DNA from: Jonesiaceae bacterium BS-20
GTDB lineage: Bacteria; Actinomycetota; Actinomycetes; Actinomycetales; Cellulomonadaceae
NCBI GenBank assembly: GCA_039995105.1
Contig: CP146203.1
Coordinates: 1,178,001-1,242,000, forward strand
Length of the DNA: 64,000 bases
Reading direction: 5' to 3'
Positions 1 to 64,000 of this stretch are shown here, in pieces. The notes under the pieces were generated by a model. The model was given only the letters and a program-made list of their open reading frames with translations, was not told the DNA's origin and did no database searches. Position numbers and translations under genes: made by a program. Numbering within the stretch: position 1 is the first letter of the stretch; each line of letters opens with the position of its first letter.

Positions 1-4437
<4,437 letters not shown>

Positions 4438-4478
4438 TTACCAAACACTGTTTGGTCACCAAAAAGCATTTGATTGCA

Positions 4479-4498
4479 CGCGTCCACTATCCGGTTCT
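4479..4498 (+). other. 23S precursor processing stem, 3' strand
   Basis: CGCGTCCACTATCCGGTTCT is the partner of 1193-1212 and closes the long stem around 23S rRNA. It lies in the 126-nt spacer between 23S and 5S. Confidence 0.8.
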
Positions 4499-4513
4499 AA
4501 AACCACGACCACC

Positions 4514-4539
4514 CCTGTTCAACCACTTGGTTGAACAGG
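4514..4539 (+). other. Hairpin in 23S-5S spacer
   Basis: CCTGTTCAACC and GGTTGAACAGG form an 11-bp perfect stem with a 4-nt loop just before 5S. No U-run follows, so it is not a terminator. A processing or spacer structure in the pre-rRNA is the likely role. Confidence 0.65.
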
Positions 4540-4563
4540 CGGGGTTGGCATGGTTAACAAGAT

Positions 4564-4682
4564 GTTACGGCTGTCATAGCGGTGAGGAAACGCCCGGTCC
4601 CATTTCGAACCCGGAAGCTAAGCTTACCTGCGCCGATGGTACTGCCCTGGGAACGGGGTGGGAGAGTAGGACGCAGCCGGAC
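4564..4682 (+). rRNA. rrf: 5S ribosomal RNA
   Basis: The gene is about 119 nt long. It starts GTTACGGCTGTC, contains the universal GAAACGCCCGGTCCCATTTC and CCGAACCCGGAAGCTAAG-like core (here TCGAACCCGGAAGCTAAG), and ends in the loop-E/helix region GGGAGAGTAGGACGCAGCCGGA. The 5' and 3' ends pair through GTTACGGCTG and CAGCCGGAC. Together with 16S and 23S it completes the rrn operon. Confidence 0.97.
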
Positions 4683-4694
4683 TTAACTTACACA

Positions 4695-4726
4695 GAAGGC
4701 CCCCACACAATCGTGTGGGGGCCTTC
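4695..4726 (+). terminator. rrn operon terminator
   Basis: GAAGGCCCCCACAC, loop AATC, then GTGTGGGGGCCTTC make a perfect 14-bp GC-rich stem. A short T-containing tail (TTGC) follows. It sits 12 nt after 5S. Confidence 0.93.
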
Positions 4727-4739
4727 TTGCATCCCCAAA

Positions 4740-5264
4740 ACCAGGCCGCAGGCGCGAGTTGTCTAGTCTAGTCCGAGAACCACGCACGCACACCAAGCGT
4801 AACCCATGGAGTTTACCTGGCTGTTTCATTTCTTATTCTGGGAAAAAGACATTAGGCCATTCGTTTAAGGCTGGGTTGCTGAAGCAGCTTGGTTGGCTCT
4901 TACATGCGGTAGTGTCTGGCACGTGTTAACGCAGGTAAACGCTTGATTCGGGTATTCTGGGAAGTGGATCGTTCCTCGCATTGAAGCGGGGTAGATCCTT
5001 CCGAGGTTCTCTGCCAGCATCAATGGCATCGGCCTCGTTGTTGAACGGCTACACCGAGCCTCCAACAGCAACGATTCGGAGCCCAGTTCCACGTCATTGC
5101 CCTCAAGAGTGTTTGACCAAACTTTTAGGTTTGTCGAAGTCACTGTATTGGGTATGGGAAGCCGGTCTTGGCACTCCAGTGGATTCACACGGTTTGAAGG
5201 CGTAAGGACGCGCCCCACCGTAATTCAACTTGTACGAGGTGGCTCGTACTGTAGGGGGTTTATC
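4740..5264 (+). other. 525-nt gap without a recognised gene
   Basis: No convincing gene is present. Reading frames here, including the upstream extension of the permease frame from 5097, lack recognisable protein features and good ribosome binding sites. The only clear structure is the palindrome at 5232-5249. The stretch presumably holds the promoter and control region of the permease gene. Confidence 0.6.
5232..5249 (+). promoter_or_regulatory. Palindromic candidate operator before the NCS1 permease
   Basis: GTACGAG, spacer GTGG, CTCGTAC form a perfect 7-4-7 inverted repeat ending 15 nt before the GTG start at 5265 and just before its ribosome binding site (TAGGGGG, about 5252-5258). Its position suits a repressor site controlling uptake and hydrolysis of the substrate. 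No regulator gene is adjacent. Confidence 0.55.
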
Positions 5265-6677
5265 GTGACAACGTCAGAGAAGTTCTCCAAAGATCCAGAG
5301 ACAGTGGCTATGGATAATGAGGAGCATATGCTTACCCCGGTGCCGCTGACTGACAAGCGATCAACCTGGGGCCTTGCAGCTATTTGGGTTGGTTTTGGAT
5401 TCGTCGTCACCGGGCTGATCGTGGGTGGTCAACTAGCAGGCCAAGGCGGCACGCCCGGCATGTCATTTGCGCCGGCGATGCTTACCATCACGATCGGTGA
5501 GCTCATCCTGTTTGGTTTAACTATTTTAATCGGTATCCCAGCGATGAAGAGTGGATACAACTTGGCGTTGTTGGCCAAGGCGTCTTACGGCACTAAGGGC
5601 TTCATCTTGCCCATGGTCGTCATGGCTCTACTGACATTGGGATGGTTCGCTTCCATCTTGGGCATGATCGGGGATATTTGGGGAGCACTGTTCGGTAATC
5701 CCTCAGGTATCACCGTAATCCCGGCTGGTGCATTCGGTACGGACGGAACCGCCGCAATGACCCTCGAGATTGTGCTCTCATGCCTGGTCTTCGGTGCGTT
5801 GTTTACCTACACCGCCTACCGCGGTATTTCTGCAATTGAAAAGGTCGCCACCCCGATTGCGCCATTCGTATTAGTAGTAGCGCTCGGCGTAGGTATTGCC
5901 ATGGTCGTGCAAAACGGTGGCTGGAACGCCATGCTCGAGACCGCATCAACGGTTGATGGCATGTCGATGGGAACGGGACTAACCATCGTGGTGGGGGCGT
6001 GGATTGCCGGCGCAATTATGGGTGCGGACATCATGCGCTTCGCCAAGAACACCAAGGCAGTGGTCATCTGCGCCGCAGCATGCTTCATCCTGACCAATCC
6101 GCTGCTGAACGTAGTGGGTTACGTAGGCTCAATCACAACAGGTGACTCCAACTTTGTGAACTGGATGTACATCCAAGGTATCTTCCTAGCAATCATTGGC
6201 GTGGTTGTTTGGACTACGTCGCTGTGGACTACAAACAACTCTGAGTTGTACTCCAACTCGCTGTATGCCGGGCCATCCCTAAACGCCATGTCCATCAAGG
6301 TCAAGCGGACAAAATTGGTGCTAATTGCGGGCATCATTGGAACGATCCTTGGATCACTCGGGTTCTACCAGCTCTTCTTCGCAGACTTCATTACTGTACT
6401 GGGAGCCGCTTTTGTTCCGCTTGCCGCTCCAATTATCGTGGACTTCTTCATTCTCAATAAGGGGAAGTACACTCCGGATCAGTACCTGAAGCAGCCTACG
6501 ATCAAGTGGCCTGGTTTCCTCGCGTTCTTAATTGGTGCCGGTAGTGGCCTGTTCTTCCAATACGTCACGCCACTACCCGGTGGGTTCTCATCGGGCATTG
6601 CGGCCCTGATTATTGCGATCATTGCCCACCTAATCTTGGTCGCTGTACTGCCCAAGCAGGTCTCTGCTCGGGCATAA
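5265..6677 (+). CDS. NCS1-family nucleobase/cytosine permease-like transporter
   Basis: The 470-residue protein is highly hydrophobic with about 12 membrane segments. Its N-terminal region (LTDKRSTWGLAAIWVGFGF) and the GLIVGGQLAG, GTKG and GADIMRF stretches fit the purine/cytosine permease branch (CodB-like) of the NCS1 family, which imports nucleobases, hydantoins and related compounds with a cation. The GTG at 5265 is chosen because a TAGGGGG ribosome binding site precedes it; the frame stays open upstream to 5097 but that part is not membrane-like. The gene is followed after 93 nt by a cyclic imide hydrolase-type enzyme, so the substrate may be a cyclic amide or pyrimidine rather than cytosine. 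Family assignment is firm; substrate is open. Confidence 0.85.
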   Translation: MTTSEKFSKDPETVAMDNEEHMLTPVPLTDKRSTWGLAAIWVGFGFVVTGLIVGGQLAGQGGTPGMSFAPAMLTITIGELILFGLTILIGIPAMKSGYNLALLAKASYGTKGFILPMVVMALLTLGWFASILGMIGDIWGALFGNPSGITVIPAGAFGTDGTAAMTLEIVLSCLVFGALFTYTAYRGISAIEKVATPIAPFVLVVALGVGIAMVVQNGGWNAMLETASTVDGMSMGTGLTIVVGAWIAGAIMGADIMRFAKNTKAVVICAAACFILTNPLLNVVGYVGSITTGDSNFVNWMYIQGIFLAIIGVVVWTTSLWTTNNSELYSNSLYAGPSLNAMSIKVKRTKLVLIAGIIGTILGSLGFYQLFFADFITVLGAAFVPLAAPIIVDFFILNKGKYTPDQYLKQPTIKWPGFLAFLIGAGSGLFFQYVTPLPGGFSSGIAALIIAIIAHLILVAVLPKQVSARA

Positions 6678-6770
6678 CGAGCAATGATTTCTTGCGGGGT
6701 TACCGGGGAATAATGTCAAAGGTAGCCCCGCATTTCCTTCAGAAGTTTTGTAGAAAGGACGGGCCAATTC

Positions 6771-7655
6771 ATGGCTAAGGACATCAAAGTTTGCATCGGA
6801 GTTCACGTCGACGCGGTCGGTGGATGGCTGGGTTCTTATGGGGGTCAAGACTCCCCAAACGACATCCAGCGTGGCATGTTCGCCGGTGAAGTCGGGATGC
6901 CTCGACTAAACAAGATGCTGACAGACAGGGGTTTGCCAGCGACCTGGTTCATCCCAGGGCACTCCATGGAGACCTTTGCCAAGGAAACTCATGACGTGAT
7001 TGCTGCTGGTTTTGAGATTGGCTGCCACGGGTACAGTCATGAGAACCCGGTCGCAATGTCTGCCCAACAGGAAGAAGACGTTCTGGCTAAGAGCGTTGAA
7101 CTCGTGCAACAGTTCACGGGCGCCGGCCCAAAAGGGTACGTGGCGCCGTGGTGGGAGATGAGTGAAAAGACCGCGGAACTCCTCATCAAATACGGTTTCT
7201 CCTACGATAATTCCCAGTCTTATAACGACTTCACCCCGTTCTACGCCAGGGTGGGCGACAGCTGGACAAATATTGACTACAGCAAGGAAGCCAAAGAGTG
7301 GATGAAACCACTTGTACGGGGCACCGAGGTGGACTTGGTTGAGATCGCAGCTAACTGGTACGTGGATGATCTACCACCCATGATGTTCATCAAGGGCAAC
7401 GCTAACTCCCACGGCTTTGTCGCGCCCCAAGTCATAGAACAACTTTGGAAAGATCAATTTGATTGGGTCTACCGCGAGATGGACTACGGCGTCTTCCCAT
7501 TCACAATTCACCCGGATGTCTCTGGGCGGCCCCAAGTGCTCCTGATGCTCGAGCGGGTATTTGACTATATTCGAGGACATGAAGGGGTCGAATTCATGAC
7601 GTTTAATGAGGTCGCGGATGACTTTAGGCTCCGCCAACCGTTCGCACGCAGCTAG
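6771..7655 (+). CDS. NodB-fold polysaccharide deacetylase family protein, cyclic imide hydrolase/HpPgdA type
   Basis: The 294-residue protein matches the branch of carbohydrate esterase 4-like enzymes that includes Helicobacter PgdA and bacterial cyclic imide hydrolase: the early motif [12 protein letters not shown], then [10 protein letters not shown] and ATWFIPGHS. Likely metal ligands are Asp14, His86 and His90 (HGYSHE); [11 protein letters not shown] near the end supplies another conserved His. There is no signal peptide, so it acts in the cytosol, which favours small cyclic amides (imides, ureides, hydantoin-like compounds) over peptidoglycan. A good ribosome binding site (GAAAGGAC) precedes ATG. 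Pairing with the permease suggests import and ring opening of one compound. A terminator follows. Confidence 0.83.
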
Positions 7656-7672
7656 CTCCCTGTAACGCAAAG

Positions 7673-7713
7673 AGCCCCACCCCGGAAGTAAAAGCTGCTT
7701 CCGGGGTGGGGCT
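7673..7713. terminator. Terminator between the permease/hydrolase pair and the convergent minus-strand operon
   Basis: AGCCCCACCCCGGAAG and CTTCCGGGGTGGGGCT form a perfect 16-bp stem with a 9-nt loop between the hydrolase end (7655) and the convergent gene end (7760). It can serve both directions, although T-runs are poor. Confidence 0.85.
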
Positions 7714-7759
7714 CCGTGACTAACGCTGAATCGCCGAGCAAGGCGTTCAGCAAGGAATA

Positions 7760-8398
7760 CTAGATGGCTTGCTCAATCGGGGTGTCACCATCGTTGAAGT
7801 TGATGGTCTGGCGCACGGTCGACGGACTTTCTAAGACCCGGGCAATTACTGCAGCCACATTGGCTCGAGATACCTGGGTACTTTTTTCTGCCTTAGTATC
7901 AATAGCTCCGGTTGGTTCTTCCAGAGTGAGCGCGCTGGGTCCCAGAACTGTCCAGTCAAGCTCCGTCGCTCGTAGGTGCTGATCTGCGGCTGCTTTTGCT
8001 TGTGCGTAGGCAAAGAAGGAGTTCTCCGCTGGTACTCCGTGTTCGATTGCTGCATCAAAGTAAGAAACCATCACGTACCGTCGGACGCCGGCAAGTTGTG
8101 CCGCTTCCATGGTCCGGATAGCCGCATCTTGGTCAACGGCATAGGTGCGTGCTGGATTACCTCCGCCTGCACCGGCGGACCACACCACGGCGTCGTGCCC
8201 GGCAATGATCTGAGCAAGGTCTGCGACAGAAAGTTGCTCCACGTCGGCTACTTGTGGGGTAGCACCAGTAGCAGCAACAGCGTCCGATTGCGCGGGATTT
8301 CTGATCACCGCGGTGATCGTATCTCCGCGCTCAACCAGGAGGGGCTCCGTCAGGAGCGCGATCTTGCCATGTCCACCAAAGAGAATAATGTTAGCCAT
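7760..8398 (-). CDS. NAD(P)-binding atypical short-chain dehydrogenase (NmrA/YwnB-like)
   Basis: The 212-residue protein has the N-terminal Rossmann motif FGGHGKIA with the rest of an extended/atypical SDR fold: a TAVIRNPAQ strand, an acid in ADVEQ, and the HDAVVWSAGAGGG loop. It lacks a clean YxxxK; YAQAKAAADQHL supplies a Tyr and a Lys in the right area. Such proteins act as flavin or NADPH-dependent reductases or redox sensors. It starts 4 nt after the stop of the substrate-binding lipoprotein and so is the last gene of that operon. A role in osmoprotectant metabolism is not evident; it may just be co-transcribed. Confidence 0.8.
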   Translation of the reverse strand: MANIILFGGHGKIALLTEPLLVERGDTITAVIRNPAQSDAVAATGATPQVADVEQLSVADLAQIIAGHDAVVWSAGAGGGNPARTYAVDQDAAIRTMEAAQLAGVRRYVMVSYFDAAIEHGVPAENSFFAYAQAKAAADQHLRATELDWTVLGPSALTLEEPTGAIDTKAEKSTQVSRANVAAVIARVLESPSTVRQTINFNDGDTPIEQAI

Positions 8399-8402
8399 TT
8401 TC

Positions 8403-9311
8403 TCAGCCTAGTTGCTTGAGCCAGTCGGCAGCGATTGTCTTAGCTGGCAGCTGCTCATTTACGCTGCGGGCATTCATCTCAACAAGATCCTGTGCGGTCA
8501 TTGCGGAGCTCACCTCGTTAATGATCTCGGTTGCCTTCTCATCAACGTTGTCGCTGGCAATTGGAACCACGTGCGACGCCAAAAACAGTCCCTTAGTGTC
8601 CTTGAGGGAGACAAGCCCCTCATTTGAAACCGAAGGATCCGCGCTGTAGATGATTGCGAGCTGAATGGCATTGTCCTTCAACGCCTTGATCGTTAGCGGC
8701 CCACCGCCGTCCTCAATCGGGGTGAAGGCAGCGGTAACGCCATAGACGTCAAGGAGTCCCTTGGGCCCGTTTGGACGGGACTCAGCCTCGGAGTTTGCGC
8801 CCAGGGTAAGTCCGGTGGTCACCTTAGAGAGGTCGGCAATGGTCTCCAAACCCCATTGATCGGCAAATTCCTTGGTTACCACGTAGGAGTCCTGATCCGT
8901 CGCTGGTGACTGAGCCAAGATCCGCAGACCCTCGGGAGCGGCAACAGCGAGTTCGGTGTAGACGTCCTTGGCAAGCAGGGCATCAGAATCAGCGTCCCAG
9001 TACTGCAGTAATGGCCCGCTGTACTCAGGGAACAGGTCGATCGACCCGGCTTCAATCTCTGGCACGTAAATCTCGCGCTGCCCAATTCGGAACTGGCGGT
9101 CCACGGAGTAGCCCTGCGCTTCAAGGGACTGCGCATAGATTTCCGCGATGATCTCGTTTGAGTAGTAATCCTGGGAGCCAATCACAAGTGATTTGGTGTC
9201 CCCGTTTTCTGGTTTTTCAGTTGCTAGCGGGTCGCTTGAGCTGCACCCGGCCAGAACGAGCAAAGCCGCAAGTGGCAAGGCAATAAGCGTGCTACGGAGG
9301 TTACGCTTCAT
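8403..9311 (-). CDS. Osmoprotectant (glycine betaine/choline type) ABC transporter substrate-binding lipoprotein
   Basis: The 302-residue protein has a lipoprotein signal peptide with the lipobox LVLAGC, the lipidated residue being Cys23. The mature part is the OpuAC/ProX type: VIGSQDYYSNEIIAEIYAQ, a GQREIYVPEIEAGSIDLFPEYSG region with a conserved Tyr/Phe-rich pocket, and LGANSEAESRPNG. It captures quaternary amines outside the membrane and delivers them to the two permeases encoded just upstream. Its start overlaps the preceding permease stop by 4 nt. The exact ligand (betaine, choline, carnitine, proline betaine) cannot be read from sequence. Confidence 0.9.
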   Translation of the reverse strand: MKRNLRSTLIALPLAALLVLAGCSSSDPLATEKPENGDTKSLVIGSQDYYSNEIIAEIYAQSLEAQGYSVDRQFRIGQREIYVPEIEAGSIDLFPEYSGPLLQYWDADSDALLAKDVYTELAVAAPEGLRILAQSPATDQDSYVVTKEFADQWGLETIADLSKVTTGLTLGANSEAESRPNGPKGLLDVYGVTAAFTPIEDGGGPLTIKALKDNAIQLAIIYSADPSVSNEGLVSLKDTKGLFLASHVVPIASDNVDEKATEIINEVSSAMTAQDLVEMNARSVNEQLPAKTIAADWLKQLG

Positions 9312-10018
9312 GATTTTCCATTCATCGTGGTTACGGATGGTTCATTTTCTGCGGTAATGGTTGGGGTCGCTAAACGGTGGGCCGTGCGTTGGGCGAGCGC
9401 CAACAACAACTCGAGTACGAGTGCCAGCGCGGTCACCAACAGGGCGCCCCCAAGCATCTGGGGGTAATCACCGGTCTTGAGCCCGGCAAAGATATAGCGC
9501 CCAAGCCCAAAATCTGCCGTGTAGGCGGCCAACGTTGCCGTGGCAACCACCTGGAGTGTTGCCGCTCGGATACCGCCCACAATGACGGGGGCGCCGAGCG
9601 GCAGCTCTACGCGGGTGATGACTTGCCACCGGTTCATCCCGACCGCCCGGGCCGAGTCAACGGTCATTGGAGGTACCGACTCAACTCCAGCATAGGCACC
9701 CGCTAGCAGGGACGGAATAGCTAGGACAACGAGTGCAAGTATCGGAGCTTTCAGGCCGATGCCTAACATCAATCCCAGCAGTGTCAGTAGCCCCAGCGTG
9801 GGAATAGCGCGGGCAGCGCCCGCGATCATGACCACAGCGGTGCGGCCGCGTCCAGTGTGCCCAACCATAATGCCAACAGGTAGGGCTATGCAGGCGCTGA
9901 GGGCCACCACAAAGACAGTAATCAAAAGGTGTTCACCTAGGCGGTAGGCGATTCCAGTTGACCCGGAAAAGTTAGCCGAATCGAAGAGCCAAGCAAAGGC
10001 ATCGAGAAATAAGTTCAT
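9308..10018 (-). CDS. Osmoprotectant ABC transporter permease (OpuCB/OpuCD type)
   Basis: This 236-residue membrane protein has about six membrane segments and the EAA-loop region (VESVPPMTVDSARAVGMN) that contacts the ATPase. The stretch ARAIPTLGLLTLLGLMLGIG is characteristic of OpuC/OsmU-type permeases. It overlaps both neighbours by 4 nt (ATGA), so translation is probably coupled. The second permease upstream is a related but distinct copy, so the transporter has a heterodimeric membrane part. Confidence 0.9.
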   Translation of the reverse strand: MNLFLDAFAWLFDSANFSGSTGIAYRLGEHLLITVFVVALSACIALPVGIMVGHTGRGRTAVVMIAGAARAIPTLGLLTLLGLMLGIGLKAPILALVVLAIPSLLAGAYAGVESVPPMTVDSARAVGMNRWQVITRVELPLGAPVIVGGIRAATLQVVATATLAAYTADFGLGRYIFAGLKTGDYPQMLGGALLVTALALVLELLLALAQRTAHRLATPTITAENEPSVTTMNGKS

Positions 10019-10689
10019 GATGTTACCTGCCCGTTTGCAACCGAATCAGTAGCCTCTGAAACGCGTGTCCAGGGAGTTAGTACCCGGCCTACGTATTGGC
10101 AGACGGCATCGAGAACCAGGGCTAACGCGACGGTCAAAATAACTCCGGTTAAAACCTCTGCGCGAATACCGCGCTGGAAACCATCGGTGAACAGCGTTCC
10201 CAAGCTGGAAACACCGATCAGTGCGCCAATGGTTACCAACCCAACCGTGCTTACGGTCACCACGCGGACACCAGAAGTTAAGACCGGGATAGCCAGCGGC
10301 AAGTCCACCCGCCAGAACATTGACCGTTTGGAATACCCGAGGGAAACGGCGGCCCGGCGGACGTCATGGTTAACGGATTTGAAAGCATCGGCGGATGTTC
10401 GTACGAGTAACGCGACTCCGTAAAGGGTCAGTGCGATCACCATGGTGCCGGGTGACCGTAGGGGAGTGCTGAACAACACCGGGATCACGATCAGCATGGG
10501 TAGGCCCGGAATGGCGTATAGCAGCGTGGCTGCGGACAGAACTATGCCGCCCGGTGTTGGATACCGGGAGGCGAACCAGCCCAGCGGGACCGCAATGATG
10601 ATGCTCAAGACAATCGCTGGAACGCTCAACAGCAAGTGCTGCCAAGTAAGCTCGAGAACTTGAGGCCAAGCGTGTGACAACCAGGTCAT
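10015..10689 (-). CDS. Osmoprotectant ABC transporter permease, second subunit
   Basis: The 224-residue protein has the same fold as its downstream neighbour: LLYAIPGLPMLIVIPVLF in an early membrane segment, an EAA-like loop (SADAFKSVNHDVRRAAVSLGYS), and IGALIGVSSLGTLFTDGFQRG near the end, typical of OpuC permeases. It overlaps the ATPase stop by 4 nt and the next gene start by 4 nt. It forms the transmembrane channel with the other permease. Confidence 0.9.
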   Translation of the reverse strand: MTWLSHAWPQVLELTWQHLLLSVPAIVLSIIIAVPLGWFASRYPTPGGIVLSAATLLYAIPGLPMLIVIPVLFSTPLRSPGTMVIALTLYGVALLVRTSADAFKSVNHDVRRAAVSLGYSKRSMFWRVDLPLAIPVLTSGVRVVTVSTVGLVTIGALIGVSSLGTLFTDGFQRGIRAEVLTGVILTVALALVLDAVCQYVGRVLTPWTRVSEATDSVANGQVTS

Positions 10690-11498
10690 GAGGGCAACAC
10701 GCCCAGCGGGTTACCATTGCCGTCAACTACAACGCGACGGCCGTTGACTATTTGCTCAGCCAAGGTGCGCTCGTTGCGGTGGGCTCCAATGAAACTGGAG
10801 ACAAAGGAGTCTGCTGGGTTTGCCGTGATCTCCTGTGGGGTTCCGGCCTGAGCGACGACTGCCCCCTTGCGGAGCACCACTACATGGTCACCTAACGAGA
10901 AGGCCTCTTCGATGTCGTGGGTTACCAAGATAATGGTCTTGCCTAATTCCCGTTGTAAGCGGCGCATTTCATCTTGCAGTTCTCTGCGCACAATCGGATC
11001 AACCGCACCGAAGGGCTCATCCATGAGCAAGATGTTTGGGTTTGCGGCTAAGGCACGGGCAACGCCAACGCGCTGTTGCTGGCCTCCCGAGAGCTGCGCG
11101 GGGAAGCGCCGCCCTAGGGAAGTGTCCAACCCGACCTGTTCTAGAAGCTCGCTGGCTGCGGCATAAGCTTGGCGTTTGGGAGTCCCATTGAGCATGGGCA
11201 CCGTCGCGATGTTGTCTAATACCCGCCGGTGGGGCAGTAGACCCCCAGCTTGCATGACGTAGCCAATCGAGCGCCGCAGAGCAACCGGATCGGTTGTTGT
11301 GACATCTTTGCCGTCAATCAAGACGGAACCCGAAGTTGGCTCTACCATGCGGTTAATCATCCGCAGCAGTGTTGTCTTGCCAGACCCCGAAGAGCCAACA
11401 AAGACCACGACCTCACGCGACGGGATGGTGTAACTGAAATCCTCGACCGCCTGTGTTCCGTCGCCGTACCGCTTACTAACGGACCGAAACTCAATCAT
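10686..11498 (-). CDS. Osmoprotectant ABC transporter ATP-binding protein (ProV/OpuCA type)
   Basis: The 270-residue ATPase has Walker A GSSGSGKTT, signature LSGGQQQRVGVARAL, Walker B ILLMDEPFGAVDP and the switch histidine in ILVTHDIEEA. VMQAGGLLPHRRVLDNI is typical of the ProV/OpuCA subgroup, though the protein is short for that group: the tandem CBS domains that sense ionic strength in OpuA/OpuCA are missing and the chain ends soon after the ATPase core. The start at 11498 has AGGGA five nt upstream; an in-frame ATG 39 nt earlier lacks one. First gene of the operon. Confidence 0.9.
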   Translation of the reverse strand: MIEFRSVSKRYGDGTQAVEDFSYTIPSREVVVFVGSSGSGKTTLLRMINRMVEPTSGSVLIDGKDVTTTDPVALRRSIGYVMQAGGLLPHRRVLDNIATVPMLNGTPKRQAYAAASELLEQVGLDTSLGRRFPAQLSGGQQQRVGVARALAANPNILLMDEPFGAVDPIVRRELQDEMRRLQRELGKTIILVTHDIEEAFSLGDHVVVLRKGAVVAQAGTPQEITANPADSFVSSFIGAHRNERTLAEQIVNGRRVVVDGNGNPLGVLPS

Positions 11499-11586
11499 TA
11501 GTTCCCTCACGTTGGTGACCCCTGGGCATGGAAGCAATTTTGCCTGATGACAAGTGTTGCGGCCAGTTTTATCCTAATCTATATCT

Positions 11587-11615
11587 CGAACCGAGGTATA
11601 GCGAACCGAGGTATA
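11587..11615 (+). promoter_or_regulatory. Direct repeat in front of padR-like gene
   Basis: CGAACCGAGGTATA occurs twice, at 11587-11600 and 11602-11615, with a 15-nt period, and ends 4 nt before the GTG start at 11620. No Shine-Dalgarno sequence fits between repeat and start, so the gene is probably read from a leaderless mRNA and the repeat overlaps the promoter. An autoregulatory PadR site is likely. Confidence 0.55.
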
Positions 11616-11619
11616 CACT

Positions 11620-12147
11620 GTGAGTGTGGTAGAACTAATGATTCTTGGGTTCCTGAGCGAGGGGCCAGCGCACGGATATAGACTGCGCAAACAGATGGCG
11701 CAGTTGAGCGGTTATGCGCGCATCATTAGCGACGGCACGCTATACCCGGCGATCAATCGTCTGGTGCAGGCGGGTCTCATTAACCGTGAGACCAAAGAAC
11801 CTACGAGCACGGATGCTCGTCAAACGCTCGCCATCACTCAAGCGGGACGGGCCCGCTTGGAGGAGCGGCTGAGCGGAGCAAACGGGCTCGAGATCACCGA
11901 TGCCAACAAGTTTTACGTGGTGATGGCTTTTTTGTCTTTCCTACCCAGCCGATTTGATCGAAAGAAAGTTCTCCAACGACGGCTGAATTTCCTTGACCAA
12001 CCAGCAAGCTTTTTCTATGACGGTGACGTCCCATTGCAGCTAAAAGACATCAGTGACCCGTATAAACGGGGCATACTGCTATCCGCCCGAGCAACCAGCC
12101 GTGCCGAGCGCGCCTGGCTCAAAGAGCTCATCGAAAGCCTTGAGTAA
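11620..12147 (+). CDS. PadR-family transcriptional regulator
   Basis: The 175-residue protein opens directly with the PadR winged helix: LMILGFLSEGPAHGYRLRKQ and ISDGTLYPAINRLVQAGLI, the recognition helix followed by the beta wing. The C-terminal half (residues about 90-175) is the PadR C-terminal helical dimerisation domain. PadR proteins repress transporter or stress genes and often their own gene. It is divergent from the osmoprotectant operon with 122 nt between starts, so either unit could be the target; the direct repeat sits on its own side. GTG start, apparently leaderless. Confidence 0.88.
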   Translation: MSVVELMILGFLSEGPAHGYRLRKQMAQLSGYARIISDGTLYPAINRLVQAGLINRETKEPTSTDARQTLAITQAGRARLEERLSGANGLEITDANKFYVVMAFLSFLPSRFDRKKVLQRRLNFLDQPASFFYDGDVPLQLKDISDPYKRGILLSARATSRAERAWLKELIESLE

Positions 12148-12299
12148 TACGTCCGTCTAAGGTTGCCTATATGCGCGTGGACCTGCAAGAACCTCGCTGT
12201 TGTGGGAGGTGTGTCCAACGGCATGGAATACCGCTTGCCCAATAGGACGCATGGGGTGAGATGATAGAACTCAAATTGACATCTAAAGAGGGAGCCCAC

Positions 12300-14876
12300 G
12301 TGAGCGGCGACGATTCACGACGTAAGAATGAGTATGGTCGCGATTTCCGCGATCAAAGCAGTAACGGTAAGCGTAGTTCCGAAGGCCGTGAAGGTGGGTT
12401 CCAGGGTAACCGCGATGACCGCGGGCCACGAAACTTTGACCGTCGTGATGGCGGTGCTCCACGCCGTGAGGGTGGATACCAAGGCAACCGCGAAGGCGGT
12501 TACCAGGGTGGCCGTGACGGTGGCGCTCCGCGTTCCGGAGGCTACCAGGGTGGCCGTGACGGTGGCGCTCCGCGCTCCGGTGGTTACCAAGGTGGACGCG
12601 ACAGCGGACCGCGCAACTTTGACCGTCGTGATGGCGGCGCTCCGCGTTCCGGAGGCTACCAGGGTGGCCGTGACGGTGGCGCTCCGCGTTCTGGTGGTTA
12701 CCAGGGTCGCGATGACCGTGCCCCACGTAGCTTTGATGACCGTGGACCACGCCGTGATGGTGGGTTCCAGGGGAACCGCGAAGGCGGATTCCAAGGCGGC
12801 CGTGATGGTGGCGCTCCACGCTCCGGTGGTTACCAGGGTGGACGCGACAGCGGACCACGTAACTTTGACCGTCGTGACGGTGGCGCTCCGCGTTCTGGTG
12901 GTTACCAGGGTCGCGATGACCGTGCCCCACGTAGCTTTGATGACCGTGGACCACGCCGTGATGGTGGGTTCCAGGGGAACCGCGAAGGCGGATTCCAGGG
13001 CAACCGTGATGACCGTGGACCACGTAACTTTGACCGTCGTGACGGTGGCGCTCCGCGTTCTGTCGGTTACCAGGGTCGCGATGACCGTGCCCCACGTAGC
13101 TTTGATGACCGTGGACCACGCCGTGATGGTGGGTTCCAGGGGAACCGCGAAGGCGGATTCCAGGGCAACCGTGATGACCGTGGACCGCGTAACTTTGACC
13201 GTCGTGACGGTGGCGCTCCGCGTTCTGGTGGTTACCAGGGTCGCGATGATCGTGCCCCACGTAGCTTTGATGACCGTGGGCCACGCCGTGATGGTGGGTT
13301 CCAGGGGAACCGCGAAGGCGGATTCCAGGGCAACCGTGATGACCGTGGACCGCGTAACTTTGACCGTCGTGACGGTGGCGCTCCGCGTTCTGGTGGTTAC
13401 CAGGGTCGCGATGATCGTGCCCCACGTAGCTTTGATGACCGTGGGCCACGCCGCGAAGGCGGATTCCAAGGCGGCCGTGACGGTGGTGCTCCACGCTCCG
13501 GTGGTTACCAGGGTGGACGCGACAGCGGGCCACGCAGTTTTGACCGTCGTGACGGTGGCGCTCCGCGTTCTGGTGGTTACCAGGGTCGCGATGACCGTGC
13601 CCCACGTAGCTTTGATGACCGTGGACCACGCCGTGATGGTGGGTTCCAAGGGAACCGCGAAGGCGGATTCCAGGGCAACCGTGATGACCGTGGACCACGC
13701 AACTTTGACCGTCGTGATGGCGGCGCACCGCACTCCGGTGGTTACCAGGGTGGACGCGATAGCGGACCACGCAACCTCGACCGCGGTGGCCGTGATGACC
13801 GTGGCTCACGCAATTTCGACCGTCGTGATGACCGTCGTGAGGGTGGCTTCCAGGGTGGACGCGACAGCGGGCCACGCAACTTCGACCGTCGTGAGGGTGG
13901 CTTCCGCGATGCGAACGGTGAGCGCTTTGAAAAGCGTGGTCAGGACGAGGCACAGACCGTTCGTGAGCACGAGCGTAGCGATTCAACCCGCGTAGATGCC
14001 CCGGAAATTCCAGAGGACATCGTGTTCAGCATGCTCGACCGCGATGCCCGCGGACGTCTGCGCACGCTGAGCAAGGAAAACGCTGAGATCGTTGGCTTGC
14101 ACTTGATCATGGCCGGTCGCCTGATCGACGTTGACCCTGAACTTGCATACAAGCACGCTCAGGAAGCGCTACGTCGCGGTGGACGCGTGGATATTGTCCG
14201 TGAAGCAGCCGGACTGACCGCTTACTACACCGACCGTTATGCAGAAGCACTGCGCGAGTTCCGTACCGTGCGTCGCCTCAACGGCTCTTCCGAGCACTTG
14301 GCCATCATGGCTGACTGCGAGCGTGGCATGGGACGCCCAGAGCGCGCCATCGCACTTGCGCAGAGCGAAGAGGCCGCAACAGTGGGAATCGACACCCAGG
14401 TTGAACTAGGGATTGTTGTTTCCGGTGCACGTGTTGACTTAGGTGAACACGATGCTGCACTGGCAAACCTTGACCTCATCGACGTTCCAGCCGGTCGACG
14501 CGACCTGAAGGTCCGTGTAATCGGTGCTAAGGCAGCCATCCTTGAGATGCTGGAGCGCAACGAGGAAGTCAAGGAATTGCTCTCCCACCTCAGCGACGCG
14601 GAGCTTGCTTCAATCGAAGAGCCTCTGGCACACACCGAAGACATCACCGTGTACGACATGGTTGAAGAGTTCGGTCTGAATGAGGTCCCCGAGAACGACG
14701 AGTCTGACGAAGAATCCGATGAGGACGACTCAGAAGACGACTCTGACGTAGAAGCTGACGTGGACTCCAACGACGAGCCCGCTGAAGATGACTCGGATGA
14801 AGAGTCCGATGAAGCTCCTGCTGACGAAGAAACCGTTGACGCGCAGGACTTGGACCAGGACAAGGAAGAGAACTAG
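12300..14876 (+). CDS. RG-rich repeat protein with TPR-like core and acidic tail
   Basis: The 858-residue protein has three parts. Residues about 25-555 are low-complexity repeats built from GGFQGNRE, DDRGPRNFDRRDGGAPRSGGYQG and DDRAPRSFDDRGPRR, resembling eukaryotic RGG boxes and rich in Arg, Gly, Asp and aromatic residues. Residues about 575-780 are helical and TPR-like (ELAYKHAQEALRRGGRVDIV, YTDRYAEALREFRTVRRL). The last ~75 residues are almost all Asp/Glu/Ser. The start is GTG at 12300, preceded by AGAGGGAG; an in-frame ATG at 12261 has none. Homologous TPR proteins sit before the same HAD phosphatase gene in other Actinobacteria and are often mislabelled primosomal proteins. RNA binding or condensate formation is inference. 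Confidence 0.85.
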   Translation: MSGDDSRRKNEYGRDFRDQSSNGKRSSEGREGGFQGNRDDRGPRNFDRRDGGAPRREGGYQGNREGGYQGGRDGGAPRSGGYQGGRDGGAPRSGGYQGGRDSGPRNFDRRDGGAPRSGGYQGGRDGGAPRSGGYQGRDDRAPRSFDDRGPRRDGGFQGNREGGFQGGRDGGAPRSGGYQGGRDSGPRNFDRRDGGAPRSGGYQGRDDRAPRSFDDRGPRRDGGFQGNREGGFQGNRDDRGPRNFDRRDGGAPRSVGYQGRDDRAPRSFDDRGPRRDGGFQGNREGGFQGNRDDRGPRNFDRRDGGAPRSGGYQGRDDRAPRSFDDRGPRRDGGFQGNREGGFQGNRDDRGPRNFDRRDGGAPRSGGYQGRDDRAPRSFDDRGPRREGGFQGGRDGGAPRSGGYQGGRDSGPRSFDRRDGGAPRSGGYQGRDDRAPRSFDDRGPRRDGGFQGNREGGFQGNRDDRGPRNFDRRDGGAPHSGGYQGGRDSGPRNLDRGGRDDRGSRNFDRRDDRREGGFQGGRDSGPRNFDRREGGFRDANGERFEKRGQDEAQTVREHERSDSTRVDAPEIPEDIVFSMLDRDARGRLRTLSKENAEIVGLHLIMAGRLIDVDPELAYKHAQEALRRGGRVDIVREAAGLTAYYTDRYAEALREFRTVRRLNGSSEHLAIMADCERGMGRPERAIALAQSEEAATVGIDTQVELGIVVSGARVDLGEHDAALANLDLIDVPAGRRDLKVRVIGAKAAILEMLERNEEVKELLSHLSDAELASIEEPLAHTEDITVYDMVEEFGLNEVPENDESDEESDEDDSEDDSDVEADVDSNDEPAEDDSDEESDEAPADEETVDAQDLDQDKEEN
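12901..13395 (+). repeat. Tandem 165-bp coding repeats
   Basis: Three complete, nearly identical 165-bp units start at 12901, 13066 and 13231, each encoding the same 55 residues; a fourth begins at 13396 and diverges after about 70 nt. Related variants with spacings of 204 and 180 bp flank them (starts near 12697 and 13576). Near identity at the DNA level, including silent sites, indicates recent duplication or gene conversion. Confidence 0.9.
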
Positions 14877-14882
14877 TAATCC

Positions 14883-15938
14883 ATGGCTGACCTGTTACTC
14901 GGTAGTGAAGTTGCGCTAGCAAAGGCATTTGATCTCGCGCTGGTTGATCTCGATGGTGTTGCCTACATGGGACACGAGCCAATTCCTTACGCCTCGTTTG
15001 GGCTTGGCAGCGCTCGGGACCTAGGCATGCAGTTGGTGTTTGTTACCAACAACGCCTCCCGTGAACCACAGGATGTTGCGGACCAGCTTACCGGGTTGGA
15101 TATTCCAACTCGCGCTGATGAAGTGATGACTGCGGCTCAGGCTTGCGCTCGATCACTCGCTGATCACGTTGCTCCCGGCGCTAAGGTTTTGGTTGTTGGG
15201 GGAGCCGGTCTCATCACTGCCGTGACTGAGGCTGGTTACCAGGTTGTGCAGTCTGCGGACGACAACCCGGCTGCCGTTGCACAAGGTTTCCACCCGTCAC
15301 TGGGATGGGCACAGCTTGCTGAGGCGGCGTACGCGGTCCGGAATGGCGCCATTCACGTGGCGTCTAACCTAGATAAGTCGCTTCCTACCGACCGCGGTTT
15401 CGCTCCGGGTAACGGTTCTTTGGTACTTGCCGTGCAAAGCGCTACCGGTGTTGAACCGTTTAGTGCCGGCAAGCCCTCCCCAAACATGTACCGGATGGCG
15501 GTGGCCAACACAACGGCGACCAACCCACTGGTCATTGGGGACCGCCTTGACACCGACCTTGCCGGTGCCCGTTCGGGTGGATACCCAGGATTGCACGTGT
15601 TGACCGGTGTGAACTCGGCACGCGATGACATCTTGGCTCCTGCCAGTATGCGGCCACACTTCATTGGTGCTGACTTGCGGTCATTACTTGAGCCACACGA
15701 ACAGCCTGTTCTTCGGGATGGATGGTGGACATGTGGTGACGCTTCGGTACGGGTGGATGGAACCGCGCTTGAGATCTCATCACGCACCTATGCTGATGGT
15801 ATTGACAGCCTGAGTCAGGCTCAGGAGCTCGACATCGTGCGGGCGGCCTGTAACGCCGCTTGGTCGCACGTCGACCAGGGACTGGAACTTGATCCAAGTT
15901 CAGTGCCGCACCTGTTGGACACTGGGGCTCAGGCTTAG
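14883..15938 (+). CDS. HAD-IIA family phosphatase (NagD-like)
   Basis: The 351-residue protein has the HAD catalytic motif DLDGVAYMG with nucleophile Asp22 and acid Asp24, motif II in FVTNNAS, a Lys in GKPSPNMY and the metal-binding GDRLDTDLAGARSGG. These are the four motifs of the NagD/p-nitrophenylphosphatase (type IIA) group that removes phosphate from sugar or nucleotide phosphates, including 2-phosphoglycolate. The C-terminal 80 residues beyond the HAD core (from about residue 270) are an extra domain often found in actinobacterial members at this locus. It begins 7 nt after the repeat-protein stop and is probably co-transcribed. Confidence 0.9.
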   Translation: MADLLLGSEVALAKAFDLALVDLDGVAYMGHEPIPYASFGLGSARDLGMQLVFVTNNASREPQDVADQLTGLDIPTRADEVMTAAQACARSLADHVAPGAKVLVVGGAGLITAVTEAGYQVVQSADDNPAAVAQGFHPSLGWAQLAEAAYAVRNGAIHVASNLDKSLPTDRGFAPGNGSLVLAVQSATGVEPFSAGKPSPNMYRMAVANTTATNPLVIGDRLDTDLAGARSGGYPGLHVLTGVNSARDDILAPASMRPHFIGADLRSLLEPHEQPVLRDGWWTCGDASVRVDGTALEISSRTYADGIDSLSQAQELDIVRAACNAAWSHVDQGLELDPSSVPHLLDTGAQA

Positions 15939-16074
15939 GACATGGAAAAACTAGTGGTTAGTTAGGCGCTAACACTAGAGTTAGAACGGAATGTATTCGG
16001 TGTACCCACCTTCAACAAGTGGGTGCACCGAATTTTCCCTTGATATGAGAAGTTGTATATTCGGGAGGTCACTC

Positions 16075-16227
16075 GTGAGCGAAACTGAAGATCCAGCATC
16101 TGGTTCCGTAGGGGCCCAGACAGACGATTTGCAACTGGCTTTGCAAGATTTGCCGTTGGCACAGCATGTTGACAGGTTTGCGCACATCATTAGCGACCTG
16201 ACCGAGCAGCTTCGGAATGACACTTAA
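16075..16227 (+). CDS. Small conserved-position protein of 50 residues
   Basis: A GTG at 16075 follows a good ribosome binding site (GGAGGT, 16064-16069) and opens a 50-residue frame ending 30 nt before tlyA. The product is acidic at the N-terminus (SETEDPASG) and helical afterwards (LPLAQHVDRFAHIISDLTEQL). A short ORF at this place between the HAD gene and tlyA is common in Actinobacteria. The frame is open further upstream to 15991 but without a start signal. No function is known to me. Confidence 0.7.
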   Translation: MSETEDPASGSVGAQTDDLQLALQDLPLAQHVDRFAHIISDLTEQLRNDT

Positions 16228-16257
16228 GATTTACCCCACAACGTTAGGGAAACACTC

Positions 16258-17307
16258 GTGAGGCTTGACCAAGCACTAGTTGAACGCGGGCTCGCCCGCT
16301 CGCGCACCCGCGCCACCAAACTCTTATCTGATGGGTTTGTGCTGCTCAACGGGGCCGTGGCCAAGAAAGCTGCGCTTCCCGTCAGCGACAGTGACACCCT
16401 AGAAATCACCGGGCAGGACCAAGACCTCGATTATGCGTCACGGGCTGCTCACAAGCTTAAAAGCGTTCTCGATGCCTTAGGTGATTCCGGCCCCGCAATC
16501 GCCGGGCGCAACGCGCTTGATATTGGCGCCTCAACCGGTGGGTTCACCGATATTTTGCTGCGCCAGGGTGCTCAGCACGTCATTGCGCTCGATGTTGGGC
16601 ACGACCAACTGGTTGATGAGATTTCCCAAGATCCTCGCGTGACGGTGATCGAGGGCTACAACGCTCGTAACTTGGCCGCCGATGACCTGCCCTTTAGGCC
16701 AGAGGTCGTTGTTGCCGATGTATCTTTTATTTCGCTGACCAAGATTCTTCCGGCTTTGAGTACGGTCCTTGGCGACGGAGCTGACCTGGTGCTCATGGTT
16801 AAGCCGCAGTTCGAGGTAGGTAAGGACAAGATTGGTACCGGTGGCGTTGTTCGCAACGTCGAATACCAAGCCGGTGCGGTCATGTCGGTAATCGACTGTG
16901 CCCGGGCATATGGCTTGGCGGCTAAGGCGATCATCCCATCCGCGGTGCCCGGACCATACGGTAACCGTGAGTTCTTTGTTTGGTTCACTCCCCAGACGGT
17001 CGAGCTCGATCCCACTGGCCTCCGTGACGTTACCCGCGCTGCTGAACACGCTACTGCAGAGTTCTCTGAGTCCACCCAACCTGGCAGCGTTCCGGAACAA
17101 AAGGTGGCCACCAAGCACGTCCGTGACGGTGGACGGGTTCCAAACTTGGAACTGGACATGCCCGTTGGAGTCTTCGCACAAAAGGGAGACAAACCGGTAC
17201 GTGTGCGTGTGGCAGAAACGAAAGTTCGTACCGCACAGGGCAAACTGGTAGAGGCCGGTCTTCCGGGCGAGCATAAAGCACCAAGCACCACGGTGTATTG
17301 GACCTGA
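16258..17307 (+). CDS. tlyA: TlyA-type 16S/23S rRNA 2'-O-methyltransferase
   Basis: The 349-residue protein opens with an S4 RNA-binding domain (RLDQALVERGLARSRTRATKLL) and continues with an FtsJ-like methyltransferase: ALDIGASTGGFTDILL is the SAM-binding motif I, ADVSFISLTKILPAL and MVKPQFEVGKDKIG carry catalytic Asp and Lys. TlyA methylates 16S C1409 and 23S C1920 and sensitises cells to capreomycin in mycobacteria. The known enzymes have about 270 residues; this one carries some 80 more after the usual end (GNREFFVWFT), with no recognised domain. It precedes nadK by 26 nt. Confidence 0.93.
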   Translation: MRLDQALVERGLARSRTRATKLLSDGFVLLNGAVAKKAALPVSDSDTLEITGQDQDLDYASRAAHKLKSVLDALGDSGPAIAGRNALDIGASTGGFTDILLRQGAQHVIALDVGHDQLVDEISQDPRVTVIEGYNARNLAADDLPFRPEVVVADVSFISLTKILPALSTVLGDGADLVLMVKPQFEVGKDKIGTGGVVRNVEYQAGAVMSVIDCARAYGLAAKAIIPSAVPGPYGNREFFVWFTPQTVELDPTGLRDVTRAAEHATAEFSESTQPGSVPEQKVATKHVRDGGRVPNLELDMPVGVFAQKGDKPVRVRVAETKVRTAQGKLVEAGLPGEHKAPSTTVYWT

Positions 17308-17333
17308 AGTTTTGACATGAGAAGGAGGAAACG

Positions 17334-18347
17334 GTGAGCCGCAACGTTTTAGTAGTTGCTCATACCGGACGGCAGGAGGCACGGGACGCATTGCACGTAG
17401 CCGTGCCAGAACTGCGAGCCCGCTCCTTTAGTGTTTACGCGGTTGATGCCCCTGACGAGATCATGAATGGTCTTGGCATAGAACAATTTGTGCCCGGTGT
17501 GGGATTACCCGGCGTGCGGATTGAGGACTTTGAAATTGTCATTGTTCTCGGGGGCGACGGCACCATTTTGCGCGCCGCAGAGTTGGTGTTTGGTACTGAG
17601 GTTCCCATCTTGGGTATCAATCTGGGGCACGTTGGGTTCCTAGCTGAATCCGAGCGCGAAGACCTTTCACATGCAGTCATGCGCGTTGCCAACAGGGATT
17701 ACGGCGTTGAAGAGCGCCGGTTGCTTGAAGTTGTTGTGTACCGTCCTGGGTTTGCGGAACCGGTGCGGGACTGGGCACTCAATGAAGCAGCAGTCGAGAA
17801 GGCTGAGGCTGCACGCATGCTCGAGGTTGCAATCGGGGTAGATAATCGCCCGCTGTCATCCTTTGGCTGCGATGCGGTTGTCGCCGCTACGGCAACCGGG
17901 TCAACCGCGCACGCATTTTCAGCGGGTGGACCAATTATTTGGCCAGACGTGGCGGCTAAGGTTTTAGTCCCGGTAGCTGCACACGCACTTTTTTCCCGGC
18001 CACTCGTGGTGGGTCCCTCCGTTGATTTCTCCATTGATGTGCTGGCAAGGTCCTCGGTAGGAGGTGTGCTAGTGACTGATGGTCGCAGGCAAACCGTTCT
18101 GCCCCCGGGATCCCACGTTGTCGTAAAAACGGCCAGCACACCGGTCGTTTTTGCGCGTCTTGCCCAGGTGTCCTTCACTGACCGACTGGTCAACAAGTTC
18201 GACCTACCCGTGGTGGGCTGGCGCGGCCGTGACGAACGTAATTCTTTGGTTCCTCTCAGCCAAGGCGCTACCCACGAACAACCGGGGACACCCAACCTCA
18301 CTATCTCCACCTCACCGGATGAACTGGAGCGCACAGCGGATGCTTGA
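17334..18347 (+). CDS. nadK: NAD kinase
   Basis: This 337-residue enzyme phosphorylates NAD to NADP. It shows the signature GGDGT (73-77), the LGHVGFLAE loop, the NE motif in ALNEAAVEK and the glycine-rich ATATGSTAHAFSAGGPI. About 35 C-terminal residues beyond the core are Ser/Thr/Pro-rich. GTG start with a strong AAGGAGG site. Its stop overlaps the recN start by 8 nt. Confidence 0.96.
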   Translation: MSRNVLVVAHTGRQEARDALHVAVPELRARSFSVYAVDAPDEIMNGLGIEQFVPGVGLPGVRIEDFEIVIVLGGDGTILRAAELVFGTEVPILGINLGHVGFLAESEREDLSHAVMRVANRDYGVEERRLLEVVVYRPGFAEPVRDWALNEAAVEKAEAARMLEVAIGVDNRPLSSFGCDAVVAATATGSTAHAFSAGGPIIWPDVAAKVLVPVAAHALFSRPLVVGPSVDFSIDVLARSSVGGVLVTDGRRQTVLPPGSHVVVKTASTPVVFARLAQVSFTDRLVNKFDLPVVGWRGRDERNSLVPLSQGATHEQPGTPNLTISTSPDELERTADA

Positions 18348-20079
18348 AGAAATCTCGATTGAGAATCTCGGTGTGATCGGCAAGACTCAGGTAGAACTGG
18401 GACCAGGCTTGACCGTCATCACGGGGGAGACCGGCGCCGGAAAAACCATGTTATTGACCGGGCTAAACCTCCTGATGGGTGGCAAGACTGACTCGAGCAT
18501 GGTCCGCACCGGTTCCAAGTCTTCCTATGTTGAGGGGCGTGTTGGTGAGATCACCCCCGAGGTCAAGGAACAAATTGACCTGGCCGGGGGCGTTCTCGAC
18601 GATGATGAGACGCTCCTGATCGCCCGGTCGATTGCGGCAGCCGGCAGGTCCCGTACTTTCCTTGGCGGACGTGCGGTGCCGCAACAGGTTCTGTCCGAGA
18701 TCGCCCGCGAGCTTGTTACGATTCACGGCCAGTCTGAGCAAATTCGATTGAAAACCTCAACTAAGCAGCGTGAAGCGCTCGATGAGTTTGCCGGCGACGC
18801 GTGCGAAAAGCTCCTAGCTGAGTACCGTAAGACCTGGACCGAACGTGCTACAACCGCAACCCATTTGCAAACCATTATTGAAAAGCAGCAGGAACGGGCC
18901 CATGAGGCCGAGCTGCTACGGATCGGCCTGACCGAGATTGAACGCGTTGATCCCCAACCCGCCGAGGATGTCGCACTGGCGGCGGAGGCATTGCGTCTGA
19001 GTAACTCTCAGGAACTAAAACTGAGCGCGTACGAGGCCTATGGTGCGCTCAAGGGCGGGGACATTTTAGACAATTCCAATGAGAGTGCAAACGTTGCCGA
19101 ACTCTTGGACCAGGCCAAGCGCGCACTTCTGTCGGTTGCGCACAACGACCCTGAGTTGGCAAAACTTGCCGGTCGGATCGACGAGAGCGTCTTCATGCTC
19201 GAGGACGTGGCTGCAGATCTGTCCTCCTACTTGAGTTCGTTGGAGTCAGACCCGGGACGCCTAGAATTTGTTGAACAGCGCAGGTCCGAGTTGTCGGGAC
19301 TTACCCGCACGTACGGTGAAACCATTGACGAGGTGCTTAAGTGGTCCAGTGTTTCTGGGCTGCGGCTACTCGAGTTAGAAGATGACTCGGAACGGATCGT
19401 GTCTCTCCAAGCAGAAGTAACCGTTCTGGACGCAAAGTTGATTGAGTTGGCCAAGAAGCTCACCAAGGAACGTACCCGTGCGGCCAAGAATTTGGGGACC
19501 GAGGTATCTCAGGAACTCAAGGGCCTAGCTATGGGCGGCGCTGCATTTAGCGTTGAGATTGAAAAGCTTGACGAACCGGGTCCGCACGGCCAGGACGCAA
19601 TCACCATGTTGTTGTCTGCCCACCGAGGGGCGCCGGCGCGACCGTTAGGTAAGGGCGCCTCGGGTGGTGAACTCTCTAGAGTTATGCTCGCACTTGAAGT
19701 TGCTTTGGCAACGGCTTCGTCTTCCGGGTCTCGTGGCGTTCCCACCATGATTTTCGATGAAGTTGATGCGGGTGTGGGAGGGCAAGCAGCGATCGAAATT
19801 GGTCGCCGACTAGCACAGTTGGCCCAGACTTTTCAGGTGATTGTAGTCACTCACCTAGCGCAAGTGGCCGCGTTTGCTCACACGCAATTGGTTGTGGTCA
19901 AAGGCACCCACGGAAGTAACCAGAACGCCAGTGAAATCGTGACACAATCTGATATTCGTAAGGTCAGTGGAGACGAGCGCGTCCAAGAGCTGGCCCGAAT
20001 GCTCTCAGGCCAACAAGATTCACAGACCGCTCAGCAACATGCCCTAGAACTGCTTGAACTAGCAACTGTGAGATTATGA
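18340..20079 (+). CDS. recN: DNA repair protein RecN
   Basis: This 579-residue SMC-like ATPase binds DNA ends during double-strand break repair. Walker A is GETGAGKT, the signature is GASGGELSRVMLALEVAL, Walker B is PTMIFDEVDAGVGGQAA, and VIVVTHLAQVAAFAH carries the switch region; the middle is the short coiled coil (residues about 150-380). The start at 18340 gives the standard MLEEISIENLGVIG N-terminus. It overlaps nadK by 8 nt and steA by 4 nt, so the three are probably translationally coupled. Confidence 0.96.
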   Translation: MLEEISIENLGVIGKTQVELGPGLTVITGETGAGKTMLLTGLNLLMGGKTDSSMVRTGSKSSYVEGRVGEITPEVKEQIDLAGGVLDDDETLLIARSIAAAGRSRTFLGGRAVPQQVLSEIARELVTIHGQSEQIRLKTSTKQREALDEFAGDACEKLLAEYRKTWTERATTATHLQTIIEKQQERAHEAELLRIGLTEIERVDPQPAEDVALAAEALRLSNSQELKLSAYEAYGALKGGDILDNSNESANVAELLDQAKRALLSVAHNDPELAKLAGRIDESVFMLEDVAADLSSYLSSLESDPGRLEFVEQRRSELSGLTRTYGETIDEVLKWSSVSGLRLLELEDDSERIVSLQAEVTVLDAKLIELAKKLTKERTRAAKNLGTEVSQELKGLAMGGAAFSVEIEKLDEPGPHGQDAITMLLSAHRGAPARPLGKGASGGELSRVMLALEVALATASSSGSRGVPTMIFDEVDAGVGGQAAIEIGRRLAQLAQTFQVIVVTHLAQVAAFAHTQLVVVKGTHGSNQNASEIVTQSDIRKVSGDERVQELARMLSGQQDSQTAQQHALELLELATVRL

Positions 20080-21269
20080 AGGCGATGAAGTTTTTTACTA
20101 GAAATCGTAAGCCGGAACCTATTGACGGAGCCCTTGTAGGCATCGCAAAGGTGGACCGCAGCACCAAAGACCTCACTAAGCGTATTGAGCCCGGTGACAT
20201 CGCGGTCATTAACCACAAGGATATTGACCGCGTCGCGGCGGACGCTCTCGTTGCTGCCGGACCAGCTGCGGTTCTGAACGCGGCCAAGTCCACTTCTGGA
20301 CGGTATCCGAACCTCGGCCCGGGCATTATCTTGGCCGCCGGTATTCCTTTGATTGATGATCTTGGCTCCGACGTTATGGGCATCAAGGAAGGTAAGGTCG
20401 TCCGCATTGATGATGCTGCGGTTTACCTGGGTGACACCCTTGTAGCCGAGGGCATTATCCAAACCGAAGAGATTGTTGAACAAGCTCTCGAGGAAGCCCG
20501 CGAAGGCCTTTCTGTTCAGTTGGAATCGTTTGCCGCCAACACCATGGACTATTTGCGTAAGGAACGCGACCTACTGCTAGATGGCGTAGGCGTTCCAAAG
20601 ATCAAAACAAAGCTTGAGGGACGCCAGGTCCTGATCGTGGTGCGCGGTTATCACTACCGCGAAGACCTCGACACGTTACGCCCTTATATCCGCGAGTACC
20701 GGCCGATCATGATCGGTGTGGACGGGGGAGCTGACGCTATTCTTGAGGCCGGTTGGAAGCCAGACCTCATTGTTGGAGACATGGACTCGGTCTCGGACAA
20801 AGCCTTGAAATCCGGTGCAGAGATTGTGGTCCACGCCTACCGGGACGGCAACGCCCCCGGCTCCGAGCGCATGACCACTCTTGGAGTCGATCACATAGTA
20901 TTCCCGGCTACCGGCACCTCCGAGGACATCGCTATGTTGCTCGCAGACGACCTCGGCGCGGAGATCATCGTTGCGGTTGGTACTCACGTGACCCTAGTCG
21001 AGTTTTTGGACAAGGGACGTTCGGGTATGGCCTCCACGTTCCTTACACGCCTGCGGGTCGGCGGCAAGTTGGTCGATGCCAAAGGCGTTTCCAAACTGTA
21101 CCGGTCACGAATTTCCAACTGGCAACTGACCCTTCTGGCGATAGCCGGACTGGTCGCTGTCGGTGTGGCGCTGGCATCTACTTCCATGGGCCAGACTCTG
21201 TTTGGTATTACTGGTGCACGGTTTGATGACCTGTGGTCCTGGTGGGGCAGCCTACCTTGGTGGAACTAA
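20076..21269 (+). CDS. steA: SteA-like cytokinetic-ring protein, thiamine pyrophosphokinase-like fold
   Basis: The 397-residue protein matches the actinobacterial SteA family: DRSTKDLTKRIEPGDIAVINHKDIDR near the start, LGPGIILAAGIPLIDDLG, and a pyrophosphokinase-like core (IGVDGGADAILEAGWKPDLIVGDMDSVS). One membrane segment lies near the C-terminus (WQLTLLAIAGLVAVGVALA). In Corynebacterium glutamicum SteA works with SteB at the division septum and controls daughter-cell separation. It begins inside the recN stop (ATGA) and steB follows. Confidence 0.9.
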   Translation: MKAMKFFTRNRKPEPIDGALVGIAKVDRSTKDLTKRIEPGDIAVINHKDIDRVAADALVAAGPAAVLNAAKSTSGRYPNLGPGIILAAGIPLIDDLGSDVMGIKEGKVVRIDDAAVYLGDTLVAEGIIQTEEIVEQALEEAREGLSVQLESFAANTMDYLRKERDLLLDGVGVPKIKTKLEGRQVLIVVRGYHYREDLDTLRPYIREYRPIMIGVDGGADAILEAGWKPDLIVGDMDSVSDKALKSGAEIVVHAYRDGNAPGSERMTTLGVDHIVFPATGTSEDIAMLLADDLGAEIIVAVGTHVTLVEFLDKGRSGMASTFLTRLRVGGKLVDAKGVSKLYRSRISNWQLTLLAIAGLVAVGVALASTSMGQTLFGITGARFDDLWSWWGSLPWWN

Positions 21270-21305
21270 CTTCTTCTTTTCGCTCAACAGAAAGCAAAAA
21301 ATCAC

Positions 21306-22373
21306 GTGATTGACTTTAGGTATCACATTGTCTCCCTGATTTCTGTTTTCCTTGCGTTGGCGGTCGGGATTATTCTCGGTGCCGGTCCACTCAAGGAGAC
21401 AATTGGCAACCAATTGACCGGTCAGGTGGAACAACTGCGTGCGGAAAAGGAATCCATGCGCGAGGAGCTGGACGCACAGACCGCTGCCCGCCAGGACGTT
21501 GAAGACTACGTCTCTGCTGCCTCAAAGCGTGTTGTTCAGGACACCCTGACTGACCGCCGGATTGCCGTTGTGCAAACCTCTGACGTGCCGGACGCTTTGT
21601 TTGAGCAGGTTAAGGAGCAACTGACGAACGCGGGAGCTACGGTCACGGCACGTGTGTCATTGTCCAATGCTTGGACGGATCCAGCTCAGGCTGACGCACG
21701 TCAGTCCTATGCCTCCTCGCTGACCGAATTTTTGCCTGAAAATCAGCAAGAACTGCCTGCTGAGAAGGCCCTCGCCGCAGCGTTGATCGTCGCAATCGCA
21801 GAGCACGCTGAGACCGACGCGGACGCGTTGTCCCAGAATGCTGCGTTGGCCCTCGATATTCTCGATGCCGCAGACCTCGTTAATCTAGTTTCTTACTCGG
21901 CTGTTCCCGTTGATGCCGTCGTAATTATCGATGCCTCACACCAGCCGGGTGCAGAGGTAGATAAGGATCAGGAAAATGAGAACGCGGAGGCACTTGCTGC
22001 CGCTTCTAGCCTGCTCATGAACGTTGCCGATGCTGCTGCCCGGCAAACGAGTGGTGTAGTAGTGGCGGCGACCGATGTTGTTGACAACGACCTCGTGTCA
22101 ACCATCCGTGCCAATGCGTCTGCGGTCAAGATCGTGGCAACCGTTTCTGATCTTGGTTCCCCATCCGGTCTGCTGAACGCACCGCTGGCTCTTGCCGCCG
22201 CGATCGGTAACAAGGTTGGTCACTTTGGCTTTGAGAGCTCGGCCACCGCGTTGGTTCCAGCCCTCGTAGTTCTGCCCGAGGTTGACCGGACGATCGAACT
22301 GCCTGAAACACCTCCAGCTGAAGGCGACGCAGCGGCAGATGGTGCCGCAGCAGACGCAACCGACCAAGAGTAG
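21306..22373 (+). CDS. steB: SteB/MctB-family membrane protein
   Basis: The 355-residue protein has one N-terminal membrane segment (VSLISVFLALAVGIILGAG), a coiled coil (residues about 40-80) and a long extracytoplasmic domain ending in an Ala/Asp/Glu-rich tail. The opening MIDFRYHIVSLISVFLALAVG is diagnostic for the family annotated as copper transporter MctB or as SteB. Adjacency to steA favours the SteB role, holding SteA at the septum; no Cys/Met/His-rich copper site is visible. GTG start. Confidence 0.88.
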   Translation: MIDFRYHIVSLISVFLALAVGIILGAGPLKETIGNQLTGQVEQLRAEKESMREELDAQTAARQDVEDYVSAASKRVVQDTLTDRRIAVVQTSDVPDALFEQVKEQLTNAGATVTARVSLSNAWTDPAQADARQSYASSLTEFLPENQQELPAEKALAAALIVAIAEHAETDADALSQNAALALDILDAADLVNLVSYSAVPVDAVVIIDASHQPGAEVDKDQENENAEALAAASSLLMNVADAAARQTSGVVVAATDVVDNDLVSTIRANASAVKIVATVSDLGSPSGLLNAPLALAAAIGNKVGHFGFESSATALVPALVVLPEVDRTIELPETPPAEGDAAADGAAADATDQE

Positions 22374-22384
22374 GAACAGACTTC

Positions 22385-23248
22385 ATGGCACGGACGGGCA
22401 AACTGATTCTTGCGGCTGTTGTTGGTGGTGCGGTGACCATTGCGGTGCGCCGTTACCTCAACGACAATCCACCGGGTGGCGCTGAGCTTTGGACGCGCGC
22501 TAACCACCGCGGTGAGCCTATTTCCTTATTGGAGGGCCCCGCGGTTACCGCAGGAATCACCGCAGGATCGCTCTTGGCCCCAAACGGCCTGTCCGGGGCC
22601 ATAGCGGCCGCGGGCGGGGGAGCGTTCGGTTTGTATGACGACCTCGCCGAGGACACCTCGCAGCGGCACAAAGGCTTTAAAGGGCACCTCGGGGCACTGT
22701 CTCAAGGGGAACTAACGACCGGTGGCTTGAAGATCTTGGGTATTGGTGGCACCGCATTTGTGTCGTCGTGCTTCTTGAATGTACCGCGTTCAGACCGCAA
22801 TGTATTTGATGTGCTGCTGGATACCGCAGTCATCGCTGGTAGCGCCAACTTTGTGAATTTGCTTGATCTGCGGCCGGGCCGTGCCCTGAAGTTTGCGGGT
22901 GCGTCAGCAGCCCTGTTGGGGTTGAAAGGCAAGGCACCCCAGAGTGGAGCGGTCATTGGCGCTTGCCTAGCGGCGGCGACCGGTGACCTCGCCGAGCAGG
23001 ACATGCTCGGAGATAGCGGTGCCAATGCGCTTGGCGCTCTACTAGGCCAGACATTAGCCTCACAGTGCCCACGCACCGTCCGCTTGTTGGGCCTGGCCGT
23101 ACTGGGCGGGCTGACCGTGGCGAGCGAGAAAGTTTCCTTTTCTAAGGTCATAGCCGACACTGCGTGGCTGAACCGGATTGACAGTCTGGGAAGACGCCCG
23201 TCCCCGGTGGTCGCACCCGAGGAATTCCCTAAGGCATCCCAAGAGTGA
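22385..23248 (+). CDS. Divergent MraY/WecA-like (PNPT superfamily) membrane protein
   Basis: The 287-residue hydrophobic protein keeps three marks of polyprenyl-phosphate HexNAc-1-phosphate transferases: YDDLAED in the first loop (the DD pair), ANFVNLLDLRPGRALK replacing the NxxNxxDG motif, and MLGDSGANALGALLG matching the GDxG motif. It is shorter than MraY (about 360) and lacks a His-rich C-terminal loop. It lies between steB (11 nt away) and a MurJ-like flippase (4-nt overlap), so a lipid-linked envelope precursor is the likely context. The substrate, or whether it is catalytic at all, is unclear. Confidence 0.75.
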   Translation: MARTGKLILAAVVGGAVTIAVRRYLNDNPPGGAELWTRANHRGEPISLLEGPAVTAGITAGSLLAPNGLSGAIAAAGGGAFGLYDDLAEDTSQRHKGFKGHLGALSQGELTTGGLKILGIGGTAFVSSCFLNVPRSDRNVFDVLLDTAVIAGSANFVNLLDLRPGRALKFAGASAALLGLKGKAPQSGAVIGACLAAATGDLAEQDMLGDSGANALGALLGQTLASQCPRTVRLLGLAVLGGLTVASEKVSFSKVIADTAWLNRIDSLGRRPSPVVAPEEFPKASQE

Positions 23249-24870
23249 CAGGCAGGTTTTCGGGCAAACTTCAGACCCTAGCTGGGGCCGCGGTTCTTAT
23301 TAGCGTGGTCACCCTACTGTCTCGAATTTTAGGGTTTGCTCGGTCTATTGCCCAAGCAAAATGGGTCGGTACGGGTGGGGTAGCCGAGCACTATGCGGTG
23401 GCCAACCAACTACCAAATATCTTGTTTGAAGTCGTTGCGGGTGGCGCACTAGCTGGAGCGGTTATTCCGCTCTTAGCCGGGGCGATCGCAAAGAACGCCA
23501 AGAGCGATATCTCAAGAACGGCATCGGCATTACTCACCTGGACGCTTGGTGCGCTCGTGCCGCTAGCGATCATCGTGGCGGTATTTGCCCCGCAAATTAT
23601 TAATCTGACCTCGAATCTTGGCCAAACCGAGCACGCCGCAACGGCAAGTACTTTTCTGGTGATCTTTGCCGTGCAGATTCCCTTGTACGGAATTGGTGTG
23701 GTGTTCGGTGGCGTCTTGCAGGCCCACCGCAGGTTCCTGTGGCCTGCCCTAGCCCCCATGTTTTCCTCGCTCGTAGTCATCGTTGCCTACTTTGTCTTTG
23801 GACAGCTAGCCCAGGGGAACCAGCAGAATATTGATCTGCTGACAACCAACGCTCTGGGCGTGCTGGCATGGGGAACTACCGCCGGTGTGCTCGCTATGGC
23901 GCTGACGATGATTGGGCCGATCCGGAGCCTCAGCCTGAACTTGCGGCCAACGCTGCGATTCCCGGGCAACATGGGACGGCGAGCTCGTAACCTGGCGTTG
24001 GCCGGTGTTGGCGCGCTCGTGGCGCAACAGCTGACCATGCTTGTGGTCATGAAGGTCGCCACGACCTTCGGAACTGACCAGACGTTCAACGTTTTCCAGT
24101 ACTCCCAAGCCGTGTACGTGCTGCCCTATGCGGTCATGGTGGTTCCGCTAGCAACCAGCACGTTCCCGAGGATCTCGGCTCTTGCCGCGCAGGCAAACAC
24201 CGTAGCGTTTAATGCCTTAACTGCCGGCACAACGCGCGCCTTGCTGGCGATCTCGGCAATGGGGGCCGCAGCGTTAATTGCGGCGGCCAAACCACTCGAG
24301 GCATTCTTTGAAACGTTCACCCGCGGTGGCGTGCCCGGGATGGGACTTGCGATTGCGTGGACCGCTCCGGGGTTGATTGGTTTTTCCATGATCTTCCACC
24401 TGTCCAGAATCTTGTACGCCAAAGACAACGGACGGGCGGCCGTCATTGGGGCCGCAACCGGCTGGTTGAGTGCCGCCGTACTCACCGCGGTCCTGCCCAT
24501 GCTGCCGCAGTTCGCCGGCCGTTCGGATCTTGCCCTTGCCATCATCGGTGGTAGTCAAAGCGTTGGCATGACCATAGCTTGGTTCATCTTGCTTGCCGCC
24601 GTGGCCAGGGATTGCGGTAAGCAGGCCGTGGCCGGAACCATCAAAACGAGCGTGCTCTCGGTCGTAGGCGTTGCCATTGGCGCCGTTGCGGGACTCCAAC
24701 TGAGCGGGTGGCTGCTCGGTGATGGTGCGTCCATTTGGGCCGCAATTGGGGTTGGTCTGGTTGCGGGGCTAACCGCGGGGCTCATTGTGGCCGTGGTCAA
24801 CGTGATCGGTGATCGCAACATAGTTTCGACCCTGCGTAATATGGGTAACGTCAGTAACACCGCGAGCTAA
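23245..24870 (+). CDS. murJ: MurJ/MviN-like lipid II flippase
   Basis: The 541-residue protein has about 14 membrane segments. The start of the MOP/MurJ domain is clear: LISVVTLLSRILGFARSIAQAK, PNILFEVVAGGALAGAVIPLL, and later LPYAVMVVPLATSTFPRISALAA, matching MurJ transmembrane 7-8. It presumably moves lipid II or another polyprenyl-linked unit across the membrane. The GTG start overlaps the previous stop (GTGA). Many Actinobacteria have a second, longer MurJ (MviN) near the origin, so this copy, next to steAB and a PNPT-like gene, could serve another precursor. Confidence 0.9.
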   Translation: MTGRFSGKLQTLAGAAVLISVVTLLSRILGFARSIAQAKWVGTGGVAEHYAVANQLPNILFEVVAGGALAGAVIPLLAGAIAKNAKSDISRTASALLTWTLGALVPLAIIVAVFAPQIINLTSNLGQTEHAATASTFLVIFAVQIPLYGIGVVFGGVLQAHRRFLWPALAPMFSSLVVIVAYFVFGQLAQGNQQNIDLLTTNALGVLAWGTTAGVLAMALTMIGPIRSLSLNLRPTLRFPGNMGRRARNLALAGVGALVAQQLTMLVVMKVATTFGTDQTFNVFQYSQAVYVLPYAVMVVPLATSTFPRISALAAQANTVAFNALTAGTTRALLAISAMGAAALIAAAKPLEAFFETFTRGGVPGMGLAIAWTAPGLIGFSMIFHLSRILYAKDNGRAAVIGAATGWLSAAVLTAVLPMLPQFAGRSDLALAIIGGSQSVGMTIAWFILLAAVARDCGKQAVAGTIKTSVLSVVGVAIGAVAGLQLSGWLLGDGASIWAAIGVGLVAGLTAGLIVAVVNVIGDRNIVSTLRNMGNVSNTAS

Positions 24871-24879
24871 GGAACCGCT

Positions 24880-25971
24880 ATGAGAATTATTCAAATCATG
24901 GGGACCTCCTCCGGTGGAGTGGCCCAGCACGTTCAGCAGATCACCCAGGGACTCAGCGAAAAGCTAGCAGGAACCGGTGAGGTCCAAGTTGCCTCACCGA
25001 GCGAACTTGTGACACGGTTTTCCAATTTTGCCCGCCATATTCCGTTGGAGATTTCTGACCGTCCGCAACGTTCGGACATCAAGATCGTTCAGCAGATCCG
25101 TAGGATCGCGCTTGGGGCAGACGTTCTGCACGCCCACGGGCTGCGTGCTGCCGCGCTCACAGCGCTGGCGCTGCAGGGCCGGCCAAGGTCAAAGCGGCCG
25201 GTCTTCGTAGCGACCCTGCACAACTTACCCGTGGGATCGGCCAAGATTCAGGCGATCTCTTCCGTACTCGAACGCATTGTTGCCCACCAAGCCGATGCCG
25301 TGCTGGGGGTCTCCATGGACATCGTGGACCGCATGGCCAAGCTCAGGGCAAAGAACACCGCGCGTGCGCTCGTGCCCGCGCCTGCGCTACCGCAGGTGAT
25401 GCTCAACAGGGACCAGGTTCGTCAGAACCTTGGCATCAAAGATGATGGCAAACTCCTGGTGACGGTGGCGCGGCTGGCCCCGCAAAAGGGCCTGGACACC
25501 CTGGTTCAAGCAGCGGCATTGTTTAACGCTGATTCGGACCTGGATGTGCACTGGGTCGTGGCCGGCGACGGGCCACTGCTGGAGTCCACACAAAAACGCA
25601 TTGATGAGCTCGGTGCTCCGGTGACAATGCTGGGGCGGCGCAGCGATATTGCAGACCTCATGAACGCGGCAGACGTTGTGGTCTCAACCGCGGTGTGGGA
25701 AGGGCAGCCGATCGCCGTTCAAGAGGCGCTGTCGCTTGGGGCAGCAATTGTGGCTACCGATGCCGGTGGGACACGGGAAGTAACCGATGATGCCGCCGTG
25801 ATTACGGAGATAGGGAACCCGGTTGCCATGCATGACCGGATCAAGGAGTTGTTGGAGTCCCCAGCGATGTTGAGCGCACTGCGCGGAAGAGCTCAGCGCC
25901 GCAAGGACGAGCTACCTTCCCTCGAGGCGGTTTTGGCATCACTGCTCGAGGTATATGGGATCCGCGGATAG
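24880..25971 (+). CDS. Glycosyltransferase family 4 protein
   Basis: The 363-residue protein has a GT-B fold. N-terminal IMGTSSGGVAQHVQQITQGL binds the acceptor side; the donor half has VTVARLAPQKGLDTLVQAA, VVAGDGPL, LGRRSDIADLMNAADVVVSTAVWEGQPIAVQEALSLG with the retaining-enzyme EX7E-like arrangement, and IVATDAGGTREV. It starts 9 nt after the MurJ-like gene behind an AAGGAA site, and closes the envelope cluster. It likely adds a sugar to a lipid-linked or cell-wall glycan; donor unknown. Confidence 0.9.
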   Translation: MRIIQIMGTSSGGVAQHVQQITQGLSEKLAGTGEVQVASPSELVTRFSNFARHIPLEISDRPQRSDIKIVQQIRRIALGADVLHAHGLRAAALTALALQGRPRSKRPVFVATLHNLPVGSAKIQAISSVLERIVAHQADAVLGVSMDIVDRMAKLRAKNTARALVPAPALPQVMLNRDQVRQNLGIKDDGKLLVTVARLAPQKGLDTLVQAAALFNADSDLDVHWVVAGDGPLLESTQKRIDELGAPVTMLGRRSDIADLMNAADVVVSTAVWEGQPIAVQEALSLGAAIVATDAGGTREVTDDAAVITEIGNPVAMHDRIKELLESPAMLSALRGRAQRRKDELPSLEAVLASLLEVYGIRG

Positions 25972-26108
25972 TACGCGCCCCGGTTACGTGCCAGAGCCTT
26001 GAGTCACCGAGTTTCTGCTCACAAATGAGTGCGTGAGGGCAACATCACCACAACGGGTTTTTGCTTTAGTAGTGGCAGCGCGACGGTTCGCTGATAGAGT
26101 TGAATTCC

Positions 26109-27782
<1,674 letters not shown>

Positions 27783-27810
27783 CCTCAGCATCAGCCTTAC
27801 CGATTGTGTG

Positions 27811-27847
27811 AAACTGCTCCCGAATCTTTTTGATTCGGGAGCAGTTT
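27811..27847 (+). terminator. pyrG terminator
   Basis: AAACTGCTCCCGAATC and GATTCGGGAGCAGTTT form a perfect 16-bp stem around a TTTTT loop, followed by TTT. It lies 28 nt after the pyrG stop. Confidence 0.95.
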
Positions 27848-27914
27848 TTATTTCCATGCCCAACTACGCCCGCCACAATTACGACAGGCTGCGTCGAGGG
27901 ATTATGGTTGAGCC

Positions 27915-28547
27915 ATGATCCTGTCTGACAAAATTACTCCACGCCCAATCCTGTCCAGTATGTTACTCAACAAGGGCCATATTTTTGACCTTGTCCGTGA
28001 AGAAGTAGATCTTGGGGACGGGGGAGTAGTAAGCAGGGATTTCATTGACCACCCCGGCGCCGTCGCCGTAGTGGTGCTTAACGACCAAGACGAGGTCCTG
28101 CTGCTCAAGCAGTACCGGCACCCGGTCCGCGCGGACCTGTGGGAGATTCCTGCCGGACTCTTAGATATTGCGGGGGAGCCGGCCCACATTGGGGCTGCCC
28201 GTGAACTGCATGAAGAAGCAGACCTTGAAGCGGCTTCCTGGTTTGTCCTTGCTGACTACCTGACCACTCCCGGTGGAAACAATGAAGCCATTCGCATTTA
28301 TTTGGCCAGGGACCTCACCGAGGTCCCCGACCATGAGCAGCACGAGCGGGAACACGAAGAATTGAACATGGAGAAGCGCTGGGTTCCTCTTGACCAGGCG
28401 GTAGCGGCGGTACTGGCCGGAGACCTGCATAACCCTTCCGCGGTGGTGGGGATCCTAGCTGCCCAAGCTGCACGGGCAGCCGACTGGTCGACCTTGCGTT
28501 CCGTAGACGTAGAATTCCCTTTCCGCAGGTCAAACCCCCTGCACTAG
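27915..28547 (+). CDS. NUDIX hydrolase, ADP-ribose pyrophosphatase type
   Basis: The 210-residue protein has the NUDIX box in GEPAHIGAARELHEEADL (about residues 90-107), preceded by LLKQYRHPVRADLWEIPAGLLD, the hallmark of ADP-ribose/nucleoside diphosphate sugar hydrolases. GGNNEAIRIYLARDL fits the same group. It likely cleaves ADP-ribose to AMP and ribose 5-phosphate. In many Actinobacteria it directly follows pyrG; here a terminator separates them, so it probably has its own promoter. Confidence 0.9.
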   Translation: MILSDKITPRPILSSMLLNKGHIFDLVREEVDLGDGGVVSRDFIDHPGAVAVVVLNDQDEVLLLKQYRHPVRADLWEIPAGLLDIAGEPAHIGAARELHEEADLEAASWFVLADYLTTPGGNNEAIRIYLARDLTEVPDHEQHEREHEELNMEKRWVPLDQAVAAVLAGDLHNPSAVVGILAAQAARAADWSTLRSVDVEFPFRRSNPLH

Positions 28548-28712
28548 GGCAGCCCCTGACCTCCCTTGAAGTTCACAGTGTGATACATGTGACACAGAAC
28601 GAGCTAAACCGGTAAGAATGGGCTGGTGCAACGCGCCAAGCGGTGCGCTCCAGACGCACTAGATTTGCGATGCACCAGATCACCCAGAGCCCTACGTTAA
28701 GGATTTGCCGCC

Positions 28713-29930
28713 ATGTCTCAGATTTTTTCTTCCGATCGTTATGCAGCCAACGACGAGGGTTTCTTTGGTGACTTTGGTGGAGCGCCACTGCCACCACACC
28801 TAGTGGGCCCGATCGCGGACGTAGCCGTCGCCTACAAGGAAGCTATGGCGGACCCGGCGTTTGTGGATCAGCTGCAGAGCTTGCTGTCCAAGTATGTTGG
28901 CCGCCCATCGCTGTTGTACTTTGCCGAGAACCTGACCAGGGAACTGGGCGGAGCCAAGGTCTACCTGAAGCGCGAGGACCTCAACCACACAGGTGCGCAC
29001 AAGATCAACCACTGCCTAGGTGAGGCACTGTTGGCTAAGCGCATGGGCAAGAAGACCCTCATTGCAGAGACCGGCGCGGGCCAGCACGGAGTTGCATTGG
29101 CGACCGCTGCGGCACTCGTTGGGCTTAACTGCGAAATCCACATGGGTGCAATCGATATTGAGAAGCAGCACGCTAACGTGCGCCGCATGGAAATCTTGGG
29201 CGCCAAGGTAGTCGCTGTTGAAGAAGGTGGACGCTCCCTCAAGGAAGCCGTTGACTCAGCATTCGGCGTATTTGCGGCGGCACCTGAGGATTACTTCTTT
29301 GCTATTGGCTCGGTTGTTGGTCCGCACCCATACCCGTCGATGGTCCGTGACTTCCAGTCGGTTGTGGGCCGGGAAGCTAAGGCGCAGATTCTTGAGGTTG
29401 AGGGCCGCCTGCCCGACTACCTCATTGCATCCGTAGGTGGTGGCTCCAACGCACTTGGACTGTTCACCGCGTTCCTTGATGACGAGTCCGTCAAGATCCA
29501 AGGTGTTGAGCCGGGTGGCGAGGGCCTAGACTCTGACCGCCACGCTGCCACCATGACCCTTGGTACCCCGGGTATGCTCCACGGCATGCACACCAAGGTC
29601 TTGCAGGAAGCAGATGGTTCCCCGTCTCCCGTGCACTCAATTGCCTCCGGTTTGGATTACCCGGGTGTTGGCCCGCAGCACGCCTACCTTGAGCAACTAG
29701 GACGCGTGGAATACGTGTCCGTCAACGATGAGGAAACCATCGCAGCATTCCTGCAACTATCCCGTGTCGAAGGGATCATCCCTGCTCTCGAGTCCGCACA
29801 CGCGTTAGCCCAGGTAGCCAAGCTTGCACCGACCTTGCCAAAGGATGCAATTATTATTGCTAATCTGTCTGGTCGCGGGGACAAGGACGTTGACTTCGTT
29901 GCCGAGCGTCTTGCAGCCGCAAAGGAGTAA
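28713..29930 (+). CDS. trpB: Tryptophan synthase beta chain, without trpA nearby
   Basis: The 405-residue PLP enzyme joins indole and serine to tryptophan. [15 protein letters not shown] carries the Schiff-base Lys97; [11 protein letters not shown] holds the catalytic Glu; [11 protein letters not shown] binds the PLP phosphate. [18 protein letters not shown] includes the segment that contacts TrpA. It is the canonical TrpB1 type, yet no trpA, trpC or other trp gene is in the window, and the 165-nt upstream region has no obvious leader peptide or T-box. It may pair with a distant TrpA or salvage indole. Confidence 0.95.
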
Positions 29931-29947
29931 CAACTTGTCCTAACGTC

Positions 29948-29983
29948 AAAGGCCGCACAACAGATTTCTGTTGTGCGGCCTTT
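29948..29983 (+). terminator. trpB terminator
   Basis: AAAGGCCGCACAACAG, loop ATTT, CTGTTGTGCGGCCTTT form a perfect 16-bp stem ending in a T-run. It lies 17 nt after trpB and before the convergent ctaA. Confidence 0.95.
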
Positions 29984-30056
29984 GCGTTGAACCGCTCCTG
30001 GGAAGGTCAGCTGCCTTGAACTAGAACCGCGTCATGACCTCTTGGACAGCTCTAAC

Positions 30057-31070
30057 TTATGGCTTGGACTTCCAAGCTGACACGTGAGGGCTGAGCACCA
30101 AGGTCATGTGCACGCTGGCCCAGGTGAGCAGCGCAGCACCGAGCATGTGTCCAAGGACCACAAAGATAGGCAGACCGTTAAAGGTCTGGTAGTAACCAAC
30201 GACGCCCTGTAGTGCGGTGATGCCTAGCAGGATCCACCAGGCGTTGAGTTGGGAAGTGCTGACAACGGGCACGCCGTTTGCGTCATTGGCCTTGCGGTTC
30301 AACAACAGTCCAACACCAAGAATGATCACGACCGCGACAAACAACCACACGAACAGTGCGTGCAGTTTGGAGATTGCCATGGGGTCAAACGCTAGGCGGT
30401 AACCAACCTCGGTGTCGCCGGAGTGGGGGCCCGCACCGGTTACGACTACCCCAAGTATCATGACGGGCAGCGCCATGACCAGCTGGACCCAGCCAAGGTT
30501 TGTCAGCCATGGCTTACCTGCGCCGTGCGTAGGTGTAGGAGCGTTGGACTGAGAGATCCTGTAGTGCAGCAGGGCAGACACAGCGACCAGTGCAAGGGAG
30601 ATCATCATGTGAGCTGAAACGATGGCTGGGTTCAATGTGAACAGCACGGTAATGCCGCCAACGCCGGCTTGAATTGCGATGAGGCCAAGAACGGACCACG
30701 CAAGCACCTTGGTCTCGCGGGTGCGATTCTTGGAGTACTGCAAAGAGAGAATCAGGAGTACCGCGATCACCGACAGCACACCGGTCATGGTTCGGTTACC
30801 AAACTCAACAAACGGGTGGTAGGTAACCTGTTCATGAAATACCGGGGTGAACTGGCCCGGTTCACACAGAGGCCAAGTGGAACAACCCAAACCGGAACCC
30901 GTGAGGCGCACGAGGCCGCCGGTGACAATGATGCCTACTTGGGCGATCAGGTTGGCAAGTGCCAGCCCGCTCGCTCGCGGCTCAACCCGGGTGCCAATAT
31001 TACGCAATAGCCGCGCAAACCGGTTGGTTGAGGTGGGCTTATTCAAGGAAGGCTCGGTGGTAGCAGTCAC
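30057..31070 (-). CDS. ctaA: Heme A synthase (CtaA/COX15)
   Basis: The 337-residue membrane protein has about eight transmembrane helices. GGLVRLTGSGLGCSTWPLC near residue 52-70 is the signature of the actinobacterial/Bacillus CtaA family with the Cys pair; heme-ligand histidines are expected in YHPFVEFGNRTMTG and SAHMMISLAL, with another pair in the second half. It oxidises heme O to heme A for aa3 oxidase. In mycobacteria this gene also lies divergent from the suf operon next to ABC exporter genes. A SURF1 homologue for the same oxidase lies at 60.6 kb. Confidence 0.92.
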   Translation of the reverse strand: MTATTEPSLNKPTSTNRFARLLRNIGTRVEPRASGLALANLIAQVGIIVTGGLVRLTGSGLGCSTWPLCEPGQFTPVFHEQVTYHPFVEFGNRTMTGVLSVIAVLLILSLQYSKNRTRETKVLAWSVLGLIAIQAGVGGITVLFTLNPAIVSAHMMISLALVAVSALLHYRISQSNAPTPTHGAGKPWLTNLGWVQLVMALPVMILGVVVTGAGPHSGDTEVGYRLAFDPMAISKLHALFVWLFVAVVIILGVGLLLNRKANDANGVPVVSTSQLNAWWILLGITALQGVVGYYQTFNGLPIFVVLGHMLGAALLTWASVHMTLVLSPHVSAWKSKP

Positions 31071-31184
31071 ACCCTAACGGTACCGATTTATGCGGTGTTT
31101 AGGGTAGTCGGAGGCCTGTCAGGTTGCTCACCCGGACAAACGATTTACTCGCCTGAAAAGGTTACATGCCTGTCCGGATACCTA

Positions 31185-31949
31185 TCAGTGCCACTTGAAG
31201 TAGCGCTGCGCCGCCCAACCTAGCACGAGTGTCCAAGCGCCAAGAACGAGCATTGGAATGACCGGTATGGTTCCCAAGGTCAGGGCGCCGCGCATTGCTT
31301 CACCGAGTGCACCGGAAGGCAAGGCCAAAGCGATGGGCTCCAGAATCCCGGGTAGTTGACTTGCTGGTACTAGGATCCCGCCTCCGGCTATGAGCAGCAC
31401 GAGCAAGATGTTGGCGAGTGCCAGCACCCCCTCGGCGCGCATGGTCCCGGCCATGAATAATGCAAGGGCGGTGAATGCTGCGGTACCCAGAAGAGCAACG
31501 GGAAGGGCCAAGAAGAGACCCGCGACGGATGGGCGCCAGCCAAGGCCTGTGGCCACCGCTCCAATGATGATCAGTTGGATGACCTCAACCCCGAGGACGC
31601 CAAGGATTTTCGATGCCAGCAATCCGTTGCGGCCAAGGGGAGTGGTGGCCAAGAAGCGCAGCACTCCGTTACGCCGGTCAAATGCGGTTGCAATGGCTTG
31701 GGAGGTAAACGCCGCGGACATGATAGCCATGGCCATGATCCCCGGAGCCATGAACGCGATTTTGCTGGCGTCCCCGGTATCAATAGCAACCGCGGAAGTT
31801 TGTGTCAGCAAGATCAGCGCAATGAGCGGCAGGAGCAGGGTGACCATGAGCTGCTCACCGTTGCGCAAAATGGTCTTGATCTCAAAAGCGGTCTGGTTCT
31901 TGATCCGGTCAACTGCAGGTGCGGCTTGGCTTGTCACAAACGTGGTCAT
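31185..31949 (-). CDS. ABC-2 type exporter permease
   Basis: The 254-residue protein has six predicted membrane segments in the ABC-2 pattern: a cytoplasmic N-terminus with EIKTILRNGEQLMVTLLLPL, IMAMAIMSAAFTSQAIATAFDRRNG-type elbow region and TTPLGR. It belongs to the daunorubicin-resistance DrrB-like group. Its start overlaps the ATPase stop by 4 nt, so the two make one exporter. The substrate is unknown; conserved linkage to ctaA and suf genes in Actinobacteria hints at a link to heme, redox or envelope maintenance. Confidence 0.88.
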   Translation of the reverse strand: MTTFVTSQAAPAVDRIKNQTAFEIKTILRNGEQLMVTLLLPLIALILLTQTSAVAIDTGDASKIAFMAPGIMAMAIMSAAFTSQAIATAFDRRNGVLRFLATTPLGRNGLLASKILGVLGVEVIQLIIIGAVATGLGWRPSVAGLFLALPVALLGTAAFTALALFMAGTMRAEGVLALANILLVLLIAGGGILVPASQLPGILEPIALALPSGALGEAMRGALTLGTIPVIPMLVLGAWTLVLGWAAQRYFKWH

Positions 31950-32875
31950 CGCAAACTCCGTCCGGTGAGGTCTAAGAACAGGTCTTCGAGCGTGCGCTTG
32001 CCCAAAGTTAACTGAGTAATGGTGAGTCCTTGGTCAGCGCACCACCGCGTCGTTTGAGCCAACAGTTCGGCATCAACCGCGCCGAAGATGCGGAATCTCC
32101 CGGGCCGAATAGTGCTCAATGTTGTGCCCGGAAAACGGGAGGTTAGAAACGCGGCAAAACCGCCGGCATCGAGAATCCCTGACGTTGCAAAAACCAGCGC
32201 TGGTGCGTCTCCCGCAACAAGCTCAATGGGAGAGCCTTGGGCGATCACTTGGCCGTGGTCGACCACAATAACGTTGTCGCTAAGGTGCTCGGCTTCGTCC
32301 ATCAGGTGCGTTGTCAGCACAATCGAGACGCCAGATTCCTTGAGTTCGTTAATCAGGTCCCAGACGGCATGCCGGCTCTGCGGGTCCATGCCCGCACTGG
32401 GCTCATCAAGGAACACCAACTCTGGCCGGCCCACAACAGCCGCAGCTAAGGCAAGCCGCTGGTGCTGACCACCAGACAGCCGCCGTATCTGGGTCTTAGC
32501 AAAGCTGTTCAGTCCAAGGCGCTCGGATAGTTCCTCAAGCGGCCATGGATTTTGGTAGAACTTAGACACGTGCGCCAGAACGTCCTTGGCCGCCACACTT
32601 GATGGCAGGCCACCGTCTTGCAGCATGACACCAACACGGGCGCGCAACTGGTTGCCTTGGGTTTGTGGGTCGAGCCCAAGGACTCGAATCGTGCCGCTAT
32701 CGGGTACCCGCAGGCCCTCGCAACATTCAATGGTGGTGGTTTTGCCAGCACCATTAGGGCCGAGGACGGAGGTGAGCTCGCCGGCCCGGGCAACGAGACT
32801 TAAATCCCGGACGACCTGCTTAGACCCGTATGACTTCACCAGATTCTTAATCTGGACCGCATATTTAGTGGACAC
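31946..32875 (-). CDS. ABC-2 type exporter ATP-binding protein
   Basis: The 309-residue ATPase shows Walker A GPNGAGKTT, signature RLSGGQHQRLALAAAVVG, Walker B LVFLDEPSAGMDPQS and switch VLTTHLMDEAEHLSD, followed by the ~80-residue C-terminal part typical of DrrA-like subunits (FRIFGAVDAELLAQTTRWC). The start is taken at GTG 32875, giving VSTKYAVQIKNLVKSYG; the frame extends 75 nt upstream without features. It is divergent from sufR, with the control region at 32876-33108 between them. Confidence 0.88.
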   Translation of the reverse strand: MSTKYAVQIKNLVKSYGSKQVVRDLSLVARAGELTSVLGPNGAGKTTTIECCEGLRVPDSGTIRVLGLDPQTQGNQLRARVGVMLQDGGLPSSVAAKDVLAHVSKFYQNPWPLEELSERLGLNSFAKTQIRRLSGGQHQRLALAAAVVGRPELVFLDEPSAGMDPQSRHAVWDLINELKESGVSIVLTTHLMDEAEHLSDNVIVVDHGQVIAQGSPIELVAGDAPALVFATSGILDAGGFAAFLTSRFPGTTLSTIRPGRFRIFGAVDAELLAQTTRWCADQGLTITQLTLGKRTLEDLFLDLTGRSLR

Positions 32876-33108
32876 AACTACAGAGTCTAGAAGCAAAGTG
32901 GGCTTAAAAGTTAGGCGGACCACCGCATACGTGGTGAGTATCACCGTCAAAAACGCCCCAACTGAGGGTTGCCTTGCTTGCGGTAAACGAATTAGGGAAC
33001 AAAGATGTTACTTAATGTTGTTGTAACTAGGTAGAGCCATGCCCGCAGAACAATTTGGGTATGGAATTACTCGCCCACAAACTCTTGACGAAGGCAGGTG
33101 GAACCCAT

Positions 33109-33906
33109 ATGACAGGTGCGCGGCACAATTCCCGACTAGCTGGCATAGCTGGAACTACGCAACCGGACGCGGGGTCTGCAGGCTTGGTTGCAGCGGGTGT
33201 ACGTCCCTCAGAGGCGGGACCTGATGAGGAATCAACGCGCGAACGCGTGCTGAACCTGATCATTAGCGACGGACCCATTAGCGCGGCAGAATTAGCCAAG
33301 GTAATGGGACTGACAGCAGCGGGAGTGCGCAGGCACTTCACGTTCCTCGAAGAGAACGGCCAGATCGAGGTCTTCACAGACGCTCGTCCGGCAGGTGCTC
33401 GAGGCAGGCCATCACGTAAGTATGTGGCAACTTCCGATGCCCACGGCCAGATTAGCGGCGCATACGCCGGAATCGCTACCGAGGTTCTAGAGTTCCTAGA
33501 ACAGGTAGCAGGGCCACAGGCAGTTGAAGATTTTGCTACAGCCAGACTTTCCGCGATGGCGGCACGCTACGAGCCATTCATTACCGCAAGTGATCCAGCC
33601 GAGAGGGTGGAACAACTTGCCCAACAACTTAGCAACGATGGATTTGCGGCCAGTGTTCGGCCAGTTGAAGGCATTCCAATGCTCCAGCTGTGCCAAGGCC
33701 AATGTCCCGTGCAGCATGTTGCGACACAGTTCCCGCAATTGTGTGATGCGGAGTCCAAGGTGTTCTCAGAACTTCTTGGGGTCCACACGCAACGCCTAGT
33801 GACCCTCGCCGGGGGAGGACACGTTTGCACTACCAATGTCCCCGTGCACAACCTCGAAGGTCAACTTGACCGTCCGTCTAAACGGAACGTGGAAGGAAAA
33901 AAATGA
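33109..33906 (+). CDS. sufR: SufR-type iron-sulfur regulator of the suf operon
   Basis: The ~265-residue protein has an ArsR/DeoR-like winged helix ([41 protein letters not shown]) followed by an effector domain. The C-terminal part holds four Cys: two in [11 protein letters not shown], one in FPQLCDAES and one in GGHVCTTN, the expected Fe-S ligands. In mycobacteria and cyanobacteria SufR represses suf genes when its cluster is intact. ATG at 33109 is preceded by AGGTGG; starts at 33055 (TTG) or 33061 (ATG) are possible. Its stop overlaps sufB by 4 nt. Confidence 0.9.
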
Positions 33907-35351
33907 GCGCCCCCACGCAGGAACCAACCAACGCGGTAGAGCCTCAGTCCGACGAAGAGATCATTGCATCTATCGGCGCGTATGAATACGGCTGGCATGA
34001 CTCGGACGCGGCTGGAGAACTCGCTAAGCGAGGTCTGAGCGAAGACGTAGTTCGCAATATTTCAAAACTCAAAGATGAACCGGAATGGATGCTGAACCAG
34101 CGCCTCAAGGCCCTGAAGCTGTTCCGCAAGAAGCCAATGCCTAGCTGGGGTGCTGACCTCTCTGACATTGACTTTGACAACATCAAATACTTTGTTCGCT
34201 CGACCGAGCGCCAAGTGACCTCATGGGAAGACCTCCCAGAGGACATCAAGACGACATACGACCGCTTGGGTATCCCTGACGCCGAGAAGCAGCGCCTTGT
34301 TGCTGGTGTAGCGGCTCAGTATGAGTCCGAGGTTGTTTACCACCAGATCCGTGAGGACCTGGAGGAGCAGGGTGTTATCTTCGTTGACACCGACACCGGT
34401 CTGCGCGAGTACCCAGAGATCTTCCAGCAGTACTTCGGTTCTGTTATTCCGTCCGGTGACAACAAGTTTGCCGCACTGAACTCAGCAACCTGGTCCGGTG
34501 GATCATTCGTTTACGTCCCACCGGGCGTTCACGTTGAGATCCCACTGCAGGCTTACTTCCGGATTAACACCGAGAACATGGGCCAGTTTGAGCGCACGCT
34601 CATCATCGCTGATGAAGGCTCATACGTGCACTACGTTGAGGGTTGCACGGCTCCGATCTACCAGTCGGACTCACTGCACTCAGCAGTTGTCGAGATCATT
34701 GTGAAGAAGAACGCTCGCGTTCGCTACACCACGATCCAGAACTGGTCGAACAACGTGTACAACCTGGTCACCAAGCGCGCCACGGCCGCTGAGGGAGCGA
34801 CCATGGAATGGGTCGATGGCAACATCGGTTCCAAGGTCACCATGAAGTACCCGGCTATCTACCTCATGGGCGAGCACGCTCACGGTGAAACCCTGTCCAT
34901 CGCATTTGCGGGCACGGGTCAGCACCAGGAGACCGGCGCAAAGATGGTGCACGCTGCACCGCACACCACCAGCTCGATCGTTTCGAAGTCTGTAGCTCGC
35001 GGCGGTGGACGTACGTCTTACCGTGGTCTTGTCCAGGTACTTGAGGGTGCTGAGCACTCGGCATCGAACGTCCTTTGTGACGCGCTGCTGGTTGACCAGA
35101 TCTCCCGCTCGGACACCTACCCGTACGTCGACGTCCGCGAGGATGACGTGCAGATGGGCCACGAGGCAACTGTTTCCCGCGTGAGCGAAGAGCAGCTGTT
35201 CTACCTCATGTCCCGTGGTATGGAAGAAACCGAAGCCATGGCCATGATCGTCCGCGGCTTTGTTGAGCCAATTGCGCGTCACCTGCCAATGGAATACGCG
35301 CTCGAGCTTAACCGCCTTATCGAGCTTCAAATGGAAGGATCTGTTGGCTAA
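33903..35351 (+). CDS. sufB: Fe-S cluster assembly scaffold SufB
   Basis: This 482-residue scaffold protein of the SufBCD complex shows [18 protein letters not shown] near the start, [28 protein letters not shown], and [18 protein letters not shown], with [30 protein letters not shown] at the C-terminal core shared with SufD. The length is that of an intein-free SufB, unlike the M. tuberculosis protein. It overlaps sufR (ATGA) and sufD (1 nt, TAATG). Confidence 0.97.
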
Positions 35352-36592
35352 TGACCGCCACTGTAACCAGCTCAGATGTTGAAAACCAGGGCCTGAGCAC
35401 CGACCACTCCAAGGCAACTGCTGATGGCGCCCACACCCACGGTGTACCTACCGTTGCGGGCTCACGCGCTGACCGTATTGCTTCGTTTGACCCCACGGTT
35501 ATCACCGTGCCAAACGGACGTGAAGAAGAGTGGCGTTTCTCCCCGGTAGCCAAGCTAGCTCCGTTGTTTGAAACCGACCTTGCCGCTGACGGCGTCACCA
35601 TTGCGGTAGACGCAGCGCCAGAGGTAACCGTTGAGACCGTTGACCGCACCGACGCTCGCCTTGGCAAGTCAGGTGTTCCAGGGGACCGCACCGCGGTTGC
35701 CGCATGGAACGCCTTTGACAAGGCAACCGTTTTGACCGTGCCGCGCAACGCAGTTGCGTCGAAGGAAACTTCGGTGCTGTTCACCGGTGCGTCGGACGCT
35801 CCTACGGCGTCACACCTTTTGATCGAGGCTGGAGAGAGCTCACAGGCACTCTTCATCATCGACCACACCGGTGACGCCCGTCTGAACCAAACGGTAGAGA
35901 TTATTGCTGGCGACAACGCCAACATCACCGTGGTTTCTGTTCAGGACTGGGACGAGAAGACGGTTCACGCCGCTTCACACCGCGTCCGTCTTGGCCGTGA
36001 CGCCCACGTTAAGCACGTAGTTGTCACCTTCGGTGGAGACGTTGTCCGGATTACCCCGGACGCCGAGTTCACCGGTGCGGGTGGAGACCTGGAAATGGTT
36101 GGACTGTACTTTGCAGACACCGGCCAGCACCAGGAACACCGCCTGTTCGTTGACCACGCGGTACCAAACTGTAAGTCACGTGTGACCTACAAGGGTGCCG
36201 TGCAGGGGCAGGACGCGCACGTTGTGTGGATCGGTGACGTTCTGATCCGTGCCAACGCATCCGGCACCGACACCTATGAGATGAACCGCAACCTCATCCT
36301 GACCGACGGTGGCCGCGCGGACTCCGTGCCAAACCTCGAGATCGAAACCGGTGAAATTGAAGGAGCGGGTCACGCTTCGACAACGGGCCGCTTTGACGAT
36401 GAGCAGCTGTTCTACCTGATGGCTCGTGGAATCTCTGAGGGAGAAGCGCGCCGCCTAGTGGTACGTGGGTTCTTTGCTGAACTTATTCAAGAAATTGGCG
36501 TACCTGCTGTTGAAGAACGCTTGATCAACTCGATTGACCGCGAGCTTGAGAAGTCCATGAGCGTTATTCAGGGCACCGGTCCTGCAGCATGA
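35351..36592 (+). CDS. sufD: Fe-S cluster assembly protein SufD
   Basis: This 413-residue partner of SufB carries the shared beta-helix and C-terminal core: DQLFYLMARG-type motif in FDDEQLFYLMARGISEGEARRLVVRGFF and the middle GLYFADTGQHQEHRLFVDHAVPNC. The first ~80 residues are variable and His/Asp-rich. It overlaps sufB by 1 nt and the Rieske gene by 4 nt. Confidence 0.95.
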   Translation: MTATVTSSDVENQGLSTDHSKATADGAHTHGVPTVAGSRADRIASFDPTVITVPNGREEEWRFSPVAKLAPLFETDLAADGVTIAVDAAPEVTVETVDRTDARLGKSGVPGDRTAVAAWNAFDKATVLTVPRNAVASKETSVLFTGASDAPTASHLLIEAGESSQALFIIDHTGDARLNQTVEIIAGDNANITVVSVQDWDEKTVHAASHRVRLGRDAHVKHVVVTFGGDVVRITPDAEFTGAGGDLEMVGLYFADTGQHQEHRLFVDHAVPNCKSRVTYKGAVQGQDAHVVWIGDVLIRANASGTDTYEMNRNLILTDGGRADSVPNLEIETGEIEGAGHASTTGRFDDEQLFYLMARGISEGEARRLVVRGFFAELIQEIGVPAVEERLINSIDRELEKSMSVIQGTGPAA

Positions 36593-36930
36593 CCGCCCAA
36601 GTAGCCTGCCTAGTCTCCGACGTTCCGGCAGGAACCGCACTGCGGGTTGAACTCGATGATGCAAACGGCAAAGAGATTGCAGTTGCCGTTGTTGCAGACG
36701 AGGACGGCGACATTTACGCCGTCTACGACGAGTGCTCCCACGGGGCTGTTCCCCTGTCCGACGGAGAAGTAGAAGGCTGCCTGATCGAGTGCTGGCTGCA
36801 CGGTTCGCAGTTTGACCTGCGCACCGGTATGCCATTGCAACTGCCTGCAACCCGTGCCGTGCCTGTATACCCAGTAACCATTGATGGCGACAACGTCCTT
36901 GTTGACGTAGACGCACCAAAATCTGTTTAA
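36589..36930 (+). CDS. Rieske-type [2Fe-2S] ferredoxin in the suf operon
   Basis: This 113-residue protein has one Rieske domain: Cys49-x-His51 in ECSHG and Cys68-x2-His71 in CWLHG, spaced as in small ferredoxin components of non-heme oxygenases. LHGSQFDLRTG is typical of that group. It lies between sufD (4-nt overlap) and sufC (13 nt), a placement also seen in other Actinobacteria, so it is probably an electron carrier or test substrate for cluster assembly rather than an oxygenase part. Confidence 0.92.
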   Translation: MTAQVACLVSDVPAGTALRVELDDANGKEIAVAVVADEDGDIYAVYDECSHGAVPLSDGEVEGCLIECWLHGSQFDLRTGMPLQLPATRAVPVYPVTIDGDNVLVDVDAPKSV

Positions 36931-36943
36931 GTAGGAGTAATCC

Positions 36944-37705
36944 ATGTCCAATCTTGTAATCAAAGACCTGCACGTCAGTGTCGACACCAAGGAAGGCGCC
37001 AAGCAGATCCTGCGCGGCGTTGACCTGACCATCAACTCCGGTGAGATCCACGCAATCATGGGCCCTAACGGTTCCGGTAAGTCCACCTTGGCTTACGCGC
37101 TTGCTGGTCACCCTAAGTACAACATCACCCAGGGTGAGGTCACCCTCGATGGTGAAGACGTACTGGCCATGTCCGTAGACGAGCGCGCTCGTGCGGGTCT
37201 CTTCTTGGCCATGCAGTACCCGGTTGAGGTTGCTGGAGTTTCGGTTTCGAACTTCCTGCGTACCGCTAAGACCGCCATTGACGGCAAGGCACCAGCCCTG
37301 CGTCACTGGGTCAAGGACATGAGCACCGCGATGGAGAAGCTCCGCATGGACAAGTCCTTCGCTGAGCGTTCCGTGAACGAGGGCTTCTCCGGTGGTGAGA
37401 AGAAGCGTCACGAGATCCTTCAGATGGAGCTCCTGCACCCTAAGTTTGCCATCCTGGATGAGACCGACTCCGGTCTTGACGTTGACGCTCTGCGTATTGT
37501 TTCAGAGGGCATCAACCGCGTTAAGGACAGCACCGAAGCGGGCATGCTCGTTATCACGCACTACACCCGTATTCTGCAGTACGTGAAGCCTGACTTTGTG
37601 CACGTATTTGTGAACGGACGTATTGCTGAAGAGGGCGGCCCAGAGTTGGCTGAGCGCCTTGAGGCTGAAGGTTACGACCGTTTCCTTGAGGAAGTACCTG
37701 CCTGA
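36944..37705 (+). CDS. sufC: SufC ATPase of the Fe-S assembly complex
   Basis: The 253-residue cytosolic ABC-type ATPase drives SufBD. It shows Walker A GPNGSGKST, the SufC-typical EVAGVSVSNFLRTAKTA, signature NEGFSGGEKKRHEILQM, Walker B FAILDETDSGLDVDAL, and the H-switch in VITHYTRILQYV. A GTAGGAG site precedes ATG. A stable hairpin and 144 nt separate it from sufS. Confidence 0.97.
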   Translation: MSNLVIKDLHVSVDTKEGAKQILRGVDLTINSGEIHAIMGPNGSGKSTLAYALAGHPKYNITQGEVTLDGEDVLAMSVDERARAGLFLAMQYPVEVAGVSVSNFLRTAKTAIDGKAPALRHWVKDMSTAMEKLRMDKSFAERSVNEGFSGGEKKRHEILQMELLHPKFAILDETDSGLDVDALRIVSEGINRVKDSTEAGMLVITHYTRILQYVKPDFVHVFVNGRIAEEGGPELAERLEAEGYDRFLEEVPA

Positions 37706-37743
37706 AATAGGTAGTCTTGGCCTGGTTTAGGCCGGGCATACTG

Positions 37744-37781
37744 GGTGGGGCGGCAACACCGTCATGGTTTGCCGCCCCACC
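37744..37781 (+). terminator. Hairpin between sufC and sufS (terminator or attenuator)
   Basis: GGTGGGGCGGCAA and TTGCCGCCCCACC form a perfect 13-bp GC-rich stem with a 12-nt loop 39 nt after sufC. There is no good T-run directly after it, so it may only reduce readthrough into sufS or protect the 3' end of the sufB-C mRNA. Confidence 0.6.
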
Positions 37782-37814
37782 TGCAGTAGCGTTTTACAAA
37801 TTTGTTTGATTATG

Positions 37815-39151
<1,337 letters not shown>

Positions 39152-39154
39152 GCG

Positions 39155-39178
39155 GTAGTTCGGGCCTAATCGAACTAC
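39155..39178 (+). promoter_or_regulatory. Inverted repeat before sufU
   Basis: GTAGTTCG, 8-nt spacer, CGAACTAC form a perfect 8-8-8 inverted repeat starting 3 nt after the sufS stop. It overlaps a TACAAT hexamer (39176-39181) that could be a -10 box. It shares GCGGTAGTTCGG with the palindrome before sufS. Confidence 0.55.
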
Positions 39179-39220
39179 AATGGAAATCTAGAGTTTGTTA
39201 CACATGCGGAAGGCAAGACG

Positions 39221-39730
39221 TTGAGCAACGCGATGGAGCAGCTGTACCAGCAGGTCATCTTGGACCACTCCAAGTGGCCCACCGGTAAGGGGCTGATTGA
39301 GCTTGACCCGGCACTGCCCGGTGGCGAATCCCACCAGGTGAATCCCACCTGCGGTGATGAGGTCACCATGCGGGTGAACCTGACTGGGGAGGGGGAGGAC
39401 CAGGTTGTTTCCTCCGTGACGTGGGATGGGCAGGGTTGTTCCATTTCCCAGGCTTCCATCTCCGTGCTCACGCAACTGGTAGTGGGCAAGAAGGTCAGCG
39501 AAGCCAACGAAGTTGCGGCTATTTTTAGGGATCTGATGAACACCCGCGGCAAGGGCTTTAGCGCGGATGATCCAGAATCCGAAGCCAAGGAAGACCGACT
39601 CGAGGACGCAACCGCGTTCACCGGAGTCTCCCAGTTCCCGGCGCGCATCAAGTGCGCATTGCTGGGCTGGTCGGCACTAAAAGATACTTTTGCACAATCA
39701 GGCGTAGTCAGCGAAAGCGCCTCAGCTTAA
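39221..39730 (+). CDS. sufU: SufU zinc-dependent sulfurtransferase
   Basis: The 169-residue protein has the IscU-like fold with the SufU pattern: Cys in NPTCGDE, Cys in GQGCSIS, a ~20-residue SufU insertion, and Cys in ARIKCALLGW; an Asp next to the first Cys is kept. It accepts persulfide sulfur from SufS. TTG 39221 is taken as start because GGAAGG lies 7-8 nt upstream; ATG 39233 is the alternative. Confidence 0.93.
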   Translation: MSNAMEQLYQQVILDHSKWPTGKGLIELDPALPGGESHQVNPTCGDEVTMRVNLTGEGEDQVVSSVTWDGQGCSISQASISVLTQLVVGKKVSEANEVAAIFRDLMNTRGKGFSADDPESEAKEDRLEDATAFTGVSQFPARIKCALLGWSALKDTFAQSGVVSESASA

Positions 39731-39741
39731 CCACATATGCA

Positions 39742-39758
39742 GTGAACCAGCGGTTCAC
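39742..39758 (+). promoter_or_regulatory. Palindrome before sufT
   Basis: GTGAACC, AGC, GGTTCAC is a perfect 7-3-7 inverted repeat 11 nt after sufU and 23 nt before the sufT ATG. It has the same geometry as the sufS palindrome but a different core. A regulatory site or an RNA hairpin is possible. Confidence 0.45.
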
Positions 39759-39781
39759 GTTACAAGATTGTAGGAGACGCC

Positions 39782-40117
39782 ATGAGTAGCGATACTGTCA
39801 GCGAAGAGCTGGTGAGCGTAGCGGACATTGAAGAAGCTATGCGGGACGTGATTGACCCGGAGCTGGGGATCAACATTGTTGACCTGGGTCTGGTGTACGG
39901 CATTGTTTTGGATGCGAACGGCCACGCTGTTTTGGACATGACCCTGACATCAGCGGCTTGCCCGTTGACCGACGTTATTGAAGACCAGACTGGTCAGGCT
40001 CTTGAGGGCCTGGTTGATGGTTTCCGGATCAACTGGGTTTGGATGCCACCATGGGGCCCAGAGCACATCACCCCTGACGGCCGCGACCAGTTGCGTGCCC
40101 TAGGCTTCAACGTTTAA
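39782..40117 (+). CDS. sufT: SufT-like MIP18/DUF59 Fe-S maturation protein
   Basis: The 111-residue protein is a single MIP18-family domain: IEEAMRDVIDPELGINIVDLGLVYGI and the reactive Cys in TSAACPLTDVIEDQ, then VWMPPWGPEHIT. SufT proteins help load Fe-S clusters onto target proteins under iron limitation. It closes the suf locus and is followed by a strong terminator. The ATG has TAGGAG upstream. Confidence 0.93.
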   Translation: MSSDTVSEELVSVADIEEAMRDVIDPELGINIVDLGLVYGIVLDANGHAVLDMTLTSAACPLTDVIEDQTGQALEGLVDGFRINWVWMPPWGPEHITPDGRDQLRALGFNV

Positions 40118-40162
40118 GCGCTGAGTCCAAACAAGACCAGACTTTTAGCAAAAACACAGTCA

Positions 40163-40210
40163 AAAGACCGCTGGGGTGTTCAACATTTGTTGAACACCCC
40201 AGCAGTCTTT
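40163..40210. terminator. Terminator between sufT and the convergent alcohol dehydrogenase
   Basis: GCTGGGGTGTTCAAC, loop ATTT, GTTGAACACCCCAGC make a perfect 15-bp stem, extended after one mismatch by AAAGAC/GTCTTT. With A-runs on the left and T-runs on the right it works in both directions. Confidence 0.93.
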
Positions 40211-40224
40211 GTGTCTACACCGGC

Positions 40225-41283
40225 TTAGGTCGCGGTGATCAGAATCTTGAGCGCCTTGGTCTCGGCAGCTCGCGCAAAGACATCATACGCTTCCATCATC
40301 TGGTCCAAGGTGAAGGTGTGGCTGACAAACTTCTCCGGTTGGATCTTGCCTTCCTCAACCATCTTGAGCAGCATTGGGGTGGTGTTGGAGTTGACCAGCC
40401 CCGTGGTGAGCACAATGTTTGAGATCCACAGCTCATGTATTGGCAATTCAACCGGGCCGCCGTGCACTCCGACGTTGGCGATGGTGCCACCGGGCCTGGT
40501 GACGTCAATACACATCTGGAACGTTGCCGGGATACCTACGGCTTCGATCGCGACGTCAACGCCCAGCCCGTCGGTCAACGCCATGACCTGCTCTTTCCAA
40601 TCGGCGTCTGATGAGACAACACCGTGGGTTGCCCCAAATGACTTGGCCTGCTCAACGCGGTTGGCATCAAGGTCAATGGCAATGACCTTGGATGGTCCGT
40701 ACAGCTGGGAGGTGATGATCGCGCCCAGTCCAACCGGACCGGTTCCAATAACTGCGACCACGTCACCGGGCTTGACCCGCCCGTACTGAACACCAATCTC
40801 ATGGCCCGTGGGCAAGATGTCTGAGAGCAAAATGCCCTTGGTGTCGGAGATGGACTCGGGTAGTTTGTGAATCGAGGTGTCCGCGTATGGGACCCGCACG
40901 TACTCGGCCTGGGTGCCGTTGATCAGGTGCCCAAAGATCCAGCCGATCCCTGAGGCGCCCTCGTCTGCTTGGCAGTGGGAGAACATGCCGGTCTTGCAGT
41001 AAATGCAGCGACCACACGCGGTGACCGCAGAAATAACAACGCGGTCCCCAACATCAAAGTTAGAAACCGCAGAACCTACCTCAACGACCTTGCCCACACC
41101 CTCGTGCCCAAGAATTGTTCCGGGCTTCACGGCCGGCACGTCACCCTTTAAGATGTGCAGGTCAGTGCCACAAATAGTGGTGGCGTCAATTTTTACAATG
41201 ACGTCCGTGGGATGGAGAATAGTTGGATTCGGAACTTCTTCCCAGACCTTGTTGCCAGGTCCGTGGTATACCAATGCCTTCAT
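40225..41283 (-). CDS. Zinc-dependent alcohol dehydrogenase family protein
   Basis: The 352-residue medium-chain dehydrogenase has catalytic-zinc residues in TICGTDLH and GHEGVG, the structural zinc loop with four Cys (CGRCIYCKTGMFSHC), and the NAD-binding VIGTGPVGLGA followed by the acidic AIDLDANR, favouring NAD. It resembles alcohol/butanediol or threonine dehydrogenase-like members, substrate not resolved. ATG 41283 (MKALVYHGPGN) is chosen because GAGGAT lies upstream; ATG 41298 is in frame too. It is monocistronic. Confidence 0.9.
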   Translation of the reverse strand: MKALVYHGPGNKVWEEVPNPTILHPTDVIVKIDATTICGTDLHILKGDVPAVKPGTILGHEGVGKVVEVGSAVSNFDVGDRVVISAVTACGRCIYCKTGMFSHCQADEGASGIGWIFGHLINGTQAEYVRVPYADTSIHKLPESISDTKGILLSDILPTGHEIGVQYGRVKPGDVVAVIGTGPVGLGAIITSQLYGPSKVIAIDLDANRVEQAKSFGATHGVVSSDADWKEQVMALTDGLGVDVAIEAVGIPATFQMCIDVTRPGGTIANVGVHGGPVELPIHELWISNIVLTTGLVNSNTTPMLLKMVEEGKIQPEKFVSHTFTLDQMMEAYDVFARAAETKALKILITAT

Positions 41284-41470
41284 GAAACACATCCTCATTA
41301 ATGGTTTTCACGCCCCCCAGAATTTGAGAGGCACCAGGGTAGCAAGCTCGCCAAAGACCCCGGTTTTCTGATGGTAACACCGTATTGTTACACAACTAAG
41401 GGACCCAAGTCCCTTGCCTAGTTGTGTCTGCACTGATCATTGCGTGTATCTTGAATCAATAATTTTAGGA

Positions 41471-42442
41471 CTACTGTAATTCGTCTAGGACGGCCCAGAA
41501 TGTCTTGCGCAGAGCCTTACGGACCTCGAACAGATCGGTGTCAGCCTCGCCAATAATCTGTGCGCAGTCCTTGAGTAGGACACGGTCAATGGCGGGGGCA
41601 AGCTGCGGCCGGTTAGCCAAGACGCTTTCGAGTTCTGTTTGGGTGGTGCTGGAGTACCAGGAGTGTGCCACGCGCTTGCCAATTTCCTCAGCGGACTCAA
41701 TCAGCGCCTGTAGTTCTGCGGCGGTGCCCTCATAACTGGATATGCCATCGGTGCTCGTAGTAAACACGACGTTTTTAACGGGTGCGGGTGGTTCAACCTC
41801 ATACCTATGGGCTGACATGATAGTTGGCTTTGGAATAGCCGAGCGTGGAAGTGATGGGACACTACCCGGTAAGGAAGCAGGGGAGGGCGTGCCTATCTTG
41901 AGGAAGGTTGTGTCCAACAGGGAATCTGGAATCTGCTCAATTGAATCTGCAGCCAGTGCGAGGTGCTCGGCCACTCCCTTGTACCCCAACCGGGCGGTAA
42001 TGTCCTTAATACCCAGGACCATGACCTTCATGCCCATCGCTTGGGCTTCTTCAACGGCCTCGGTTAAATCGTCATCACCTGAGATCAGGTAGGCGTGGGA
42101 AACCGCGCGAGTACGAGCCAGAGATACCAAGTCCAAGGCCAGACGCAAGTCCACGCCTTTTTGCTCTCCGTAGTAGTTGATCCGGCCCAGCCGAACCTTA
42201 ACCCCCGGAATTAAACCAATTTTCTTGTGCTCTTCGGTGAACAGCCCATCGCGTGAAGCGTCATACCAGTAGGTGCGCAAGACGGATTTGGAACTCAGCG
42301 ACTCAACGGTAGAAACCAAGCCTTCAATCAGCGTTTCGTACTGAACCGTAATGGCTGCCCGCAGCGTTGTACTCGCCGTCCGGTAGCCAGCAACCGCGTA
42401 CAGGAATCCAGCGTCTACAAGAATCACGGATTTAGGGCTCAT
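41471..42442 (-). CDS. NYN-domain (LabA/DUF88-like) putative ribonuclease
   Basis: The 323-residue protein begins with a PIN-like NYN domain: SVILVDAGFLYAVAGY with the first Asp, QKGVDLRLALDLVSLA and SGDDDLTEAVEEAQAMGMKVMVLG with the conserved acidic cluster, ending around residue 185. These acids bind a metal in the RNase-type fold. Residues 190-323 are a Pro/Ser linker plus a helical domain (VLANRPQLAPAIDRVLLKDC) I do not recognise. It is monocistronic beside a candidate defence island. Confidence 0.85.
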   Translation of the reverse strand: MSPKSVILVDAGFLYAVAGYRTASTTLRAAITVQYETLIEGLVSTVESLSSKSVLRTYWYDASRDGLFTEEHKKIGLIPGVKVRLGRINYYGEQKGVDLRLALDLVSLARTRAVSHAYLISGDDDLTEAVEEAQAMGMKVMVLGIKDITARLGYKGVAEHLALAADSIEQIPDSLLDTTFLKIGTPSPASLPGSVPSLPRSAIPKPTIMSAHRYEVEPPAPVKNVVFTTSTDGISSYEGTAAELQALIESAEEIGKRVAHSWYSSTTQTELESVLANRPQLAPAIDRVLLKDCAQIIGEADTDLFEVRKALRKTFWAVLDELQ

Positions 42443-42718
42443 ACTTGCCCATCTTAGACAACTCCCGAGCAAATCCAGCCCGCTTGACTAGGCGTTTCAG
42501 AATAGAAACCAAATTTTGTGGGACTAAAGGCTTTTATATCTTCTCCATCGCAGATTGGTCCTGATGATCGCGTTGAATGAAGACTCCTCAACACGCGTCT
42601 GGGGCTTTGCAACCGACCCTGGAAGTCTGATTAGCTAGCCCTGGTATTTGTTCTCCCCCGTAGAGACGTGGTGGACCAACTATTTTGCTGAAGTGATAGC
42701 CAGCGGCGAAGGGCCCTT

Positions 42719-43114
42719 GTGAAAAAAGAAATTGTTGTTGTAGGCGCTGTTATTACAGATGGCAAACTCGTGCTCTGCGCCCAGCGCGGTTCTGACATGG
42801 CGCTTCCAGGTATGTGGGAGTTCCCAGGTGGGAAACTTGAGCAAGGCGAAACGGATCAGCAAGCGCTGGTTCGGGAAATTGCTGAGGAACTTGAGTGCGA
42901 AATTCAAGTTGGTAACCGTATCACCACAACTCGATATGAATATGACTTTGGTTTTGTCACTCTCACTACCTACTACGCAACCGTTACGACCAGGTCTCCA
43001 GTGACTACCGAACACGCTGAATTGCGCTGGGTGGAGGCCCCCAGTCTCGATGCCCTTGAGTGGGCACCTGCAGATATTCCTGCAGTAGAGCTCATCAAGA
43101 GGGAGTTAGCCTAA
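42719..43114 (+). CDS. MutT-like (deoxy)nucleoside triphosphate pyrophosphohydrolase
   Basis: This 131-residue protein has the NUDIX box GKLEQGETDQQALVREIAEEL (21 residues including the first G; positions about 38-58), preceded by ALPGMWEFPGG, the mark of MutT and CTP pyrophosphohydrolases. It hydrolyses oxidised or modified (d)NTPs. GTG start with little ribosome binding site. The stop and the start of the helicase gene overlap in TAATG, so the two proteins are almost certainly made together, suggesting a joint task rather than plain nucleotide-pool cleaning. Confidence 0.9.
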   Translation: MKKEIVVVGAVITDGKLVLCAQRGSDMALPGMWEFPGGKLEQGETDQQALVREIAEELECEIQVGNRITTTRYEYDFGFVTLTTYYATVTTRSPVTTEHAELRWVEAPSLDALEWAPADIPAVELIKRELA

Positions 43115-46035
43115 TGTTCCCAGGTTCTCAAGTCTTTGGGAAGGACCTTGAGTTTGGGTTTATCAATGACTCGGTAATTTCTCAACGGCTCTTCCACCCG
43201 CTTCTGATCTCAAATTCGCACGACAACACAATGCTGCGAGCGCTAAGGCATGAATTACGCAAGAGCGACTCATTTGTTTTCTCGGTAGCGTTCATTACCC
43301 CGGGGGCTTTGGCTCTTCTCAAGCAGGAACTGCTCGACTTCACCGGTCACGGTGTCATCTTGACCTCTACCTATCTGGCGTTCAATTCACCGGAGACCTT
43401 TAGGGAACTCGCGAACCTCGAAAATGTGGAGGTTCGCGTTTTCGAGTCCGACGACAGTGCGGGTTTCCATGCCAAGGGGTACGTGTTCCGTAAGGAACAT
43501 GAGGTTACGGCAATTGTTGGAAGCTCCAACCTGACCAGCAACGCGCTGTTGAAAAACCAAGAGTGGAATATCCGGTTCTCTGCCCGCCATGATGGGGACA
43601 TTGTGAGTCAACTGGAACGGGAGATTCAGGCGCAGCATGCACTGAGCCGAGTTCTCACACAGGACTGGATTGACCGTTATGAGGTGGCGTTCCTAGCCCA
43701 GGAACAAGCAAACCCTCAATCACGAGTAATTGTTCCCTCAATCTATGACGAGCAGGGCAACCTGTTTGATAACTCAGAGATTCAACCCAACCAGATGCAG
43801 GTTGAAGCCCTTCAGGCTCTGGCGGACCTCCGAGCCCGTGGGGAGAAACGTGGCATTATTGTGTCCGCGACCGGCACGGGAAAAACTATCTTGTCTGCCC
43901 TCGACGTCCGTCAGGTCGCCCCCAAAAGAATGCTCTTCATCGTCCACCGTGAGCAGATCTTGGACCGCGCGATGCGAGATTATGAGCGGGTTTTGGATTG
44001 CGATCCTCAGGACCTGGGCAAACTCACTGGCAATGAACGAACTAGTGACCGGCGGTACGTATTTGCGACCGTCCAATCTTTGTCCAAGCCAGAAACGTTG
44101 GCGCAGTTCGGACCTACTGACTTTGACTACATCCTCATCGACGAGGTCCACAAAGCTGGTGCGGAAAGTTACAAGCGCTTACTAGACCACTTCGACCCCG
44201 AGTTCTTCCTTGGGATGACTGCGACTCCTGAGCGTACCGATGGCATCAATATCTTTGAACTCTTCGACTTCAATGTGCCTTACGAGATCCGTTTGCAGGA
44301 GGCTCTCGAAGAAGAGATGCTTTGTCCGTTCCACTACTACGGGGTATCCGACTACACGGACTCTCACGGACAGGTCATCACCGATACCGCTGATCTAGGC
44401 AAGCTTGTTTCGAACGAGCGTATTGAGTACGTGCTGCAAGCTATTAAGAAGTATGGCCATGCAGGGCGTCCGGTTAAGGGGCTCATCTTCTGTAGCCGTA
44501 CCGAAGAAGCCCAAGCGATCTCCGCGGAGCTAAATGTCCGGACGCTCCATGGCAAGCTGCTGCGGACCGTAGCCTTAACCGGCATGGCCTCGATTGAGGA
44601 ACGGGAATCGGTCGTAGAGCAACTTGAAGCCGGCGAACTCGACTACATCGTTACCGTTGACATCTTCAACGAGGGTATCGATATTCCAAGCGTCAATCAG
44701 GTAGTCATGCTGAGACAGACCAAGTCAAGTATTATCTTCGCCCAGCAACTTGGCCGTGGCCTCCGTAAGGACATTGGCAAGGATTTTCTCGTTGTCATCG
44801 ACTTTATTGGTAACTACGCCAATAACTTCCTTATCCCTATCGCGTTGTTCGGAGACATGAGCCTTTCTAAGGACTCGATCCGGCGCAATATGATCAATGC
44901 GGATGAGGCCGGAACAATCGCGGGTATCTCTAGCATTAGCTTTGACGAAGTTGCTAAGGAACTTGTCTTCAACGCAATAGCCGCAACGAAACTGGATAGT
45001 TTTGCCCGTCTCAAAGAGGCATTTAATTTGCTCAAGGGCAGGCTCGGGACAACACCTAAACTGACAGACTTTGCGCGGTTTGCAACGGTTGATCCTGTAG
45101 TAATTGCCTCGGCCTCCAGTAACTATCACCGGTTCCTGCTTCGTCTCAAGCAGGTAGTGACTCCAATTTCGGTGATGGCAGACCAGTTCTTGTCCTTCAT
45201 GACCACAGAACTACTCAATGGAAAGCGCCCCCATGAGCTGCTCTTGTTGCAGGCTTTGCTCGAACGTGGTGAATTGTCGATCCATGAGTACGACCAAATT
45301 CTTGCGCAGGCTATGTCCCCACGAGACGGCGCGGTAATTGAGTCAGTCCGAAAGATCCTCACCCTCGAGTTTTTCACCTCCGCGGAGCAGCTTAAGTATG
45401 GCGCAACGCCTTTGATCGAGATTGATGGAGACGCAATCAGTCTCTCTACATCCTTATTTGAATGTCTGACATTAGAACCGGAATTTTACGCTCAGGTCAG
45501 CGACCTTATCGAAGCCGGATTGTTTACGTCCAGGCATCGTTTCAAGACCGATGAAGCTCTGCTAGTAGGGGAGCGTTACTCCCGCAAAGACGTATGCCGC
45601 CTTCTGAACTGGGAATCAAACCAGCAGAGCACAATCTACGGGTACAAGGTTGATAAGGCGACGGGGACCTGCCCGATCTTCATCACCTATCACAAGGACG
45701 ATGAGATCGATGCGAGTGTGAAGTACCAGGATGAGTTTCTGGATCCCTCTCACCTGACGTGGTTCACTCGCAGTCGACGTACCCTCAAGAGCAAAGAAGT
45801 CCAGGCAATCGTAGAGAATCGGCCTGTGATCCACGTGTTCGCCAAGAAGGATGATGCTGAGGGGACAGATTTCTTCTACCTTGGCACGGCGTCAAGTTCC
45901 GCAGCACAGGAAACCCGCATGGGAGAGGACGAAGCTGCGATGCTTCCTGTAGTGAAGATGCAACTAAAATTATCGGGACCAATTGAGTCCAGCCTGTATG
46001 AGTACCTTGTGACGAGTGGCACGAACAACGAGTAG
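43114..46035 (+). CDS. PLD-like nuclease/SF2 helicase/DUF3427 protein
   Basis: This 973-residue protein has three parts. Residues 1-190 are a phospholipase D-like nuclease domain (HAKGYVF from His119, then GSSNLTSNALL). Residues 230-560 are an SF2 helicase: Walker A ATGTGKT (about 252), DEVH box near 343, TATPERTDG near 369, and motif VI QQLGRGLRK near 544. The rest is the DUF3427 domain with YSRKDVCRLLNWESNQQSTIYG and CPIFITYHKDDE. ATG 43114 follows AGAGGGAG and overlaps the mutT stop. Such proteins occur next to NUDIX genes and in restriction or defence islands; a role against foreign DNA is plausible but unproven. Confidence 0.92.
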   Translation: MFPGSQVFGKDLEFGFINDSVISQRLFHPLLISNSHDNTMLRALRHELRKSDSFVFSVAFITPGALALLKQELLDFTGHGVILTSTYLAFNSPETFRELANLENVEVRVFESDDSAGFHAKGYVFRKEHEVTAIVGSSNLTSNALLKNQEWNIRFSARHDGDIVSQLEREIQAQHALSRVLTQDWIDRYEVAFLAQEQANPQSRVIVPSIYDEQGNLFDNSEIQPNQMQVEALQALADLRARGEKRGIIVSATGTGKTILSALDVRQVAPKRMLFIVHREQILDRAMRDYERVLDCDPQDLGKLTGNERTSDRRYVFATVQSLSKPETLAQFGPTDFDYILIDEVHKAGAESYKRLLDHFDPEFFLGMTATPERTDGINIFELFDFNVPYEIRLQEALEEEMLCPFHYYGVSDYTDSHGQVITDTADLGKLVSNERIEYVLQAIKKYGHAGRPVKGLIFCSRTEEAQAISAELNVRTLHGKLLRTVALTGMASIEERESVVEQLEAGELDYIVTVDIFNEGIDIPSVNQVVMLRQTKSSIIFAQQLGRGLRKDIGKDFLVVIDFIGNYANNFLIPIALFGDMSLSKDSIRRNMINADEAGTIAGISSISFDEVAKELVFNAIAATKLDSFARLKEAFNLLKGRLGTTPKLTDFARFATVDPVVIASASSNYHRFLLRLKQVVTPISVMADQFLSFMTTELLNGKRPHELLLLQALLERGELSIHEYDQILAQAMSPRDGAVIESVRKILTLEFFTSAEQLKYGATPLIEIDGDAISLSTSLFECLTLEPEFYAQVSDLIEAGLFTSRHRFKTDEALLVGERYSRKDVCRLLNWESNQQSTIYGYKVDKATGTCPIFITYHKDDEIDASVKYQDEFLDPSHLTWFTRSRRTLKSKEVQAIVENRPVIHVFAKKDDAEGTDFFYLGTASSSAAQETRMGEDEAAMLPVVKMQLKLSGPIESSLYEYLVTSGTNNE

Positions 46036-46080
46036 GTGCGCACTGGCCCACCATATGAGTTTCTGATGCTGCAAATATCG

Positions 46081-46902
46081 CTACGAAATTGAGAACTGCG
46101 CAATGAGGGCTTCTCTGCGCCCAAAGTCCGAGGTGCGTGGCCCGGTGGTAGGGAGGGTAAAGTTACGGGCCAGGGATTTCATGTCTTGGTTCTCCCACCT
46201 ATCGGCAAGATCAGCCGCATTTTCGGGTGACAATTGGGCAGCGGCATCTAATGCAAGTAGCTTAGCCGCGGCAAGGTCACTATCCATACCTAGACCTTCA
46301 AGAATCTTGAAGCCCTCATCAGTGTCGTAAAGATGATCATGAACTTCCTTTGATTCTTGGTACCAAAACAGGGTTAGTGCAAGGTCCTGAGCATCTCTGT
46401 AGTGTCCGTACACGGATCGGTCTAGCCAGGACCGCATCTTCAGAACTGTATATCCGGCAGGTTGTGGCAACTTAACGGTGGAGTGATTCGGTAGTTCTAA
46501 GGGGAGTGCATTCTGGAATACATCCTGAAACCCGAATACATTGAGGTCTTCACCTCGAGCGGTGGGGTGGGAGATACCGTCAGGATCCTCCACCCCACCG
46601 AATGGCATGATGTCCACAGGATGTTCTGCGATGAGATACCGGATGCCATTACTGCCAATTCGTTTGAAAGTGCTTTCAATTCGTTCTGAAACTATCCAAT
46701 CGTTGATGGCGATTCCCAAGTCAATATCAGTAGTTGCCCGCAGTGGAAACCTGTGTCCAAATCCCGCATGCAAAATATCGCGGCAACTGGCTCCGACTAC
46801 AAGAACGTTCTCCGGTTTTAACCCCACTGAATCCTTGAGTTTTTCAATGACTATGGAGATGCCATCGTATAGCCGAGGGTCTACCGTACTGACGTCAATC
46901 AC
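46081..46902 (-). CDS. AbiEii-like nucleotidyltransferase (putative toxin)
   Basis: The 273-residue protein has a DNA polymerase beta-type nucleotidyltransferase core: VVGASCRDILHAG (G-S type motif) and the acidic pair in ATTDIDLGIAI, then a third acid in PVDIMPFGG. The rest is helical, and a conserved KMRSWLDRSVYGHYRDAQDLALTL region fits AbiEii and MenAT-like proteins, which transfer nucleotides to tRNA or other targets. Its ATG overlaps the antitoxin stop by 4 nt. It is convergent with the helicase gene, 45 nt away. Confidence 0.75.
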   Translation of the reverse strand: MIDVSTVDPRLYDGISIVIEKLKDSVGLKPENVLVVGASCRDILHAGFGHRFPLRATTDIDLGIAINDWIVSERIESTFKRIGSNGIRYLIAEHPVDIMPFGGVEDPDGISHPTARGEDLNVFGFQDVFQNALPLELPNHSTVKLPQPAGYTVLKMRSWLDRSVYGHYRDAQDLALTLFWYQESKEVHDHLYDTDEGFKILEGLGMDSDLAAAKLLALDAAAQLSPENAADLADRWENQDMKSLARNFTLPTTGPRTSDFGRREALIAQFSIS

Positions 46903-47894
46903 GAGGTAGCTTCTTTAAGAAAAATCTCTGCTGCTTCACGTTGACGATCATCTCCCGAAGCAAGGAGATCCGAGTAGACCAACAGCCATGGAGCTGAGTA
47001 GATGCCAGGTGAATCTGCTTCTCTGGGAGCTTGCCAGAACTTTTCCCGAAGGAAAATGTTCGGCTGATCATCATTATGGCGCCAGCGGTGAGAACGGATT
47101 AAGTCGGTCGGAGCTTTGGTTGAATATAGAAGTAGAGTTTCAGGACGCAGAAGTTCAGGAACCGCAGCCTCACCACTGATATAGATTGCCTCGTTATTGG
47201 AGATTAAGTCATCTATGGGGCCTGAGAAGTACTTGGTGAATTTACTTGAACCTAAGCCTGACGGATATGCAGCGACCCATAGATTGATTAGCTGTTCAGG
47301 ACTGTGAAGGTGATGACTTCTTGTTTCATCGATGAATCCATATTGACTAAGCAGATCAAGAGTTCTTTGTGCTTGTCCCAATGAAACGCCAGACGTGGTT
47401 GCAATGTTCCTTACCGGTCCGTGGAGTAAGTCCGGCCATGTGAGAATGGCAAAGATGACTTGAGCTCGTTTGGGGCTGAATAAGTTGACCCCGCCGCGGT
47501 GCATCGGTGCATCCGACAATGATGGATTTCGGGTTGGAGCTCTTCGTCCGCGAACGTCTAGGTGTACGCCATCGAAGGTGATGAAAGCGTTACCTGATTG
47601 ATCGAGATAGCAAATACCTAACTCCCTGAACAAGGTTGCACTACGTTCAGTTATTCGTGGGCCAAGCAGCAGTAGTCGTTCCGGCGTCAAAGATTGCTTT
47701 AGAAATCCTTCCAACGTGGACCCGGTCATTGAGGGGGAGTAAGCAATTGTGAAGTTTGCAGAACCATGCTTGTGGGCAATCGTTGCATGAGCAGTACTTT
47801 GCTCCAGTAGTTCACCTAGGTTGAGTGGGCTTTCCAAAGCGAGACCAAACTCGTCAAACCGGTCTGCTAAGTTCTTAGCTAGGCTTTCTTTCAC
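46899..47894 (-). CDS. AbiEi-like antitoxin/transcriptional regulator
   Basis: The 331-residue protein contains a winged helix in the middle (AQVIFAILTWPDLLHGPVRNIATTSGVSLGQAQRTLDLLSQYGFI) and a C-terminal domain (YISGEAAVPELLRPETLLLYS) seen in AbiEi-type antitoxins of type IV toxin-antitoxin systems. AbiEi proteins bind inverted repeats at their promoter and repress the pair, while neutralising AbiEii. The GTG start has AAGGTGAT 8 nt upstream. Codon use is more AT-rich than in the flanking core genes, in keeping with transfer. Confidence 0.72.
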   Translation of the reverse strand: MKESLAKNLADRFDEFGLALESPLNLGELLEQSTAHATIAHKHGSANFTIAYSPSMTGSTLEGFLKQSLTPERLLLLGPRITERSATLFRELGICYLDQSGNAFITFDGVHLDVRGRRAPTRNPSLSDAPMHRGGVNLFSPKRAQVIFAILTWPDLLHGPVRNIATTSGVSLGQAQRTLDLLSQYGFIDETRSHHLHSPEQLINLWVAAYPSGLGSSKFTKYFSGPIDDLISNNEAIYISGEAAVPELLRPETLLLYSTKAPTDLIRSHRWRHNDDQPNIFLREKFWQAPREADSPGIYSAPWLLVYSDLLASGDDRQREAAEIFLKEATS

Positions 47895-47904
47895 AACATC
47901 ACCT

Positions 47905-47957
47905 TGTTCACTTTAATCTTCTGTTCATTATAAATGAAAAACACCTTAGAGTGAACA
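47905..47957 (-). promoter_or_regulatory. Promoter and operator of the AbiE-like pair
   Basis: On the minus strand TTCACT (47955-47950) and a perfect TATAAT (47932-47927) are 17 bp apart, a good promoter. Half-sites of an inverted repeat frame it: TGTTCACT at 47905-47912 and AGTGAACA at 47950-47957, with another TGTTCA at 47922. The -10 box lies in the palindrome TTCATT-ATA-AATGAA (47924-47938). The layout fits autorepression by the antitoxin. Confidence 0.75.
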
Positions 47958-48039
47958 GGCTAGTGTGATTGTTTCCCGTCTTTAACTAACTAGGACCTAA
48001 TTTGGTTGGGATAGGGCGGGACTCCGGTATTTTTAGAGG

Positions 48040-49500
48040 ATGAGCACGCAATCCCAGACAAAATCTGATGATCATTCTTTCTTTGGGCATCCCAAAGCGT
48101 TAGCCACCCTGTTCGGTGTGGAGATGTGGGAACGGTTCTCGTTCTACGGTATGCAGGGCATCCTGCTGATCTACATGTACTACACGGCCACCCAAGGTGG
48201 CCTGGGTATTGAACAGACGGTCGCGGCCGGAATCGTTGGAGCTTACGGTGGTGGGGTTTACCTTTCCACTATCTTGGGTGGTTGGTTAGCCGACCGTGTG
48301 CTGGGATCGGAACGCACGCTGTTCTACTCGGCCTGGTTGATCATGCTAGGCCACCTTGCGCTGGCATTCGTCCCTGGGGTCCTTGGGCTCACCATCGGTC
48401 TGATCTTCATTGCATTTGGTAGTGGCGGATTGAAAGCAAATGCCACCGCTGTTGTTGGAACGCTGTATTCCCCTGAAGACGATCGCCGCGATGCTGGGTT
48501 CTCCATCTTCTACATGGGTATCAACATCGGTGGTCTGCTTGGGCCACTACTGACCGGGCTACTGCAGTCCGAGGTTGGGTTCCACTGGGGCTTTGGAGCC
48601 GCCGCGGTTGGTATGGGACTGGGCTTGGTGCAGTACCAGTTTGGTCGTAAGAATCTTCCGGCAGCCGCGTTCGAGATTGCCAACCCGCTTGAGCCCAAGG
48701 CTCGCAACAACTTCATCTTGTTTGGCATTGCCCTCGTGGTCGTCATTGGTCTGGCCGTTGCGTTCAACCTGATTACACCGGGAAACCTAGCGCAACTAGT
48801 CATTGGCGTGGTCATCGTTGCCACAATCATTTACTTCATCGTGATCTTGGGATCCAAGGGTTTGACCTCGGTTGAGCGCAGCCGCATGTTCGCGTTCATC
48901 CCGCTGTTCTTGGCATCAACCGCATTCTGGTCCCTGTATCAACAACAGTTCACGGTGTTAACCATCTACGCAGACAAGGAACTCAACCGCAGTATCTTCG
49001 GTTGGGAAATGCCCGTCAGCTGGGTGCAGTCAATCAACCCGGTCTTTATCATTCTGCTCTCCGGAGTCTTTGCCGCACTCTGGACCAAACTTGGCAAGCG
49101 CCAACCGTCCACTCCGCTGAAGTTTGCGCTTGGAACCGGCCTCATGGGTGTTGCGTTCCTGCTATTCCTACCGACCGCAGGGGGAGCCGCAAACTCGACC
49201 CCGCTGCTGTGGATGGTTTTGATCCTGTTCATGTTCACCATTGCTGAACTGTGCTTGTCTCCGGTTGGTCTCTCGGTTGCTACCAAGCTGGCCCCGCACC
49301 GCTTCAAGACCCAGATGGTCTCACTGTGGTTCTTGTCGGTTTCACTTGGCACCGCAATTTCCGGTCAACTTGCTGGGCTCTACACCCAGCTGCCTGCCGC
49401 TTCTTACTTTGGAATTATTGGTGGAATCGCAATTGTGCTGGGACTGGGGTTGCTCATTGGGGCAAAGCCGATCCTCAAAGCCATGCGCGGCGTCCACTAG
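48040..49500 (+). CDS. POT-family proton-dependent di/tripeptide transporter
   Basis: The 486-residue protein has about 14 membrane segments. The POT signature is clear: the substrate/proton motif EMWERFSFYGMQGIL (ExxERFxYY type) in helix 1, then FIAFGSGGLKANATAVVG and the PTR2 motif FSIFYMGINIGGLLGPLL. It imports di- and tripeptides with protons (DtpT/YhiP-like). A short AGAGG site directly precedes the ATG. It is followed by aspartase, so peptide nitrogen uptake and amino acid catabolism lie together. Confidence 0.93.
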   Translation: MSTQSQTKSDDHSFFGHPKALATLFGVEMWERFSFYGMQGILLIYMYYTATQGGLGIEQTVAAGIVGAYGGGVYLSTILGGWLADRVLGSERTLFYSAWLIMLGHLALAFVPGVLGLTIGLIFIAFGSGGLKANATAVVGTLYSPEDDRRDAGFSIFYMGINIGGLLGPLLTGLLQSEVGFHWGFGAAAVGMGLGLVQYQFGRKNLPAAAFEIANPLEPKARNNFILFGIALVVVIGLAVAFNLITPGNLAQLVIGVVIVATIIYFIVILGSKGLTSVERSRMFAFIPLFLASTAFWSLYQQQFTVLTIYADKELNRSIFGWEMPVSWVQSINPVFIILLSGVFAALWTKLGKRQPSTPLKFALGTGLMGVAFLLFLPTAGGAANSTPLLWMVLILFMFTIAELCLSPVGLSVATKLAPHRFKTQMVSLWFLSVSLGTAISGQLAGLYTQLPAASYFGIIGGIAIVLGLGLLIGAKPILKAMRGVH

Positions 49501-49614
49501 CAACAACCCAATTGGGGCTCGGCGGTATGAGTTAGAGTCTCAACTAATGGAAATCCGTATCTCAAGTTGCACAAACTGAGATGATGTACTTTCGTGCCTA
49601 TAAGGAGTTGCGCT

Positions 49615-51030
49615 GTGGTCAACCGCAAAGAAAAAGATCTATTGGGATTCCGGGATGTGCCCGCCGAGGCGTACTGGGGCGTTCACACGCTGCGTGCGGT
49701 TGAGAACTTCCCAATCACCGGAATCAAGATTTCTGCTCACCCAAACCTAGTAAAGGCCTTGGGAACCGTAAAGCTGGCGTGCGCGCAGGCGAACTTTGCG
49801 CTTGGCAAGCTCCCGCAGACCCAGTATGACGCAATCCAGGCTGGCTGCCTCCAGCTCATTGCCGGCCAACACCTAGACCAGTTCGTGGTTGACGTCATTC
49901 AGGGCGGAGCCGGAACCTCAACCAACATGAACGCCAACGAAGTCATTGCCAACCTTGCCCTCGAGCACCTTGGCAAGGACAAGGGCGACTACACGGTTGT
50001 TAACCCAAATGACCACGTGAACCTAAGCCAGTCCACCAATGACGCGTACCCAACCGCGCTCAAGGTTGCCCTGCTGTACTCCTTGGAGAGCCTGCAAGGT
50101 GCCATGAAGTACCTGCAAGATGCGCTGACCGCTAAGGCTCAGGAGTTCCACTCGGTCCTAAAAATGGGCCGTACCCAAATGCAGGACGCTGTTCCCATGA
50201 CCCTTGGTCAGGAATTTGCCGCCTATGCACACATGGTTGCCAAGGACCGCCAGATGCTGTTGACCGCAGCAACTGAACTGTATGAGATCAACCTGGGTGC
50301 AACCGCAATTGGTACCGGCATCAACGCCCCAGAAGGTTACACCGCGCTGGCCGCCTCCAAACTGAGCGACATTACCGAGTACCCAATTCACTCGGCTGGA
50401 AACCTCGTGGCAGCAACCTCGGATGTCTCCAGCTTTGTTGAGGTCTCAAGTGCGCTTAAGCGTGCCGCCGTGAAACTCTCGAAAGTCTGCAACGACCTAC
50501 GTCTGCTATCTTCAGGACCGCGCGCAGGCTTTGGTGAAATCAACTTGCCAGCTACACAGGCCGGATCTTCGATCATGCCGGGCAAGGTCAACCCCGTTAT
50601 CCCAGAGGTTGTTTCCCAGGTTGCGTTTGAAATCATTGGTAACGACGTCACCATCGCGATGGCAGCCGAGGCCGGCCAGCTCGAGCTCAACGCGTTCGAG
50701 CCAGTAATCTTCCACAAGCTCGACTCCGGCATTAACCACTTCGCTGCGGCCTGCCGCACACTGGTGGATAACTGCATCTCCGGAATAACCGCAAACGTGG
50801 ACTACCTACGCGCAAGCGTGGACCAATCGATCGGCCTAGCAACCGCGCTCAACCCGGTGATCGGATACCAAGCGGCGACCTCGGTTGCCGCAGAGGCTCT
50901 AGAATCCGGACGGGGAGTAGCTGAGATCGTTCTGGAGCGTGGTCTGATGACCCAGGAAGATCTCGCTGTGGTGCTTTCCGCCGAGAAGCTGGCCAACCTG
51001 AAGCCGCTATCTGAGGTTTCAGTTTCCTAG
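49615..51030 (+). CDS. aspA: Aspartate ammonia-lyase
   Basis: This 471-residue enzyme splits aspartate into fumarate and ammonia. It carries the fumarase/aspartase signature GSSIMPGKVNP with the catalytic Ser in the mobile loop, GAGTSTNMNANEVIAN and KMGRTQMQDAVP. The opening (RKEKDLLGFRDVPAEAYWGVHTLRA) is the aspartase rather than fumarase type. GTG 49615 follows AAGGAG by 7 nt. With asparaginase at 51.8 kb it forms an asparagine-to-fumarate route. A terminator follows. Confidence 0.95.
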   Translation: MVNRKEKDLLGFRDVPAEAYWGVHTLRAVENFPITGIKISAHPNLVKALGTVKLACAQANFALGKLPQTQYDAIQAGCLQLIAGQHLDQFVVDVIQGGAGTSTNMNANEVIANLALEHLGKDKGDYTVVNPNDHVNLSQSTNDAYPTALKVALLYSLESLQGAMKYLQDALTAKAQEFHSVLKMGRTQMQDAVPMTLGQEFAAYAHMVAKDRQMLLTAATELYEINLGATAIGTGINAPEGYTALAASKLSDITEYPIHSAGNLVAATSDVSSFVEVSSALKRAAVKLSKVCNDLRLLSSGPRAGFGEINLPATQAGSSIMPGKVNPVIPEVVSQVAFEIIGNDVTIAMAAEAGQLELNAFEPVIFHKLDSGINHFAAACRTLVDNCISGITANVDYLRASVDQSIGLATALNPVIGYQAATSVAAEALESGRGVAEIVLERGLMTQEDLAVVLSAEKLANLKPLSEVSVS

Positions 51031-51045
51031 ACTCTGATCTAATTA

Positions 51046-51081
51046 CTTTGGCTCCGACAATTTTCATTGTCGGAGCCAAAG
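51046..51081 (+). terminator. aspA terminator
   Basis: CTTTGGCTCCGACAA, loop TTTTCA, TTGTCGGAGCCAAAG form a perfect 15-bp stem followed by TTGTTTTC, 15 nt after the aspA stop. Confidence 0.94.
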
Positions 51082-51180
51082 TTGTTTTCAAGTGCCGGTC
51101 GCAACAATGTCTGGTGCTCGTAGCCTGTGCCTAAAGGTGGTTGGCCCGTTGCCTAGCTGGTAGCGGAACGGTCTGCGTAA

Positions 51181-51642
51181 TTACGCCAAGCGAGCGGGAA
51201 ATCCGCCGGTTGCAATGGGGCCCCAACTCTCAATTGTGATCCGGATGAGGGACTTGCCCTGCTTGACCATGGCCTGACGGTACTCATCCCAATCCGGGTG
51301 CTCACCGGAAATGGAACGAAAATATTCCACTAGGGGTTCTACGGAGTCCGGGAGGTCTAACACCTCCGCCTGACCATTGATCTGCACCCAGGCATCGTTA
51401 AATTCGTTGCCCAACGCGCAAAATGAGGCGGCGGGACGCTTGCGCAGATTCACGGCCTTGGCCCTATCCGGATAGGTTGAGATGACGAGCCGGCCGGCAG
51501 TATCAATGCCGTAGGTAACCGGACTCATTTGTGGGGCACCGGTACTGCGAGTAGTGAGCAGGACACCTTCTTTGTTACCCCGCAGAAACGCTAACAGTTC
51601 ACTGCGATCGACGGACTTATTGGTGGCAATCATGCGAGCCAA
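51181..51642 (-). CDS. PPOX-class, probably F420-dependent, oxidoreductase
   Basis: This 153-residue single-domain protein has the split-barrel fold of the pyridoxamine 5'-phosphate oxidase family: VLLTTRSTGAPQMSPVTYGID, RLVISTYPDRAKAVNLRKRPAASF and VQINGQAEVLDLPDS. The pattern fits the actinobacterial PPOX group that uses F420 or FMN. The substrate is unknown. A TTG at 51642 is taken as start since GGGAG lies 7 nt upstream; ATG 51633 is the alternative. No linked F420 genes are in the window. Confidence 0.83.
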   Translation of the reverse strand: MARMIATNKSVDRSELLAFLRGNKEGVLLTTRSTGAPQMSPVTYGIDTAGRLVISTYPDRAKAVNLRKRPAASFCALGNEFNDAWVQINGQAEVLDLPDSVEPLVEYFRSISGEHPDWDEYRQAMVKQGKSLIRITIESWGPIATGGFPARLA

Positions 51643-51783
51643 GAGGAAACTCCCTTACCGTACAACGCTGTAGTGGTTCATGACGCTCCCATACTATTGG
51701 CAGCCGCAACTAAACCGCTGCTGGCAACACCAAAGATCAAGTAGTTAGTGAACTTTTGTGGCCTGACGGGTGATAATACAATC

Positions 51784-52755
51784 ATGACTACTTCTGCAAC
51801 GTTCCCAGCTCATGCCCCCGCCGTCACGGTAACCCGGGGTCAGGCAGTCGAATCGGTTCATTATGGTTCTCTGGTTGTGCTGGATGCCCACGGTAGCGCC
51901 GCTCGTACGCTCGGTGACCCCGAGGCAATGATGTTTGGCCGCTCGGCACTTAAGCCGTTGCAGGCTCTGGCGATGTTGCGCGCCGGTTTTGCTGGCAATC
52001 CGCACCAGGTCACCCTTGCTTGTGCGAGTCACTCGGGGGAGCAGATGCACCTCGACGTGGTCCGGTCGACGCTTGCCGATGCCGGACTTACGGAATCGGA
52101 TCTGCTGAATACCCCGGACCTTCCGTTCGGGCAAGAGGCGCGCAAAGTTGCTACGATAATGGGGGAGCAGCCGAGCGCGCTCTACCAGAACTGCTCAGGT
52201 AAACACGCGGCGATGCTGGCAACGTGCGTGGTCAACGGCTGGCCAACGGGAACTTACTTGGATCCGGCCCACCCCTTGCAACAGCTGATTCTGGAAACTG
52301 CCCGTGAGGTCACCGGGGAAGAGCCTGCAGGGTTGACCGTAGACGGATGCGGCGCACCGGTCTTTGGGTTCTCGTTGACCGGGCTCGCCCGCGTCTACGC
52401 CCACATTGCCAAAGTTGGTTCCCAAGCCCCAGCCTCTCCGGAGGGGCGCATCTACTTTGGCATCACTCAAAACCCCGAGTTACTTGGCGGCACTAACCGC
52501 GATGTCACCGATGAGATGATCGCGTTCACGGGTCTGATGACCAAGGACGGCGCCGAGGCGGTGCAGGCCGGCGCTTTTGCCGACGGCAGCGCATTCGCTC
52601 TCAAGATCGCTGATGGCAGTGACCGTGCCCGCAGCGTGCTGGGGCTCGATGCAATCAGGACGCTTGGCCGCAGTAGTTCCAAGTTGGAAAAGAAGCACAC
52701 GCTGCCAATTTTGGGGCACGGGAAACCAGTGGGAACCCTGCGCGTAATAGGTTGA
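51784..52755 (+). CDS. L-asparaginase II family (Rhizobium etli AnsA-type) asparaginase
   Basis: The 323-residue protein belongs to the asparaginase II family, structurally unrelated to E. coli asparaginases: SVHYGSLVVLDAHG, FGRSALKPLQALAML, CASHSGEQMH, NCSGKHAAMLATC with conserved Ser-Lys and Cys, and GCGAPVFGFSL. It hydrolyses asparagine to aspartate, the substrate of AspA encoded nearby. ATG 51784 has no ribosome binding site, but TGATAAT lies 6 nt upstream, so a leaderless transcript is likely. Confidence 0.92.
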   Translation: MTTSATFPAHAPAVTVTRGQAVESVHYGSLVVLDAHGSAARTLGDPEAMMFGRSALKPLQALAMLRAGFAGNPHQVTLACASHSGEQMHLDVVRSTLADAGLTESDLLNTPDLPFGQEARKVATIMGEQPSALYQNCSGKHAAMLATCVVNGWPTGTYLDPAHPLQQLILETAREVTGEEPAGLTVDGCGAPVFGFSLTGLARVYAHIAKVGSQAPASPEGRIYFGITQNPELLGGTNRDVTDEMIAFTGLMTKDGAEAVQAGAFADGSAFALKIADGSDRARSVLGLDAIRTLGRSSSKLEKKHTLPILGHGKPVGTLRVIG

Positions 52756-52928
52756 GATGGCGCGCTAGATCTTGCTCCAGCGGATAACGCGACCGGAATT
52801 AGGTTTGCAAAATGCGCGAACCCAAAACTTGAGAAAACCTCAGTACGCTTGAAATTCCGCCAGATTCTGCGGCTTAGGGCAGACTATCCTTGCTTGCGGG
52901 CCGCCTGAATAAGGTGAATAGTCAAACT

Positions 52929-54848
52929 ATGGTCAAGATTTGGGAACTTCTGAAACGCTATCCGCTGGTTGCGGCAACACTGGTGGTCGGGCTTGCCGGC
53001 GGCATCATGGCTCTCGTTGGAGCCGGAGATTCCGTCATCATTGTGTTCTCCGCATACGCAATAATTATTGCTGTCCTCCAGGCCAAGGAAATGGTCCAAG
53101 ACATGATACGGGGCAAGTTTGGCCTCGACATCCTTGCGGTCGTAGCAATCTTTGCCACGGTCATGGTCAAGGAGTACATTGCGGCCCTCGTGATTGTATT
53201 GATGGTAACCGGTGGCGAGGCGCTTGAAGACTACGCCGCTGCCCGGGCACAACGCGACCTGACTCAACTTCTTGACAAGACACCCCAGATTGCACACCGA
53301 GTTGCCAAGGGCAACATTTCCGCAATCGCCGTTGAAGAGGTCCGGATCAAAGACCAACTGCTCGTGCGCCCCGGTGAGATTGTTCCAGTCGATGGTGTGC
53401 TCGAGGAAGATTCCGCGGCCGTCGATGAAGCCACACTGACGGGGGAGAGCCTTCCCGTTGAGAAAGTCCGCGGGGACAAACTGTTGTCCGGGTCAGTTAA
53501 CGGCCAGACTGCTTTTCACATGCGGGCAACCGAAACCTCAGATAAGAGCCAGTTCCAGCAGATTGCAAAGCTCGTTTCGCAGGCGCATGAGGAAAAGGCA
53601 CCCACCGTTCGACTAGCCGACCGCTACGCCGTGCCATTTACGTTGTTTTCCCTTGGCCTGGCCGGAGCTGCCTGGGCCATCACGGGGGACTCGACCAGGT
53701 TTGCCGAGGTCTTGGTGTTGGCCACTCCGTGCCCGCTGCTGATCGCCGCCCCGGTCGCGTTCATCGGTGGGATGAGCCGCAGTGCCAAGAATGGCATCAT
53801 CGTTAAGAGCGGAACCGTGCTCGAACAACTTGGCAAGGCCAAGTCCGTGGTCTTTGACAAGACGGGTACCTTGACCGTTGGGATGCCCACGATTGTTTCG
53901 GTCACATCAGCCAATGGGCACACAGCTGATCAACTTTTGCAGCTGGCTGCCTCGGCGGAGCAGTACTCGTCACATGTTCTTGCCTCCTCGGTCATGCAAG
54001 AGGCCCGCGCGCGCGGATTGGAGTTATCTGCGGCCAAGCACGCTAAGGAGATTGCCACGTTTGGTGTGCAGGCGCGCATTGGGGATGCAACGGTACGGGT
54101 TGGTAAGCACAGTTTCATCTCCGAGGTTGATCCCACACTCGAACAGGTGGATCTTGAGCCGGGTCAACTAGCAATCTATATCTCCATCAATGACCGGTAT
54201 GCAGGTGCAATTGTGGCAGCCGATCAAGTACGGTCAAACGCCGGCGCTACCCTATCTGCGTTGGGCAAATTGGGCATTCATGAGACGGTCATGCTGACCG
54301 GGGACGCCCAGCAGACGGCCCAGCACGTTGCCCAGGATCTTGGCATCACCCGGGTCCACGCAGAGTGCCTGCCCGGGGACAAAGTTGATGCCATTAAGTC
54401 CATGGAAAACCGGCCGGTCATCATGGTGGGCGACGGAGTGAACGATGCCCCGGCTCTTGCCGTTGCTGACGTTGGAATTGCGATGGGCGCGCGCGGCGCA
54501 ACGATTGCGAGCGAATCGGCCGATGCCGTCATTCTGGTTGACGATATTTCTAAGGTTGCCAGCGCGGTTGAGTACGGAAAAGACACCTTGCGTATTGCGT
54601 TGCAGAGTATCTGGGTGGGCATCATCCTTTCCATCATCTTGATGGTGATTGCAGCCTTCGGTTTCATCCCGGCAACCGCCGGGGCAGCAACCCAAGAGTT
54701 GGTTGACCTTGTTGCAATCCTCGCCGCACTGCGCGCCATTGGGCCGCGAATCAAGAAACCCAAAGGGGGTTTCGGTGAGCCTATGAACAAGGAACGCGCG
54801 GACGTTGTGGATAATCAATCCAAAGGCACCAACCGTCTCAGCGTCTAA
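52929..54848 (+). CDS. P1B-type heavy-metal translocating ATPase with TPC motif
   Basis: This 639-residue P-type ATPase has the metal site TPCPLL with Cys268, the phosphorylated Asp310 in DKTGTLT, TGES in ATLTGESLPV, a GDGVNDAPAL hinge and the HP-type locus replaced by SSHVLASSV. The TPC motif differs from CPC (copper/zinc) and SPC (cobalt) types. There is no N-terminal Cys-rich metal-binding domain and few helices before the actuator domain. ATG 52929 follows AAGGTGA at a slightly long distance; GTG 52914 is possible. Export of a transition metal is likely, identity open. Confidence 0.88.
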   Translation: MVKIWELLKRYPLVAATLVVGLAGGIMALVGAGDSVIIVFSAYAIIIAVLQAKEMVQDMIRGKFGLDILAVVAIFATVMVKEYIAALVIVLMVTGGEALEDYAAARAQRDLTQLLDKTPQIAHRVAKGNISAIAVEEVRIKDQLLVRPGEIVPVDGVLEEDSAAVDEATLTGESLPVEKVRGDKLLSGSVNGQTAFHMRATETSDKSQFQQIAKLVSQAHEEKAPTVRLADRYAVPFTLFSLGLAGAAWAITGDSTRFAEVLVLATPCPLLIAAPVAFIGGMSRSAKNGIIVKSGTVLEQLGKAKSVVFDKTGTLTVGMPTIVSVTSANGHTADQLLQLAASAEQYSSHVLASSVMQEARARGLELSAAKHAKEIATFGVQARIGDATVRVGKHSFISEVDPTLEQVDLEPGQLAIYISINDRYAGAIVAADQVRSNAGATLSALGKLGIHETVMLTGDAQQTAQHVAQDLGITRVHAECLPGDKVDAIKSMENRPVIMVGDGVNDAPALAVADVGIAMGARGATIASESADAVILVDDISKVASAVEYGKDTLRIALQSIWVGIILSIILMVIAAFGFIPATAGAATQELVDLVAILAALRAIGPRIKKPKGGFGEPMNKERADVVDNQSKGTNRLSV

Positions 54849-54879
54849 CGTAGGCGTCCAAACGAAGTGAGTAAATCTC

Positions 54880-57104
54880 ATGGCCAAATTACCCGTCACA
54901 ACTTCCGTGGCGCCCGGCCATGAGATTTCCTTTTGGGCACTATCCGCTGCCCAAGCCCTCGCGGCAAACGATTCGAACGCGGACGGCCTGAGTACTTCGC
55001 AGGTCGAATCGCGGTTAGCGCAGTCTGGACGTAACGAGCTGCCTACGGTTGCACGGGATCCACTGTGGAAGCGGATTGCCCGGCAGTTCGACAACATCTT
55101 GATCTATATCCTGTTAATCTCCGCCGGCCTCAAAGCCATCTTGGGAGATTGGATCGATGTTGTTGTGATCGTTGCGGTCACCATCATCAATGCGGCAATT
55201 GGGTTCATTCAGGAAGGTAAAGCCGAAGGCTCGCTTGACGCTATCCGAACCATGCTGGCTCCGCATGCGACGGCCAAACGAGATGGGCACTGGGTAACTC
55301 TGCCCGCCACCGAGCTGGTTCCAGGTGATGTTGTTCGCGTGAAATCGGGGGACCTGATCCCCGCAGACTTGCGGCTCATCAATTCGGTGAACCGGAGATC
55401 TTCCATGACTTTACACCGGCTGAATTATTGTCAGCCACCATCGGATTAGCCGTCGCCGCAGTTCCAGAGGGGCTGGCCGCACTGGTGACGGTCACCCTGG
55501 CGCTTGGCGTGCAGCAGATGGCTAAGCGTCGGGCGATTAGCCGCCGGCTCCCGGCGGTAGAAACCCTGGGCTCGGTCACCAAGATCTGCTCAGACAAGAC
55601 CGGAACGCTCACCCAAAACGAAATGACCGTGCGCACGGTTCGCACCTACCAGCAGTCCTACGAAGTAACCGGGGTTGGCTACGCGCCGATCGGAGAAGTA
55701 CGAGGGAGCACCGGTGAGCACTTTGCCAGTGATTCGTCCCAGTCCCACCAAAACCTCAAAGCCCTAACCGCCGTAGTTTCCTTGTGTAATGACTCAACCA
55801 TTAGCGAACAGGGCCAGCTTGTGGGGGAGCCAACCGAGGGAGCGCTGCAAACCTTTGCGCTCAAGACCAAACTTCACCTTGGCTCGTGGAGCCGCCTTGA
55901 TCTGATTCCATTCGAGTCAGTTAACAAGTTCATGGTCACCTTGGACGAGGGACCCCAAACTTTAGAGCTTCCCCCAACCTCAGCGATTACCAAGTTGGAA
56001 CTCTGCGGGCTCGTAGGCATTGTTGACCCACCCCGCCCGGAGGCAGTAGCCGCAATCGCCAAATGCAAAAGCGCCGGGATCAAGGTCAAGATGATCACCG
56101 GCGACCACGCTGGAACAGCCCTGGCAATTAGCCGTGAGTTAGGCATCGTCAAAGCCTTAGACGCTAGGGTCCTGACCGGACCAGAACTTGAAGCGATGAC
56201 CACCGAGCAGCTCAAAGCAGTGGTCCAAGACGTGCACGTTTTTGCGCGCACTAGTCCCGAGCACAAGATTCGCATTGTCTCCGCGCTGCAATCCCACGGG
56301 GAGGTTGTGGCTATGACCGGCGACGGAGTCAACAATGCTCCCGCCCTGACCCAGGCTGATGTTGGGGTCGCCATGGGCATCAAGGGGACCGATGCCACCA
56401 AGGAAGCCGCAGACGTGGTGCTTGCCGATGACAACTTCGCCACGATTGAACGTGCGGTCGAGGAAGGCCGGCGCACCTACGATAATATTCGCAAGTCCGT
56501 CCTGTTCCTGCTCCCAACAAACGGCGCCCAGTCACTCGTGATCCTGGTGGCCATCACGTTTGGGCTCACCCTGCCGCTCCAACCCGTTCAAGTGTTGTGG
56601 ATCAACATGATCAGCGCGGTGACCCTTTCGCTCGCGCTTGCCTATGAGCCGGCTGAGCACAGCATCATGGCGCGCCCACCGCGGGATGTGAACGCACGGC
56701 TGGTGGACCGCCCCGCAATCGCACAGATTCTATTCATCTCCATCCTCATTGGGGTAGCAACGCTCATCATCTTCATTGCGGAGTTCAACAACGGGGCAAC
56801 GCTGGCTCAGGCGCAAACCGCTGCAGTAACGATGTTGGCCCTGGCCCAATTGGCGTATCTGTTTAGTTGCCGGTTCCTGACCGAGTCCAGCCTGACCTTG
56901 GACGTGTTGAAAGGGAACCGCATCATTTGGGTTTCCGCTGTCAGCTTGATCGCGCTGCAGATCAGCTACGTGTATCTACCGTTCATGAACACGTGGTTTG
57001 GCTCCGCACCTATCAGCGCCCGCCAATGGCTGGTCATGATCGGGGGAGCGATCGTGATCTTCCTGATCGCCGAGGCGAACAAATGGGTGGGGCGGCGCAG
57101 GTAA
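54880..57104 (+). pseudogene. Cation-transporting P-type (P2-like) ATPase broken by internal deletion and frame change
   Basis: Two frames make one damaged gene. 54880-55449 encodes the N-terminus (cation ATPase N domain, first helices, GDLIPADLRLI of the actuator). From about 55380-55404 the homology switches frame: HDFTPAELLSATIGLAVAAVPEG leads into the second frame, which runs to 57104 with DKTGTLT, GDGVNNAPALT and the C-terminal helices. The TGES actuator motif and the third helix region, roughly 100-150 residues by family comparison, are missing at the junction. Without TGES the enzyme cannot cycle. Alternatives are an assembly error at the junction or a very recent deletion, since both halves are otherwise clean. 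Confidence 0.88.
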
Positions 57105-57172
57105 TTTCCAGCAGGATCGTTCTGGGCGAACTTTGCCCTTTGTAAACACTGCCCGCACACCCGTTGTCGAAT

Positions 57173-57199
57173 GTAAACAGCAGCCTGGACGCTGTTTAC
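57173..57199 (+). promoter_or_regulatory. 9-bp inverted repeat upstream of the small HTH gene
   Basis: GTAAACAGC, 9-nt spacer, GCTGTTTAC form a perfect inverted repeat that ends 3 nt before the -35 box. The core TGTAAACA also occurs at 57141-57148. A repressor or activator site for the following gene is the simplest reading; a terminator for the broken ATPase gene is less likely as no T-run follows. Confidence 0.6.
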
Positions 57200-57201
57200 G
57201 C

Positions 57202-57231
57202 TTGACAACACCGCAGGTGGGTGGCTTAATT
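57202..57231 (+). promoter_or_regulatory. Sigma70-type promoter of the small HTH gene
   Basis: TTGACA at 57202-57207 and TTAATT at 57226-57231 are 18 bp apart. The start codon at 57237 is only 6 nt after the -10 box, although GGAG sits 3 nt before ATG, so the transcript would be leaderless or nearly so. Confidence 0.6.
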
Positions 57232-57236
57232 GGAGC

Positions 57237-57758
57237 ATGCAGCAGCTATTTGAGTACACGTTCGAGATCCAGGAATTCGAGGGGTTGTCACCTGTCAACA
57301 CCACGTTGTCGAGTGGAAACGGCGCGGGAGACGACTTAGAAGTTCCAGTGGAGTTGGGGGCTGTCTTTGCTGAGATTTCCCAAGTACACGTGGTGACCGT
57401 AGCTGTGCGTGCGCCCGATGCCGTAGCTGGGGCCCAGCGGGCCAATCGGTTATTGCGCTCGGCAGGAATTACTGCGGTGCGGCTGATGGCTGATTTGGTG
57501 TCACTCAATGAAGTCGGGTTGCGACTCGAGGTCACGCGGCAGACCGCCTCAAATTGGGCGCGCGGCGATAGACACAAGGGAAAGTTTCCGCCACCGTACG
57601 TCCCGGGCGATTCTCGTCTTTGGTACTGGCCCGAGGTGGTGCAGTTTTGTGTTGCGCACGAAATTCAGACCGAGCACCTGAAGCCGGTGTCTTATCCCAG
57701 CCGTCAGGAACTAGCGGTCATCAACGGAGCGCTCGTGCAAACCCAGCAGTGGGTATAA
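57237..57758 (+). CDS. Hypothetical protein with MerR/AlpA-like HTH
   Basis: The 173-residue protein has an N-terminal half that I do not recognise (beta-rich, residues 1-75, including an acidic loop) and a C-terminal helix-turn-helix in the AlpA/excisionase style: VSLNEVGLRLEVTRQTASNWARGDRH, then FPPPYVPGDSRLWYWPEVVQFC, where a Trp-Tyr-Trp wing follows. Such domains bind DNA in small regulators. The upstream palindrome and strong -35 box suggest autoregulation. No partner gene is adjacent; the next gene converges from the other strand. Confidence 0.72.
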   Translation: MQQLFEYTFEIQEFEGLSPVNTTLSSGNGAGDDLEVPVELGAVFAEISQVHVVTVAVRAPDAVAGAQRANRLLRSAGITAVRLMADLVSLNEVGLRLEVTRQTASNWARGDRHKGKFPPPYVPGDSRLWYWPEVVQFCVAHEIQTEHLKPVSYPSRQELAVINGALVQTQQWV

Positions 57759-57780
57759 GTTGCTTAGCTTTGCTAGGCAT

Positions 57781-58680
57781 TTAGCCCAATGATGCTGCCT
57801 CAAAGGTGTTGCACTGGTTGAAGTCGCCCGTGGTGTACCCGGTGGTAAACCACTGCTGGCGCTGGGCTGCCGTGCCGTGGGTAAAGGAGTGTGGGCTGAC
57901 CTTGCCGGTCATAGCCTCTTGAATGCGGTCGTCGCCGACCGCTGCTGCCGCATCAAGGGCATCGGCAAGCTGCGCCTTTGTGATGGGCTCAAGGTCAGGC
58001 CTGCCGGTGGCCGGGTTTGGGTCGGTGGCGGCGCTGCCTGCCCACATTCCGGCGAGGCAATCGGCCATGAGTTCGATTTTGACCGAGTCCGAGTTTGCTC
58101 CCGAGTCCTGACGCTTGGCGGCGCCGAGGATCCCGGTCTGGTTCTCGATGTGGTGGCCGACCTCGTGGGCAATGATGTACATCTGCGCGAGTGAACCACC
58201 GCTTGCACCAAAGTCTTGGCGCAAAGTTTCATAGAAGGAAACGTCAATGTAGACGGTCTCGTCCGCTGGGCAATAGAACGGTCCGGTTGCAGAAGTGGCG
58301 CCGCCACATGCGGTGCTGACCGAGTCGGTAAAAGATACCGCCGGTGGGATCTCATACTTAACCCCTGTTTGGGCAGGCAGCGCGGTTGCCCAGTACCCAT
58401 CCAGCGACTCGAGGGTCCAGCCGTAGCGGCACTCATCGTTGGTGTTTGCTAGGTCCGCGGTTTCGCAGCCCTGCAGGTCGGTCTCTTCATAGGAACCGGT
58501 TTGGCTAGAGCCGCCGTTGAGCAGCCCGGCAAAGGGAGTGAGGTCCACATTGAATACCTGGCTCAAAATGATGATCGCAAGAACCCCAATGCCACCGCCC
58601 GCGGCTGCTTTGCCTCCGCGCGAAGGGCCACGTTTTTGTACGCGACGAGAGTTAAAGTTGCCACCATCTTGAAAGGTCAT
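57781..58680 (-). CDS. Neutral zinc metallopeptidase (YpfJ family)
   Basis: This 299-residue protein begins with an Arg/Gly-rich cytoplasmic stretch (MTFQDGGNFNSRRVQKRG), one membrane segment (GIGVLAIIILSQVF), then an external domain with the HExxH-like site HEVGHHIENQTG (about residue 170) and Cys pairs in LQGCETAD/NDECRYG and STACGG/FYCPAD, probably disulfides. It fits the YpfJ/neutral zinc metallopeptidase family, whose substrates are unknown. Monocistronic and convergent with the HTH gene. Confidence 0.9.
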   Translation of the reverse strand: MTFQDGGNFNSRRVQKRGPSRGGKAAAGGGIGVLAIIILSQVFNVDLTPFAGLLNGGSSQTGSYEETDLQGCETADLANTNDECRYGWTLESLDGYWATALPAQTGVKYEIPPAVSFTDSVSTACGGATSATGPFYCPADETVYIDVSFYETLRQDFGASGGSLAQMYIIAHEVGHHIENQTGILGAAKRQDSGANSDSVKIELMADCLAGMWAGSAATDPNPATGRPDLEPITKAQLADALDAAAAVGDDRIQEAMTGKVSPHSFTHGTAAQRQQWFTTGYTTGDFNQCNTFEAASLG

Positions 58681-58940
58681 GGCAATAGCGTAACTGCTAG
58701 ATTTTGGTTTTTGGGGACGATTTGTCCAACCTCGTAGATCCGGGTGCGCTGCGTTGGCGCTAGGGACCCCACGGGAACTGTGATTGATCCGTCACTGAGA
58801 CGTTGTGCATTTTGCTTAATTAGGGTGGACGGTCTAAGAACGCAGATGACACAGTGGTGCACGGGTATGATGAACTTCGTTTGTCTTTGCCAATGGGGAA
58901 CCCCTGTTGGTCTTGTGTGATTAGTACTAAGGAATGCCTT

Positions 58941-60539
58941 GTGATCAGTGTTAACAACGTGGAATTGCGGATTGGTGCGCGCACCCTGCTTTCATCTGCA
59001 AGTTTCCGGATTAACTCCGGAGACCGCGTAGGGCTGGTGGGCCGTAACGGTGCCGGCAAAACCACGCTCACTAAGGCGTTGGCGGGGGAGACCCAGCCTA
59101 CGAGTGGCTCCATCACACAGTCGGGCATTATTGGCTACCTACCACAAGACCCACGCGCCGGTGACCCGGACATGACCGCGCTCGACCACATCTTGTCAAT
59201 CCGTAACCTGAACAAGATCATGGCCCAGATGCGCAAGGCCGAAGCTGACATGGCGTCAAGCGATGAAAAAGTCATGGTCAAGGCCATGAACCGGTACCCC
59301 AAGCTTGAAGAGAAGTTCACCAACGCCGGTGGCTACGCTGCAGAGGCAGAGGCGGAACGGATTGCGTCCAACCTTGGGTTGGACACCGAGGGCCTGCTAC
59401 ACAAGCTCGGTGAGCTCTCGGGTGGGCAACGCCGCCGTGTGGAACTGGCCCGTATTTTGTTCTCAGGTGGGGAGACGCTCCTGCTGGACGAGCCCACTAA
59501 CCACCTGGACGCAGACTCGATCATTTGGTTGCGTGAATACTTGCGCACCTATGAGGGCGGTTTGATCGTCATCTCGCACGACAACGACTTCATGCGCGCG
59601 ATTGTGAATAAGGTGTACCACCTGGATGCCAACCGCTCCGAGATTGACCAGTACAACATGGGCTGGGATGCCTACCTCAAGCAGCGCGAAACCGATGAAC
59701 GCCGCCGTCGTCGCGACCGTGCGGTGGCTGAAAAGAGCGCATCCGTGCTCCTAGCGCAGGCCGAACGTATGCGCGCTAAGGCATCGAAAGCTGTTGCCGC
59801 TCAGAACATGATCAAGCGTGCCGAGCGCATGCTCGATGGCCTCGAGTCTGTGCGTGCCCAAGACAAGGTTGCCAAGCTCCGCTTCCCAACTCCGTCGCCG
59901 TGCGGCCGCACCCCACTCATGGCCGAGGGACTGTCCAAGTCCTATGGCTCCCAAGAAGTGTTCACCGGGGTGGACCTCGCGATTGACCGCGGCTCGCGGG
60001 TAGTGATTCTGGGCTTCAACGGTGCTGGAAAGACCACGCTGCTGCGTCTGCTGGCGGGGGTTGAAGCAGCCGACTCGGGCAAGGTGCTGCCTGGCCACGG
60101 AATGAAGATGGGCTACTATGCCCAGGAACACGACACATTGGACCTAGAGCTCACGGTCTTGGAGAACTTGCGCCACGCGGCACCCGATATGCCGGACACG
60201 CAAGTACGATCGGTCCTGGGATCGTTCTTGTTCTCCGGCGACGATGCCCAGAAGAAGGCCAAGGTGCTGTCCGGTGGTGAGAAGACCCGTTTGGCTCTGG
60301 CCACCCTCGTGGTGTCCTCAGCCAATGTCCTGCTGCTCGACGAGCCAACGAACAACCTTGACCCGGCCTCGCGTGCGGAGATTCTCGATGCCCTTTCCAC
60401 GTATGAGGGTGCAGTTATTTTGGTCACCCACGACGAAGGCGCCGTTGAGGCACTGAACCCGGACCGGGTGCTGCTGCTGCCAGACGGCGATGAGGACCTG
60501 TGGAACGAGTCCTACCGTGACCTTGTTTCCCTTGCTTAA
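58941..60539 (+). CDS. ABC-F family ATPase
   Basis: The 532-residue protein has two ABC domains without membrane parts: GRNGAGKTT with LSGGQRRRVELARILF, and GFNGAGKTT with LSGGEKTRLALATLV, joined by a charged helical linker (residues about 240-310: the P-site tRNA interaction motif region, ETDERRRRRDRAVAEKS). ABC-F proteins act on ribosomes in translation control or antibiotic protection. GTG 58941 has AAGGAATG upstream and gives the standard start; a longer frame to 58854 lacks one. Confidence 0.92.
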   Translation: MISVNNVELRIGARTLLSSASFRINSGDRVGLVGRNGAGKTTLTKALAGETQPTSGSITQSGIIGYLPQDPRAGDPDMTALDHILSIRNLNKIMAQMRKAEADMASSDEKVMVKAMNRYPKLEEKFTNAGGYAAEAEAERIASNLGLDTEGLLHKLGELSGGQRRRVELARILFSGGETLLLDEPTNHLDADSIIWLREYLRTYEGGLIVISHDNDFMRAIVNKVYHLDANRSEIDQYNMGWDAYLKQRETDERRRRRDRAVAEKSASVLLAQAERMRAKASKAVAAQNMIKRAERMLDGLESVRAQDKVAKLRFPTPSPCGRTPLMAEGLSKSYGSQEVFTGVDLAIDRGSRVVILGFNGAGKTTLLRLLAGVEAADSGKVLPGHGMKMGYYAQEHDTLDLELTVLENLRHAAPDMPDTQVRSVLGSFLFSGDDAQKKAKVLSGGEKTRLALATLVVSSANVLLLDEPTNNLDPASRAEILDALSTYEGAVILVTHDEGAVEALNPDRVLLLPDGDEDLWNESYRDLVSLA

Positions 60540-60552
60540 CGTTCTACGCAGG

Positions 60553-60613
60553 AACTTTCCAGAAGTTTCGCCCACAAAACGTCGGTTTTTGTGGGCGAAA
60601 CCTCTGGAAAGTT
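60553..60613. terminator. Bidirectional terminator between the ABC-F gene and the SURF1 gene
   Basis: AACTTTCCAGA...TCTGGAAAGTT with the inner AGTTTCGCCCACAAAA/TTTTTGTGGGCGAAAC arms form a long interrupted hairpin with a CGTCGG loop. It lies between the two convergent genes. Confidence 0.85.
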
Positions 60614-60620
60614 TGAAAGG

Positions 60621-61619
60621 TCACTCGAAGAGCGAGTCTTCGTAATCCTCTTCTAGCCGAGCCCGAGCCTTGCGCCCCTGTTTGGTGGGCCGCGCTGAGG
60701 CGGTAACCTCGGGCGCTAGGTCGGTGCCTTGTCCGGACTCGGCCAACTCGTTGAGGGCTAAGAACGGGTTGACGTTCAAACCCTCGCGCGCCGCCCGTTT
60801 GAGGGTGCGTTCCCTGAAATACAGGACAAAGAACCCGCCTAGGGCGCCAACAGCAAAGACCCACCACTGGAAGGCATAGGACAGGTGAGACCGCGGATCA
60901 ATGTCAGGTTTAGGTAGCGCGGAGATGCCCGCGGTAGGTGCTGGATCCTCCGAGGCTAAGGAACCGTAAGCCTGGTAGGTGCGCCCCTGCGCCCAAAGTG
61001 GATCGAGATTGCCGTACTCGGCGCCCGCGGCTAATGACTGGTCTATGTTGATTGCCTGAACCTGGCCTACCGGGGCGTCACGCTCGGTCTTGGGCTCGTC
61101 TTGGCGTAAGTGAACCGTCAGTGTCACCTCACCCGAGGGAGGTGCAGGGAGATCGGGCCGGTTGGCATTGTTGCGGTAGGGGACCCAGCCGCGGTTCACC
61201 AACATGACTTTGCCATCGGTGGTCTCGAACGGCACCAGGACGTGCACGCTGGGCGTGGACTTAATGGGCCGGTTGCGCAAGAGGGCGGTGCCATCTTGCA
61301 GATAGTGACCCGTCACGGTCACTGGAGTCCAAACTTGTTCCGGTTTAAGGGCGGTATCCGTCGTAGGCAGCACCTCGGCTAGGGGGACCGGAGCGCTGTT
61401 GTAATTATTGTTGATCGAGGTAATGACCGCGTCACGGTTCTCATGTCGATTCCACTGCCACTGCCCCAATGCGATACAGGCAATGATCAAAACCATGACC
61501 CCTAAAGCGATCCCTACCCACCGCAAAGTATTTCTTGGAGGAGTCGCTGCCGGGACGCCGGGGGTGGCGCTTTTGGTGCTGGTAACCGTTGGATCTGAGG
61601 ATATTTCTGGAGCATTCAC
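60621..61619 (-). CDS. SURF1-family cytochrome oxidase assembly protein
   Basis: The 332-residue protein has two membrane helices: GIALGVMVLIIACIALGQWQWNRH near residue 35-58 with the SURF1 start QWQWxR, and FQWWVFAVGALGGFFVLYF near residue 250. The large external loop holds VPFETTDGKVMLVNRGWVPY, the family's central motif. It helps insert heme A into cytochrome aa3 oxidase, consistent with ctaA at 30 kb. Its start overlaps the next upstream gene stop by 4 nt. Confidence 0.9.
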   Translation of the reverse strand: MNAPEISSDPTVTSTKSATPGVPAATPPRNTLRWVGIALGVMVLIIACIALGQWQWNRHENRDAVITSINNNYNSAPVPLAEVLPTTDTALKPEQVWTPVTVTGHYLQDGTALLRNRPIKSTPSVHVLVPFETTDGKVMLVNRGWVPYRNNANRPDLPAPPSGEVTLTVHLRQDEPKTERDAPVGQVQAINIDQSLAAGAEYGNLDPLWAQGRTYQAYGSLASEDPAPTAGISALPKPDIDPRSHLSYAFQWWVFAVGALGGFFVLYFRERTLKRAAREGLNVNPFLALNELAESGQGTDLAPEVTASARPTKQGRKARARLEEDYEDSLFE

Positions 61620-61903
61620 TGCTTGTCACGGTCTCCCAGCGGCTGAGGAATGGAATCTTCGTCTACAGGAACGGCCTGTTCAAGGTCCGCAACCGGAACG
61701 GTGTCCTTAAGGAAACCACGCATGGACAAGAAGTGATCGAGCTGTTCGCGGTGCTCGTCGCACGCCAGCCAGACTTTGCGGCGCTGCGGAGTGTGAATCT
61801 TGGGGTTGTTCCACAGCAGGCCCCAGTCTGCGTCTACCTGGCACCCTTTGGCTGAGCAACGTAAAGAGCTGATGGGGTCAGCTAGTCCTAACAGATCAAC
61901 CAT
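61616..61903 (-). CDS. Small actinobacterial Cys-rich protein
   Basis: The 95-residue protein contains Cys-His residues arranged like a small zinc site: LRCSAKGCQVDADWGLLWNNP and VWLACDEHREQL. Homologues of this type sit next to SURF1 and DUF3099 genes in many Actinobacteria and have been mislabelled acetone carboxylase. ATG 61903 follows AGGAG; a longer frame to 61939 is weaker. It overlaps both neighbours (4 and 8 nt), so the three are one operon. Confidence 0.82.
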   Translation of the reverse strand: MVDLLGLADPISSLRCSAKGCQVDADWGLLWNNPKIHTPQRRKVWLACDEHREQLDHFLSMRGFLKDTVPVADLEQAVPVDEDSIPQPLGDRDKQ

Positions 61904-62330
61904 TGTGTGGCTCCTGAGTGTCGGGGGTGGGGTCATCATGTTGAGTGAAACGTTGGTCCTGCCCGGTGGCTGGGTCCGTGGCCGGATCGTGGTCCTGCGT
62001 AAATGTTGTTTGGGTGGCGTCTGCCAAGTGAGCAGTTTCTGCTTCTTGTTGGGCGCGGTGCTCGGCCTCTAATTGGAGGTATTCCATGGGATTGTCCATG
62101 TTGGAGTTGCTCGCGCGGCCTAGGTTGGCCTTAACCACCGCGATATATGGCAAAACAACCGCCAAACTAAAAAGCACCCAGCGCGCGGGGCCGGAAACAA
62201 ACAACGCGGCAACAAAACACACCACTCGAATGGTCATTTGAATGATGTACACCTTGGTCCGCCGTGATTGGTCTACGGAGAGTGACTCTTGGGCGGAGGT
62301 GATGGACACGGGCTCGGGCTTGCGTTGCAC
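61896..62330 (-). CDS. DUF3099 membrane protein
   Basis: The 144-residue protein has the DUF3099 core: ITSAQESLSVDQSRRTKVYIIQM, then two membrane helices (IRVVCFVAALFV and WVLFSLAVVLPYIAVVKAN), and a Gln/Asp/His-rich cytoplasmic tail. Function unknown. GTG start. First gene of the DUF3099, Cys-rich protein, SURF1 operon. Confidence 0.85.
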   Translation of the reverse strand: MQRKPEPVSITSAQESLSVDQSRRTKVYIIQMTIRVVCFVAALFVSGPARWVLFSLAVVLPYIAVVKANLGRASNSNMDNPMEYLQLEAEHRAQQEAETAHLADATQTTFTQDHDPATDPATGQDQRFTQHDDPTPDTQEPHNG

Positions 62331-62446
62331 TGAACCATTCTACGCGTCCAACCTGAAACCCGGGGGTGAGGCTTGCGCAGCGAGCATTTTGTGGGAAACC
62401 TACTAAACTGGTGTTGCCACCCAGCGTGATTCGTGTGTCTTGCTAG

Positions 62447-63292
<846 letters not shown>

Positions 63293-63391
63293 CCCGCGCC
63301 TGCGCAGTTCAAGGTTTGGGTAACCCAAACTCACCTTTATCTTCCTTAATCGCCGTAGCGTATTAAGTACCAACTTTGAAAGGGGCCCAAC

Positions 63392-64000
63392 ATGGGACTA
63401 CTTGAAGGCAAGAACATTCTGGTCACCGGACTTCTGACCGACCAATCCATCGCATTCCACGTAGCTAAGCTTGCTCAGCAAGAGGGTGCACAGGTTATCC
63501 TGACCTCCTTTGGTCGCCAGTTCCGCCTTACCCAGGCCATGGCCAAGCGTCTGCCAAAGCCAGCCCCCGTTGTCCAGCTCGATATCACGGACCAAGAGGA
63601 CCTCGATGCTCTAGCGTCACGGGTGCTTGAGCACGTTGATTCGATCGACGGCGTTGTGCACTCAATTGGTTTTGCGCCCCAAAGTGTCATGGGTGGCAAC
63701 TTCCTAGCTGGCGAATGGTCAGACGTGGCGGTTGCCCTTGAGGTCTCCGCATTCTCGCTCAAGTCGCTTGCGGTGGCCGCCAAGCCACTCATGACCAACG
63801 GTGGATCAATTGTTGGTCTGACCTTCGATGCCAAGTTCGCGTGGCCCGTTTATGACTGGATGGGTGTGGCGAAGGCCGCTTTCGAATCGACCTCACGTTA
63901 CCTTGCACGCGACCTTGGTAAGGATAAGATTCGGGTTAACCTTGTATCAGCCGGACCAATCCGCACAACTGCGGCGAAGTCCATTCCTGGGTTTGAACAA
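63392..64000 (+). CDS. inhA: Enoyl-ACP reductase, InhA type (3' end outside window)
   Basis: The first 203 residues are present. GLLTDQSIAFHVAKLAQQEGAQ is the nucleotide-binding start of FabI/InhA enzymes; VHSIGFAP, GLTFDAKFAWPVYDWMGVAKAAFE with the Tyr and Lys of the active site (YDWMGVAK), and VSAGPIRTTAAKSI are all InhA-like. It reduces the enoyl-ACP double bond with NADH, completing the cycle with FabG. AAAGGGG precedes the ATG. Whether it elongates ordinary or longer acids cannot be told here. Confidence 0.94.
   Translation, partial: MGLLEGKNILVTGLLTDQSIAFHVAKLAQQEGAQVILTSFGRQFRLTQAMAKRLPKPAPVVQLDITDQEDLDALASRVLEHVDSIDGVVHSIGFAPQSVMGGNFLAGEWSDVAVALEVSAFSLKSLAVAAKPLMTNGGSIVGLTFDAKFAWPVYDWMGVAKAAFESTSRYLARDLGKDKIRVNLVSAGPIRTTAAKSIPGFEQ

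Follow-up and report, generated by a model that had tools for sequence, protein, structure and literature searches.

The protein taken by a sequence-only reading for a poorly described PLD-helicase-DUF3427 protein is, on full-length homology, a known one, a SauUSI-type Type IV restriction enzyme of the kind that depends on 5-methyl- or 5-hydroxymethylcytosine, and it is paired with a NUDIX hydrolase here and in its relatives. We propose, with about even confidence, that the two genes constitute a modification-dependent restriction module, in which SauUSI would cut modified DNA and the NUDIX hydrolase would clear modified dCTP. The features of the locus in the window (the whole 64,000-nt stretch of the BS-20 genome that was analysed) are given in Table 1.

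Table 1 Features of the NUDIX-SauUSI locus and its neighbours, in window coordinates
Feature	Position	Strand	Description
NYN-domain protein	41471..42472	-	NYN E 1.6e-11; chromosomal backbone, outside insert
NUDIX hydrolase	42719..43114	+	ORF, GTG start, 131 aa; Pfam NUDIX E 5.5e-16
TAATG stop/start overlap	43112..43116	+	SauUSI ATG uses last A of NUDIX stop; 1-base overlap
SauUSI-type Type IV restriction enzyme (predicted)	43114..46035	+	ORF, 973 aa; PLDc_2, ResIII, Helicase_C, DUF3427 (E 3.3e-86)
AbiEii/MenT-like nucleotidyltransferase	46081..46902	-	Plasmid homologues, medium-confidence model; neighbour outside NUDIX-SauUSI module
AbiEi_2 antitoxin-like protein	46899..47894	-	PF09952 E 1.7e-23; neighbour outside module

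The gene positions, the TAATG junction and the 45 nt between the convergent SauUSI and AbiE-like genes, as first read from the sequence, all agree with our ORF and domain calls. So do the housekeeping flanks, a POT peptide transporter being found by domain search on one side, and suf-type ORFs being recognized by eye from their translations on the other. The block looks like a lower-G+C insert between backbone genes; in the relative G038 the insert is absent and the NYN gene and aspA are directly adjacent.

Residues 8-952 of PDB 7clg, which is listed as 'Putative helicase' and which we take to be SauUSI, align collinearly with residues 8-966 of the window protein (E 3.9e-226), and the PADLOC mREase_IV model (PDLC03658) matches it over model positions 8-952 of 953 (E 4.3e-237); this full-length homology gives the domain order PLD, SF2 ATPase, coupler and SRA-like domain. 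The residues of the PLD nuclease (H119, K121, N139, E150) and of the SF2 ATPase (K257, D343-E344-V345-H346, R548, R551) are retained, as are, in the C-terminal DUF3427/SRA-like part, those of the 5mC pocket (Y844, F856, I857, D873, W883), published as Tyr831, Phe841, Ile842, Asp858 and Trp868 (residue roles from PMC7913695). Both the catalytic and the pocket residues are kept in nearly all of 81 sequences. In place of Glu126 of the published HxKx4E motif the window protein has Arg, and only 26/81 sequences have Glu. The equivalent of Met829, the residue that inserts into DNA in the published model, is Y842, a Tyr in 73/81. By homology, the window protein is predicted to be an ATP-dependent cutter of Sm5CNGS DNA.

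The NUDIX gene adjoins the SauUSI gene in all of the 80 GTDB loci, the best 80 of 467 SauUSI relatives, lying upstream in 76 and downstream in the four from Domibacillus. Adjacency was likewise found in a family sample (4/4 loci, 150 genomes) and in a phylum sample (7/7 loci, five of them convergent, 396 genomes), all 10 SauUSI genomes of the two samples together having an adjoining NUDIX; BS-20 itself is counted in both, and Timonella (G012 = L047) in the family and GTDB sets. The tightly coupled NUDIX-helicase module of defence type, for which the sequence-only reading had called for a co-occurrence check in other genomes, is thus borne out. The pairing occurs in three gene arrangements, with candidate one- or four-base start-stop overlaps in 49/76 NUDIX-first loci, and it was seen in 3/3 distant uninterrupted contigs whose SauUSI is 33-37% identical to that of the window, as well as in S. 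aureus-type DNA, where the NUDIX gene immediately precedes the SauUSI gene both in a phage-labelled contig (L125) and in a plasmid record (L123). Sister PLD-helicases (34 loci at E <= 1e-60, 28 from the phylum and six from the family sample) differ: a NUDIX gene was near only one of the 24 viewed with wider flanks, against 7/7 for SauUSI (Fisher p 3e-6), and none was seen within the 1.5-kb flanks available for five more. No NUDIX was found within 4 kb of a Fusobacterium SauUSI-like gene, nor, at the limit used, in the record of a very distant Acetoanaerobium match (H7, 28% identity). The only two loci from Pseudomonadota come from MAGs and may be mis-binned, since in one of them (L037) the NUDIX falls with Cryobacterium.

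That SauUSI is a gene carried by phages was considered and rejected, a viral contig scan having yielded four weak helicase-region relatives. The phage collection holds nine records with a SauUSI match, all unannotated, two of them S. aureus-type contigs; one phage match (H40, L290), kept outside every count, has an interrupted SauUSI-like gene with a NUDIX fragment just before it. Strong m5C methyltransferases are less frequent in SauUSI hosts (9/50) than in the comparison set (130/296; p 0.0005, uncorrected for ancestry and genome size), which speaks for the proposed module.

The neighbours had been read as further components. The AbiE-like genes plausibly form a type IV toxin-antitoxin pair, as had been claimed: an AbiEi-family antitoxin gene overlaps an AbiEii/MenT-type nucleotidyltransferase gene by 4 nt (46899-46902). 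The AbiEii-like partner, which matched nothing relevant in Pfam, PADLOC or NCBIfam, carries a nucleotidyltransferase motif and has plasmid homologues that are mostly annotated as AbiEii toxins and that stand beside AbiEi in 5/5 plasmid records inspected; its medium-confidence model (four sequences, three viral relatives having been found; mean pLDDT 69.8) matches MenT1 (Z 12.4). A single system in which the MutT and PLD-helicase proteins act with the AbiE pair and the NYN protein, which the location of all parts inside 6.5 kb in BS-20 might suggest, is nevertheless very improbable. AbiE-like genes accompany SauUSI in 0/80 loci (tblastn E <= 1e-4, flanks up to 5 kb) and the NYN gene in 1/80, 13 of these 80 loci being shorter than 12 kb; AbiEi homologues were found in 2/29 relatives, BS-20 counted. 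Together with the G038 synteny, this leads us to reject both as module parts: the AbiE-like pair is an incidental neighbour and the NYN gene, proposed earlier as a third component, is chromosomal backbone. What stands of the defence island is therefore the coupled NUDIX and helicase genes and the lower-G+C block, but not a joint system with AbiE and NYN.

The window NUDIX, by its sequence and fold matches, is NudG/MutT2-like. The PADLOC PDC-S07 model matches it over 128/135 positions (E 5.8e-52), and its top structure matches are MutT2 entries, the first being the 5mdCTP complex (Z 21.5), tied with the apo, dCTP and CMP entries and with BdRppH within 1 Z. The NUDIX motif GX5EX7REUXEE is present (G38, E44, R52, E53, E56 and E57, each in at least 91/92 sequences), with Glu59 at the place of the textbook Gly after EE. 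Asp119, which occurs in 92/92 SauUSI-linked NUDIX proteins and is shared with NudG and MutT2 (MutT has Asn), also occurs in 30/30 related NUDIX proteins that have no SauUSI link and is therefore a mark of the subfamily, not of the partnership; Asp or Asn at this position presumably relates to base choice. Among NCBIfam models, NF007834 (pyrimidine (deoxy)nucleoside triphosphate diphosphatase), presumably NudG, scores 94.3 bits and two MutT models 79.2 and 77.8, all below cut-off, and because NF007834 has an equivalog cut-off of 156 bits the protein is not filed as NudG itself. NudG, for which RefSeq gives the name 5-hydroxy-CTP diphosphatase, has a kcat/Km of 1.3e6 M-1 s-1 for 5-methyl-dCTP and 4.7e4 for CTP, and a table lists 2-OH-dATP, with genetic support, among its substrates (both from PMC5158307). 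We propose that the window NUDIX is a pyrophosphohydrolase of 5-methyl- and 5-hydroxymethyl-dCTP. MutT2 takes dCTP too, which, with the 2-OH-dATP entry and the RefSeq name of NudG, counts against this assignment. NUDIX matches that lie near genes identified by eye as pheT (L188) and gltX (L273) resemble housekeeping copies.

An ordinary MutT, clearing 8-oxo-dGTP made or incorporated during DNA repair after restriction, is a rather improbable alternative. Some relatives are annotated as MutT/8-oxo-dGTP diphosphatase, and the fold also matches strongly the E. coli MutT structure that contains 8-oxo-dGMP (Z 19.9); however, the NCBIfam ranking and Asp119 both speak against it, and it leaves unexplained why the linkage tracks SauUSI and not the sister PLD-helicases.

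Slightly less probable still is a regulatory or structural partner, a NUDIX protein that binds SauUSI or hydrolyses ATP, dATP or another nucleotide controlling it. The candidate overlaps and an HNH-NUDIX fusion (see below) are typical of interacting proteins, and distances among the SauUSI proteins correlate with those among their NUDIX partners (r 0.71 between the matrices, a value reached in 0/2000 permutations). On the other hand, the catalytic NUDIX residues are kept, and the convergent gene pairs, like the pairing of SauUSI with NUDIX proteins of more than one lineage, are better explained by common chemistry than by a fixed interface. Moreover, SauUSI by itself was active both in vitro and in E. 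coli (PMC3874153), so the NUDIX is not needed for cutting, a point that also counts against the proposed module; E. coli encodes its own NudG. A single clade of SauUSI-linked NUDIX proteins was rejected (p-AU 0.00028, 63 rows) on a short alignment that omitted L010, E. coli MutT and, for most of the GTDB set, four out of every five rows; gene linkage defined the group, but a quick tree had been inspected before the test.

In the module that we propose, the C-terminal SRA-like domain of SauUSI would bind DNA containing 5-methylcytosine or 5-hydroxymethylcytosine, the ATPase would translocate and the PLD nuclease would then cut. Binding, translocation and cutting have been shown in print for the S. 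aureus enzyme, and we infer the same activity for the window protein from full-length homology and conserved residues. The NUDIX would cleave 5-methyl-dCTP, and probably also 5-hydroxymethyl-dCTP, to the monophosphate; the modified cytosine might come from degraded foreign DNA or from phage synthesis, and cleaning the pool would keep it out of host DNA, which SauUSI would otherwise cut. Both this substrate and this purpose are what we infer for the NUDIX within the module. The sequence-only reading had a nucleotide-modifying or signalling enzyme feeding the helicase: signalling finds no echo in the nearest NUDIX relatives, which are pool-cleaning pyrophosphohydrolases, and modification came close, in that the NUDIX probably removes modified nucleotides. 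A second PDC-S07-like NUDIX gene lies elsewhere in 8/10 SauUSI genomes, which counts against the module and raises the question of why a dedicated copy is kept.

The same NUDIX type also occurs beside McrA-like HNH genes, as an HNH-NUDIX fusion protein in two genera, beside a 6yex homologue (E 4.9e-85) and at one McrC locus (G500). NUDIX (L272) and MazG-like (L119, L239) pool enzymes lie beside SLFN-g3 helicases of the same Pfam family. The best reading of these sequence matches is that one kind of putative pool cleaner has joined several modification-dependent types of nuclease that are unrelated to one another. A regular partnership with McrBC found no support: among the 33 genomes in which McrC was detected (E <= 1e-20), G500 alone has a PDC-S07 match (E <= 1e-32) nearby, a count that, at these thresholds, goes against a general partnership. 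No NUDIX was seen within 1.5 kb of 30 McrC loci, although flanks of this length would miss even the G500 case. The chance that modification-dependent restriction in general has a second arm acting on the nucleotide pool, in which the NUDIX serves SauUSI, McrA-like, EVE-HNH and occasionally McrBC nucleases as antidote or co-weapon, falls just short of even. Some loci would add a MazG-like pyrophosphohydrolase to the NudG/MutT2-like NUDIX.

The same chemistry could serve another purpose, the NUDIX mainly starving phages that use 5-methyl- or 5-hydroxymethyl-dCTP and SauUSI cutting whatever DNA is made. This we hold to be unlikely, though less so than the MutT and regulatory alternatives. It draws on the same linkage and substrate evidence as a guarding NUDIX and on the pool enzymes beside SLFN-g3 helicases, and phage routes to such dNTPs are known, to judge from titles (phage-induced 5-methyl-dCMP kinase, dCMP hydroxymethylase). 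Yet removal of the modified dNTPs would make it harder for SauUSI to recognize phage DNA, and the NUDIX-first order and the overlaps rather suggest a guard that is synthesized ahead of the nuclease. The NUDIX-first order is broken by the Domibacillus loci and the convergent cases.

Adjacency of NUDIX and SauUSI has been mentioned in passing before (PMC7641849, PMC12813430), the NUDIX being listed as PADLOC PDC-S07, which appears as a one-ORF phage defence candidate in a table in PMC11514479. Among the matches listed for the open-licence literature, we found adjacency remarks only and no function for the pairing. Work on SauUSI has so far treated it as a lone protein, and PDC-S07 figures as an unexplained candidate; the pairing is near-constant, is kept through changes of gene order and is rare at sister helicases, and the NUDIX recurs at unrelated nucleases of modification-dependent kinds. 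The two therefore become one question, namely whether the dNTP pool is policed for the mark that is attacked in DNA. If so, modification-dependent defence would have an overlooked second half, which would go some way to accounting for the ability of Type IV systems to spare their own cell and would be of importance for their transfer between hosts.

The window protein shares with SauUSI (7clg) the full-length collinear fold order, the PLD HxK, the SF2 motifs and the pocket residues; unlike S. aureus SauUSI, it is 20 residues longer and has Arg for Glu126, and its cutting and sequence specificity are predictions. The AbiE-like pair resembles AbiE/MenAT in its AbiEi_2 domain, nucleotidyltransferase motif, overlapping genes and MenT1-like fold, but has no PADLOC match at E <= 0.01 and is incidental to NUDIX-SauUSI. 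The NUDIX has the fold and Asp119 of NudG (Orf135) and MutT2; whereas these are taken as housekeeping pool cleaners, the window NUDIX, of predicted activity, is tied to a restriction gene, is sub-cut-off in NCBIfam and belongs to a type that is an extra copy in 8/10 genomes. PDC-S07, a one-ORF candidate elsewhere, is here the partner of SauUSI and of other nucleases. Type IV systems have no protective methylase. As in restriction-modification, host DNA must be free of the nuclease target, but restriction-modification protects it by methylating DNA, whereas the proposed NUDIX protection would act on the nucleotide pool.

The helicase was compared with known enzymes along its whole length. It matches PADLOC mREase_IV (E 4.3e-237) and, from end to end, PDB 7clg (E 3.9e-226), which we take to be SauUSI; a 953-aa protein on an S. 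aureus-type contig (L125) is consistent with that identification. H119, K121, the Walker A K257, DEVH (343-346) and motif VI are present in the window protein, and H119/K121, Walker A, DEVH and motif VI are conserved, with few exceptions, across 81 sequences. The methylcytosine pocket of SauUSI (Tyr831, Phe841, Ile842, Asp858 and Trp868; PMC7913695) has its equivalents in Y844, F856, I857, D873 and W883, and the position of Met829, which inserts into DNA in the model of that paper, is Tyr in the window protein and in 73 of the 81. According to that paper, SauUSI cleaves DNA with Sm5CNGS, 5mC or 5hmC. Because of the full-length homology and the retained catalytic and pocket residues, we read the helicase as a putative Type IV restriction enzyme.

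Genes of the candidate locus (positions within the window)
Feature	Position	Strand	Remark
NUDIX	42719-43114	+	open reading frame
SauUSI-type helicase	43114-46035	+	one-base overlap with NUDIX inside TAATG
AbiE-like pair	46081-46902, 46899-47894	-	convergent; 45 nt past helicase
NYN-domain gene	41471-42472	-	

The open reading frames of the sequence-only reading, including the TAATG overlap and the 45-nt convergent gap, are all present where it placed them, on a single 3.53-Mb contig. The four genes from NUDIX through AbiEi have a G+C content of 48.4-51.7%, and the NYN gene, the transporter and the suf-type stretch one of 54.8-57.8%. In a relative (G038) the NYN gene and aspA (named by eye) are separated by about 180 nt with none of the four genes in between; in Timonella senegalensis (G012, identical to L047), of the same family as the window genome, aspA, a POT transporter and NYN are contiguous in this order and likewise have none of the four genes among them, a separate NUDIX-SauUSI pair lying 2 kb past NYN. 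Given the lower G+C and these gene orders, the four genes resemble an insert, and the NYN gene is chromosomal backbone. The NYN gene, proposed as a third defence candidate, was found in only one (Timonella) of 80 related loci and is dropped. The AbiE-like pair, thought to be part of a joint system, was likewise set aside after a co-occurrence check, AbiE-like genes being found in 0/80 related loci. The gene at 46899-47894 (minus strand) has an AbiEi_2 domain match; the nucleotidyltransferase, modelled from four sequences (mean pLDDT 69.8), resembles MenT1 (Z 12.4) and, less closely, MenT3 (Z 8.8), and its homologues adjoin AbiEi in 5/5 records opened. We read this pair as a new but ordinary representative of a known type. 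Elsewhere in the window (54880-57104), an apparent single P-type cation ATPase (by eye) is split into two overlapping frames, 54880-55449 and 55428-57104.

Of 467 relatives in GTDB, the best 80 loci (mostly Actinomycetota, plus Bacillota and two Pseudomonadota MAGs) were examined, and in 80/80 a NUDIX gene is adjacent to SauUSI; it is upstream on the same strand in 76 and downstream on the same strand in four (Domibacillus), and in 49/76 the NUDIX stop shares one or four bases with a candidate SauUSI start. Among 150 family genomes there are four SauUSI-type loci (E <= 1e-170), all with NUDIX directly upstream, and among 396 phylum genomes seven, including the window's, all linked (two upstream, five convergent downstream). 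With the window counted a single time, the two samples give 10 genomes, and one of them, Timonella, is also among the 80. NUDIX stands beside SauUSI in five of the six best plasmid matches (H1, H2, H3, H5 and H6), the SauUSI gene being in pieces in H5 and H6. The sole uninterrupted exception among opened full-length cases is H4, from Fusobacterium vincentii (L122, 3920-6748), with no NUDIX match in the 4-kb flanks of its SauUSI-like gene; the record of a very distant plasmid match, H7, has no NUDIX match at E <= 1e-15. In the phage collection, NUDIX is one base upstream of SauUSI in L125, likewise upstream in H38/H64, judged from coordinates, and downstream in three distant fecal contigs (33-37% identity). 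An unannotated fecal contig (L290, 2533-6925) carries a distant SauUSI-like gene interrupted by a transposase-like ORF (by eye), immediately preceded by a NUDIX fragment.

NUDIX is rare beside sister PLD-helicases, which match chiefly the nuclease-ATPase part of SauUSI: it was found in 1/24 fetched loci, against 7/7 for SauUSI (Fisher p 3.0e-6), and a further case is among the phage records (L271). The NUDIX neighbours of sister helicases lie at 7005-7430 in L210 and 3384-3782 in L271.

SauUSI and NUDIX distances are correlated over 79 loci, one short NUDIX being left out (r 0.71; 0/2000 permutations as high), which could be explained by common descent alone. The tree test rejects a single clade of SauUSI-linked NUDIX proteins (p-AU 0.00028; at least 9 label changes), thus linked and unlinked copies have swapped places more than once. 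The SauUSI of [Zimmermannella] alba has an unusually distant NUDIX neighbour (L083, 4566-4961), with 41% identity in its best match to four queries and a place apart from the main linked set in a quick tree.

All NCBIfam scores of the NUDIX protein are below cut-off: NF006530 (general Nudix) scores 96.0 bits, NF007834 (pyrimidine (deoxy)nucleoside triphosphate diphosphatase), presumably the NudG model, 94.3, and MutT models score 79.2 and 77.8. Its top PDB sequence match is 5x1x, whose 127 printed residues are identical to an S. aureus plasmid protein (L123). The highest-scoring structure for the AlphaFold2 model (mean pLDDT 95.4) is the MutT2-5mdCTP complex (Z 21.5; rmsd 2.1 over 127 aligned residues), in a tie with MutT2 bound to dCMP, CMP, CDP or dCTP or empty (Z 21.2-20.9), a Rhodospirillum NUDIX protein (Z 21.0) and BdRppH (Z 20.6); MutT with 8-oxo-dGMP (Z 19.9) and E. 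coli Orf135/NudG (Z 19.2) follow. The substrate can therefore not be read from the fold alone. Asp119 is found in 92/92 SauUSI-linked NUDIX proteins, in NudG and in MutT2 (Asn in MutT), and also in 30/30 unlinked relatives, and is therefore a subfamily marker. In a table of PMC5158307, the kcat/Km of NudG is 1.3e6 M-1 s-1 with 5-methyl-dCTP against 4.7e4 with CTP; 2-OH-dATP is named there too, backed by genetic evidence. A second such NUDIX gene (E <= 1e-12) is present elsewhere in 8/10 SauUSI genomes, including the window's, hence the linked gene is an extra copy in most genomes.

The present data establish the structure of the genes, their homology, the NUDIX-SauUSI linkage, its scarcity next to sister helicases and its recurrence with other nucleases; what NUDIX acts on, and to what end, we infer. 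Most economically, NUDIX would clean the nucleotide pool of the very mark that the nuclease targets. It would keep 5-methyl/hydroxymethyl-dCTP out of this pool, and the clean pool would shield the genome from SauUSI; as SauUSI comes without a protective methylase, protection would result from exclusion of the modified dCTP. A strong m5C methyltransferase (PF00145, E <= 1e-25) is present in 9/50 SauUSI genomes (the Actinomycetota of the 80 loci) versus 130/296 class genomes (p 0.0005, ignoring ancestry and genome size). The window genome has no PF00145 match at E <= 1e-10, and 3/10 sampled SauUSI genomes have a partial one. This scarcity fits, as weak evidence, a host keeping its own DNA without the SauUSI target. 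Frames of ~560-790 codons matching just the first half of the methyltransferase model (E about 1e-17) were seen in many family genomes (G012, G033, G006, G017, G030 and others). In the closest rival explanation, NUDIX would starve phages that use 5-methyl/hydroxymethyl dNTPs. SauUSI works when expressed alone in E. coli (PMC3874153), an activity qualified by that host having its own NudG.

This NUDIX type recurs with other nucleases. A close NUDIX relative (E <= 1e-15) is present in 14 plasmid records, all of which were opened; they are not independent events, as L118, L232 and L233 are from one species and L117 and L234 from another. The partner is SauUSI in five and, in three P. megaterium records (L118, L232, L233), an HNH gene with a four-base overlap; a scan of the L118 gene matched PADLOC mREase_IV (E 1.6e-23) and the HNH part of a McrA structure, 6ghc (E 1.7e-22). 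In L121 (3924-5387), an mREase_IV-like HNH and a NUDIX of the PADLOC phage defence candidate PDC-S07 form a single fusion protein of 487 aa; a Niallia taxi record holds a relative that is 51% identical across 98% of its length. The remaining five partners are a full-length homologue (L120, E 4.9e-85) of the HNH endonuclease 6yex, presumably the EVE-HNH enzyme VcaM4I; an MrcB_N protein that weakly matches mREase_IV (L119); a ResIII-Eco57I protein (L117); a GmrSD_N protein with an adjoining restriction endonuclease (L234); and, in Selenomonas (L116), a GmrSD_N gene 1.3 kb off on the opposite strand. Genome G500 (L186, 5012-10066) has, in order on one strand, AAA_5 (McrB-like), McrC (PF10117, E 1.6e-40), NucS-like and NUDIX genes, the last 73% identical to a SauUSI-linked NUDIX protein; the 10.5 kb fetched contain neither SauUSI nor a PADLOC McrBC match, an apparent partner switch from SauUSI to McrBC. 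Eight phage-collection records have a NUDIX relative (E <= 1e-12): five with SauUSI, the sister helicase of L271, L273 (beside a gltX-like gene) and L272 (647-3058), where NUDIX directly follows an SLFN-g3 helicase (PADLOC PDC-S41, E 2.1e-277).

The SLFN-g3 helicase is the commonest family in the 80 loci besides SauUSI and NUDIX (10 loci), and is accompanied by a MazG-like gene in 7/80 (Pfam assignment made on L039 genes). The MazG-like enzyme is a second class of pool-cleaning enzyme at the same sites, and since the SLFN-g3 family is paired with MazG in L039, L119 and L239, it is possible that in L272 one pool enzyme was substituted for another. MazG-like pyrophosphohydrolase and SLFN-g3 genes lie beside NUDIX-SauUSI in L039 (2372-4451), L038, L040, L043, L044, L071 and L096, and also occur in L239 (6871-8951) and L119 (6656-8910), with L. 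plantarum among the hosts; the L239 helicase bears a GIY-YIG domain. Human dCTP pyrophosphatase 1 is a MazG-like enzyme. Its link to 5-methyl-dCTP metabolism is stated in the title of PMC4491611.

The open-licence literature, among the matches listed, held no functional proposal linking NUDIX/MutT to SauUSI, to Type IV or to modification-dependent restriction, and PMC7913695 mentions neither 'mutt' nor 'nudix'. A figure legend in PMC7641849 identifies the small 'DNA repair' proteins beside Streptococcus SauUSI homologues as MutT homologues, a brief remark on the adjacency also stands in PMC12813430, and PDC-S07 appears in a table of PMC11514479; by these printed remarks the NUDIX-SauUSI adjacency is partly known already, to which the present analysis adds the extent of the linkage, the sister-helicase control, the other partners and a proposed function.
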